Assembly: GCA_000310025.1 (NCBI GenBank)
Contig: FN649759.1
Span: forward strand, 252,802-316,801
Origin: Ectocarpus siliculosus
Taxonomy: Eukaryota > Sar > Phaeophyceae > Ectocarpales > Ectocarpaceae
Direction: 5' to 3'
DNA length: 64,000 nucleotides
Below the pieces are notes generated by a model that ran no database searches, was not told where the DNA came from, and worked only from the letters and a program-made list of their open reading frames with translations. A program made the translations under genes and the position numbers. This document shows positions 1 through 64,000 of this stretch, piece after piece; positions within the stretch are counted from its first letter, which is position 1; the number at the start of each line of letters is the position of its first letter.

Positions 1-63
1 AACCAGCCCCTGCTGTGTGGCGCTCGCTGATTGGTGGAAGTGACTGCCCGATGTTTCTTGCAG

Positions 64-3000
64 GAGAGAGGCATCAAGCACTTCAAGGAAGTGGAGGAGG
101 AGCAGAGGGGCAAGTCGTCCAACACCATCCCGGGTGACACGGCCTTCTTCCTGTACGACTCCATGGGGTTCCCGCTGGACCTCACACAGGTCATGGCCGA
201 GGAGGTGAGAATGCCTCGGCCTTACATCCCTGGAAACCTTGACGGTGCACGAAAGAAGGAAAAACGGCATCTGTCTGTTAGGAGAGGTCGAAATCAGCGT
301 AGCTCTTTCGATCGAGCAAACTCAAAAACAATTTGGGTCTTCATCTTTTTAAGTTTTTCACCCGGTTTCCTAGAGTACCCCCCTTACAATACCTCCACTC
401 GGTGTTTGCCATCGGGATTGGGTTTTCGTCGCTTGGCAACGACGTTGTAAAACAAGCCAATTCACTTCGTGAACTCGGCAACCAGGTTACCGGTTTTTTT
501 TTTTGCGGTAACGATAATGGTGGTCGAGTAGATCACGTTGTGCTGGGTCGACAACTCCGCGCAAGGGGGATGATCGCACCACGTCGTGTTAAAATGGTAA
601 AGCATCCTCGAGGCAATTACACAGTGCTTATAACTGTCTCTGGAAGTGAAAGCACCAGAAAATAAATTAATCCATACGCAGGTGTCATCCGTACGCAAGG
701 AAGTAAGCACAAGATGCCGAACACCCTTAGCAGGATGCAGCGCACCCTTCATGCGACTCGCCGAATACATCACGGCGTTTCGCGCTTGGTGATGTGAGAG
801 CCTGGCCTCCGTCCCGGCTTTGTAGGGATGGGAGGTCAATGGTTTAAGGATTACGGCATGCACGATTATGAGTTCCCCCCCCCCCCCCCCTTACAGTATC
901 TAGGCTCTCGGAAGGTACCTAAGCTTCGTCACCCTCGCGAAGCATTGCCTTGAACATTTAAATAGCGCGTACCCTAAGCCAGAACTAGTGTAGCCCTTTA
1001 TCCTTTCCCCTTCGATCTTTTGCGGGCACGCATGGCCCGGGGCGCAAGAAAGCTGTGGTCGGAACCGTGTGACTAGCCGTCACCACCGTCCTGTAGTATG
1101 GTCTCAAGTCTGGCCCCCGCAATTTTCGTGATCAGAGCCTTGTTTTCGACCTTAACGCTAACGCTGGCCGAATCCCACAAAGAACCGAGAAGGGGGTTTG
1201 TTTCTGGACGAAAATGTCACCAGGACCCACTGGCTGTTTATCAATTCGCAAGCTGCATGTTTACCCATCCCTCGGGAAAGTTTATGGGCCGAATATTACA
1301 CAGGGGCTATTCATGGAAAAGGAAGATGAATGTCTGCGTTTTGTCTTTTCCCCCTTTGTTCTCTCTCTAAGACATCATTATGTATATTTCTTTTTGTTGC
1401 GTGTGTACATTCGTATCCGTTCAGGTGGGCATGACGGTGGACGAAGAAGGGTTTGCGAACGAGATGGCTGCCCAGAAGGCCAGGTCTAAGGAGGCAGAGG
1501 CCGCCCGAAGGTGTGTGTGCGTACGACGCTATGTTTTCTAGTATGCAACCTCACGCCAGCAACCTAGGCTGCGTAAGACCCCCCCCCCCCCCCCCCTCCC
1601 GGATAAATTGTCAAAGCTCGCTTTTTTGCGAACGAGATGGCTGCCCAAGAGTCCGGGTCCAAGGAGGCTAGAGACCGCCTGAAGATGTGCGCGTATCACC
1701 ACCACGCTAGCGACCGTAGGTGACATGGCATGGCACAAGATAACACCCCGCCAGGGCCGATCTCGAACACTCCACGACGAAGAGGGTGCATGAAATGAAA
1801 GAAATTGTGAGGAGGTGTTTTCGGAAAGCTCTCAACGCCGACGGTTTCGGCACGACCGCTTCTGTTTCTGCTGTAGAGAAATCGAGCTTTGAAAATCGGT
1901 TCAGGGGGTGTGATATCTTGTGTCACCTACGGTATGCTTCTGGAAGGCCAGCTACGGTACCGTACGTTGCGTAAGATAACACCCCCCGCCCGGACTAATC
2001 GTCAGAGCTCGATTTTTCTTTCACGGACAATGATGCCAGAATCAAATGGTAACTAGAATAGCGTTTTCGAGAAATACCTCGATGAGACGGTTCCAACGCC
2101 CCCGACTTTTGGCACCGCCACTGACATTTGCGGCAGGGAAATCGAGCTTTGAAAATCGGTTCAGGGTGGGGGAGGTGGTATAATGTGTCATGTCACCTTC
2201 AGTACTCCCCTGAGCATGTACGTACAATGCAGTGGTTGTTGGTGAAGGTTTGGGTAAACGAGTGTGCATGGACGGTGCTGAGTAGTTCCTCGACGTTTGT
2301 GATGGCGCGTGTCTATCTGGTGTCTGGCGGCCACCGCAACCTGGCCACAAAGCTCATGAATGCGCCAACAAAGGCGCTGGTAATCACGGCTGCACTGGGC
2401 CACACCACTTCACCGGTAGACGGAAGACTACACCCCAACTCACGCCTACGTGCTCGCGCCGTATCTCGCGGCTTCTGTGCCCCGATACATGCAACGGAGC
2501 CAGTCTGATATTCCACCAAAATCGCGGCTCTAGTTCTACCGCGCAAACCGGGGACCGACATCCGATTGGCTAGAACTTAGTCCCCACTTTGCTCTCCTCC
2601 TCCTCCTCCTCCTCCTCATCCCTAAAGTTGGAGAAGGGGTGGAAGGGGAGAAGGGAACCCCCGTTTTTCTTGCGATTTGGTAGGAGAACGCGGGGGGGGG
2701 AACGGTTGTGGAAAATAACGTTCTTCAAAGCTGCCCCCCACCCGTATCATCCGCAGGGCGGCTGGGGCAGGTGTCCGCGCCATGGCTCTTGGTGCAGACG
2801 AAACGTCGCGGCTGGCGGAGGAGGGGGTAAAGCCCACCGACGATGAGGCGAAGTACACGTGGAGCACGACTACCGGTAATAAGGTATGTTCCGTTCCGTT
2901 CCATGTGGTGCTATGTAGCTGTTTTGTTGCCGTTGTTGGTGTGTTCGCTGTCGTTGGTTTTCTTTTTAGTTTTCGCTGTTGCTGTGCGCGGTCGTTGTAC

Positions 3001-6000
3001 ATGTGTTGGCTACCGCGGCGTGCTCTTGGTATCTATCGCTGTCGTTGGTGTTGTTTATTCTTGTCATTGTTTCTCTCGTTATTTTTGTCGTTTTTGTTCT
3101 TAGTACTGTTGGTGGTTCTGACCCCCCCCCCGCGCGCGCGCGCGCAACTTGCGTCGCCCCCCGAAGGTGGTGGCGTTGTTCGACGGAGAAACTCTTTCCA
3201 CGACTGCCTCGCAAAGCGGCGGAACCGCTGCCGCTTCATCCGATGACGCGACCACGGTAGGAATTCTCCTCGATTCGACCCCATTCTACTCCGAGGCCGG
3301 GGGCCAGGTTTCGGACAGCGGGAAACTCGTCGTTTCCGCGGGGGGGGAGGATGGCGACGACGGCGTGATCGAGGTGGCGGACGTGAGGATGTTCGGAGGG
3401 TTCGCGCTTCACGTAGGGCGGCTCGTGTCGGGAAGGTGCGTCTTGTTTGTTTGTTTTTCGTCTTTTTTGTGTTGATTTTTTTTTTTGTGGTTACTGCTGA
3501 TGTTGGTCTTTCAAGTATGCTGTAGACCTGGTCAAACGTAGGCATTGCATATATTCCTCGAACCTCCTTCTCCCTGGTCTTCCGAAGGCTGCACCTTCCG
3601 CGCGGTTGCAGGCAACCCAATCATGGGCGTAATTTGTCACTGCGTGTTGATGCGATTTTTGCCCTCCCAAGCCTCGCCGTTTGAAGGAATCGTCGTCTGG
3701 TGATGAAGTCTTTTGCGCTTGAGCGTCGATGGCTGTGTGTTGGTGCGAAGTGGTGTGGGGTTGAGGCTCCGTACATGTCGATAATTCACAGAAAGCGCCG
3801 TACCAGCCTTACCCCCCATGTCCTACAAGCAACAAGACGTGCCAAAACAGCGTTTGCTCACATTACACCCCCACCTTCCTCTCTCTCTTCTTCATTCTCT
3901 CTCTCTCTCTCACTGTCTCTCTCTCTAACTCTCTCTCTACCTCTCTCTCTACCTCTCTCTCTACCTCTCTTCCTCTCTTCCTCTCTTCCTCTCTTACTCT
4001 CTTCCTCTCTGGCTTGGTCCGGCCGCAGTTTGAGCGTCGGCGACTCTGTTCGGTGCGAGGTCGACTACGACAGGCGGAGGAAGGTGGCCCCAAACCACAC
4101 CATGACGCACGCGCTCAACTACGCTCTCAGGAAGGCTGTCGACGAAGGGGTGGATCAGAAGGGCTCCTTGGTCACGGACGAAAAACTCAGGTAGTTACCC
4201 TGCTCTGTTATTGTTGTTGTTGTTGTTGTTGTTGTATGCTCGTGTTCGGAACGCGGTCGTGTTCTTGGGATGTTTGCCCCAACAGTTCCGGACAGAGAGA
4301 ACGTTGATGTTGCAACGGTGACTGGCGAGGAACAGAGTACTGGTACTGGTGAGGGTCATTCAGAAATCATGCCCAAGATAGGCTAAAGCGGAAGATGCAG
4401 ACAGATTCTGGTAGTAATACTAATTGACTCCACGCTGAATGTCGCGTTAAAGGGGCAACATTTTTTTTTTTTATCTTTTGGACTGGTTTGACTTTCGCCA
4501 CGGCTGTGCGACTCCTGTATTTTTCTGCCTGTGCTCGTTGGGCTTATTCTCGTCGATCCACGCTACGTATTATCAGCTTGATTCACCATGTTTTTTGTTT
4601 GTGGTCTGTTTGGATAGGTTCGACTTTAGCCACGGAAAGGCTCTGACCGGTCCTCAGCTAGAGGAGTCGGAGGCCATCGTCCAGCGTATCATCCAGGAAG
4701 AGAAAGAGGTCTACAACCAGGTGAGTAACTAATCTAGAGACAAACCACGGCAGGCAGTTGTTCGTGAGGGCTGGGACGCAACAGTCCAACAATTCGTTCA
4801 GCAAGAGGTGTGGGGGTGAGTACATCAGTTCGTGAGCGCTGAGACGGACGAGGTAAACAATGCTTACAGCAAGAGGCAGAGATGAGAACAATTCGTCAGC
4901 GCTGAGACGCAAGCGGTGAAGTACACTTGCGTTCTAAGCAAAACGTTTTGGTGTGGGACATGAATGTACAGAAAGGCCGGGCAGTGCACAACAAGGTTAC
5001 GATGTTCTGACTCTTCTGTATTTGTTAGGGCAGTACTGGACCCCTGATTTTTGTGATAGGCCAGGTACACAGTATTTCTAGAGTGTGATGTTTTGGAAGC
5101 AGGCCCGTGTTTTTTTTTACAGGCTGTGGTATGATTGTCATATCGTGGTAACAGTTGCTCAGATTTCTTGGTTGACCTACAAGTTGCGCACAGTCAACTA
5201 CGTTAGCAACAAAGTTTATGTGTAGTGGGCTACGTGTCGTGTTCGAAGAGCCGATGGATTAAGGACGACGAGTAGAGCAGGTTGACAGTGCCAACGTGCG
5301 TGTATTTCGTTCATGCCTACACTCAAGGTAGTGATGCCGTCTGATAGCACTGCTCCCTCCCCTTATTTCTCTCCGTCTCTGTTGCCCGTCTGTCTATCCA
5401 CCTGTCTCCCTTGCTCCTCTGTCTGCCTGTCGCTCATGCCTCTCTCGCGCTCTCTCTCCCTCCCTGTCTCTTGTCTCTTTTACCTCTCCCTCCGTCTGTC
5501 TGTCCGTCCGTGTCATGGCTTTTCTGCTCTAAGGTGTTGCCGCTTTCCGAAGCAAAGTCTATCTTCGGCCTGAGAGCCGTATTCGGAGAAGTGTACCCCG
5601 ACCCTGTCAGAGTGGTATCGGTGGGATTTCCGGTGGAGGATATGGTGAGAAGATGAGAAGAAGGACGAGGCAGCAGTACAACTAGGTCGTGTGGCGTCAC
5701 TGCACTTGATACCTTCGTCTGGATATTGCCGACATGTTGTCCCCGAAACCGAAAATAGAAACATGCTGTAGAAGTGCGCTATGTTTGTGTTTCAACACAC
5801 ACGCAGACGTTGTAGAGAGAGATGTATTTCGATTTTGTACCGTTGTACTGACGAAAATAAACATAAACAACAGAAAACAATAGGCGAGAAGGTGGACAAG
5901 GTATAATTTCACGACACAGCAATACATTTCTTGCACCTGGTGTGTATCCACTGCTGCTGTTTTTTTTTTTGTTACCTCCTGACGAACGCTGTTTTTTGTG

Positions 6001-9000
6001 CAAAAGCAGCAGCAACAACAAAACGTCTATGTATCCACGATTTTCTGCCGTTTCACCTTCAGGCGAAGGACCCTAGTCGAGAAGAGTGGGCGACCTCGTC
6101 GGTGGAGTTCTGCGGCGGAACCCACGTGGGAAACACGAGAGAGGCGGAGGCTTTCGTCATTACTGAGGAGACGGCTGTCGCCAAAGGGGTCAGACGGGTG
6201 AGAACTCTCGGCGGCGATAAGTACTGTATGTTGTGACTTCGTTTCAAAAACCTAACAAAAATGAATTTGTCTACCAACCCCCCCCCCAAAAATGAACAAT
6301 TGTCTCCCAACCAAAAAAAAAGGAATGAAGTTTGTAATTTATCGAACTGCCTTCCTCGTGTTTGGTGCGTATTTTCCTGGTGTTGAAGCAAATTTCGCAG
6401 CGCGTCTCCAAACCTGAAGAGAACAAGACAACCAACAGCGCAATAAACATTCACACAGCGATTGCTGTTGCCGGCCTTACCGCAATTGAGGGTCGCCGAC
6501 AGTGTTCATTCCATGATTCGCAGGCGGTCGATATCCTCCAATCGTGCTGTAGACGAGAGCAGCCCGCAAAAAAAGCGGCGCGCATCATTTCTGCTACCAT
6601 ATCACATTGCCGTGTGATGTTTGCGATGGGTCTACCGCTGCCGTCAACCATTACCGTTTTGGGAGTTTTTTCTTCGAAATACATGGTCGTCGTGCTCAGA
6701 TCACGGCAATAACGGGGTCTGCTGCGAAGGAGGCGGTGGCGGCGGGGGAGGTGCTGAAACTGCGCGCGGAGGAGGTTTCGTCGCTGAAAGGTGGCGAGCT
6801 AGAAGGCGCCGTGGCATCCTTCAGGCAAGAAAAGAACACAAGCACATCTCAATGTCTCAGCAGAAGGAGCTTTGTCTCTTGTTTGAGAAGGTTTTTGCCG
6901 CTCTTGCTGGTTGTCCGGCCAACCGAAACAAGACCTTCCCGTGTTTTGTTCTTGGAAGAGAGAGATACAGAGAGAGAAGCAGCCCGGAAGCCAGGTAGAT
7001 GTAGTTGTAGCTGCCTTTAACGAAAACGAATGCTTCGTACCATCTCCCGAAACGCTCGTGTTTAAAGCGGTCTTGGATTCTCAAGTGACAACAGGCAACG
7101 TTGTGCTCTTGAGTGGGGTGTTGACATCGAAATCAAACGTGACACTGGCCGGGTGTTGGATACGGATCACGTGGTGTGATTTCTGCCTGATGGTCCGCAC
7201 CCAAGACCAGCGGGGGGGTTGTGGGGGAGGGAGGGTCACACCACGTGCCCCGCTGACCCCTTTTTGTAATGCATGATTTCAATTTACAACTCCTTGTTCC
7301 ATTTTGCGTGTCGTGCTCGTACTGCTGTAGTACCAGCTGTTTTTCTTCTGTTTCCGTGCCGCATCGTGAAGTGCTCCAGGTGTTCAATCCTCATTTTTCA
7401 CGATTTACTCGGTATTTTTGGGCGCATGCCCCCTATCTATCGGCCCTCCCACTCCGGCCTCTCGAGGACGCATGGGCAATAATCTATCCGCTACGCCAAA
7501 ACATGAGTACGCCCCCCCCCGCCCCACCCACCTTGATGTTCCGCTTTGTCGCGCGCCTGGCACTCAGGCGAGACGTTGACGGAGCAACCCTCTCGGCCGG
7601 GGTGAAGGGCAGGCTGCGGGCGCAGGGGGACAAGCTGCTCAAGAGGGTCGCGGCCGAGAGCAAGGCGGCTGCCGCGGCTGCCGCACAGAGCGGGGTGAGA
7701 CGGTGCTTGTATCCGGCCGGTGTTGTTGTTGTTGTTTTTCTTGTTACTGTTGTTGTTTGTCTCGCCTGGTAACTCTCTTGCGTATGCTGTCGACCTCTGT
7801 GATCTTCATCCAGAGCACATGTATCCGATGTCGTTGTACTTGTACTCTCTATTCCTGGTATATTTTACCAGTTTCAGGCGGTACACATCAAATTCTTCAA
7901 AACCACAACTCTGATTCGACTCGACCAGGTTGATGCTGCGGTGAAGGCGGCAAAACAGGCGGTCGAGGAGGGGAAGACCTGGGTCGTCATGGATGTAAGT
8001 CGTTCATGTTGTATTCGTCCTCGTCATCGTGTTGGCCGTTATGGTGTCTTTGTTGCTGCCGTTGTGGTTGTGGCTGTTTTTGTTGTTGTTTCTTTCTTTT
8101 TTTTTGGTTGACATGGTCGTTGTTGTGGTCAGAGTGGAGGTATGGGCAGGAAGAGATACAAACAATTATCTGCGGGTGGTCGATCTGTTGTGAGGCTCGT
8201 CTCCAGGGTACGCGAACACCACATTCCTTGGTGTACCAAGTGTTTTCGCTGAGAAGGGGGAGAAAGATACGCGGTGAACTGTTGGCCTAGTTTTCTGTTC
8301 CCTCAAAATGTTTTGGTTGCGCATCGGGCGTGTGCATTTCGTGGACTGCACGGAGAAGAGGGTTGAGGTTTTCTATATTGACGTGTTTGTTTCCGGACGT
8401 GCTTCTCCACCTGATAAGGCACTCCATGTGAGCCGACCAGAGGGAAGCATTGCTCTCCTTACGGCACGAGTGTGTATCATGGTCTATATTGTTAGCATCG
8501 ACCGCGCTACTCGACTGACCAATGAAAACACGTCAGTCTCAGTGCGGTTGAAAACAGGAAATTCTTCCAAAGGCCATGATCTGTGTGAGACCCCGTGAGG
8601 GGGCGTCATGGGGCAGGCCATGCTACTCTCCTGATTAAAGACAGATGCCGTAGCAATAGCATAAGAAAACTGGACGTGTTCACCAAGGCTGGTGCTTTGC
8701 AGACGCGTTCGTTTGGGACCGTATGTGTGTTTGTCCCGTTTATTTTGGCACAAGCCTGAACACCCCTCGGGTGTACGCGTTTGACGTACTCGCCGGCGTC
8801 GTCGCACGGGAGGTAAGTCGCAAATGAGCTCCCTTTTTTTGTTGTTTTGGACCAACAAATCGACCGGGTCGTTTGCGTGTGTGTAAAGTCTTCGTCATTT
8901 TTATGATTTCGTGTGCTGCCACCCCTGATTTGCGTAGGAAGCACTGCACCAACCTATTGAACGGCTTATTGGGCCCCCACCCACGGTGATTATCGAGGAA

Positions 9001-10034
9001 ATGCCCAGTCGGTTTCAATCCACTTACTGAAAAGACTTCACCACATTCCGTTCGACTGAGGTTATATCTTGAACGGGTAGTCTTTCTGTGAGGTTTTGTT
9101 TTGTTTCAAGAAATGGTAAGTGTTTTCATGACTGCGGCGAGTAAGCCCCCCGGCTCCGCCCTCAACATGACAATATGACGTTGTCCTTCATCCTTGTGAA
9201 AGGTGGCCTGGGCCGGCGAAAGCCCGAAATATCGCTCCGTCCCGGCATTGTAGGGATGGGAGGTCGATGGTCTAACGACTACGACACGCTTTCACACGAG
9301 TACCCCCCCCCCTCCCACGTCTCCCCCTCCATAGGTGGCCATCGGGGCGGACTCGAAGGCCGTGAAGCGAGTCCTCGACGGAGTTTCTAAGGTCGCGCCG
9401 GGGCTTTCTTTCATGGGCTTTAGCGCCGAGGGACCCGGGGCCACGGGAAAACTCCTGGTTTTCAGCGCCGTGGCAGGGGCTGCGGCAGAGGTGCGTGTTT
9501 GATTGTGTAACTGCTTGCGCCTTGGGATGCTTGCCGAAGGGTGTATCTATGGCACACCAGTGTGGAGCATGTTCGCTTCTCATCGAATTCTCCTCCTGTA
9601 ACCCCCCCGGTTTCCCATCTGACGCGTTTGCTCTCTCATCTACTGTCTTTCTTTTCTCTGGAGTGTACGAAGTTTTTTTCTTCTAGTTTTGTATCGTCTT
9701 AGGTGTCCCCTCGCCTCCCTCTATCTGTTTTAATTGTTTCTATTTCTGCACCACAACGAACGGAATCATCTCTGTGTTTCACAAAAACAACAAAATCGAA
9801 GACGAGAGTCCGGGATTCTCCATATAAGTTATCTACCAATTAATTTAACTATTTTTTCTCTTTTTTCTCCAGGGCGGGCTTAAGGCGGACGAGTGGCTTC
9901 GTTCTTCGCTCGCGGCTTGCGGGGGCCGGGGAGGGGGGAGACCGACTTCGGCACAGGGCCAGGCGCCTGATGCTGGAGAAATGGACAAGGGCATGGCCGC
10001 TGCTATCGCGTTTCTGGACGAGAAGACCGGCTAA
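64..10034 (+). CDS. AARS: Alanyl-tRNA synthetase, 3' part (13 exons)
   Basis: Charges tRNA-Ala with alanine and clears mischarged Ser/Gly. The window starts inside an upstream intron, so the catalytic N-terminus is missing. Exons joined by splice sites and phase: 64-204, 1425-1510, 2757-2883, 3167-3435, 4029-4190, 4618-4720, 5534-5644, 6063-6197, 6700-6824, 7568-7694, 7929-7994, 9335-9490, 9873-10034. They give 589 residues ending in TAA at 10032. Exon 1 carries [19 protein letters not shown], typical of the end of the synthetic half. The editing domain has the two zinc-type motifs HTMTH (exon 5) and CGGTH (exon 8), plus QKGSLV and RFDFSHG. The last exons match the C-Ala domain and its Gly-rich GGRGGGRP end. 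The intron after 6824 uses a GC donor (AG|GCAAGA). Introns carry a SINE copy, TIR elements, a partial exon copy and microsatellites. Eukaryotic-type sequence; cytosolic or dual targeting cannot be judged without the N-terminus. Confidence 0.97.
402..892 (-). mobile_element. SINE-like element, copy A
   Basis: Nearly full copy of the family described at 41664-43929, lying in the first intron of the synthetase. Read on the minus strand, the tRNA-like head starts at the poly-C/G run near 890. The body follows, then the hairpin TTCACTTCGTGAA at 460-472 and one tail unit containing CGTCGCTTGGCAACGACG at 428-445. Family membership is clear from the shared sequence; orientation is inferred from the tRNA-like head. 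Confidence 0.75.
1624..1696 (+). pseudogene. Partial duplicate of an alanyl-tRNA synthetase exon
   Basis: This intronic stretch repeats the second half of the exon at 1425-1510. Both contain GCGAACGAGATGGCTGCCCA, followed by diverged but alignable sequence (AAGGAGG..., GACCGCC versus GGCCGCC). The copy has no usable AG acceptor in front of it and is bounded on the left by a poly-C tract that resembles the end of the neighbouring TIR elements. It looks like a decayed exon copy rather than an alternative exon. Confidence 0.7.
1714..1932. mobile_element. Short TIR (MITE-like) element 1
   Basis: The ends are inverted repeats. The left reads CCGTAGGTGACA, a 9-base insert, then ACAAGATAACACCCC. 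The right end, reverse-complemented, reads CCGTAGGTGACACAAGATAT and then CACACCCC. The element is about 219 bp with no coding capacity, so it would be non-autonomous. A target-site duplication is not obvious. It lies in the intron 1511-2756 of the synthetase. Confidence 0.6.
1959..2213. mobile_element. Short TIR (MITE-like) element 2, diverged
   Basis: Second, more diverged copy next to element 1. It opens with ACCGTACGTTGCGTAAGATA and ends with GTGTCATGTCACCTTCAGTA. An internal block (GAAATCGAGCTTTGAAAATC) at 2138 repeats the one at 1878, so the two copies are offset by 260 bp. Confidence 0.45.
3884..4012 (+). repeat. CT-rich microsatellite before a splice acceptor
   Basis: About 130 bases of CTCTCT and CCTCTTC repeats end 16 bases before the synthetase exon at 4029. 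The tract acts as a long polypyrimidine run for that acceptor. Confidence 0.85.
9199..9314 (-). mobile_element. SINE-like element, head-only copy B
   Basis: Only the tRNA-like head of the SINE family is present (minus strand: GTCGTAGTCGTTAGACC, then CTCCCATCCCTAC and CCGGGACGGAGCGAT). The body and tail are absent. The copy ends in a poly-C run that merges with the polypyrimidine tract of the acceptor at 9334, so the element supplies part of the splice signal for the next synthetase exon. Confidence 0.65.
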
Positions 10035-11515
10035 ATAATAGTGCGAGGAACGATTTTGAAAAGCCAGCAGCGGATTGGGGCCAATTGGCCGGGGTGGGGC
10101 TCACTGCATCACTGCAAGCATCGTTCGCGGGGGCGGGGGGCAGGTTGAGTTGGCAGTTTTTTCCTGAAGCAGACGCAGTAGTTCCTGAAGCAGTAGTACC
10201 GCCCACAGACCCCAATAGCTTCGTGTACATACTGTAGTGCTAGTTATTGGTGTTCGTCTTATCAGATGCAGCATGCGGAATACTTGCGGGTGGTCGAATT
10301 TTTTTGACTCCCGCAAACCACGCCATGAATAATATCAAAACCGGAGTTCCCTGGGACCAGTGTAGAATGCCAAAAGAATGCAAAGTTGCAGAGGCCACGC
10401 CAAGCCGACGGCGTCCCTAGGCTTGTCAGAAACAGACGCACAAGGGGGGCGGCAGATCCAGCGTACTACGGGCTATCCCGAATACAACACACCCATATCG
10501 AGGGGCACATCAAGCAAGCTTGTCATCATCGAGACGCACGAGCCGTACAAGATGCGAAAGCGACCAACCCTTTGCCGCGACGGGAGGGTCGAGAGAATTG
10601 CTGCACACAACAACGGCAGACGAATCGTGCGCACACACGGGAGTGTCGAGGGCTTTCCCACCGCCAGACACCGCAAACCAGCTCGCCACACCGAGGGTTG
10701 ATCGTGACAGTAGCGAGGTTATGAGGAATGACCGGATTAGTCACCGGGAACATGCACACACAAGGATGCAACGGGTTGAAGGTTTATCCTCAAAATATGC
10801 GCGCGCACCTACGCCAGCACGGGGTGCAACTGCCCCCTCCGGCAAGCCTTGCACCGATCTCCCGTGTACTGTATCTTGCAAAATAAAGAACTGCTCATTC
10901 ATTTCTTCAACGGCGACGAGACGGAATTCGTCATCACAAGAGCTGGCCCAAAGTATTCCACGCTGGGAAAGGAACCCGGCTTACACTGCGTCCCGCCACG
11001 CTAGGAAAGGCGAATGACCCTTTCATAACAATCGTCTCACAGCGTTCATTCACTGAGCAAGACCGACGGAAACGGAATCATCTACGTTGGTAGATGGATA
11101 AACCATTTCTATGGGGTCACAATCAACGTGATCTCTTATGATTCGGTGACAGGAATGACCCTGGTTTCTCTGTCCCTGCCGTGCGGGTAACAACACGTTT
11201 CGACAGAGCAAACACCTCTGTTCGTTTAGCGGCGTCAGTATTTGAAGTACCTGTATCCAATTGATCCTGAGAACGGGTTCCTACAAATACAGCTATTTAC
11301 GATGCAAAAAAAAATCGACGACCCGGAACGCAAGATGGTCATGGATGGTCAAGTAATGACCCACCATACCGACTCAACAGCCTGGACCTGACGCACTGAA
11401 TCCACATTAAAATGAAGCCAGCTCAACACGTTGTTTAGCTTAACTCCGACTCCACCAAGCAGGTGACCCGACCAATCACGCTACCCGATTAATCGGGTGC
11501 TTGCTGTTCGACCAA
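10035..11515. other. Intergenic: convergent 3' ends
   Basis: Space between the stop of the synthetase (plus strand) and the stop of the SNARE gene (minus strand). It should hold both 3' untranslated regions. I see no conserved reading frame, RNA gene or repeat family. Confidence 0.6.
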
Positions 11516-12885
11516 TCAGAGGCCCGAAAAGACGAGGATGGCGAGGATGATAGACAGCACCAGGATGATGACGTACAGGTTGAAGGTCTTGCTCTTTTCA
11601 CGAATCTGACGGAAGCACGCGAGAAGAATGTACGGCGGGGGATGCACGCGCAACGAGCACGGGAGCGCGGGGGGGGCGAAAGAAGGCGTGAATTATTGGC
11701 ACAAGATGATCATTATCGTTTGCGCAATGTCGCTGATTAGGCATTGTTTACGAACATGGAAACAAAAAACAGGGCTACATGTTATTAGAATAGTAGCAAC
11801 TTTCCTGGCGAGCAAAGCGGCAACAAGCTAACCGTGGGGGTGAGAGCAACACCCCACCACCTTTCCCGCGGGTTCTAGCCGGATGTCAATGCCAGTGGAC
11901 GCCCCCGCCATACCGTCGGCAACCAATGGAGCCCCCAAGTGCTCCGGCACACGCGTGGAAGAATAACCCTTCCATCACTTAGGTAGTACTTCACAAAAAC
12001 CGTACAGCCATGGCTGAGGATTATCGACCTCTGTCGTAGTCCAGAGGAAGACTAGCAGCCACGCCTGCCTCTCGAGGGTGCTTTACCATCTTTGGTGCTT
12101 AGTCACAACACGCCCACAGTCGTCACAGGTGACTCAAGTTCAAAAGTTCAAAAGTTCAAAAAAAGGTTTTAGCTTGGTTGCTGCTTCCTTAGACGCTCCT
12201 CCCATCACGGCGGTTGTATTCACCAAATCCTTGTCGTGTGTTGCGAGGAGTTACAAATCTCACAACAGCACCTGCCTAGATTCTCAAGCATGGTGCCCCG
12301 CAGAATGAAAACACAATAGAGGGTTACATAGCAAGAATACTTCGTCGGTTTAAAGACTCTTGTATTGGGAAGAAAAACCATGCGCTTCCTCAAAGCGGGG
12401 GCCGACCGTACCTCTTACGCGTGCACTACGGTGCCTTTTCAGCATGAAGTACTGCTGCACCTTTTCAGTGTGCACTACCTGTACCTCTCAAGCGGGAACA
12501 ACTGTGCTGTACCTTTGCAACGTAAACCACTGATGTACCTTTTTTTGGGCGCAAGGTACCGTGCCTTTTCAGCGTGCACTACCTGTACCTCTTAAGCGCG
12601 CAATACGGTGCTGTACCTTTTCAGCGTGTCTTGCTTCGGTGAGCAACCCCGATGACGCCCGCTCCGCATCTCCCTCCATGTCATCCAGCAGCCTGACGTG
12701 GAGGGATGTTTCCTCGTTGATCATCACCGATTGCGTCTTGAGTCGTCCTACCCCTCGACCCAGGTCCGCCAGCATGCGGTCGTGTTCTGCGAGGAGCGGT
12801 GTGTTGGGGGGTACGTGTGTCGGAGGGCGGGCGCAGCGGCGAAATGATCAAACCAAAATCCGAAGGAGGAGCGAGAGAGAGAGGG

Positions 12886-12945
<60 letters not shown>

Positions 12946-15900
12946 ACCGAATTTTTATGTTAATGATTCTAAACTCGAATCATGGAGTGTTATGAAATCG
13001 ATATTTAGTCGCCAGATGTGAAGGAATTGCCAGGTGTGGACGGACCCAGGTTGGCTGTACCAAGCAAATGACAACAAAACGCGCATCATAGCTATCACAA
13101 ATACCCGACACAACAATGATCAGCACCACAACCCGTCGCTTGTCAGCTACTTTGCTGCTGGTGTTGTTGATGATATCGTTCATATTGCTGCATCCGAGCC
13201 TTGTACAACTGCTTCCTGTGTTGCCCACCTTTCATGGTCTCTCTCTGTTGCTCGAGGCGGGACATGCCCCCGCTGCCTCCTGCCGCCCCCACGGCCGCAG
13301 TCCCTCCCCCCCGCCCGCCTCCCATTGACCCTCGCACCGCGCCCTGTTGAGCCGTTTCAAGAATTGGGGAGGTGCTCGTTGTTGCTTGCCAGAGTACCTT
13401 TCATCATTAACCCAAACGAAAACTTGGGTCTGATCTCCTTTCAACGGACAGTCCTTCCTACGCCTGCCAGAGACGACATCAGCGTTCGGGAACTCGCAGG
13501 CACTGTTTCACTTAACAAAAGAAATGCCAACCCAGGGGGGGGGGGGGTTCATCATCGTGCCAAGATGTTATACTTCGACAAAAACCTCTCATTCCTACGC
13601 AACTCTAGACGNNNNNNNNNNNNNNNNNNNNNNNNNNNNNNNNNNNNNNNNNNNNNNNNNNNNNNNNNNNNNNNNNNNNNNNNNNNNNNNNNNNNNNNNN
13701 NNNNNNNNNNNCGTAGACGCCTCTTTAAACCGAAACCGCAATAAATAGCTTATTAAACAGTCATCTAGTGCCTTGTTGCAACTCTAGTACGACTCCGTTG
13801 CCACGTGGAACGCGAAGTCTCGCGCAATTTGGGCACAACGTCTTCGGGAGGGGGGGGGGGGGGACTTCAACTACAACGTACTTGTTGAGGATAAATCGGA
13901 AGTTTATGGGGCAAGCAGTGCCGAAACAGCTGTTTCATCAGATCCAAACATGGCAGAGGGTATGGCGCGGACTCAACACCACCTCGAGGATACAAGGTTC
14001 ATCGCTTGGCAAGGCCATGTAAACCTGGACAAATCCACCAACTGGGTGAAGTAAACAAGAACAGGAATATTTTCTGTCAAGATCCAAGCAGACATCTATG
14101 ACGCCACCACGGCAAGCAGCAGCAGCAACACATCTAGAGCCTTGACCACAACGGCACACCAACAGCAATTGAGATGGTCCCGGGGGCTCGTGCTAGAAAA
14201 ACAGGCCACGTCACCGCCCTCACCACTTCTCGATGGAGTGTGTCCAGCGCCGCCCTTCGCCGCGCCAACTCGCCTTGCCCACTGCTCGATGGCAACATCA
14301 TGAGCAACGCATCCGTAGCATCGCCAGTATCGGCAGAAACGACGCACACAAGGAAGACAAGTGAATGAACCACGCAACAACATCGACGGGATGGCTCCAC
14401 AGCAAAATGCTTCCCGCAAACACAACCGTGCACCAACGAATAATGGGAGGATATGCTCATATTCGGAACAATCATAGCCGTCGTTTGACGCTTCCGTTGT
14501 GCTTTGCAGCAGTCTTTCGCCCATGCTTTGCAGCAGTCTTACGCCCTTGCCCAATTAGTCAAGCTGAAGAATAGAATTTCATTGTGTGAAACCGTACCGA
14601 GATTGTTGGGTCAAGTCACCAAAACCCTACCATACTCACACTGCGAAGTCAACCGGTCTTCTCTCCATGAGCGCCAACCGCTCACTAAGGGCCTCCACGG
14701 ATTCGCCTAGCTTGCTCGCCTGTTTTATTGCGTGTAGAAAACAACATACGCGCGCGAACACACGTTATTTAATCCCGGGCCACGGCATTACGAAACGTAT
14801 CACGAATGCAGCTGGAGCGAAGTCGTTCCATTGGTTTGCTGGATAGCGCGGTCGACGTGAAAAACAAAGACACACACGTCGAGCCAGACTGATGCATCTT
14901 CATGTACCAACAAGTTGGCGCGACACGCACACCTACACTCCATCACACCGCTAGCGCGGTCGATGCTAGCGGAAGAAGACACACAACCCGGGGCCGATTC
15001 CAAACGCTCGATAGCTGCTCGGCAGGCGTTCGTATCCCGGCCTTGGTTGACACGCGAAACAATGCTCTGGTCGCTACCTTTGCCTATCGGTTAAATAGTT
15101 GGCCTGTCAGCTTGTCGGTGTTATTCTTATTTAACATCAACCGCGCTAACCGGCCGACCGGTGGAAGGACGCCAGTCTTGCAGTGGGGCAAAAACTCGAG
15201 CGAAGACGCATGATAGCGAAAGAATTCTACCGACAGCGGGGGCGCAGGAGTTCGACGACAGCAGTGTAGAGTCGTCCCACTCTTAAGGACACACATGTTT
15301 TTTCGTTTCAACAGGTGTCCTTAAGTCGGGCAAGTGTCCTTAAGGTCGATACCCCTCCGTGCGTTGTAAAAGAAAAGTTGTGCTTAACCGCGGGAGCGTC
15401 CTTAAATGGTGTCCTTATCCGAGGGATGGCTGTTCTGCTTCCGGAGCACAAGCGTAAGACTGCCACTTGTCGCTCTCTCTGTCTGCCTCGGGTCAGGGAC
15501 TTGTCCGCAGCTATCATACATCTTCTCCCGTCCGAGCAGCTGATAAAATTAACTCTTATATTTGAAGCTAAACAATCACATAGAGACTACAGTACAACCC
15601 GTTGGGGAAGTACGTACGCATAGCAGCGTCGAAGGGGATGTGTTGCACTCTTTGCGGTGAGCGGGAGAAAAAGCTGTCTCGTTTGTTGAGATATTTGGCG
15701 AAATAGATAGAGAGACGTGCTTCTGCTTGAACCCATTGATGTACATAGAAGCAGCAGCTCGGCAAGCTTGGTATACTGTACGTATCAACCCCGCAGCCGC
15801 ATACTGAAACTTCAAAAGGAACTGAGCAGTCCCGCCAACTACTACTCTACCCCGCTGATGTTCGCTTAGGTCGGTACTTCAGTTTACTGTTACTTCATTT

Positions 15901-16715
15901 CCTCTCATCAGCGGTTTTCAAAGCAAGTAATGTACCAACACGGAAACGCGCGTAGGGCAACCCGTGTCGTATAAAGTCTGTTGTCCGCGGGGGAGCTATG
16001 ATAGTATCTCTGCCTATCGCGCGAGCATTGAAAAACGCTACAGCAGTACTCGTAAACACTTGGGTAGACATTGGTACGCCGTGATGCGAGGCAGCTATGC
16101 AAGTACAACTGGGTGGAGGGATTGCGAGGTAACCAACGGCGGTATTTTATTATTCCTTAATAGACCACCGGGGGGGGAACACGCAAGACAAAAGCAAGCG
16201 ATGTGAATCTCGATGTGACTTTCGCATACTTCAGCTTGTCAAGTTCCCAGTTTCCACTGCTGTAGGTCTCATTCAATCCTCACTGCGACACTGACACACC
16301 TCCTTCGAGGGTGGTTGCGGACAGTTCGGTCGATCCGTGATGTGACCAAAAAAAAAAAAAGAGTTCCTGGTTCCCGGTTTGAAAATCACAACATCAACAT
16401 CAAGAACTCTTGCGTGTGTCAGAGATACCGTTTGTGACAAAGTGTCGTGCCGTCCTTGTTTACCATACTGCTGTGGGTGTGCCGCGCGACGTTTCTCAAG
16501 GTCGTGTTCATCAGGCTTCGGGGTCTGTGCATGCTCGCAGATTGGAGGGAGTCGACAATCAATCAATCAATCAATCACACAGCCGGCGTGGATGGAGACA
16601 TTGACCAAGAGACAAACAAACGAACCTGCCATTCATCACCAGTTCCTGACAAGGAATCTAGCGTTTCTCGCGCCCTCACAAAGTCCACTTCCCATTGCTG
16701 CGCGGCAGAAGTCAT
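11516..16715 (-). CDS. Qc-SNARE, SYP5/syntaxin-8 type (6 exons)
   Basis: A tail-anchored SNARE for fusion on Golgi/endosome/vacuole-type membranes. Exons on the minus strand: 16715-16626, 14719-14640, 14281-14224, 13343-13229, 12786-12617, 11605-11516. Their phases join without error into 603 nt, 200 residues. Start MTSAAQQWEVDF is followed by coiled-coil exons (KLGESVEALSERLALMERR; ELARRRAALDTLHREV), a Gly-rich linker at about residues 77-100, the SNARE motif (about 103-171, with GRGVGRLKTQ and VRLLDDMEGD) and a C-terminal membrane helix (about 180-200, VIILVLSIILAILVF) that runs to the stop. Gapless comparison with remembered plant SYP5 motifs puts His144 (codon 12698-12700) at the ionic zero layer, where Gln is expected. 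A 100-N gap lies in the intron between exons 3 and 4. No exon exceeds 39 codons, so the gene is easily missed. Confidence 0.88.
12880..12942. repeat. GA/CT microsatellite
   Basis: A (GA)n run on the plus strand. On the coding (minus) strand of the SNARE gene it is a CT tract in the intron, about 95 bases before the acceptor of exon 5. Confidence 0.9.
13612..13711. other. Assembly gap (100 N)
   Basis: One hundred unknown bases inside the SNARE intron 13344-14223. The round size suggests a scaffold gap of unspecified true length. Confidence 0.99.
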
Positions 16716-18577
16716 GATTGAGGGCCAAGCGGGCGGCACCAGCGGCAGACTGAAGTACAGCAGCGAGAGAGAGGCCCATTTTTTTCTCTCTCTCAAATAA
16801 AATAACTCACAGTGTCCCCGGAGCGGAAAGTCGATCCAACACAATAGCAACTCCCGAAATACCCCACAAAAGTGGGTGTGTGGGAAACAAGAGTGAGTTA
16901 GCAACCACCACACAGAGCCACTCCGCCACACATTAGTTGAACCGAGGGTCATCGAGCCGCCGCCGTCATCCGTTTCGGGGCTATCGGGGAAGGGGACGCT
17001 GGAGCGCTCTCCCGAGTTTGTTTTTCCGAGAGGGCGAACCCCCGACAGAAAGCGGTGAGTTATAAAAAAACACACACGACACTCCACACACAGCTGCCGA
17101 AAAAACGCCCGTCAGGAGCTTTTACCCCACGCGCACACAGCAGCGACACGCGCTTCCGGCCTGCTCCCTAGCCCCCCCATGTGCAGCTGCTTGTCTCCAC
17201 CACCGTGCTGTAGGTTGTCGCCCGCCGCTCCTTGTATGTGGTTTTTGTGTGTTTTCGATGGAAAGGGGGACGGTGGTGATGTGTACTCCGGATCACGTGG
17301 CTTTTCAAATCGCAGCAGCAAGTCGGAGGACTACAAATACCACATCGGAGAGGAGCTCGTTGTGGAGATTGACGCTGTGTGCCTCGCCTTCTAAGGGGCG
17401 CCTTCAAATCGACCACGCGACCACAGAGTTGTTCATAACTCCCAGTCTCGGGTGTACGCGCTCTCAGAAGAACGCGCCACGCCGCTGCGTATTTCGGGAA
17501 CAAACCTTGGCCTGCTCGGGCCTAATAATCACAGCTTGGAATTCCGATACCTTCATCAATCCATCAATCCCTCCCTGCTGCTGCGCTCACTCACTCCCTT
17601 TCAGTAGTATGGAGGTTTTACAATCATGCTGTATCTCGCGTGCGCGGCTGCAGTAGCTGGTGCTGCTGCCGCCGCAGTTGTGCCACTGGAACAAGCACGC
17701 TGCCGCAAAAGCGTCTTGCTAGTGAGAGCTTGCGCGGTTGGTTTGCTCAACCCCCCCCCCGCGCTCTCTTTGTCACGGTTGTTGCCACCCGCCCGCCCAC
17801 CGGCTGCACCGCGGCCGTCGCGTTGTTCGAGCCTGTCCTCCTAAAATCACCTGTAGCAGAACGCGAATTACGCGTGCAGAAGCTCTCTCTCTCTCACCAG
17901 TAATTGGGTACCCCCCCCCCCCCCCCGTGAACTCCCCCGCAGCCCCGGCGGGTTGATCCCGGCAGCTGATGCGACACGGTGATCAGTTCCGGCGATTTTT
18001 GCTTGACACCTCTCTCAAGAAGGGGCTGTGCGTCGCACTGTAGTGCAACATTCCGCTCGCGTTTCTCTTTTTATTTCCAGCATCACCCCGTCACCAGCCA
18101 AGTCTAGTTTTTAGTGTATGCACTGCCAGCATAAATCGGCAGAAATATGTAGCACGCACACATTTTTTACCTACACGAGTGTGGAAGCTGGCGTGATTGG
18201 TCAACCCCTACACAGCACACAACAATAGTAGTCTCCCTGCAGAACAAATGTTTATCGTCTTGCAATGCACGACGAGATCGGGCCTGGTTCAAGTCTGAGC
18301 CGAAAGATCTGTGCCACGTTTTATATTTTTTCATTTTGGGGAAAGAAAAGTCCGCGTCAGAGGACGTCGGCTTTACAGCAGCACTGCAAGGACTTGAACC
18401 ACAACACGTGGCCCGTCTTTTTCGACTTGATCCATTGTTGTGCTCGGGTGCCACGATTGGTCTCCATCAATAACCTACGCATCTTGATGTCGAACTCTCT
18501 TTCTCCCTCCTCGTTGCCATCCCCCCGACCCCTTCCAGGCTTGATACCTAGGAAGGCCATAGATAGCAGGAGCGAAC
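16716..18577. other. Divergent intergenic region
   Basis: Lies between the start codons of the SNARE (leftward) and of the ubiquitin-conjugating enzyme (rightward), so both promoters and 5' untranslated regions should be here. No TATA-like or other element stands out enough to call. Poly-C runs occur near 17751 and 17913. Confidence 0.55.
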
Positions 18578-21500
18578 ATGTCTGACTACGCGACCGAGCT
18601 TCTTAGGAGGCAACTGCAGGGTGAGTCATCCCCCTCCGTCCCTTGCTCACGTTCGCTTTCGTATCCCCCACGCCTGAACTGTACGCGTTGTGCCTTGAGT
18701 CTCACGGGCACGTAAATGACAAGGGACCCAGGGATCAAGTCCACCCGCGGGTGATCCTGACTTCCACCCTGAAATCAACTCCAGCGCTCTTCCGGACCTG
18801 TAGGATAGGTTCGCGTGAAACTCCACGCGGGGGATAGGATACCGTTTATATTTTTTTCCAAGATGCTCCGAGATCGGGCGGTGTTTGTTCCAACATGGTA
18901 CTGCATCTGACGCGATTTTCGGCCACTGCTGTAGTTAGGCCAGGCGTTGGGCGTGTGGTATTCAACCAGAAAATAGTCGTTGGCGCGTTGGAGTCCTTGA
19001 CGGCAACTTCTGGACCGAGGCTGAGAATGCCTTCTCGATGATACAGCAGTGTGAAGACCACAAGCTACAGCAACATGCATAGCACACACGAAGAAATGAG
19101 CTAATTAGTCTACAACGGGAACGGGGTGGCATGGTCGTGGTCAAAAGAGAAGACCATTTTTTTACCGACAGACACGGGGCGGGCACCAGCTAGGTAGGGC
19201 GTCCAGTGCAGAGCGTGAGCGGGCCGCAGTCTGCCCTCGTTGTACGGTGTTGGGGTGGCCCTCCGGCCTCCAAACTAGGAGAACCCACTCTGACCTTTGT
19301 CTCACGTGGGGCGTTTGTTGTCTGCCTGCATGGCCATGTAAGTGAGACCGCCGAGGGAAAACCCAAACACATTACCCGGCGTTTAGATACGTTCCTTAAA
19401 GTGTGACCCCTTAGGCTAGCGCTTCGGACATTTTCCGAACAGATTTTTTCCAAAAGGAGGAGGCGAACGCCCAGAGTATTGGACTTCACACACCACACAC
19501 TGACCACCAAGCTGCCCAGAAAATGCCTATCCGAATGAAACGCATGCAACAGCCAACTTTACAGAAAACCCAATCTACTCCTCGAGTATGTTCACCCGGA
19601 ATATTATCCGATTTCCCCTTCTCTCGACAAGTCGGTTCGTGCTGCCGGCAGGGCTCGTCACCCCATATATATGACCATGCCATCTGTGCTCGCGAACCCA
19701 ACTTCACGGAGTGGGTGTTCCCTTCTAGCCCACCGCTGCTGCGGCTCTGTTGCAAACTCCGAGCTCCTTATCCCCCTACTCTCGCGCCACATTTGCCCGA
19801 ACCGTCGGAAAACGCGCCGCCTTCAGAACTTAACAAGAACCCCCCCGAGGGAGTCTCGGTAGGTCTGGCCAATGACGACAATATGTTCATGTGGGAGCTG
19901 CTTATCGTGGGCCCAGCAGATACGGTGAGTGCTCGCCTACCTCGTCTCTTTTGGTGAACCAACTACCGTCAATCCTGTCATGTTGTATGTTGTAGCGTGT
20001 CCATTGATGTTATGTTGTCTTATGTGACCTGTCCGTGTAGTAGACAAAACCACCTAGTGCCCATCTATTTGTTAGACGTGCCGTCAAAACTTGGCATGTG
20101 GGTATTTTCGTATTTTCTGTCTTCTTCTGGCCTTGGCCTGTTTGTAGCTCTAATGTTGATCAAAGAGAAAGTCCGGCAGCCAGCAGTGATGCTGGTCAAC
20201 AAGCAAGCTCGGCAGCCGACGATTCCAACATATATACGGTATTTGGTGCTGTGCCGACATATTTTCCTAGGGCCCATTCGTGTCTTGTGTTTTTGGTGCC
20301 ATTGGCCTGTCTCAGATGTCAGTGAAGGAATAAGCCCCGAGAGAGGACCGGGTTTGTGCACTGTTCTGGGCCGTTGTCAACACAATGCCCAACGATTGCA
20401 ATATTATTCTTGGGGTGTTAATCAGCCAGAGCGCGTTCCTATTCGGAGTAACCACGCCCCCGCCCCGCCAGCAGAGATGTGTGGGGTAGCTAGGGTTGGG
20501 GTGAAGGCCGTTTGGACATGATTTTTGACTCCTGCACACGGCGGTCGTTGGTGTATGTGGATGTCGATGCGATCGAGACGTTGCTGGCTGTTGCCGGAAC
20601 CTCGGCTTGTTTCAAGTTACTTCGGCCTTTCTGTCGGCCTTGTTGGTTCGTGCGTTCATGCCCCCTCTTGCCTCTTTGTATGTGTGTGTCTTCTTTTTGA
20701 TATTTCAGCTGTATGAGGGAGGGTTCTTCAAGGCCAAGCTCGAGTTCCCGAAAGACTTCCCGAACAACCCTCCGACCATGACCTTTATCAGCGAGATGTT
20801 CCATCCCAATGGTAAGAAGCGGTTGCTCTTTGGAGGCGGCGTCCATGATTGCGGCGTTGTTGTTGTCCTTGTCGTTGTTGTTTTCTCTACTAAATACTAC
20901 AAATACACAACCCCGTTCTTACCGCTGATGAGTGGCTTGCCTTTTTGGTTGCCGCCGCTTTCCCGAACCATGTTTCGAAGCGGGCGTTGTCCTAGTAGAC
21001 ACGCAGACACGCAAAGGCTGCCTCTTATCACACGTTAGCAGGCGTGGAACGCACTCTGTCGTACGTCAGTCTCATCATTCACATCGCAGTGTCCGCCCGA
21101 GCGCTTACTGGGAAGACTTTTCTTTTTTGTCCGCCACGCACCCGCCGTTCTCAACGGTGTCGTCTTTTTTTTTCTTGTTTGCCTGCCTTTTTTGTGAACA
21201 CTTGCCGCAGTGTACCCGGATGGGAGGGTGTGCATTTCGATCCTGCACCCACCGGGAGAGGACAAGTTCAACGAACAGGTACGGATGCACACGACACTCA
21301 CACCGAAAGTCTTGAACGCGTCCGTGCTACACGTATCTCCGCCCGGACGTGCGTCTTTTGTGGCTTGTGCAAACGCGTGAAGAGATTTGAGCTCGCAAGC
21401 TTACCTAGAACTCCGTTTCTCTGGGTTTGTGTTGGGGTTGGGGTTTGTTGTAGGCGTTATGAACCGAGCTCACAATGGTTAACCGGCTTACAATTGATTG

Positions 21501-21885
21501 GTGCTGAAGTTCTTCTTTTTTTTTTTTTGCGCTCGATTTCTTGACTGCCATGTGTCGAAGTGCGGGCGTTTTCTGTATTCTTCTTGACTGAGTACCTGTG
21601 CTGATATCCAAGTTCTAGAATTTATTTATCTTTCATTGAGCCCCACGTTCTCAAGTGCGAGCGCTCACTGCTGTGCGGACGTTTATGTAACAGGAAACCG
21701 CGGAGGAACGCTGGCGCCCGATCCTGGGGGTAGAAGGGATCATCGTCTCCGTCGTCTCGATGCTCTCGGACCCAAACGACGAGTCCCCGGCCAACATCGA
21801 TGCGGCAGTCATGTGGCGAAATGACCGCGAAGCCTTCAAAAAGAAGTCGCGCCTTTTGGTTCGCAAGTCGCAGGACGCGCTGTGA
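18578..21885 (+). CDS. UBE2G: Ubiquitin-conjugating enzyme E2, UBE2G/UBC7 type (5 exons)
   Basis: Carries ubiquitin as a thioester and passes it to substrates with an E3; this family mainly builds Lys48 chains and serves ER-associated degradation. Exons 18578-18620, 19827-19924, 20709-20811, 21211-21278 and 21694-21885 join in phase to 504 nt, 167 residues, the usual family length. Seen: start [31 protein letters not shown], the HPN motif at 79-81 and the catalytic cysteine at 89 in GRVCISILH. The acidic insertion after it ([17 protein letters not shown]) marks UBE2G/CDC34-like enzymes. The helix ends in MWRNDREAF and LVRKSQDAL. The N-terminal half resembles UBE2G1 and the C-terminal half also UBE2G2, so I do not choose between them. 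No transmembrane anchor is present. Confidence 0.97.
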
Positions 21886-24683
21886 TTGGTATGGTGGTCG
21901 AGGGTGCTTGGTGTGGATTTTGACGTTGGATTTGGTTTGTTTTGTTTGATTCTTTCTTTTTCTCGTCGTTTGCTTGTTCGTTTCTTTTTCTGTGGGTGCG
22001 TGTTTTTTCTTTGTTTGTTTTTTTTTGACAGGAGGAAAGGAGCGCATCTGGAAGAGGCGTATTCCTGCATCATTTTTTGACAACTTTTTCCTCATTTTTT
22101 TTTGTTGTTCCCGGCAAGCCAGCGAGCAACACGAGAAAAGGGAACAGTTGGGAGGAAGTTAGTGTGTGAGCTGATCGATCGATGGGAATTCGTTGCAGGG
22201 AGAAGGACGCACGACACAGGACGGATATTCCCATGGTATTCGTGCCAATTTTGCATTGCCACGAAGGTGGGTCAAATGCAATGGAAATGGAATGCAATTC
22301 CACTCCCCCACCACCAGCACCTCTTTCTTGCGAAGATACGGTTATGTAGGAAGGCGAGGGCGATGCGCCTGGACGGGGGGGTGGGGGGGGGGCGACGTTG
22401 CTTCGAAGGTTCGGGAGTTGCATGGATTCCTGCAGAGAGCCACCTGCATGAGCGACGGAGCTCGGACGATTTTGCGGCAAGGAAGCGCGGACGGGGCGAG
22501 GTGCTCGATATTGTTCGCGTCACCCCCACAACGCCGAGAGTGTCAGCCGTCGCGGGGTTGTGCCTCTTGCTGGTCGCTCCGTGCTGGCTTCGCATCGGTT
22601 TGAGCACGAGCTTGAATGGTTTCGTACCGGTGCACGCGGAGGTGTAGGCGTTTTCCTCGATGAAGGGATTGGGGCACGGAACGGCGATAAATGTGTCTCA
22701 TAAACGAAGACCCGCCTGGAAGATCCTTACTCAAGTGGTAGGAGGCGGTACGGTGGAAACCTTGTTAGAGCCCACGGCGTGTTGTAGCCGCTATAGGCCC
22801 CTTGGTGGGTTGACACGTGGAACGGGGTCTAACTGTCTTTGCTCGCCGCTACCCGCGTGTGTCGTCTCGCGGGTGAAAACATTTTTTGGCGAATCCTAAG
22901 CTATGATAAAAGTCGCCACACGAAAACAATCCCCCCGCCGCTGTAGTTGTTGGGATGGATGACGAGCTTTTCTACCTCATGGGATGGGTGACGATTCTTT
23001 CTAGCGTCATCCATTGCCAAGGAACGTGAAATCAATGAAGTCATCGCGCGGTTGCGCGACATGAAGGATATTTGAATACCGCAACATCACATTTTTTTAA
23101 GGTGGGGGTTGAGACCCGGGTTGGAGGTCGTTGATGGCGTGGGACCAAATAAATGGTAGGCCTACCCGCGGGGCTGGGCGTTCGAGACACTGCTACATCG
23201 CCCCGTGACATGGTGAGTCGATTGGTTGGGGGACGCCAGTTGGATCTCCACGTTTCCCCGCCCCCTCCCGCACGAAGTCTGCCGTTGCGCGGGCAATGCT
23301 CTGGTGGTGGTTTCACTCGCGGGTTTCCGCATTTTTTGTGCTCCCCGTGGGCCGGACACGAAGAATGAGCAAAACGCGTGCCCATGATGTGTCCATCATC
23401 TTTCTCGCGGCCGTCTTGTCGACGCGCTCGGGCAAGCGAAGTACCTACGGGTGTGTCCAGAACATTCGTAGACATTGAAATGCCCCCTGAGTGACTCCGC
23501 TGCACGGTATGCATCGCTCCTGCGGAGACGGCAAGGCCGTGGGTGAAACATCGACGGAAACTACGCGGAAACGAAGGCTGACGTGCATGAACAGACGGGC
23601 AAGCACAATCTCACCGATGGGTCACCATCATGTGATAAAATCCCCAAATCTACGAGGGGATTTTGGCCTTCTTCGTTGCGATATGAACGCCAACCCTTAT
23701 CTGCCGGTATCTTCGTTTTCCCCTGTTCACATGATGATCTATCTGGTACTGTACCTAACCCTATGTACCACCACACACACCAACTACGGCCTGCGGGGAT
23801 ACAAAACATACGACTGACTACCCGGCGAACTCAAGAATGAGTGAGGGGTAGTTCGTGAGAGGTGGAACTAGGGAAAAATTCGGAAGGAGGGGCACCGGAC
23901 GCGTGGAGGCTGTCTCCACTCCGTTGGTTGGCAGCGTTTTTATCTGCTCTTGACGCCACGCCGCGTTGCCGTCGTCACTCCGTCGCCACTTGGAGATGAA
24001 TCATTGGTAGTTTTGCCCGAATACACAATAATAGAAGACTGGGGTCACGGAGCTTTAACAGGTGGTTGTCGAAAGACGCTCAGCGAGTGAGTTACTACTT
24101 CGATGCCTTTTCTCTTCATTGCTTTGTTTCATGACGCGCCCTGCGGAGAAGATACTCACGTGAACGGCGGGACTATTTGAACTGTATCACGGCCCGCGGC
24201 CCTGATCAAGGAAAACGAGTGTTAAAAACTAACCGCTGATCTGATTATGTATCGACTACAGTACAAAAGTCTAGAATGAATGTGTATACACACTTCAAGC
24301 GCACGACGCGGCGCCGGAAATCGCTCCTATTTCCGACTCTTTTCCTCATCGTTTTTGCCTTGTTTCGGTGCGGCCAGACATCTATTCCTGGGTGTGCTAT
24401 AAAAGTACCCCGGCTTCACCTGGACATGCACAAACATACTTCAAGAGAGAACGGTTGCACACGTAGAGAGGAAGACAGAGAACAAGCAAGGTGGCTCACC
24501 CCAGTGTTTAGCGGACCGAGTGCTGCCGGTTGGAGATTGAAAATTCCCGCAAGATGGAAGTTGGCATGTGTACAACGCGGCGGAATGGCACCTGGCACCT
24601 GGCTCCTCTAGCACAACCGCAACACCACGGCAACAGCGAGAAGAACGGTCGAGGTCGTGAAGGCGTCGCTGCCTGCCTCGCCC
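21886..24683. other. Intergenic region, no gene seen
   Basis: It holds the 3' untranslated region of the E2 gene and the upstream region of the dioxygenase-SET gene. The open stretches here (for example 22102-22647 plus, 23041-23514 minus) have low-complexity or unrecognisable translations and no splice support. Confidence 0.5.
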
Positions 24684-24758
24684 ATGCTGTCCCTGCTGGT
24701 TTCTCTGGTGCTGTTGGCAGAGGCCTCTGGCTTCGTCCCTTCCGTCTCCGCTGGAGGT
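24684..24758 (+). other. Signal peptide with ASAFAP-like motif
   Basis: The first codons of the dioxygenase-SET gene encode a hydrophobic stretch, then AEASGFVPS. In algae with secondary plastids, a signal peptide followed by a Phe in an ASAFAP-like context directs import into the plastid. The Phe sits at about residue 18. The start ATG at 24684 is the first in-frame ATG; only a GTG lies upstream at 24657. Plastid versus secretory routing is inference. Confidence 0.5.
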
Positions 24759-26355
24759 GCGAGGCGGAGCTCGGCCTGTGGTCCGCCTGTGTCCCGTGAT
24801 GATGGTTGTCGACCGGTTGCCGCCACGGCGACGTCGCTGGGCAAAGATTGTGATGCCGGCATCCCTGCTGTCGTTGTCTCTTTCGGTCTGACGCCTCCGG
24901 AGAGGCTGGCGGCGGAGCAAGCTGTGAGAGCAGGTGCCATGTTCCCGGCCGGGTTGCATGTGGTCGACGGTGCAGCGGCTGCTGCAACTGTGGATGGCAG
25001 CACGCTGAGGGAGGTATACAGCAGTAGTTTGCAACATGCGTGTGATTTGAACAGTGAACCGCGCAGGGCAGTTTGCGGATGCCTCGCGCCGGGATGATGA
25101 GATAGCCGTTAGTGTCATTTCTGGCGTACTCTCTGTCTGTCTCTGTCTGTCTGTCTGTCTGTCTGTCTCTGAGGCGCTTGGGCTTCATGTGGACGGCACG
25201 GTCGCGAAGTCCCTGTGACCTATCTATGCACTCTGACAGCAGTCATCATGTGCGCTACATGCACCTTCACGTGGTTGACCCACAACACCTGTCGTGTCGA
25301 GGGAATTCTCTCTCACTTGCACAGCTCGCATTCAACGGCCAGACCCAATCTATTCGTCGTTGCGCAGCTGTGTAGGTAAATAGATGGTGTGTCTTTCCAC
25401 AGCGGTGATTGGTATCTGTTGTAGCTCATAAGTGTTGTCGGAGGATTGTGCTCATCTCCATGTCGATAGACAATCGATGCACAACATACGGTCCAGCAAG
25501 CAAAGCGCTCTATTGTGCGTGTTCTCTCAAGTGATGTTCCGTTTGTTTCATCGTCTCAACGACAGGCGATTCTGAGAAGCTCGGGGCTGTCCGGCGAGCA
25601 TCCCCTCCCGCAGGCGCTGGTCGACGCCATGACGGACACCCACACCACTACACCCACCAACACCACCAACAAGAAACCCAGCTCCGGTGCTGATGTCCCT
25701 GGTGATTTCATGCCCAACCTGTGGTTGGTGCTACAGTCACCGACCAACCTACCTCCCGCTGAGGGGGAAGGACTCCCTGACTGGCTTGCCTTGTCGATGA
25801 TGGAGGCGCTTGACGCTTGCGAGTCGGTCCCGCCGGCGATCGTCTCCTGCGTTCCTCCTCCTCCTCCATCGCCAGCACCAGCCTCATCACCATCGTCGTC
25901 TTCGCCGCCGCCGGTGTTATCCTTCGACGCTGCGCTGCTGGACATGCCTCTGGCTGACTTGTGGAGGCGAGAGGCCAGGCGCCACTTCGCGTGAGGGTTG
26001 TTGCTATGGGCGCGTTACGTGCGGACAAGCGATTTCGTCGCGGGGGAAAGGGGTTCCATATGTCAGCCTTGGTTTCTTCGCGTACTCTCCTTTCGCTATT
26101 ATCGCGCATGTTTGCCTTTCGGGCGCAAAGTCGTGCTGGTTACACGCAAAGAGCGGAATGCCAATTTTCGAGAGGGAACAAAATTTATCGTTGTTGTGCG
26201 CGCAATTGAAAAATCAGCTGTTGCCGGTCTTGCATGTCACGACGCCAGCTTTTCGGAGGGACAACAGAAAAAGAGCAGCGCGTTTCGCCACGGTTGCTTT
26301 CGATCATTCCTCTGCCGAGCTATCTAACAACAACTTATCCACGCACGCAGATACA

Positions 26356-26389
<34 letters not shown>

Positions 26390-28397
26390 GGGGAGAAGCG
26401 GTGTGACACCGCTAAGAAAACTGACGAAACCTTCTTTTTCGTTCCACGCGCGCAGCGAGAACGGCCTATCCGAGCCGCTGAAAGTGCACGGGACCGAGTG
26501 GTCCCCCTCGAGCCGGGGTGTGAACGTGGCGATGAATCTTGAGTTGGACGGGTCGTGGGTGCCCTCGTCGAATGACCCGGGGGGGGAACGGTGGGACACA
26601 AGCAAGGTGAGCCACCACACTCTACTGTTGAGACGTATTATTTGTTGTAGACGTGACGAAGATGACAGTATAAGAGTGATGTCAGCGGCTGCTCCGGGAC
26701 AAGGATTGGGGGCACCGCCAGGGGTGGGTGGGTACCATCGCCGCTGTAGCTGCTGCGACGCCAAGGCCAGAAGGACGTGTCGCGGGCCCCCAAGTAAGGG
26801 ATCTCTGTTTTCTTGGTGTACGGGCTCTAGCTGGTAGACATGTAGTGGGGGGGCGCCAATATCGCCGGTTGATGTAGCGCCGGCGGGCCTGTATACTGTA
26901 GCGCCTAGGAAACTGCTGGTAACACACTGAGCCGCCAAGTCATTCTGTAGATTGAATAGCGCCGGTCGATGCGCCGGGCACTTACCGGCGTTATTGCGGG
27001 CACTTCACTACTGTATGCCTATAAAATATTCAAACCGAAGGACCAGTGCGAAGCACAAGTTGTCGTCCAAGACTGCCGGCTTGAAACGATTTGCGGGATT
27101 GTTGAATGAGCCATGTACGCACAAAGGCTGTGGCGGGACAACATGCTTTCGTGCCGTCGGAAACCAGGCCGCTCCCAGGAAAGGCATACGCGGATCACCG
27201 CGGATCATGCAAGCCTAGCTGATGCCCTACTCTACCCTAGGGGAGGGATGAGAATCCCGGTTACAGAGACGCCGTTTCGTTCACCCTGAGGTATTTCTTA
27301 CACCATGCACCACGATTCGATCACAGCAGAATCTTAAGTACGGTGTAGAAGCAGGTGCTTGCGTTTCAGTGTGTTCCATTCTTTCAGCCGTTCATCCACA
27401 CGTTTTTTTTTTCTTACCTTCAAGGATTTCGTGTGGCGCCCCGCCTTGTGAGGGATGCGTGATCAATCCGGCAAATGACCTAGGCAAGCAACAGCTAGTA
27501 CCTCGGCGACCCCCCCCCTCCTGCTTTGCTTTTCCATGTTTCAGCTGGTGGTGTTAGACGGTCTTGTGGATGAGGACCTCTGCAGAGAGTTGCTTGATCT
27601 AGTCACAGAGCCTGGATGGGCCACGAAACCACCACCTGTGCCAGCGACACCGGGAACGACGGCGGCAGCACTATCGCTCGATCAGCCGACATCCGGCAAC
27701 GAGGGAACGCCGGTACGAGAACGGCCACCGCCGTCGAAGTGGGAGCGGGGTCTGACCGATGTGGACGAGGAGGAGGAGGAGGAAGAGGGGGGAGGGAGAG
27801 GGGCGGGGCCAGGCAGCTGGGGCTTGACGGAGGAGGCCATGGAATGGTTGTGCCGAGACGGGAAGCACCCGGCGATTGTAGAGGTATGTGCCTAGATTTT
27901 TGAGCGTGCTGTCACTGCTTCTGCTACCGTAGTTGCCGGCTATTGCTGACGTGGGGTTGGCGACGTTCGGGGATAAGTTTTTGCCTGCGACCGCCACACA
28001 ATCCTGATCCCGGCCGTAGCACTTCGTTGCAAGCTCGGACACTTGCACGCCGGCAGTGAAACGACAAAACGATTTCGCCAAGTGTGTTTTTCACACCTGC
28101 TTCGCGCCCCCTCCCGCCGCCCAGCTCCAATCCAGGCTGTGCAAGCTCTACCCAGACTTCGAGATATCGCACATGCCCGAGGCGGTCATGGGTCCCAGCA
28201 CCGCACGTATGGTGGCCAACGCCCCCGTTTACGGCGACCGTTTTTCGTGGCACGTCGACGCCGACCCGGCGGCCTTTCCGCCGTCGCCCTGGCGGGATCA
28301 CTTCGGGACCTACACCAACAGGCGGGTGCTTTGATCTGTTTTCGTGTCGACTTGGCTGTGATTATGTGCGGGCCGGTCTCTACTGTTGGCCCCTGGC

Positions 28398-28430
<33 letters not shown>

Positions 28431-31400
28431 TCGTCTTGTCTATCTGTCTTCATTTTGTTTTCTTTTTCTCCCTGTTCGTCGCTCTCTTCTCTGCATGCCC
28501 CTTTGTTTTTCTCTTGGTGTGGTGGAGTAGCTGGGCTGCTTGTGCAAGTTCTTGATTGATCGTCCCAACCATTCAACGTGTCACATCAAGTTGCACAACA
28601 GCAGAGCGGGTAAGGTTTGTGGGGAATGGCGTCACTCCGACAAGGATGGATCGCGCTGTTCATGGAAATAATGCATGTAATCGTCGCCACACAAGCACTG
28701 GCAGTGTCACTTCGCCATCTTCGTGAAACACGCAGAAAGCGCTAAAACGTAGCCTATAGCAATGCAGTTTATGAAAAACGAAATCGGTGGTCGCTGGATA
28801 TGAAAAACGAAATCAATGTTCGCAGGGAGCCGGGGATGCCTCTCTTCGCGACGCTGCTGATTTACCTCGACGCGGACTGGCGGAGGGAGTGGGACGCGGA
28901 GACGCTCTTCCTCGACCCCCCTACCGGCACCGGGGTGTTCGTTAGGCCGAGGGCGGGGCGGGTCATCGTGATGGACCAGGACGTCACGCACCGGATTTCC
29001 ACTCCGTCCCAGGTGTGAAAGGAGCTACGGAAGTGTCGCCCCTGCTTCCACGAGAACCTCTTTCTTTGCCCGAGGCTCGGTTCTTATTTCCTCCGCGGGG
29101 TAACCCAACGGCTACAACATAGGTTTTGGTGTGGCCCTCTTACACTGAGCGCCTCTTTTTGTTATCGATCTTGTTGGAGTCTACAACTCTAAACTCGAAG
29201 ACCATTAGCGATCGTTCGACGGGGATCATTTTCACGTGTTGCATGGCACACACATGTATGTGCCCCTATATTCCTGTCCCCTCTTGTGGTTTTGGTGTGC
29301 GTCTGTATCAAGGTACCGTTCGTTGCATGAGGTTCCACACCCCGTGGGCCCGTTATCACTGCTTGTTTACTCTGAAGCACAAGCACTGACGGTGCCGGAA
29401 ATGTCAGCGTTGGAACTGTCGTGTCGAGGGCTTTCCGAAAGCGCATCATTTTGGCTGTGTGTTCTCTCTTCGTCGTGGAGTATTCGAGCTCTGAAAATAA
29501 GTCCAAATGCGGTGTGTGTAGCATCTTATACAAGCTATGTTAATCGGAGAGTTTGTACCCTGTAGGTTTTCGTTTTCACTGGTTGGTTCGAGATGGACGG
29601 GGGCGGCGGTAGAATCCACTCGTACGTACTGTAGATCGCTTTTTTGTTTTCGTTGCCATAGTTCTCTCACTTCACATCTTTGCGGGCCGTACTTGTTGCT
29701 GTGTTTCTACCGCCCCGTGCGATTCTAACCCTGTCCCGCAGATTCCGCACGCTGTCCCCGGACGCAAACATGCTTAGTTCACCCCCCCCTCCTCCCCTAC
29801 TTCTTGCTATCACTATATGCCTTCCCTACCCGTGACAGATGGCCAAGCGACCACGGTACAGCCTAGTCCTGAAGCTCATCTTCTTCTCGAAGCAGCACGG
29901 GCGCTACGACAACCGCTCATCTTCTTCACCGTTTCCCGGAACAACACAAACCACTTCCGGTACCACCCCCGGTTCGGCGGCGGCACCTCACGGAGCCCCC
30001 GGTGTTTCCCACGCGCCGGCAGAGCCGTGCATTTCCTCCCTCTCGGCCCTTCGACCCATGAAAGAAAACTCGCAGAGGGGTGGGCGTGTGAGGTTTGGAT
30101 CCTCTTCTGAATCATCGTCTGAGCGAGCGCGTCCCTCGGGGAGGTCATCGTCTCCCGACAGCACCCCCCCCGCCGCGGTGCCGGTGCCACCGCCGCCTTT
30201 CCAGGATGATGCTACTGGTGCTGCCGGTGGTCTCGAACCTTTGGATGCGGAATCACCGTTGGTGGAAGTGAGGCCTGTCGGGGCCAAGGGGAAGGGGCTG
30301 TTCTCCACAAGGCGAGCTTGACTCGATTTTTTGGTGGGGCATGGGAGATGGGGGGTCGGGGGGTGGGGGGTGGAGAGAGAAGTATTGACCGAGTGTGTGG
30401 TAGGGGACGTAGCAGGGGCGGACTGACTGGATAGAGGAATCCTCGTGTCGTTTCGGAAAACTACCAAGAAGCAGGGGACCCTCGAATCGGAGCCCCATCC
30501 TGGTCGTGCCTATTCTTTGCTGTACTCGATTCCGTGGTGTGTAACCCGTCATACACCATGCACCCCGCTTGGTTGCAACCGGCATGGACATGCTGTGTCA
30601 CGAAAGGGTCGCAGTTTCTTCTCTCTTGGGGGAGAGTGGCTATCTCGACGTTTTCCGGCGAACTCGATGGGCCATTTGTTTGGATGTTGTGCGTTTCGGA
30701 ACTGTCTCTCGACTACCTGGCAGCTTGGAACACCTTCCCACGGGTAGATGAGAGCAACAAGACACCCCGTAACCCACTAGGATTTTTTCTATCGCGTCAA
30801 GAAGAAAACAAATAGACGACCCCGGCCATCGTCGCAACGCTGTCTTCTTGCTCTTTTCTCGCGGGTGCCTCGCGGGTGCCTTGTGATTTCTACAATGTTT
30901 TAAGGCCAATCGCCAAAGGCGTACCTGTTGCGTTTTACTCGGGGGAGGTGCTGACGGCCGAGCAGCTGGACGACCGATATCCCGGCTTCGAAGGCTCGGA
31001 CTACGTCATGCAGCTGGGTCCGGACCGATATCTGGACGCACGGGACCCGGAAAAGTCGAGCATCGCCAGGTGGGATTCAAGGCCTGGAGTCGTGAGTGGT
31101 GGTGGTCGGCTGGGTTGGGGATGTTCGTCCGGATTTGATGGGCGGTGGTGGTATTGGTGTGGTTTTTGTGGTAGTGACCGTGATTGTGGTTGTAGGTGGA
31201 ATAGGGGTTGCTGGATGACTAACTTTGTGTTAATCCCCATGTCTTCCCACGATCCGGTGGGTCTTACGGTGGAGTTTTGGGCAGAGGAAGACTGAGGGTT
31301 TACTGCTACCGGAAAGCTGGGAAGAAATTCGGTCCCCTAAAATGAAGTGAATTTCGGGATATTTTTTCATAAATATATGTATGTAGAGGGAGAGACCGAA

Positions 31401-32156
31401 AGACCAGTGCCGTCGAACGTTGCTTGTTGGACAGAGCGACCTCCCTCTGCAGTCATTTGCCCCAACCCCACATTTCTATGAGGGGTGCCCGCCTCGCAAT
31501 AGTCGGAGGGAAGCTTCAGGTTCGAGTTTCTGTGTCAGGGTTGGACGGTGGAACACTAGCAGCGACAGAGATTTGCCATACGGATCCGAACTAGTGACCA
31601 AAAAGTTTCGAGGAAGCGTTGCGTGCTCCGGGGCAAACACCCGCCTCCTTCTCACGTCTCATCCATCCAGCCTGTCTGCTGTCAACCCGCATTCCCTGAC
31701 CCATACTTTGCCCACCACGACACGGTCCAAGCAGGTACGCCAACCACAGCGGACGGCCTAACCTTGTTGTCGAGATTCGACCTGTCGACGGCAACGGCGC
31801 CGCGGCCGTCGCTGCTACCGCGAGCAGCGGTTTTCCCAACGGGGAAGGGGTGGCGCTTACGACTCTTCGAGACGTGGTTGGAGGAGAGGAGCTGACTTTC
31901 GACTACGGCGAAGAGTGAGTGACACATGCCCGCAGTTGTAGTATTGTGCGTTTAACTCTGCTCGTGTCGGAGGCACCCGGAATTCGACCCCGTGCTTTCC
32001 AAAGATTACATCGTCAGGGAGAAGGTTTGTTGGTCACACCTGCGGCCCACGGGTGCTTGTGTGGGAGATGTTCTGCAGGGTGAAAGCCTTTTGTTTGAAA
32101 GAGCCAATGGAGGACACCGCACCAGACGAGGGCTGCGGAGGTCCAACAAGAAGTGA
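24684..32156 (+). CDS. 2-oxoglutarate/Fe(II) dioxygenase fused to a SET domain (10 exons)
   Basis: Predicted bifunctional protein-modifying enzyme: an oxygen-dependent hydroxylase followed by a lysine methyltransferase. Exons 24684-25013, 25566-25990, 26456-26606, 27545-27883, 28125-28321, 28826-29012, 29839-30311, 30905-31069, 31735-31914 and 31973-32156 join in phase to 876 residues. The N-terminus has a hydrophobic leader (LSLLVSLVLL) followed by ASGFVPS. The dioxygenase shows HVD at 458-460, the distal His at 536 (DQDVTHRIS) and Arg549 (RPRYSLVLK), the expected iron and co-substrate ligands. The SET part begins near 685 (GAKGKGLFST), continues with AFYSGEVL, YANHSGRPN (757-765) and ends with GEELTFDYG (806-814). 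One exon, 29839-30311, holds both the dioxygenase end and the SET start, so this is not two genes. Introns after 28321 and 30311 use GC donors. Alternative 3' end: splice 32024 to 32376, stop at 32462. Substrate unknown. Confidence 0.88.
25127..25170. repeat. TGTC tetranucleotide repeat
   Basis: (TCTG)n-type run in the first intron of the dioxygenase-SET gene. A second such run lies at about 28398-28432 in another intron of the same gene. Confidence 0.9.
26346..26391. repeat. AC dinucleotide repeat
   Basis: (AC)n run in the intron before exon 3 (26456) of the dioxygenase-SET gene. Confidence 0.9.
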
Positions 32157-32462
32157 AATACGCGCTTGGTCGAAGCGCGGTATCTTACTGCCGTTCGGGA
32201 GGTGGCTCTCAAGGCTCCGTCCCTCATCGCCGTTGCTACTCGGTCAAACTCCGGGCTTCTCCCCACACAACAACGCGCGGAGGTATCGGCCCCATCGAGC
32301 CAGCCGAACAGCCCGGAGCGCTTCGCCCCGCCCCGCGCGTTGTGTGTGTAGTGCTTCATGTCGCCGTTCTTTCAGGCGCAAGGACTTGTATATCATCCGG
32401 TGTGCGCCTTCGGCGAATTGTCCATGTCGCTCGCCTCCACACGCACGTGGCAGACACCCTAA

Positions 32463-34700
32463 AACTGCAACTACCCCGCACGACCGACTGCAACCATGCC
32501 AAGGGATTGCGCGGCAGTGCCCCCAATCTCAACGTTGTCCTCCCCACGCGTTGCCCTGTTGTGGGCGCAGCCAATTGCCTCCGTGGACCGCCGGATGCTA
32601 TAAAACGCTGTTTTCGTGAGAGGCCGCTATCGGGCGGTTTTGATCTCGATCCTACAGTAGTATTTTTTTATTTGTCCTGACCGAAACAAATCGCTTCAAA
32701 TAGGGCATCCCCAACACTGAAGTAGGTTTGAAAAATTCATAACGAAATAAACATACCGAACTCATCATGTCCATGTATCCTGCCCGAAAAAAAAAAAAAC
32801 ATGTTCTGCGCAACACCAAACACCAAAGATAGAGTCATTGCGGTGGAGCGCGTACCTGCTGTGTGTCATCATTCAGACAAAGAGCATTTCTGGCAGGATC
32901 ATGGCCGTTCCGGTTCAGGTACTGTTGCAGCTATCGGCATCGTTTTTTTTCCCCCTCTTGAGGCCTTGAACCCCGCGGCAGTGTGGGGTGAAGACGTGCC
33001 CGAAAGTCCGAAAATCGATGTTCATGCTGTGCATGGGCCGAACTCATGTTGTCCAGGCATCAGCACGTTATTTGTGTTCGGCCCTGCCACGAGTGGTCTC
33101 TGGTTTTGAGTGCCCACTTTTGTCCGAGAAAGGGGTGGGTATACCCACTTTGTCTGTTTCCCTTTTCTCGTCGTCGGCATCAGCCGCTCTATCTCTCCCC
33201 GCCATTCTCGTTTGTGTGTTCGATGTATTGTAGTGCTCTGGCTGCCAACCGTTTTTTTTTTTTTTTTGTCTTCACTTCAAATCAGCGCTCACAGCACTAG
33301 TACCGTTTACTCCAACCCGTGGTCACACAGAAGGGCCCCTCTCTACCCTCCCCTCCTGCGGTACGTTGCCTTCGGTTTTTAACGAATGACGAGCCATGAA
33401 TTGAGGTTGTCCGCCACCGGTGCCCTACCGTCACAATCAACGAAAATTTCACTTTGAAAATGTGAGGGTACGCGTATGGTTCCGCTGCTCATTTCGGTGG
33501 TTCCCGGCCCTTCCGCACCACACAGCAGTTAGTTAATTACGTCCGCCATGTGTGTGTTACACATGGCATTCTACCTGTTGTGAACCCGGGCGTTGTGGCG
33601 ATAGTGTGTCCGCCGGGCATTCAGCGAACAGGACACATGGATCCATGATGCCTCGTCAAAACCACAGCACAACTGCTGTCATTGGGGGCACGGAGGACAA
33701 TGAAATCAAAACGCCGCTTGATGGGACTATCGAAGGGTCACATGCGTGCAAGCAAATTCATGGGCAGCGCGAAGATGTACCAGGTACCTCATCTCTTATT
33801 AGTTTTAACGGCGGTTCCAAGGCAACAACCGTCGCATCTCCGTCCCCTGTCGAGTAGACATGGAACCACGGTACACAAGCACGCCATTTCGCTACCTTAA
33901 ATATCTATTTGGGAGGGTGCGCTTGCAAAACGCGGCTCCGAGGCCGACACACACCGTAGTTCTTCATTGGCTTCAGATTGAAGCGCGGATAGCGTGGGAG
34001 GACGTCGTGCCCAGGGCGATTGGTTAGTAGACGTTCAAGCATAACCAAACGTTGGCAATGACGGAGTGCATGACCAGGCGCTCAGCCACACCTCCAAACG
34101 TGTAGCCGATATCGCAAAATGACCCTACAGAGGGACGTCCATTACCCGGTTGCATGCCGCACTCAAAACAGCGTTCTACTGACAGTCGTCTACTATAGTA
34201 TTCCGTTGATTTTTCATGAGCTGATGATAATGCGCTGGAAATGTTTCACTGCTACGTACAACACAACCAATCATCGTGTACAAAAGACATGCGTCGCAAA
34301 GAGTTCGGAATTCCTCTGTGAGACCCCAGATTGGAACGCTTGAGAGGAGAGACGAGATCGCATGGTAGGTGGAAACTGCTACCAGCGCCGCTTTTTGACG
34401 GGATGACTTCGGATGGCGACCAAAAAACGCAACAAATATTTGAAGGGTTCATGCGGCCATTCAGTGCCGTTTATCGCCGTATGCCCATCCATAATGGTTT
34501 TGCTATTTCGGGCGACCGTCGTGTTTTGAACGGGAACAGGGCACCACGGAAGCGTGCGTATATTCGTCAAGGTCACTGGTCACAACGGTGATTTTCTAGG
34601 GTATACGGTGCGGTATTTTTTCACAAGGACCAGCCACGCGGGTAAAACACGTCATTGTTAGTTGATCTTTGGGTTGTAGCATATGGTGTTACTACCGTAT
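32463..34700. other. Intergenic region, no gene seen
   Basis: Downstream of the dioxygenase-SET gene. AATAAA-like sequence near 32746 could serve its 3' end. The rest has only short frames without splice support or recognisable motifs. Confidence 0.5.
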
Positions 34701-34708
34701 ACAATGAC

Positions 34709-34777
34709 ACAAGAATACACACCCCGGTGATAACATTTTGGAGTTTGAAAATATTATCACCGGGTGTGGTATCCTGT
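34709..34777. repeat. Hairpin element with GGTGATAA arms
   Basis: Arms of about 19-25 bases (ACACCCCGGTGATAA against TTATCACCGGGTGT) flank an 18-base AT-rich loop. Neighbouring sequence GTGTTATCTTGTGT repeats the ends of the TIR elements in the synthetase intron, which suggests one family. Confidence 0.55.
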
Positions 34778-34859
34778 GGGGGGGGTGTTATCTTGTGTAC
34801 CCCGGGTGATAAGGTGCAGCTCGCAGGGGCCCCTAAGGGTGTGTGATAAAACAGGGTGT

Positions 34860-34990
34860 GTGAGAGCGCGTTCGAACACCTACAGCGTGTGTTTGGGGGT
34901 GTGATAAAAGGGGGTGTGATAGCACGTCCGAACAGCCACAGCGTGTGCTTTGGGGTGTGATAAATGAGGGGGTGCGATAAAACGGGGTGT
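34860..34990. repeat. Tandem 56-bp repeat
   Basis: Two adjacent units share ACAGCGTGTG (34882 and 34938) and GGGGTGTGATAAA blocks. No coding role is apparent. Confidence 0.6.
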
Positions 34991-35443
34991 GATAGCCATG
35001 CCTGCACGTACACGTGCAGTGTAGGGACCTACCTAAAGTGGCGTGGAAAAACAAAGGGGCTCAACCGAGGTGACGAAACTCCTGAGCACATGACCTCGGC
35101 GATAACTCAACCCTCTCATCGCCAAAAAAAGTTTGAAACAAAATACGGGCTTGAATCGAGCAAGAAAAAAATTAAAAATCGAAGGTACATCGACCGATAC
35201 GATGATTGGCGGTGGCCACAGACTGCGTGCGCCATCCTTCCTGCCCCCCTCACAAAAACGTTTACTTGGTACTTGCGGCTGCATTCTGCTCTGCCTGCAC
35301 GTTCATGTTGTTGGGGGTCTCCATGCGGGGTGTTTCCCCGCACACAGCTGACGTGGTTGTGTGTGTGATTGCCCAGGGCAGATGCTGTCACCCCGGTGAA
35401 AAAGAAGGAGGGGCCCCGTGACTATATGCGGCGTAACTAAAAA

Positions 35444-35482
35444 TATCACCGGGGTGTGATATCTTATTTCCCCCCGGTGATA
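35444..35482. repeat. Short perfect inverted repeat TATCACCGGGG/CCCCGGTGATA
   Basis: Perfect 11-base arms around GTGTGATATCTTATTTC. The inner sequence GGGGTGTGATATCTT is the same as at 1905 in the TIR element of the synthetase intron. A further partial copy lies near 35886 (TATCACCGGGG). Confidence 0.6.
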
Positions 35483-35499
35483 AAAAAATTGAAATGGGA

Positions 35500-38400
35500 C
35501 GAGCACCTCGGAACCGCGCCCAGCATAGGCACACGCGACCCCGACTGCGGCTACACAGTGAATCCCCCCGACAGGCAATCACATTGGACACAACGCCGCC
35601 GCTCCGATTTCCATGTCCACTGACACCCCCAAAAGCAAGGGTGGGTGGGTGGGAAAAAGAAACGTCACGGCAGAAACAACCCTTGGCCACCACAAGCACA
35701 CACACGTGCTCTCGCTCGCCCCCGGTAAACACGGCGACGCGAGTATATACTGAAAACAGGAATCAACACGCTCGTCCGCTTCCTGCTTTCTGATTGGCCA
35801 ACGGTTTATTTCTGCCGCTTCTCACAAAACGCAGATTTCCCTTACTTCGTCAGTCAATCTTTCGCTTGTCAGAAGCGCCCAAAACTATCACCGGGGCGTC
35901 GTATTCTGTGGGGGGTGTGCTTTCTTATGTAGGTGTGTTATCTTGCGCCATATACGGTATGCTATTATTCATGTTGTGGCTGCCAATACACTGCACCCGT
36001 AGACATCGAAACAATACAACACGAACTCTCTCGGACGCGTAAAGTGGAATGGTACTGTACTACAGTACCAAGCGAGACGGATCAGAGTTTTGCCCGGCAG
36101 TACCGGCCAGTACTTGATCAACAACCAAACGCCGTGCGTGAGACATGCAACCACTCTTCATATGCATAGCCAGAATCACACGTTCAGCGAAACAAAAAAC
36201 CACAATACTGATGATTACACCTCTCTCAATGGATGCTTGCCACCACGAGCCTTCGTGAATCGTGAACGACGAGAGATATAGATAGGCATACCACTCGTAC
36301 CCCATCTGCTTACAGCAGCACACCGGTAGGGTTCCCTAACATTCCTACAAGGGAATACCGTGTGTTTTTGTTTTCTTAATAATATGACACAACGAATCCA
36401 TCTCTATCATAGAAAAGAGCCAGAGACAGATTAGCAACGAGATTAGCAACGAATTCATAGGGTCAGAAAAAGCTACCTGTATGTCTACGATTTCCCAGAC
36501 AGCATATAGGGTCATCTCCCCTGCATTGGTTTCCGGCAAACGCCGTACCACCCCCTCGGAATCCAGGGCATTTTTCGGTGACGACTGTAGGAATGTTAAT
36601 GTTTGTCCGGTGACCAGCCACCGGGGTATTTCGGTATTTTTCGGGTATTTTTGGGTGATGCAAAATATTTCTTCTGCGTGTGGCACCACGCAACAAACAA
36701 TAAGGAAACGCGAGTGCTGTTCATTGCTGACACGGTTTTGACATTTCAGGCGTTATACATCGATCATCACATGGATGTATATCTAATTGCAGAGTCACTC
36801 GAAGCCTAAGAACATTCTGTCACGTATTACAGGCGACTACTCGCAGGAAAGAGCCAAAATATGACGACGAACGATCCAGATCCTACGCCCAGAAATGCGC
36901 ACCAACGAATCTTTCACTTCGAAACCACAGCACACGGCAGCTACCTTCGGGATGGAAAACGAAATTGACGTAAGTTCCAACTGTATATCTTTCACCAAGC
37001 CAAGACAAGTTTGATTTGCCCATCTCCCTACACCCGGCAAACCAATCACTGCTTTTCAACCAATACAAATGGTAAAGTAGTAGAATACGCATGTGCATAC
37101 CACTCTTAACTCTTATTCAGAGCGAGCCCCTGTGAACAACAGGTTCCAGTACATGTAGTGCCGAGAACATTCACCGGCACTATTCAAAGCACTGACAATG
37201 ACAATGACAATGACAATGACTTGGAAATTCAGTGGTGTGCTAGCCGAAAACACCCGCACTATACCGGGTATTGGCGCTATTCAACCGGCACTAAACAAGG
37301 ACCCCCTCTGTAAAAAGAGCATGGTCAAATGCTGACTCCAGATTCAACACAGCAGCTGTAGAATAAGGAGCTTCTTGTAAATTCATTCTGTGATATTAGC
37401 ACCGGCGGGCCCTGTTGTAGATGTTTTGCGTTCGCACCAGCTAGCATAATTCACTAAATTCCGGCTAAATTCACATATTCATAGGCTTACATTGACTCAG
37501 AAGAACCCCAAAGATTTCCAACACCCCCCCTTCGACCATGATATCATCTCGAAACTGGCCTTCCCTCTGTGATTGAATGTATATTTCAATCAAAACCACA
37601 CTCACACACATTGATATCAAGCAAACCCGTAATGATCGGGCGGGGATTGAACCTACGATAAGTTGCCCCAGCACAATGTGGCTAACTCCCTGGGCGACGG
37701 CGGTGGTACTATGCATTACTCCACGGGAGATGTAAATGAAGATTCACACGGCAGTTGGTCGATTGAGTGGCGACGAACATTGTGGGTGGTAGCTGTTTCC
37801 ATCGGCACGGTAGGAAATAGATACTTTACCCTTGTAATGATTTTGATGGGAATACGTAGCTAGGCGAGCGTCATTTGGCTAGGAATGGAAGTTCATGCTA
37901 CCGTTAGCGCCCGCACTTGAGGGCGCACTGGGGTACGCAGTTCCTCCGCTTGAACAATCCTTGGGAAACAAACACCTGCATATCTGAATTCTCCAAAGTC
38001 TAACTCCAGTCCGAAACTTCAACCGCAAATTTGCGTTGTACTTGGCATAGTTCACGAATGCTCCTGTTCTTCGGTAATGAGTTTTTGTTTTCGAGGCTGA
38101 AATAATTTCTTAACCGCCGAGTTCTTTAGTGCGGGCGCTTACCGAATAATAGACGGAACGCCACCGGTTACGATTTTCCAATTCATACATGGATGACCAA
38201 AGGCATCATTGTCGTGTCCTTCAGGTGAGGATCGAATGTGTGTGTTTTTTTTTCATGAGGTTTGGTCGGTAATTCTGTGCCGAAGCCACCAAGTGCCGCC
38301 GACGGCACGGTACTTCACTCTCCTTTGTTGTGGGGTAATTTTTATTCTGTGTTCCGAGAAACCGCAGGATTTCAATTTTGGGATACGTCTTTGGATGGGA

Positions 38401-38619
38401 ATGGGGCATCAATATGCGTGGCGACGGGATAGCGCAACTTGCTTGTAAAATATTTCCACGGTACCGAGTTACCTTTTTTTTGTTGTGAATACAAAGCAAA
38501 ATTTTGAATATCAAAGCAAAATTTCCACGTTTTTCCAAGAAGCTTTTTCCCTAAACATCGATTTGACGGCGAAAAGCTCCCCTCCCCGTTTGTTTGTTTT
38601 ATCTGACATATCGCGAAAG
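35500..38619. other. Intergenic region, AT-richer, no gene seen
   Basis: Contains a hairpin near 36325-36362, a TGACAA hexamer run at about 37193-37220 and a tRNA-like promoter at 37643-37697. Open frames are short. One short stretch after an acceptor-like TTTCAG at 36750 (ending in a stop near 36809) could be an exon but has no partner. Confidence 0.45.
37643..37697 (-). mobile_element. tRNA-like A box and B box (SINE head?)
   Basis: On the minus strand TCGCCCAGGGAGTTAGC (37697-37681) fits an A box and GGTTCAATCCC (37653-37643) is a perfect B box, 27 bases apart. The acceptor arms do not pair, so this is not an intact tRNA gene. A decayed tRNA-derived SINE head is the likely reading. It differs from the 41.7-43.9 kb family. 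Confidence 0.4.
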
Positions 38620-38725
38620 GTTTTTCGACGGAGACGATGACGAGGGCAGCGTCATCGAGGACGGCTTGGACATGCAACAACTCCTTGGCGGGATAGACTG
38701 GGGCTCGAACACCCTGTCCATGTAG
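38620..38725 (+). CDS. Possible isolated C-terminal exon
   Basis: After a pyrimidine-rich stretch and CGAAAG there is an open frame reading FFDGDDDEGSVIEDGLDM, then QQLLGGIDWGSNTLSM and TAG at 38723. The acidic, non-repetitive translation is typical of a protein end. I found no upstream exon with matching phase, so it may be a gene relic or chance. Confidence 0.25.
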
Positions 38726-39559
38726 ATGGAAGGCCTCATGTTCATTGCCACATAGCATGAGATTCGTGCGTGATGGAATACACGGTTGGTATTGTTTCCA
38801 AAAGTTCTGCATCGGCACTCCGAGAGCGGTTTAACCCTCCAGTTCCTCCTTTTCAATTGCCGGAAATATGTCAGCCCTTCGCCCAATGTAACTACACAGA
38901 GGGTCGCCAAACAAACTCCACCCTGTACGTGCCAAGTTTCTGTGTCCTCTATTGGGAACAAGGTTGTTTCTGCCCAATGTTTCTGCCACCGCCTGCCACC
39001 GCCTGTCCCTGGCAACTTGGAAGGGCCAGGCGCTTCTTGCACCGCGTGTGTGCGGATGACGTTGTGTTTCCTCCACCGCGAGGTGAATCAGAGTGAATAT
39101 GTGTTGGTACCGTAGTGTGTGGACCTGCCCGCTTGCGCTTGACCGCATTGTTGTGTAGCGTTGTGTCGCCCCGTGTATTCTCTGGCACCAGTTTACAAAT
39201 CTTTCGGCAAATAAACGTTTCGGCTTCCTGTGTGTACCTGGAATATGTGTGACGATGTTCGACGTATCAGCAGGGGCCAAACAGGAGCCAGTTGTTTTTT
39301 TGTGTACGCATAGCCTACATAGTCCTTCTTTCTTCCTGCAGGGCCTTGAAGTATCTATCGCGAGAAGGGTTCAGCCGTCCTCTTCTTTTTTGCCATCACT
39401 TCAAATCACCGCTTCCAGCGTTTGTGTCGCGTGTGCATAAGCTCAGGAATTACTCGTTTACAACGCAAATTGCGAATTTCTTCCTCGCTATTGAGGGACG
39501 GCCAGTCGAATGTACGACCTGGTACTATGCCCTTCGTTGCAGCTTTCCGCGAGAACCAA

Positions 39560-40190
39560 CATCGGGGCCACCGACCTCCCTTATGCTCATAATCTTCGTG
39601 GACGTTAAACAGCTTCTGCCGCTAATGAACGCGCAGCAGCGCCCACCTGGAGCAGGCTGGTCTTGAGCCGAAACGGTGCTCTCCGTCTGTCGAAGATCTC
39701 CCGGCAACATCTCCTGACGCACACCCACGCTGCTCTGCTCTTGTAGGTAATCCCCCGGGTGAAATCGCCATGCCCGTTGACGAGGCCACCTGTGTACGTA
39801 CCGGAACTCAGTCGTCTGGGCGTCCCTCTGTGCCGCTGGTTCGACGATCAGCGGTGACGGTGGGGGCGGTGGTGTTGGCTGGTCCTCCTCCTTTCCGCGC
39901 ATCAGGAGCGTGTCCACCTTCTTCTCCGACACCGTCGGCCCGAACTCCCCTTCGGGCACACTTCCACGATGACGTTCATCGTTCTCGCCAGTCCGCCGAC
40001 GGACTTCGGCACTACGTCGGCGTCATCGGCATACAGCATCCCCCATGTCGCCTTCCGCACTTGGCCAAGTGGTGTTTCCGGCCCTGCCCCCGTCTCCTTC
40101 GCCAGGTGCACCAGGTTCCGCAGAAAAACATCATCCTCGCTGAATCGAGTGACACCGACCTCGAGAGGTGGGGGTCAAAACTGTTTTTGT
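39560..40190 (-). pseudogene. LINE (non-LTR) reverse transcriptase remnant
   Basis: Minus-strand fragments read FLRNLVHLAKETGAGPE, then WGMLYADDADVVPKSVGG with the catalytic YADD box (40033-40022), then in another frame FGPTVSEKKVDTLLMR, and in a third GGLVNGHGDFTRGITYKSRA and RREIFDRRRAPF-like sequence near 39690-39790. This is the palm-to-thumb region of a non-LTR reverse transcriptase. At least two frameshifts and the lack of an endonuclease or intact ends show it is dead. Confidence 0.8.
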
Positions 40191-40340
40191 TCGAGGTGTT
40201 TTGGGAAGACAGGTACACTTGTATGCAGTCTACAGTAGAAGAGGAAGACTTCCACGAAAAGATTTGGGTAGGCAAGGGTACACGTGAATATATTTTCAAG
40301 ACACATACATAGGCCAACTAATCGAAACTCGGGGTCATTT

Positions 40341-40870
40341 GGGGGGGGGGTACTCATAGTCGTGCATGCCATAGTCGTTAGACCATTGACCTCGCATCCC
40401 TACAGAGCCGGGACGGAGCACGCCAGGTTCTCACCGGACCAGGCTCTTACATCACCAAGCGTGAAGCACCGTGAAGTATTCGGCGAGTCGCATGAAGGGT
40501 GCGGTGCATCCTGCTAAGGGTGTTCGGCATCTTGCTCACTCCCTTGCGTACGGATGACAGCTGCGTATGACTTAATATATTTTCTGGTGCTTTCACTTCC
40601 AGAGACAGTTATGAGCACTGTGTTACTGCCTCGAGGAGGGTGCTTGATCAATGTATCGCAACGTGGTGTGACTATCCCCTGTGCGCTGAGTAAGGGTTCT
40701 CGCGTAGTAAGGGTTCTCGACCCCGTACAAAATATTCTACTCGGCCACCATTATACCCAAAGGCTAAAAAACAATGCGGTAACTCTGGTTGCCCAGCTCA
40801 CGAAGTGATCGGCTTGTTTTACAGCATCGCTGTCAAGCGACGAAAACCCAACCCTTATGGGAAACACCGG
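40341..40870 (+). mobile_element. SINE-like element, copy C
   Basis: Plus-strand copy. It starts at a G10 run and TACTCATAGTCGTGCATGCC, with the tRNA-like head at 40370-40440 (ATAGTCGTTAGACCATTGAC; GGTTCTCACCGG). The body follows, then a diverged tail unit (GACGAAAACCCAACCC) at 40840-40860. It abuts the LINE remnant. Confidence 0.75.
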
Positions 40871-41663
40871 GGGGGGAGATATAGCCCATGTGTCCCCGGG
40901 TTTTCCGCCGAAGGCGTCAGCGCTTTGGCGTCCCGCTCTCTGTCACGTTGAGCATCACCGCTGGCGCTGCTGGCGCTGTGGAGCTGTAGAGATGTAGAGA
41001 TCGCCGAGAGATGGAAGACACCCCGCATACTACAGAGTCGTCTTCGCAGTCTTCTCATGCATATCCCCCTGAGAATCGAGGAGCAGCCGCTAGTCCGCCA
41101 GTCGCCCGTTAGGCCGATTGGTCAGAGCAACATGGATGGCGATGTCGCACGTGCACGCACAACAATATTCGGCAAACGTAAGCAGCGATTGGTTCGAAAA
41201 AAGCCTAGCGAGACACCGCGCGAGAACTCGAAAGTAGGGCCCGCGTGAGTAAGCGGGGTACATTGATCAAGTCTAACGAAACCCCACGAGACCAAGGCTG
41301 CGAACAGATTTGCGAGACTGTGTTCTCTGTTATGCAGTGCTAGAAGCAGCATGGGCCAGTTTGCAAGGCAGGTGGTTCAAAAGATGGTTGTCAACCCTAC
41401 TTGGGAAACCTGGGCAATGACTTATTCAAAAATGATTGGGTCTTCTACGGTTGTAGACTACGTTCTTTCATAGATCATATGACGCGCTACGCAAGCTAGG
41501 CTGCTTGTTTCCGCGTGCTCTGTAGTAGCACCGCTGGGTGAGCGTGGGACGGTATCGATGACGAGCAGACGCAGAACGGGTATCGAGAGCGAGGCATCTT
41601 TGCCATCCATCCATCCTAGTCATGGTAACTTTCCGACGATTCATGATAACTTTTCGAATTTCT
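40871..41663. other. Intergenic region, no gene seen
   Basis: Unique-looking sequence between SINE copies. A poly-G run lies at 40869. Short frames only. Confidence 0.4.
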
Positions 41664-42220
41664 TCCCCCCCGAAGGGGGCTCGATTGGTGTTTGCCATCG
41701 AGATTGGGCTTTCGTCGCATGGCATCGACGTTGTAAAACAAGCCAATTCACTTCGTGAACTCGGCAACCAGGTTACCCTTTTTCTTTTTTCTCTTTGTTC
41801 TTTTCTTTGCGGTAACCATAATGTATGGTAGTCGAGTAGATCATGCTGTGCAGGGTCGAGAACCCTCGCTCCACGCAAGGGGGATGATCGCACCACGTTG
41901 TGTTGAAATGGTCAAGCATCCCCGAGGCAGTTGCACAGTGCTCGTAACTGTCTCTGGAAGTGAAAGCACCGGAAAATATACTCATACGCAGCTGTCATCC
42001 TTACGCAAGGAAGTAAGCACAAGATGCCGAACACCTTTAGCAGGATGCAGCGCACCCTACATGCGACTCGCCGAATACCTCATGGCGCTTCACGCTTGGT
42101 GATGTGAGAGCCTGGTCCGGTGAGAACCCGGCGTGCTCCGTCCCGGCTTTGTAGGGATGCGAGGTCAATGGTCCAACGACTACCGCATGCACGACTATGA
42201 GTACCACCCCCCCCCCCCCC
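41664..42220 (-). mobile_element. SINE-like element, copy D
   Basis: Minus-strand copy with head at the right end (poly-C at 42207-42220). Read on its own strand: ACTCATAGTCGTGCATGC, tRNA-like A box GTAGTCGTTGGACCATTGAC, B-box-like GGTTCTCACCGG, body, then the complementary pair GGTTAC/GTAACC around a pyrimidine loop (41772-41817). Next come the hairpin TTCACTTCGTGAA and one tail unit. Confidence 0.8.
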
Positions 42221-42602
42221 AGGGGGGGGTTTATCGGGGTTGGGTTTTCGTCGCTTGGCAACGACGTTGTAAAACATGCCGCCCCCCCCGGTGTTTGCCA
42301 TCGGGGTTTGGTTTTCGTCCTTGGCAACGACGTTGTAAAACAAGCCCCCCCCTCGGTGTATGCCATCGGGATTGGGTTTTCGTCGCTTGGCAACGACGTT
42401 GTAAAACAAGCCAATTCACTTCGTGAACTCGGCAACCAGGTTACCGTTTTTTTTTTCCCTCTGATTTTTTTTTGGCAGTAACCATAATGGTGGTCGAGTA
42501 GATCATGTTGTGCGGGGTGGAGAACCCTCGCTCCGCGCAACGGGGGATGATCGCACCACGTTGTGTTAAAATGGTCAAGCATCCCCGAGGCAGTTACACA
42601 GT
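42221..42602 (-). mobile_element. SINE-like element, copy E (cut by gap)
   Basis: The tail here has three units of about 60-65 bp (42225-42415), each with TGGCAACGACGTTGTAAAAC and separated by C-rich spacers. The body runs into the assembly gap at 42603, so the head is missing. Confidence 0.8.
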
Positions 42603-42702
42603 NNNNNNNNNNNNNNNNNNNNNNNNNNNNNNNNNNNNNNNNNNNNNNNNNNNNNNNNNNNNNNNNNNNNNNNNNNNNNNNNNNNNNNNNNNNNNNNNNN
42701 NN
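42603..42702. other. Assembly gap (100 N)
   Basis: Gap inside the SINE cluster, where near-identical repeats would defeat assembly. The true size may differ. Confidence 0.99.
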
Positions 42703-42767
42703 GGCCGTCCATCCCTAGCGCGCCAGAAACTCACAACTCCCCCCCCCCCCCCCCCCCCCCGCGCGCG

Positions 42768-43250
42768 CGGGGGGGGCCTCGTGAACTTCGTGAACTCGGC
42801 AAACCAGGTTACCCTTTTTCTTTTTTCTCTCTGTTCTTTTCTTTGCGGTAACCATAATGTATGGTGGTCGAGTAGATCATGCTGTGCAGGGTCGAGAACC
42901 CTCGCTCCGCGCAAGGGGGATGATCGCACCACGTTGTGTTGAAATGATCAAGCATCCCCGAGGCAGTTACACAGTGCTCATAACTGTCTCTGGAAGTGAA
43001 AGCACCAGAAAATATACTATACGCAGCTGTCATCCTTACGCAAGGAAGTAAGCACAAGATGCCGAACACCTTTAGCAGGATGCACCGCACCCTACATGCG
43101 ACTTGCCGAATACCTCACGGCGCTTCACGCTTGGTGATGTGAGAGCCTGGTCCGGTGAGAACCCGGCGTGCTCCGTCCCGGCTTTGTAGGGATGCGAGGT
43201 CAATGGTCCAACGACTACGTACGGCATGCACGACTATGAGTCACCCCCCC
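42768..43250 (-). mobile_element. SINE-like element, copy F
   Basis: Near-identical to copy D in the body, including the CTTTTTCTTTTTTCTC loop variant. The tail unit is lost; the copy begins at CTTCGTGAACTCGGC next to a long C/G run. Confidence 0.8.
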
Positions 43251-43929
43251 CCCAGGGGGGGGTTTATCGGGGTTGGGTTTTCGTCGCTTGGCAACGACGT
43301 TGTAAAACATGCCGCCCCCCCCGGTGTTTGCCATCGGGGTTTGGTTTTCGTCCTTGGCAACGACGTTGTAAAACAAGCCCCCCCCTCGGTGTATGCCATC
43401 GGGATTGGGTTTTCGTCGCTTGGCAACGACGTTGTAAAACAAGCCAATTCACTTCGTGAACTCGGCAACCAGGTTACCGTTTTTTTTTTCCCTCTGATTT
43501 TTTTTTGGCAGTAACCATAATGGTGGTCGAGTAGATCATGTTGTGCGGGGTGGAGAACCCTCGCTCCGCGCAACGGGGGATGATCGCAACCACGTTGTGT
43601 TAAAATGGTCAAGCATCCCCGAGGCAGTTACAGCAGTGCTTACAACTGTCTCTGGAAGTGAAAGCACCAGAAAATAAATTAAGTCATACGCAGCTGTCAT
43701 CCTTACGCAAGGAAGTAAGCACAAGATGCCGAACACCCTTACCAGGATGCAGCTCACCCTTCATGCGACTCGCCGAATACCTCACGGCGCTTCGCGCTTG
43801 GTGATGTGAGAGCCTGGTCCGGTGAGAACCCGGCGTGCTCCGTCCCGGCTTTGTAGGGATGCGAGGTCAATGGTCCAACGACTACGGCATGCACGACTAT
43901 GAGTACACCCCCCCCCCCTGCGGGGGGCT
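43251..43929 (-). mobile_element. SINE-like element, copy G
   Basis: Near-identical to copy E, with the same three tail units (43258-43446), but complete through the tRNA-like head and the terminal poly-C (43906-43919). The pair D-E and the pair F-G repeat with an offset of about 1.04 kb. Confidence 0.85.
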
Positions 43930-45469
43930 ATGTGTCCGGAATCTTTTTCCGCGTCTTGTAGTGGGCTACAACCTCATACCCTGGCACATCTGTTCTGTTC
44001 GGCATGTTTCCTGAGTGTTTTGGCTACTTTGTACTTCTTTTCGCGTTGTTCTTGGCTCGTTGGCGGTTTTCGCCCCTATTGCTTCGCTTATATTACACAC
44101 GCCAAGTTGATACACCCTACGACAACGACGAGTCTGTCTGTTGTAGAGTACAACATGCTGGACACACCGTAGTAGTACCACTGCCTGCTTTGTTTGGTAC
44201 TGGCAGGTACAGCAGTCTGGGTTCTACTCTACGTAATACTGTACTATCGTATCTTGCATGTAGTCTATGGACTCCTCTCTTTGTGTTGTGTGGTAATCGA
44301 AACTTTGGCGATTCCATTCATCCCCCATTACCGGTCGAATTGGACCCTCGCACGGGTTTCATGTGCAGCCTGGTCTGTTGTAATAGTCTAAATCAAACGG
44401 CGAAGATTTTCAACGTATGCATACCATAACGTATTTTCGTATTTTCGTGTCATGACAATCAGCGTACCAAAGGTAGAACGTGTTTACGTGTCATCAGAAC
44501 TCACTTTGTAACACTTGCTGTTGTTCTCAGCTTGTACACGCAGAGAGAGTAAATAGTATCCACGCGCGCTGGGGCAACGGTACAGGTTTGCTGGAACGTC
44601 GGCAGACCCAACATACCGAACGCCGGACCAAGCGAAGGGACAGCGCTTGGTTATCGACACAGATTTGTTTGTTTGTGTTGGGAACGGCGGTGACTGATGC
44701 CCCTACCGGCCTTCCGTCGCTCAGATCGACGCTCCCTGAGTGATTCGTTAACGGCCAAACAAAGAAAGGAAAGATAGAAAATTCTGAACTAGACTACTTG
44801 GAAGCACCTTCCAGCAGGTGGCTGGGTCCCATGGGCATGCCACAATTACGACATGCATGTATATATGTTTTACTGCTGTGAACTTGTTTTCTGGGGGGCA
44901 AAGAGGTCGAAATCTCGGCAGCATGGTCACGCCGGTGCAACTGCGTCGGTGCAACTCTTGACTAGAAGTATACCAGCATGTACTTGTGTAAGTAAAGGCG
45001 ACATCTGCCTGGTAATTTCCGAATCTTCCGAGAAAAAAGCATAAAAAGAGAGATACATAGATAGGAGGAAATCAACCACGCTGTGGGGTCTACAGCTGCC
45101 GTTGCTTGCCGACATCTATCTGCATATCTCCTGAACAACCACAACCGAGCGTTTGCAGACCACCGTACCTTATCTGCGGAGCTGTTGATAAATCTGCGTA
45201 GACTGCTGCTGCTGCTTTCCGTTGCCGTGCCACCGGAAAAAATGGCCCGAAGCGGCAAAACGTAGAACCCGCGGTCCGATCGAAAAATAATTAATCTTTT
45301 CGCTTGTGTGGGCACACACAGCAGCAGCAGACGCATCCTGCTGCACCATCCTCGAACCTTCTGCGACAGCGGGCTTCACCACCACGCTTGTTCACGTAGG
45401 AGAGCGGCCTGCCGCGCGTTTCTACGAAGGCGTGGGTGGTGGCTCCAGACTCTCCGGTCTATTGAGGCT
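43930..45469. other. Intergenic region upstream of the corepressor gene
   Basis: No convincing exon. It should include the promoter and 5' untranslated region of the gene starting near 45470, and possibly an earlier non-recognised exon, because the frame stays open upstream to 45308 without an ATG. Confidence 0.45.
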
Positions 45470-48400
45470 ATGGCGATTTTGACCAGATGGGTCGGCTCCT
45501 CAGTCTCGACTCCCAAGAACGACCGAGCACCGGCATCTCCCATAGGGAGGCAGCGGCACTATGGGGCTCTCGAGCTGGCTGGCACCGGCGAGCAAGTCAA
45601 CGTCAACGATGTCGTCGAGATTTCTCGTTCTGCTGTCAAATCCGAGGCTAAGCAACTCGGAGTGTTCCCCAAACATCTTCGGCTGGCCCAGGTTGGTTTA
45701 CTCAGCGTTCATCAGAGCACAGACAGCATATCACAGCAGATGCGATTTTTTTTTGAGATTTTGTCCAGGTCAGGTGTAAATATTTTGTAATATAGTTGTT
45801 TGCTGCTGCTGGAATCTGACGACGGGCGCATGTAGTCCCGGCAAAACAAACACTCTCGCCGGAAAAAAAAGCAGAGGCTGGGACAGAGTTAGACACCAGC
45901 GGATTACGGAGGCAAGCAATCGTGCAAGCCTGCGTGCGTGCGTGCGTGCGACAAGACAACGGGAAGAGAAGCTACACACTCTGCTGAAGGTGCCAGAGGA
46001 GCCTTTTGTGAACGTGTGGCCCTGAGAACCAAGAGAACCGGTACACCGTAACTAAGAGCCTAAATTTAAATATATAATCTGGCGCCAGCAGACTTTTTTT
46101 TTTTTTATGCCGCCGGTTTGTCGTCTTTTTAGCCGGCATAAAACGGACGCACTTTGCATGTGCAACAGCGGTTGTATCTGCAGGCGCTTCCGCTGCGTGA
46201 AGGTTTGTTGCAGCGGGTGGTACACATGTACACACACGCAGTTTGGGTGTGGGTGTGCTGTTTAATCAGCAAGCGTTCATTTCATTTTCCAGAATGAAAG
46301 AAGAGTCAACCGGTAGGGTTCCATTTTCAGCGCTCCTATATGAATTAAGGAATAATAAAAACACACACAGAAAGACTACCCATTCGTATGTACTCCCCAA
46401 ACCTAAAAACAATTAATTTAATCAAACACACCCACATGTATAGTCACCCCCCGTAATAACCAAAAACATTCCCCAAACCACACGCAATTAATTTATTAAA
46501 TGCCCACCTATGTTTGTACAACGGCTGTGTAATCGAATGTCAACGTGCGGTCATATCTCGAATGGGTATATATATATTTTCCTAATCTAAAAAAATGCGA
46601 AAATTGGTTGTTGGCGCATTTGACACCCAAACACCCTAACCTGTTCGCGCGAAGCATGTTGCTCTATTTACTGTCTACACGTCACAGAACACAGCTTCTC
46701 TGCAAAGAGCACTATTGTAGACTACAGCTCCGTGAGAAGCATAGCTCTCTGCCACTGCTTACTATTTTATTTTCTAGATTATATCTGACAATAGTCAATT
46801 CGATTTTGAACATGTTTCGTCGATGTCGATACATCGATTTTGTACCAATGATGAGGCCCAAACGAGCCGCGGGGCCAGCCCAGCGAGACGGCGAGCACAG
46901 CAGTCAGTGAGCTGACGCGCGAGACACGGAAAAGAACAGAGCAATTGCGCTTCTATATCCCATCCCAGTTACCGTGAAATAGGCCGGCTGTTTACAGGCA
47001 AATTCCACCAAGTATTATTTACTAGTTCCCGGTCGCACATCACAACAATATGCAATCTCTTCGTAGAAAGTGAAGCTCTCCGAAAAGAGTTGAAAATTAA
47101 AGGATGTAGCAGCAGCTGCTACCTTACCGTGGTTCGGTTGTCGCTATTCTCAAAATAGCACGCGATTTGTGGCCTCCTTCACGGTGTTGGATACTAAACC
47201 ACAACTACCAAGACAGGTGATGGTTGTTTCTAAACCACAACCTACCAAGACAGGTGATGGTTCTTTCGGGGATTCCGTGTGGAACATCGGTGGTTCGTGG
47301 CTGTTTATCGATTTGCCGATGTACCCATTGAAACCGAAATATCGACATATGGAGGTGGCAAAAATTCCTTCGGTGCTCTATATCTAAAGATAAATCCATG
47401 GTGCGATATTCACCACTACATGAAATATGGGTTTGTGTGAACCCCCCGAGTTGGTGTTCATCCCATTCATTCCGGACGTCTGTCCCGGCAGCTATCGGTG
47501 TCAATTCCCTAAAGCAATTTCTTTCCTTCCGTGATTAATCGCGTTGTCTGCCTTTTTGTGAATTCGTGGTCGTTTGTTGCCATTGTTTTTTTCTCCAATC
47601 TTCGAAATGTTTTCATATTTGCGTATCCCGTTCCTGTTGTGTGGGTATTTCTTTCTCTGATAATACTTGATTTTTGTTTGGCATCGTTTGCCGACCCGAG
47701 CTTCGTGAGTGGTCTGGTTTTCTCGTTTTCGGCCGTTCTTCGCGTTTATTTTCTTCGCAACTCCGATTTAACTGTTTTTTCGTTGTTCAACGGATGACCG
47801 TTGCGTATGATGCAAGCGGATACACGGATATTTTTTTCTCTTGCGTCTCTATCATTATTGTGCATGTATCATTTTGCCTGTTTTCGTGCTTCGAGACATC
47901 TTTCACTGGCGGAAGCGAGTCTTTTCTCACGCTTAACTTCTCAGGGGCACGCAGGGGTGTCGTCAGTACATTACCACGCACGTCCGAGGACCGCCAGCCA
48001 TCCGTGGCGCTTGTGGTTTACGCCCACAGTTCTGCAGGTTGTACGCAAAACCGGCACTCACTACCGAACGTCATGACATCGAGATGCAACGATGCGACTG
48101 CGATGACATTGACCATGTCCTCTTGCGTCACCCCCTAGAAGCAAGCCATCTTACTCCAGAGGGGAGCCTTGTACACTCGTGTATCTGAACACTGCCCTCT
48201 ATTTTTATGGTTATTCTTCGATATCGGCACTCACTCATTGACCTGCCTGGTTCTTCGTACGCTCGACTGGGTTGCGGGTTCCGGAACGATGTTTGCAGTT
48301 TTCGCATTTTCCCGTAGGTTTGCTTCGACTGTACCGTCTCTAGCTGGATATGTCTATGTTTCCGAGTTTTTGCATTTAGGTCGTTGGTGTTCCCGGTAGA

Positions 48401-51400
48401 ATGGGGTTTTATATCAGTACACACGCTTCCCTCGTTGGAAGGAGACCCAGGTCGTGGTAGTCTTTTCCTACTACCGGGGGCTGACAGATTTCTTCTCGAG
48501 ATTTGGCGAAGAGAAGCTCTCTCTCTCGAGAGAGAGTGCAGGGGGATATTTACCGCTTTTTTTTGCACCTCGAGTTCACACCCCGACCCGGAGTTAGAAG
48601 AATACCGGCCATGGTGCATTAGCGCCAACAATATTCCACAGTTTGGTTGTACCGCGACCGCCAATAGGTTGCCGCCACATACATCAGTGCAGAATGTCTT
48701 GTCCCCGGCAGTATAATGGCTTCATCCGGTGCTACAAATGTGTGCCTTTCTGTCGGTTTTCTGGAAGCCTCGAACATGGCTTGAGCTATGGTCTCATGTG
48801 AGAACGACCTCGAATGCTTCTCTAAGGAACTGGGTAGCCATCGTTCCGGTCTTGGCTGGTCGAAAGAGATTATGCTCAACTTGGATAAATATTTCCGCAA
48901 CTGCTTAGTATTGTACCTGCAATACGTGTTTTGGTTAGGTGTTGATTGACATTCTTTTGGAAACGTGAGACACATGTCCCGGACTGGGTCTGGAATGATC
49001 AGGGGCTCCTCTCTGCCTCAAATGAGTGCGAGAAGAAAACCATTGCGCCATAGATTTCAGGTCAACCTGCGTATGCACCTACTTGGGCGATACTATTCTA
49101 GCCACATTATTCCGATAGAGGTAGGTTGTCCTTGATTAAGCGTAAAGCTGTGCGAATGGGCACGCCGAACCCACAAATGCATCCCAGCGCATGTCATTTC
49201 TATCTACGATTTCCGAATATTCCCACTTTCTTCGCCACACGGATACGCTCCGCGTTGTGATTGACCACGCAGGTTCTGTCGATGTGGGAAGACACCTTCA
49301 CCGGCTTGTTCAAGTTTCGCGCACGGTATCTGGTGTACGCATCCGACCTTCCCGAAGACGCTATTGCTCGCCTTGGCAAGGATCGCCTCGCTTTTGAAGA
49401 CAAGGGAACAACTGGCAGCAACAGCGGCGTTAAGGTGGCTTCCGCCTCCAATCCAAGTTCTCCGTTGTCCAAGCGAGACCAGAAAGCAGACGACGACGAA
49501 GTGTTCCTCACAAACAAAAGGGAGGACCTTGACGCGGTATTGATAGATAAGCCAGTCACGCTCTGCGTGGGTATCCGTGACGATTCGCCCGCCGGATGGA
49601 AAAGGAACTTAGGGCCACGGCTCACCCATTCATTCGATGTTAGTTCGGGTGAATTCACTCCTGTGGAGTGTACGGACGCCATAGCCAAACGCGCGAGAAT
49701 TCGGCTCGTGGAAGCTGTCGCGCGCGCGTCACGTCGCGCCGAGGAAGTCGCTGCCGCCGACAGCGGCCAGCGTGCGATGCAGAGCAGCGGTTGGCTGTTG
49801 CCGAAGCGAAGGACAGTAGGGCCTGCTGCTGTCAAGGGTAGTGCCGACAGACGTGGCAGCATCGCAGCTGCCACATCTGTGGGCGACACCGTATCAGTCA
49901 GAGAACCCAGCGAGGGAGAGTCCTCAGAAGGGGAGGAACCTAAGTCCGATGACCCGGAGTGGGAAAACGACGACCAAGACAGCGACTACGCGAGCGACAT
50001 CAGCAACTCCACCGACCGAGGGAACCATGATGCACAGGAGCTGCGGGTGAGGAAGTCGATCCGACCCAAGAAATCGCTCGGCCAAGAGTATGACCAGGGT
50101 GTCGATCCGTCCTGTGACGACAAGATTCAGACGAGTCCTTCTTCACCTCCACTTGCGGTACCTGCTGTAACTCCGCCCATGCGCGAGACCCCGCTGGTGC
50201 CTCATAGGGATGTGGAGCAACAAGAGCCTCTACCAAAACGACCGCGGCGTCTAGCCATGCCCCCCGTTGAAGGAATGCCAGCGCTCAGTTCAAGGCGTTC
50301 TGCAGAGCCACTCGGCTCCTCCTCCACGGCTACCCCTCCGAAGGCGGGCGGCTCGGTTCAAGCACGAGCTGGAAGCACGGGAGCAACACCTTCCTCGCCA
50401 ACTTCGTCCGTGCCGCGTTGTTCGGCGGAAACCACACGAGATGCAGGGGGGGCATTGGGATCGAAGTGCCGACCGTCGATTGCGGGAACGAGAACGAGGG
50501 GGCGCTCCACCAAGGCTGCCGTGGACGGTGCGGAGAAGTCGGACTGCGATCCGCAGCAAATTCTAGTCGGTGACGACTACCAAGCCGACATCCCAGACCT
50601 ATTGTCGGCAGAAGAGAGGAAGGAAGAGGCGGGGCATCCCGCTGCTGGGACAGGTGCCAAGATGGTGAGCTTCAGTTTGCCATCCCTGAAAGTGTTGTCT
50701 TCTTTGTGCAGTTATTGGGCAAGCTTTGTGTGTCGGCGATTTGGCGCCGAGCTTTCGACTAAGGTATACCAGACCATATTTGTGTGGATTCTGCGTCCAT
50801 GAAGCAGAAACGCAACAAACCCATGTGCCCCTCGCCCGCATGCCCTCTTGTTGCTGGGGACCCCAATAAATAGATAGTATCATACTCTAGCTGTAGTGCC
50901 CTGTGTGCTGTAGATGTGACCTGCTAACGAGCGATCATCTGAAGAGAGAAACGTCGAGGAAAAGGCCATGAAATAAACTACGAAGTACACTTCGTATTGT
51001 AGTATATACCCCGAGCTTGCTGACTGTAATATAGATCCGTTTCATTCGGACCACCTGTCCATGAAACCTCTGGCAGGTTTTTAGGACCGACCGGTAGACA
51101 CAACAAGATGCTGTTGTTGTCAATGATTACTGAAGTGGATTGTGTTTTGTTTTGGGTATTTTTTTATTTTTCAGTTCGGGGACGCAATTATGGACATGAT
51201 ATACACTGGAATGTTTGGGGTGTTTGTTTTGGGTACTTGTTATTTTTCAGTTTTGGGGACGCGATCGCGATATGGAGGGTTTTCTAATTTATTCCGCGCA
51301 CGTGTGATGGCGCTTCCTCTGCATAGATTTTCTCTGGGTAGATCACGGTCTACACGTGATTCGAACCCACTTGGGTATGCGGCAGAGTATATGGCGTAAA

Positions 51401-54400
51401 CAGTACCCCAGATAACTCTTAGTTCCATATGCGTTCTAAATATAATGAGTCGCAAATTTATACCAACAGAGACCTGCTGATTCCCGCCTGCTTTTTTATG
51501 GTCCGTCGAACGCGCCACCAGTGGGCTCGGGCCGTGGCACATACATACACGTCTGTTTGCACTTCATAAAATTGCGTTTTGTTTTCTGCCTCTCTACCTG
51601 CACAAGGGGACTTAATGTCAAATTCATTTAGACTAATTCACAACGTATGAGGCGTGAGTGGTAGGGGTGCACAGGGACGCAAACCTTTGAGTAGTACAGA
51701 AAAACCTGCACAACCGACGGAGAGGGGAGCGGTGGGGAGCGGTGGGGGTACACAGATAAGTACGGAAACCTACACAGCCGTTCAGGTAAACCGGGGACCT
51801 ACACACAGAGATGGATTTAGATAACGTATACATTGTCAAGTCAATAAGCAATTTCCAACGTCGGGCAGACGATATATCAACGTACGTCCACCACACTCAC
51901 CTGCTTGTTTCGCGACCTCCTGGGGAGATTTCTCAAAACGGCCGTTGTCACCCTCCCTCTCGCTGTTGTTAACCATGGGGAAGGTGTGGCGGAGTATCCG
52001 CAACTGGGATCCGCAATCCCGTCAGATGTTGTCGACATATCTCCATGCGGCGAAGGATGTCTTGCAGAAGAAGCAAGCCTCCCCTGGCGTGGCTGTGCAT
52101 GTGCGCCTCGGAGACAGCGGTAGTGCAGCAAAGGGAGACAAGGGGGTAACCACCAGTGTCGCCAGCAGCTACGCCGTGTGGGCAATAACGGCTGGTCGCC
52201 ACTCTCCTGGAGTGACTCGCGTTGCGTGCTCGGAAATGGCTCAGACAAACGTCCCGATGTCTGCCGTCCAACGGGTTCAGGTACGGCAACGTGGTGTGTC
52301 AGTCATTGTGGTTACCTGTTGCTTCTTGCCCGGTCGGATAGATGCAAAGTCGCGTTGACCCGTATCTCGTGGGAATTCGTGTGGACAGCAACATGGATGA
52401 GGTTGGCGGGAATGGTGTTGCTACGTGGCTGGCGTGAAGCGGCGGCATGCTCCTGCAGTATATGCTATATTATGGTGGCCTGGCTGGTCATGGACCAGAG
52501 TTGCCGAACCGTTGTTTGGTGTGCGTAATATACACTTCAATGTACAATGGCAAAGCTTCTTTTAATATGCGCTCTCTGTTTCGTTCTCTGTGTCCACAGA
52601 GCGAAGAAGAAGCTCTGGCTGCCTTGGTCAAAGCGAGGTGTACCCTGGACGACTTCAGGCCCGCCCTGAAGGTTCTCGACCAGGCATCCACGGAGAGCGT
52701 AGCTCCGTGGACGCTCTCACAGGTACGCGTAGACTTCTGCATGTTTTCATCTGTACGATTTGTCCCATCTGCTAGCATGAGCCTGCAGAACAGGGGGCCT
52801 TCGCGGGTGACTTCGCCCAAATTCTCCGATACGTTGAAAAGATCCGCCGAAATGACCAAATGTTCTCAATCATTCGTCGGTTCTCTTACATCCGAATAAA
52901 ACCGTATTTTGCTGTAATACGTTGACCTTTCCGTGCCTTGTGTCTGCGTGATTAGGTGAGAACTCTGGAGCAGGTTCTGGAGAAGGAGTTCAAATGGGAC
53001 AGGCGGTTGCACGGCTGGGCACGAGAAGGGATGGACCTTGAACGAGAGGACTTCATTGATCTCGCGAACGTTTGCAAGCAGGTCCGCGGCAAGACCCGCG
53101 CCCAGGTGCGATATTATATTTGTCAAGCCTTTCAACCTTGAGACCATTGAACGTACCAGTATACCAATACTATCGAACCCTTGGAGTCGGCTCTCTGTTG
53201 TTCATTCATGATTCCCTCTCTGAATGTTTATCTCTGGCCCTTGATGATGTTGGGTATTATCTTCGACGTTCTGCATTTTTACATATTCGTGCTCACGGCC
53301 CTGCCTGCACAGGTTCTGTCGTTCTACTACCGGTATCTTGCTCACGCCAAACCCCTGACGGACGTCGTCTACGGCAAGGAGGTGAGTATGTCATATTCGG
53401 GTTCCTCCTTAGGTGCACGAAAGCTTGGTCTTCCTGCTTCCACCGCCGATGCACACGTCTCGTAGGCACGCCTCGGCAAACCTAGGCCTAACGTATATCC
53501 ATCGTAATCGCCACACCGACCAACCTGTCTGCTTGCCGTGGACAGGCGGCAGAGGCACGGAAGCTCGAAGCCATCCTTCCCGCTGGCACCACCAAATCCC
53601 CGAAAGAAACAAGCACCGCCCAACTTAAGCCGGCCACCAGTCACACGGCGGCCGGCCCGCCCACAAATGGCCCTGCCATTCGTAACAGAAGCATCGCGAC
53701 CCAAGACCCTCAACGCAAGCCGAAGCTCATCATACAGGCAGCTCCTGGGCCACCTGTATCGACGACACAGAACAGAGGCGTGATGCCAGATGACCACAAA
53801 CGACCTCTTGCGACGGTCGCCACTGCTGGTCTTGGTGTCCGTGTGTCTGCTTCTGCTCCCCACTACGCGCCTCCTAATGGCAATGTTAGCCGCGAATACC
53901 AGCGCCGGGCCGTACGCAGGGGCCCAGGGACTGCATCCGGGAACGGTTTTGCTGACGTCGAGGTGCTCGAGGTAAATACTGTCCGTGCCATGATATCGCC
54001 AAGTAGGAACCATGAATTTGCTCAGCTGCCAGCGTTCAGGAAGTGTTTCTGCTCCGGGGATCGTGGCCGCCGGCGGTATGGCCCTGTCAAGTGCTCATTT
54101 TCTTCGACGTTTCGGAAGAGCCCAAGGTCGTACGCGCACGTGTTTTACCTTCTGTTCGCATGATGAACGGCGTTGCTGACTGTTGCCTTGCTGTTTCACT
54201 CCGTGATTTACATGGCGTGTTTATCGCTGCAACAGGTGAAAAATCCTCACAACACCGCACGTGGGGTTTGCTTCACTCCGGGGTCACAGTATACTTCTGT
54301 CTCTGGCTTCGAAGCGGGGCGTGAAAGACAAGTCGGCACCAAGGCACAATCTCGCCAGATTAGTGCATTGGCATCCGTTGGAATGACAGGTGCGCAGGTG

Positions 54401-57111
54401 TTTTCAAGGACTCACTTTGTGGCCAGCGTCAGCCTCAGATAACCGTACCTGCCCACTCCAAAGTTGGAATATTTGCTTGCTTGCAGGGCATAGGAATAGA
54501 CAAGGCACTTCTTGGGGTCATCCATACTTGTGCGACGCAGCCATCATGACAACGATTTATATTTCATACACAGAGGGAGGAAAATATTGCACATGATGCG
54601 TCAATTGTGTGCATCAACGCACGCGTGGTACTCCAAAACGGTTGCCTAGTCATTCTAAGCACTTGTTGTCATTATTTCACTGGCCTGCTGATTTGTGAAA
54701 TTGGTTCCTTGCTGCCGTCACGTCCCAGGCACAACGCAAGCCTAGCAAATGCTGTCGTTCGCGAAATAAATCCAAATGTAGCAACCTTAGAGAACAGTTG
54801 CCATCTTACCTTGTAGGCCAGATGATGTATCGATCGTGGCGCGAATCAATACAATCACATCAATACGTTTCACACTGTCACATCACTCCCGCCTGCACTG
54901 GTGTGTTCACTCTGGGTCGGGGTCAAGAAGATATGGTACAACACAAGGGGTTGAGGGCGACGCTATCGACCTTCTCATGCACAGGTGCTCTGGCAGCAAC
55001 AGCACACACTTCAGCCGCACGGGCACTATCACTCCCCATCTGCCGAAGCAGGTGGCCACCTGTAACGCTTTCGGCCGGCTGTCAAGTTTGCAACCAAAAT
55101 CCTCAAGATAGCTGATTTGAAATTTATTTCAACAGTCGTGGGTCGGCCTGCACAATGAACTGGGCTGGCTGTGGCCGTCGGCTACACACGTCGTGGTTCG
55201 CTTATCACAATACGAACCTTCGGCGTCCCTGAATTTGTCGCCTACCGACACTTGCCAGCCTTAACTCTGTCGGCCGTGGACGAATTTCCCAACGCCACCT
55301 AATCTACCCCGAACATGTCTGTCGCTCGTGTTCGCGAGCAGCTCCGGCGCCATACGGCTACCGCAACGTGATGGCCGTGGCACGACAGGGGGAACGTTTG
55401 CCACAATCTCACGTTCCTGTGCACGTTAACGCAAAGGTCAGGCGCGAGAGCGCAGTTGGTAGCGGTAGGGGTCACATTGCCGCTAACGGCGGTGGTAGCA
55501 GCAGCAGCGGCAGCGGCTGCTACCCTCTTTACCGAAAGCCGAAGGAGGCGGCCGCGGACGAAGACGGCGAGTTCGGCTTCATGTATCCTTGTTGGAGGCT
55601 GCTGGAAAGAGCAAACGCTTACATGGATCAGGTGGGATTTGCAGCTATGGCCAGTAGTCATTCCGCGGTAACCTTACACTTTCACTCAACTGTCCACCGA
55701 TGAAAGTGTTTGTTGATACTAGAACAGCACACCAAAGCTTTTCGGCACCCCCTGTTCTCTGCCTTTCAGGACCAACTTGTGTACATGAGAGGCCTCCTCG
55801 TCACACACATTCACAAGCCAATGACTCGTGCCCAGGTGAGCGCTGCCGTTTTTCATGCTTTGGGCAGCGATCAGTCGGAGTTTTGTAAGGGTCAGCACCA
55901 GCAGAATCGACCAGCGCTCCTGCACCCCGGTTGAACCGGTGTGGTTTGACGTGAAGAGTCCGTCCTCGCATTTTTTGGGACGTGCGTTGGCTCCAATGGA
56001 CACACCTATGACTCTCCCCCCGCTGCTTTGCTCTTCGAATGCCTCGGCTTCGTTGCGACCAACAGCTACTGGAGAGGGCCGAAAGCTGTCTCCAAGAACA
56101 GCCGGAGATCTTCATGGCTTTCGTCAAGTAAGCATTCTCCGGGTGTTCATCCACAAGCTGAATGCCATTTGCCGAACGTCACGCTTTTTTTCACTTTGAG
56201 AATGCTGCAGTTGAACGTTGAGGCTGCCATTGCGATTCGGAGATCTCATACTATGTCCATGTGCTGCCCTGGCCAGGGCTTAACAATAGATGCTTGCTTC
56301 CGAAAGCACGCCCGAAGGTGCCAGCGTCTTTGACCGGTGTACGCTTTGCCTGTCCCCCATTCTCGTCGGTGGAAACACCTTTGCCAATCCTCCTTTTTTT
56401 TCCAGGGTGTTCGATCGAATCAATCACCCGTACACCGATCCTCATCCGGTGCCGCTGTACTCTGGCACCAAGCGACCCACCCCCGACACCCCCGCCGAGC
56501 CGAGGTCGGTGTTGAGGACGTCTTTCAGCGGACGGGTTCCGCCAACCGACGATCATGTAGACTCCCGCGCACGTGCGTCGTACTCCTCCTACGCTCGACA
56601 ACACGCCGTAGTTCCCACCTTCGCGGCATCCCCCGGTGCAGCAGTAGATGGGGTCGGCGATCGCCACGGCAATGGCCAGGGCCGAGGGGGCGGGGGCGGC
56701 GGCGTTCGTTCGGGAAAGGCGCACGACCCTTATCCCTGCGTGGCCGCGGATGGCGCGGCAGATGCCCGCCGTCGCTGGGCCGTTCCGGCCGCTCTGGGCA
56801 GCGGTATCGGGGGTTGGCGCCACGGTGCGAGTGGCAGACCCTCGACGTACGTGAGTGGCGACGCCGAGCTTCCCCCTCCCTCGTACTCGGCTGGCCCGAC
56901 TGGGGGACCTGTGACGATGTACGATGGTCGTGACGGGGGGTTCGATGTCAGCGGAGAGCTAATGAGAGCTTGGCCGCAGAAAAATCAGCAGCACCCTCCG
57001 AGTAGATGGCCAACGGGTGGTAGTGCTTCTTCTTATGCCATACCTGGCGGAACAACTGAAGCCCGGAAGTCTAGACCCAGGATGCCGGGATGGGTGGAGA
57101 ACGGCAGGTAG
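45470..57111 (+). CDS. BAH-ELM2-SANT chromatin corepressor (MTA-like), multi-exon
   Basis: A nuclear scaffold that would read chromatin through BAH and recruit a histone deacetylase through ELM2-SANT, as MTA proteins do in NuRD. Firm exons, all phase 0: 45470-45691, 49273-50664, 51984-52280, 52600-52722, 52956-53105, 53313-53381, 53546-53971, 54236-54397. After a poorly resolved part (54.4-55.4 kb): an exon ending at 55631, then 55770-55835, 56066-56127, 56406-57111 (TAG). BAH: HYGALELAG and VNVNDVVEIS in exon 1, then VLSMWEDTFTG, FRARYL and EVFLTNKREDLD. ELM2: ILVGDDYQADIPDLL, completed by VWRSIRNWDPQSRQML in the next exon. SANT end: DFIDLANVCKQVRGKTRAQ joined to VLSFYYRYLAH. The middle is acidic and Ser/Pro-rich, the tail Gly/Pro-rich. 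An extra exon near 52784-52870 (DFAQILRYVEKIRRND) is possible. Start ATG is the first in frame; earlier exons cannot be excluded. No GATA-type finger seen. Confidence 0.82.
51358..51410 (-). mobile_element. tRNA-like A box and B box in intron (SINE head?)
   Basis: On the minus strand GGGTTCGAATC (51368-51358) is a perfect B box. TGGGGTACTGTTTACGCCA (51410-51392) is an A-box-like block 23 bases before it. Flanking arms do not form a tRNA. It lies in the intron 50665-51983 of the corepressor gene. Confidence 0.4.
55570..56430 (+). other. PAH-like helical segment of the corepressor
   Basis: Four exons join to read RLLERANAYMDQ, DQLVYMRGLLVTHIHKPM, TRAQLLERAESCLQ and EQPEIFMAFVKVFDRI. The spacing Y..LL, a loop, then L..A...L...PE.F..F resembles one Sin3 paired amphipathic helix. 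The match is by eye and weak at the start. Confidence 0.35.
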
Positions 57112-60100
57112 AGGAAAAGAGGGCGACTGAGGAATTTGATGCGGCGGTCAAGCCTGTCGTACATTTGAACTGACTGGCTGGTTTCTCTTTGCCTGTCGTG
57201 GAAGTGAATTAGACACACACAGGGCTGTTTTCGTGCATGCGCCAATCAATGCATGGATGGTACTAGTTCTCCTAGGTTTTCAGACTATTGGTCGTATATA
57301 AATGGGTTTCTGAGTGGAACGCGTGTGTTGTTGGTGAAATGAACGCTCGACGGATGTGCTGTGGCGTGACGTGACGTGCTGGTTGCCGTAACACATTTTG
57401 TGTCAGAGTTTGCCAAGCTAGGTAGAACTTGCTGCCTGTCTGTGTGCCATTTTTTTCGCATAACCCAACCCTTGACCGATCCGGTCTCAACAGCCGATGT
57501 CAGCCCACAGCACATCCGACGAGGGCCCACGTGGAGATGTGGATATCGAAGATTGCATTCCGGCGAGCTGGTGTGTCCGACCCCACGGAAGGTGGTTTTG
57601 TTTTTGGTCTACAACTTGTCGCACGTTCGCGTCCAGGATGTTTTTTGTGTTTTGTCGACCAGAGACGGTGAGTATTGTTTGTAAACTTGATGTATGTTGT
57701 GTGCCCCGTCTCAGCGTAGAGTTTCATCGGCGACCTGTGGGGGTTGGTTGCGTAGCCATCATGAGCTATTTGTCACTTCTCGCCTAGTGATGTAGACAGG
57801 TGACCTGGTGCTTGGTGGGTTTCTATAGTACCGCTTTGCTGCGCGTAGCAGGAGCTTGCACTTGGCGTGGTTTCAGCAAAGCACGTACGTGCATGGTTTT
57901 CCGCTGTACATGTAATGAAAGCGACACGATTAACCGTACATTAGTCTTTCTTGTCTCTCAGCTGTACATCGTAGCCAAACCAAAATGGTACTTGTGTGGG
58001 CGACCCGTTTGGCGAGGCCGACGTCCTCAAGAATCAACCATGCTATTCCAAAGTTACTCAGTTCTGCTCTTTTGACTCTAGAATGGTGCTCCCCATAAGT
58101 GGGTCATTGGCTTGTGACCACGACAGGCGTAAGACCTGGGCGGATATTTGAATGAACTGAGCGGAGACCGGAACGAATGTAAATGTTTCGAAATGAATTT
58201 TCTAGCGAACGTTACACATCTTGCAACGTGGGGTCTGTCTCCACAGCGATCAAGCGTGGGCACTTGCTCTTGGTAAATTTTCACTTCGAAAGCGGAAGAA
58301 GACATTGCTCGGCGAGCAGAATGGCCAGTCCCCAAGGTATTTTGCGAGGAAAAAACATTTCTGGCGAATCGTTCTATTGTATTTTCCCTCTGCACCAGTG
58401 ACGAGTTTTCGTCGACAACGGAGGACCTTCCAATACCGGGAGACGTTTGAGGATGGTGAAGGTTGACATGAACTGCAGCTGTGATTTTCGCGTCAACAAA
58501 ATTTCACTGCTGCTGAGTCATTCCCTCGTCCCGGATAAGAATCGTCAGGGACCTCGTCAGGGATCTCCCCGGGTTTGACGGCACAGGAACCAAGGGCTCC
58601 ATTTTGAGAACGACCCTCACGTGTTGAAGACGAAACCATTTTGAAGCTCGGACGATGTGTGTGGACACTCGCCTAGAGGGATGTATCGGAAAAGGAGGAG
58701 GACGAATTGGGCATTGCACCCTATCAAGAGTCCGCTCTGGTTTGTACGGGAAAGGGATGAAAGCGAATATACATACTGAACAGTGCCTACGAAGATCGAA
58801 CGTCGATCGTGGATTCGTGCACTCTTGAACGGCCTCTCGTACATGCTGTCGTCAGTGTCGTGGGCGGAGAACCTTGGCCCCCTCATTGTTGAAATGTAGT
58901 TCCACGAATAGGTATCACGTCCCGAGTTCGGCCCTCGTGTCGTCAGGTCTCCTTCCTTTCATTCCACCTGGAGTTGAAGACGACAGAAACATGTCCTCTT
59001 CTTGTTCCCCTTCATAGTACAAGCTTCTTCCGGCAACGGCGATGCTCGTCGTTCACGGGTCGAGTGACGAGTGAGTGGGCACAAGCTTTGAATATATGTA
59101 ACCGAGAGGCGCAGTTGCCGTCATATCTTGGGATGATACAACAGTATAGACTACCGCTGGCAGGAGCAGTAACAATGCCGTAGTACACAGGATTCACGAG
59201 CATCGTCCACAGTTCCAGGAAATGTTCATTTGTTTGCGTAAGGTCGGCCGGGGGGGTTCGTTCCCCTGGCCTCATCCCTAAACGTTGCCGTACTGTTGGT
59301 GCGCTTGCTTGGCGATCGTTTTCACAGGGCGCATAGTATGAAAACCTTTTGTACCGACTTTCTTTCGTTACACTCCATCAACCTCTGCCCGCCACATCGC
59401 GTTCCACAGAACGTTTCATTATGGCACGGCTCCCACATAACGAAATTTACCAACGGGAACATTGTTCGCTCACGGTGCCGTTCGTTTATTCAAACCATCA
59501 CTTTTCATTATGTTTTCTGTTACTCCACTTTGCATTGATTGAGGACCTTCAAAAATGCTCGAAATGCTCATTGTTCCCCTCCTGCTCCCGGATTCTCCCT
59601 TGAATGCCCCATCTATCAATTTCACAAACATTGTCTTTTCAGATTCGATATCGCGTTCGACGCCAACTTTCGATGTTGTTGCAGCCAGTCATCGTTCGCC
59701 ACGATTCAGAAAGATACCATCATGCCAAGGACGGCAAGGTGGATGAAGGCGCGACGAGGGACTGCAGGATATCGACTGGAAAAATTCTGGGTATCAAAGT
59801 ACAATTATTACTCAAGCTGCGTGCAGTAGTTGAAGAGTTCGGAACCATGAGATGTGGCTCCCCACGTCTTCCAGAAGCTTTCCGTTCAAGCCCTACGCCG
59901 TGGATAATCCGACTACACGGGTGTTTGATTTGCCCGATGTGTGACCAATCATCTCCGATTCTGCGATTGGCGTTCAAACCACTCCCCGGGCAGATTTTTC
60001 GATTCAATCGCATTCACGATCCGGACTGCAACGGCCGCCGCGCCGACTTCAGCACTGGCGCGTGCGCCGACACCTGAACCTATAGGTGAGGCGGGTATTA

Positions 60101-60654
60101 TTCACTCTTGTATGCTGCCCCTCCCTGCACTGCGGTAGAAGTGAAGGTGGTACTCATCAAGGTATTGGTGTGCCGCTCGCTGTGTATACCGCTGTACATT
60201 CGTGTCACCATCTTCCTCTAACCAACTCCATGTTTCCGGGAAGCCCATCGAAGAGCTAGGGCTACAACGCTGCACCACGCGCCGAGGTCAGTCAGAAACA
60301 TGTACAAGGTTTTGGGCGCTGCACGCTCCCGCTTTGTTTGAAGCGATTCCAAGGCAATGTTTTCTCTGAAAGTGTGTGTAGGATGTTGTTAAATGAAGGT
60401 AGGCACCGATGGCAGTTAAAGTTTCCGTGAAGGTGGAGTTCCCATGATGGAGGTTTGTGTGTGATTTAAGGAGATGTAAAGGTCCATTATTTGTTTCCCA
60501 TCGCCGTGCCCGGTACCCCTCCATTATCTGATACTCATCCAGCACTCAGAACTGCAAAAAATAGACAAAATTGTCGGCTGAACTGCGAATGACGAAAGAC
60601 AGCACTACCAATTTAACGCACTACTTGAGCTGCAAAAAAAGAATAGCACTACGA
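57112..60654. other. Region without a defensible gene
   Basis: Downstream of the corepressor. Two stretches look slightly protein-like. One is 57489-57586, after CTCAACAG, reading DEGPRGDVDIEDCIPASW. The other is a 145-codon open run, 59641-60077, after TTTTCAG, including KDGKVDEGATRDCRISTGK. Neither connects to a phased partner and I recognise no domain. Confidence 0.4.
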
Positions 60655-61135
60655 AACAACAGACCATTCCGACGCGACAGCGGTGAAGAGAGAAGGCGAA
60701 AATGAAAAGAGAGTGTGGATAGACAGACCGTCAGAGGCATAGAGAGACGGAGGAACGGAGGAGAAGGAGGCACACACATAGGAGAGGGCCGTACTTCGAG
60801 TGGAATGCGTGGTATGATGGTACATTAGTGCCAAATTTCCAGAGGAAATGCTGCTCTGTGAGAGTCCGCAGTAGCACAACCATCGGCACAAACAACAGAC
60901 CATTCCGACGCGAGAGCGGTCAAGAGAGAAGGCGAAAATGAAAAGAGGGTGTGGATAGACAGACCGTTAGAGACATAGAGAGACGGAGGAACGGAGGAGA
61001 AGGAGGCACACACAGAGGAGAGGGCCGAACTTCGAGTGGAATGCGTGGTATGATGGTACAGAGCGGGGTGACAGCAGCAGGCGAGAGAGATAAAAGCGGA
61101 AGACAAAACTGAAAAGTCCACCAAAGCGCCAAATT
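60655..61135. repeat. Two direct repeats of 236 bp
   Basis: Sequence from CAACAGACCATTCCGACGCG recurs with an offset of 236 bases, including GGCGAAAATGAAAAGAG and CTTCGAGTGGAATGCGTGG. The copies are highly similar. The purine-rich strand leaves open minus-strand frames. Confidence 0.85.
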
Positions 61136-61668
61136 TCCAGGGGAAATTTCCAGAGGAAATAAATGCTGCTCTGTGAGAGCCCGAGAAAACCGGAATAGAG
61201 CGCTCACAGAAGCCGAAAGAGGCGAAATGAAGCGTTCTGAGAGAAAAGTTAAATTGTAAGAAGACTACAAGGTTTCGGCGGCTTACGCCGCCACGCTGAG
61301 AGAAGCGTACCGCAAGACGCATGTTTCTTGGCGTCTGGTAAACGATGGTATGCGGTGGCTGTGAGATTCCCAGCAATTTGTTCCCGCAGTATGCAGATGT
61401 GAGAAATGATGTACCACATAGGGCGAAGTCACACACTGAACGTGCGTTATGAGCAGTAGTGAGCAGAAACACGTTCTTAAGCATACGACACGACACGGCT
61501 TAACAACTAAGTCACACGGTGCACACTAAGGCAACGGTAAATTAAAGCACGGTCCACGCAACGACACGACACGGCGTAGTCAACAACACGGGCGCCACCC
61601 AACGCAAACCACACGAACCGGCATAGTCAACCACGCAAACTTCATGACAACGGCAAAGTCACACACTA

Positions 61669-61945
61669 CATACGACACGACATGGCATAGTCATCCTGAC
61701 AACATGACCAAGGAAGAGTCACACACTAACGGCAGCACACATACGCACAACACGCGACGAGCCGAGACTTTGAAACCAGCAACTATCCTCGTGGGATGCA
61801 TAGTGACGCATACGACACGACATGACATAGTCATCCTGACAGCATGACCACCGAAAAGTCACACACTAACGGCAGCGCACAACGACGATCTGCTAACCCA
61901 AAGACTTTGAAACCAACAACTATTCTCGTCGACTATTCTCGTGGT
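61669..61945. repeat. Two direct repeats of 140 bp
   Basis: CATACGACACGACATGGCAT at 61669 recurs at 61809 with one change. CATCCTGACA, TCACACACTAACGGCAGC and GACTTTGAAACCA blocks recur in the same order. Similar ACGACACGACACGG words begin earlier, from about 61489. Confidence 0.8.
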
Positions 61946-61975
61946 CGCTACAACCTATCCTTCATAGCTACTTGT

Positions 61976-62792
61976 GAGGTGCTGCAGACAGACGGAGAGC
62001 GCAGAGAACGAACCGAGAGCAGACAGAGTGCTGGTGCTGGTCTGCAGAGGGAATGAGGCAGACGGAGAGCGAAGAGAACGAACCGAGAGCAGACAGAGTG
62101 CTCCACACGTGATCGAGAAAAGGCGGAGCGGCGGCGGAGCGCTCGAAAAAAACGGTAGAAGTGAGAGGTGTAGGGGAGTGAGAGGTGTGGGGGGGAGCGC
62201 GACGTGCGAATCGAATTTTAGGGCTCCAGAGCTCCAAGTATATCTTTGAACGGAGACTATATTTGTGTTCCGAGACGAAGAGGCAGACAGAATGCTGGGC
62301 GTGCAGAAATGAGGTGCTGCAGACAGACGGAGAGTGCAGAGAACGAACCGAGAGCAGACAGAGTGCTGGTGCTGGTCTGCAGAGGGAATGAGGCAGACGG
62401 AGAGCGAAGAGTCTGCAGAGGGAATGAGGCAGACGGAGAGCGAAGAGAAACCCGAGAGCAGACAGAGTGCTCCACACGTGATCGAGAAAAGGCGGAGCGG
62501 CGGCGGAGCGCTCGAAAAAAACGATATTTGAACGGAGACTATATTTGTGTTCCGAGACGAAGAGGCAGACAGAATGCTGGGCGTGCAGAAATGAGGTGCT
62601 GCAGACAGACGGAGAGCATAGAGAACGAACCGAGAGCAGACAGAGTGCTGGTGCTGGTCTGCAGAGGGAATGAGGCAGACGGAGAGCGAAGAGTCTGCAG
62701 AGGGAATGAGGCAGACGGAGAGCGAAGAGAAACCCGAGAGCAGACAGAGTGCTCCACACGTGATCGAGAAAAGGCGGAGCGGCGGCGGAGCG
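61976..62792. repeat. Tandem array of about 280-335-bp units
   Basis: GAGGTGCTGCAGACAGACGG starts units at 61976, 62311 and 62593. Each unit contains GGTGCTGGTCTGCAGAGGGA and GTGATCGAGAAAAGGCGGAG. Units two and three also carry an internal duplication of TCTGCAGAGGGAATGAGGCA. A 313-codon minus-strand frame (61968-62909) and plus-strand frames run through the array; these look like by-products of the stop-free repeat rather than a gene. Confidence 0.85.
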
Positions 62793-62935
62793 GAAACATG
62801 CCCAGAAGCGGAAAGACAGAATGAACTCTAAATCCAAGTGAAAAATGGTGGGAGAAATGCTGTGGAAACATGCCCAGAAGCGGAAAGACAGAATGAACTC
62901 TAAATCCAAGTGAAAAATGGTGAGAGAAATGCTGG
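62793..62935. repeat. Two direct repeats of 72 bp
   Basis: GGAAACATGCCCAGAAGCGG at 62792 and 62864, followed by the same 50 bases (GACAGAATGAACTCTAAATC...). Differences are single bases. Confidence 0.85.
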
Positions 62936-62999
62936 TCTGTCAGGGCTCGAGAAAACCGATCTTTGAACGGAGAGCGGCCCGCTGGAAATACGAAATACT

Positions 63000-63650
63000 C
63001 GAAAGTTACGCCGAACACAAATGATAGAACTGTTATATGGTGTAGACACTTGGTTGGTGTGCGAGAATGTTATCCATGGGGCTGAAAGAACGAGAGCATC
63101 TCACTTAAGAGAACAGGGCAGGGACCACCTTGGGCAGACAGAGCTCGACATCCCGTTGCCTCAACAAGATAGTCTAGACTACGGGTGCAGTCGAGCCAAT
63201 TGAGCTGATTTCGGGTTCTGTTCGTTGAGAGACGCGTTGGAGAAGCCTTGTCCATGGGTTGCGAATGTGAGGTTGACCTCCATGTACTTGCAACATTCCA
63301 GATGTAGTCTAGTCTATATGTAGTCTAGTCTATTCACGCCGTTTTGTGGGCATTCCCCACCGCGAAACCACATGCGGATATGCTATCATGGCTACTGTAG
63401 CTGCACGACAAGACCAAACGTGAACGATATCTGTCTTCGGGCCACTTCCCTGGTTCGGTTCACAATTGGAATAGAGAAAAGACGGCTGTCCCGCTGCATC
63501 TCGTGGTTGGATCATCGGATTGCCAAGCTAAGCGCTCAATCGAACGCCTCTCCCCGTTTTCTGAAAAACAATTACGAGAAACAATATCGGGGTTCCGTGG
63601 AATGGGTGGAAAGAGGAAAATCGGTAACGGAGGACCGGGAGCCGGTATAC
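63000..63650. other. Region without a recognised gene
   Basis: Unique sequence with short frames. A doublet TATGTAGTCTAGTCTA lies near 63315-63332. An open plus-strand frame 63503-63940 runs into and through the minisatellite. Confidence 0.4.
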
Positions 63651-63653
63651 GAG

Positions 63654-63761
63654 ACCCTAGGGTCCCGTATATAAAACGCGACCCTAGGGTCTCGTACATT
63701 AAACGCGACCCTGGGGTCCCGTATATAAAACGCGACCCTAGGGTCTCGTATATTAAACGCG
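63654..63761. repeat. 27-bp minisatellite, 4 units
   Basis: Four exact 27-base units (63654, 63681, 63708, 63735), each starting ACCCTAGGGTC or ACCCTGGGGTC. Types alternate: CCCGTATATAAAACGCG in units 1 and 3, CTCGTAYATTAAACGCG in units 2 and 4. The unit is a multiple of three and is open in frames on both strands (plus strand: RDPRVPYIK). Confidence 0.95.
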
Positions 63762-64000
63762 ACCCCTGGGACAAGACAGAGCTGCATTTTGTGACAAGCG
63801 CTCGCCCCACAGCCCTCCTGGATAGCTCTCGCCCCCTCCACACCACTTTGGGACCTCTGAACGTGAGTATGGCTGCATTTGCGCGCAAAAAGAGGGGCAA
63901 ACGGTGCAGAAATCGCTCCCCAAGTAATCATGATCTCTGACAACACTGCCGTTCGATGACAGAGTGCGGCCCCAACAAGGTGATGCCACACAGGATTCTA

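Follow-up and report, generated by a model that had tools for sequence, protein, structure and literature searches.

The window, a stretch of 64,000 nucleotides, carries on its forward strand a predicted gene that places an oxygenase-like domain ahead of a SET domain. Exon joining gives nine in-phase exons from 24684 to 31914, encoding approximately 816 amino acids, with phase-consistent junctions throughout and no internal stop. The features are listed below, with the type of evidence in brackets.

24684..25013, forward strand: exon 1, with ATG, signal-peptide-like MLSLLVSLVLLAEASG, F-V-P-S and an A/S/G-rich stretch (gene model, motif and control)
within 24684..25013, forward strand: an uncharacterised N-terminal region begins in exon 1
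25566..25990, forward strand: exon 2, uncharacterised N-terminal region with a low-complexity Pro/Ser stretch (gene model)
26456..26606, forward strand: exon 3, N-terminal region up to the dioxygenase (gene model)
27545..27883, forward strand: exon 4 (LVVLDGLVDEDLCRELLDLV...), ahead of the dioxygenase core and containing an acidic low-complexity insert (gene model)
28125..28321, forward strand: exon 5, HxD iron ligands; a GT donor would instead place its end at 28325 (gene model, Pfam)
28826..29012, forward strand: exon 6, dioxygenase core and distal His; use of the GT donor at 28326 would move its start to 28830
29839..30311, forward strand: exon 7, 2OG-binding-type Arg, last dioxygenase strand, linker and first SET strand with GKGLFST
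29896..30255, forward strand: linker, Ser/Pro/Gly-rich, stop-free, GC 0.64
30905..31069, forward strand: exon 8, SET core (PIAKGVPVAFYSGEV...), acceptor AAG (gene model, Pfam)
31735..31914, forward strand: exon 9, NHS and GEELTFDYG; TGA at 31916-31918 if unspliced (gene model, Pfam, alignment)
31973..32156, forward strand: exon 10 of the first-pass annotation, a possible C-terminus, in phase but not favoured over alternatives

As a DNA-level prediction, the gene model with the best support is one polypeptide that carries both domains, and the earlier proposal that oxygenase and SET share one frame holds at that level, with the nine exons joining stop-free. Ten exons had been proposed; all ten are phase-consistent, however, the tenth (31973 onward) is poorly supported, and nine are counted here as supported. 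The tenth exon keeps phase and its stop ends at 32156, but its acceptor is weak and other acceptors are possible, while retention of the last intron would end the frame at the TGA at 31916-31918. Its frame holds no CxCxxxxC-type tail, and a CVCSASC at 32341 could be reached via other acceptors. Splice 7 needs a GC donor (GCGAGC) after 30311, there being no GT ahead of the in-frame stop at 30319. A second GC donor, after 28321, is avoidable by using GT 28326 with AG 28828-28829, which preserves frame and length and alters one residue, E to R. The in-frame codon score was the highest of the three forward frames in all nine exons and in the linker with two training sets; this codon model is a weak one: its 25 training frames, long and open, possibly include non-genes, it chose the expected frame in 107/169 leave-one-out windows, and it scored a reverse frame above the coding frame in three of the nine exons and in the linker. 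Pfam, searched over the 816 residues up to E 1, returned no domains besides SET and 2OG-FeII_Oxy_3, with no match in the N-terminal region (exon 2).

The first of these domains matches 2OG-FeII_Oxy_3 (PF13640) at residues 451-552 (E 1.4e-4; 23.2 bits vs. a curated cut-off of 27) and the NCBIfam 2OG-Fe FlmC model at residues 490-556 (E 3e-9; 37.2 bits vs. a cut-off of 240). The HxD...H iron triad and basic 2OG ligand of the 2OG-Fe(II) oxygenase superfamily can be read directly in the sequence, with the HxD in WHVD (H at 28251-28253, D at 28257-28259), the distal H at 28989-28991, and R at 29854-29856 within RYSLVLKL. We take these residues, and the other catalytic residues of the protein, to have the roles expected from knowledge of their families. 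The dioxygenase claimed earlier is therefore kept in a narrower form: HxD, distal His and Arg are present, but both scores fall under their cut-offs. Because the Pfam score lies under the curated cut-off, the domain is, on its predicted sequence, 2OG-oxygenase-like with complete ligands and not a certified PF13640 member. It shares these ligands and a matched core with PF13640/FlmC-type oxygenases, and differs from them in its low scores, the fused SET domain and a long N-terminal extension. A PDB search with the oxygenase gave a single match (E 0.69), taken as chance, and the 2OG core weakly matched PHROGs phrog_274 (E 9.4e-5), labelled DNA endonuclease V.

The SET domain is matched over the full Pfam profile (positions 1-105 of 105) at residues 694-814, with 55.2 bits vs. 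a cut-off of 22.4 (E 1.1e-14). The GxG, NHS and catalytic-type Tyr of SET enzymes are all present: GKGLFST closes exon 7, NHS lies at 31742-31750, and the Tyr at 31904-31906 falls within GEELTFDYG, so that the three motifs named in the first-pass annotation are confirmed in frame. An alignment of this SET domain with five relatives has nine columns that are invariant over the six sequences, including the two glycines of GKG (G13 and G15), the NHS histidine (H79) and the FDYG tyrosine (Y132); since the relatives were chosen for similarity, this serves as a consistency check only.

Whether the two domains belong to one gene turns on exon 7. That 29839-30311 carries the oxygenase C-terminus and the SET N-terminus had been claimed, and both do lie in the same stop-free frame, joined by a linker of 120 residues (29896-30255) that runs from the last oxygenase strand to the first SET strand. 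It is unlikely, in our estimate, that exon chaining has joined two adjacent genes or alternative transcripts, so that an oxygenase gene would stop in exon 7 or beyond it and a separate SET gene would begin within the linker at an in-frame Met (ATG 30058). Such a division would suit a fusion predicted at the DNA level, a GC donor at splice 7, and a low-complexity linker with a codon score of approximately zero (-0.00 and -0.04 with the two training sets; 29896-30240). The openness of the linker alone is also weak evidence, because a Markov-1 sequence of linker composition left the needed frame stop-free in 18% of 20,000 simulations, and such a run is thus not rare. Against two genes, the oxygenase end and SET start share one exon and frame, the linker frame scores best of the three forward frames, its GC content is exon-like (exons 0.62-0.68, introns 0.49-0.57), and only 25/2023 intron windows of linker length are open.

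Relatives of the fusion were sought within the genome and beyond it. Local tblastn (E at most 1) covered five loci beside the window and, in pieces of 10 kb, 15 of the genome's 16 other SET places, all but the one on C13. No oxygenase match was found in any of these; the sole weak match (E 0.20) fell in L032, a PF13640 place. The five PF13640 places in the genome lie more than 1 Mb from SET matches or on other contigs. The profile missed the present gene because exons split the domain, so this result does not establish uniqueness. With the FlmC model, an own-genome search at E up to 0.1 found one place, exon 6 of this gene. Neither the 142-residue 2OG core (in the viral_contigs, genome_contigs, plasmids and phages collections) nor the N-terminal region (in viral_contigs) had relatives, and these prokaryotic or viral collections yielded no orthologue from beyond this genome, though their makeup means that absence says little about other algae. 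The SET part matched four loci in viral_contigs and no phage. Three of these (L036, L037 and L039; L038 was left out) encode compact SET proteins with 26-32% identity (tblastn) and common core motifs; unlike the present protein, their ORFs of 179-225 amino acids each end in a CxCxxxxC tail and leave no room for an oxygenase.

The start of the protein, MLSLLVSLVLLAEASG followed by FVPS, resembles a heterokont plastid presequence, that is, a signal peptide plus an ASAFAP-type motif. With the cleavage site placed by eye, ASG/FVP follows the hydrophobic core and puts Phe at +1, and our own strict pattern (hydrophobic core plus [ASVTGC]x[AGSC]FxP) accepts it. As a control, both strands of the window and of 20 loci of 10 kb (264 kb) were scanned for ATG-started frames of 60 or more open codons, which gave 1521; 1/1521 passed, namely this gene, and 19 passed when the P was dropped. 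The pattern was written with this sequence in view, so that G is accepted at -1 and V at +2, and being post hoc, 1/1521 is not a clean probability. ASAFAP-type motifs function in heterokont plastid import, as covered in part of PMC2567999. Exon 1 would thus encode a candidate bipartite plastid presequence. A signal peptide by itself would be expected to lead to secretion, and a SET enzyme with a small-molecule substrate or a secreted protein in the ER could then be imagined, for which BurB, a SET enzyme that methylates methionine in DMSP synthesis, offers a parallel likened by description only. We regard this as quite improbable, since nearly every plastid-targeted protein of heterokonts has Phe after the cleavage site, and import in Phaeodactylum required the motif (part of PMC2567999).

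The presequence-like N-terminus, as the sole pass of the control, also makes the plastid a likelier workplace than chromatin for the predicted protein. A nuclear enzyme, with SET acting on histones and the oxygenase on histones or their partners, has its own attractions: a PDB search with the SET domain gave 131 distinct sequences at E 10 or better, histone methyltransferases lead the best 60 of the 131 (KMT2A, E 2.2e-6), and two lineage-specific SET families, to which this protein may or may not belong, are reported in brown algae (part of PMC13076208). ICU11, a 2OG oxygenase, associates with PRC2 in Arabidopsis (part of PMC7368280), so that an oxygenase is coupled to a SET enzyme there too, although through a complex of separate, nuclear polypeptides and compared here by description only. 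SET and JmjC also occur in one protein in Phaeodactylum tricornutum, for which a chromatin role of this sort has been proposed and whose fusion was confirmed by cDNA PCR per the authors (data not shown), and in the opposite domain order in Neurospora crassa (part of PMC3145265). However, the present protein begins with a signal-peptide-like core and F at the expected +1, and as Pfam reports no further domain it has no known chromatin-reader domain; we consider the nuclear reading doubtful.

These SET-JmjC proteins are the closest precedents. Each unites SET and a dioxygenase of the 2OG-Fe(II) kind in a single polypeptide, and the diatom is a stramenopile too. JmjC belongs to another 2OG family, however, and none was detected here by Pfam up to E 1; the five JmjC places in this genome are all on contigs without a SET match, and SET with JmjC is given as not found in Ectocarpus (part of PMC3145265). 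The passages of PMC3145265 on the two fusions mention no presequence. Whether the architecture had been described, a question left by the first-pass annotation, can be answered in part: SET with JmjC is known, but SET with this oxygenase type was not found among the matches listed from open-licence literature on fusion and SET proteins.

On balance we lean towards a single plastid-imported protein, nuclear-encoded in a stramenopile resembling the brown algae, that combines a prolyl-hydroxylase-like 2OG-Fe(II) oxygenase with a compact SET lysine methyltransferase. The presequence would direct plastid import, both domains would be active, and a flexible linker would let them reach the same plastid protein, on which one residue would be hydroxylated and one lysine N-methylated. 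The fusion enzyme may in this way modify one plastid protein twice over. The first-pass annotation gave no cellular location; it had offered a shared target, or a control of methylation by hydroxylation, as possibilities.

Rubisco is an unproven but testable candidate for that substrate. In the diatom structures of PMC9833100 (Table 2), trimethyllysine 346, hydroxylated lysine 150, hydroxyproline 155 and hydroxyleucine 174 are modelled in 4/4, and hydroxyproline 48 and hydroxylysine 198 in 3/4. Section 17 of that paper names no enzyme for installing the marks, and the words methyltransferase and hydroxylase are absent from its main text. The Rubisco large-subunit methyltransferase family (SET plus Rubis-subs-bind, PF09273) shares with this protein the SET domain and possibly the plastid, but PF09273 is absent here (Pfam up to E 1). 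A profile search places PF09273 at two other sites in this genome, and therefore another Rubisco-type methyltransferase may do this job. That finding weakens the Rubisco reading, as does the red alga Galdieria, whose Rubisco has neither hydroxylation nor trimethylation listed in the part of PMC9833100 concerned. An rbcL search of the assembly gave no match. It is a long shot that this one plastid enzyme is the missing "writer" of both hydroxylation and lysine trimethylation on the red-type (form ID) large subunit. A real fusion sent to the plastid would give a named candidate for the orphan hydroxylated proline, lysine and leucine and the trimethylated lysine of diatom Rubisco. It would also extend SET-dioxygenase proteins past the JmjC type and would unite a hydroxylase and a lysine methyltransferase in one plastid-sent protein, shifting the question from chromatin to photosynthesis.

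The predicted fusion gene (24684-31914, +) joins a 2OG-Fe(II) oxygenase-like domain to a SET domain. Exon 7 (29839-30311) encodes, in a single frame, the oxygenase Arg strand, a 120-residue linker (29896-30255) and the first SET strand, bearing out the first-pass annotation, which had claimed that this exon spans both domains without a stop. At 0.64, the GC content of the linker falls within the exon range (0.62-0.68) and above that of the introns (0.49-0.57). A codon model built from 25 open frames of at least 280 aa in this genome is itself weak (107/169 leave-one-out windows called correctly), but it ranks the expected frame first of the three forward frames in 9/9 exons and the linker. However, a reverse frame outscores the expected one in three exons and the linker, where the codon score is approximately zero. 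Only 25/2023 intron windows are open, and the lack of stops in the linker, taken alone, is weak evidence for the fusion because simulated sequences that match the linker in composition are open in 18% of cases.

Both sets of motifs claimed previously can be read in the predicted protein. The oxygenase ligands (H-x-D, distal His and Arg) form a full set spread over exons 5 (28125-28321), 6 (28826-29012) and 7, and the SET signatures GKGLF, NHS and FDYG are encoded by exons 7 and 9 (31735-31914). The SET domain is a full-length Pfam match (E 1.1e-14), whereas the 2OG-FeII_Oxy_3 match is sub-threshold (23.2 bits vs. a curated Pfam cut-off of 27) and an FlmC-type 2OG match (E 3e-9) falls below that model's own NCBIfam cut-off. 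The FlmC-type model matches one place in the genome, exon 6 of this gene. Alignment of the SET domain with five relatives leaves nine invariant columns, among which are both glycines of GKG, the NHS histidine and the FDYG tyrosine.

The gene lies in a 189 Mb assembly of 492 contigs; an intron-rich gene with a plastid-type presequence in a genome of this size would suit a brown alga such as Ectocarpus. Its spliced translation yields 816 aa from nine exons with all junctions in phase; of the ten in-phase exons once proposed, nine stand, and after exon 9 the frame would stop at 31916 if unspliced or continue through one of several possible acceptors. Two introns can be read with GC donors, 28322-28825 and 30312-30904. 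For the first, the donor after 28321 is replaceable by an equivalent GT-AG reading with the frame unchanged, while the splice after 30311 requires GC. Elsewhere in the window are open frames with a partial ubiquitin-conjugating enzyme domain (20529-21035, +; PF00179, E 6e-11) and, over 513 aa, the start of the chromatin-type domain ELM2 (49261-50799, +; E 8.1e-5). A translated frame at 42040-42714 (-) holds a run of X, which corresponds to a stretch of N in the DNA. In the overlapping long open frames at 61958-62939 (-), the peptide units SFRFWACF and SLSVCLIPSAD recur, which points to tandem repeats.

PF00856 matches 17 places in the genome, the fusion gene included. Among the loci read, its nearest SET relatives by tblastn are L001 (31%) and L003 (28%), which carry the following frames:

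L001:1303-1896, + strand, SET open frame related to that of L003
L003:1426-2061, - strand, SET open frame related to that of L001

In both, the region N-terminal to SET within that open frame differs from that of the fusion protein. A common Cys-rich stretch (C...CKNRVC...LCWxH) precedes SET in the two frames, and in each HN-C replaces NHS. Proteins that join SET to a JmjC dioxygenase have been described in Phaeodactylum and Neurospora, and the same source records none found in Ectocarpus (PMC3145265). The present protein differs in its prolyl-hydroxylase-like oxygenase, with no JmjC reported by Pfam profiles. No SET fusion to such an oxygenase appears among the literature matches listed, although domain-architecture databases may well list some. 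The gene could belong to one of the two SET families described as specific to brown algae in a 2026 survey (PMC13076208).

In exon 1, the first ATG after the preceding stop in frame gives MLSLLVSLVLLAEASG, then FVPSVSAGGARRSSACG, with the cleavage site between them set by eye. In heterokonts, the signal peptides of plastid proteins bear an ASAFAP motif at the cleavage site, the Phe being present in almost all, and the motif was essential for import in Phaeodactylum (PMC2567999). As a control, 1521 ATG-started frames with at least 60 open codons were taken from both strands of the window and of 20 further 10 kb loci. The fusion gene alone combines a hydrophobic core with a subsequent [ASVTGC]x[AGSC]FxP, and 1/1521 is support rather than a probability because the pattern was written after seeing the sequence. 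When P is dropped, 19/1521 pass.

The solved SET domains scoring best are histone methyltransferases (KMT2A, E 2.2e-6), a likeness that would say little of a plastid protein's substrate. In diatoms, the Rubisco large subunit bears hydroxyproline, hydroxylysine, hydroxyleucine and trimethyllysine (PMC9833100; PMC7378808), marks of both chemistries predicted here, and this literature makes the Rubisco large subunit a conceivable, if improbable, substrate. Against it, the diatom hydroxylation and trimethylation marks are on different residues, and the relevant excerpt of PMC9833100 assigns none of them to the red alga Galdieria. An rbcL match is absent from the assembly. Also against this candidate, two other places in the genome carry Rubis-subs-bind, a domain belonging to the known family of Rubisco methyltransferases. 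Overall, the fusion protein most likely works in the plastid, as an enzyme with two putative protein-modifying activities.
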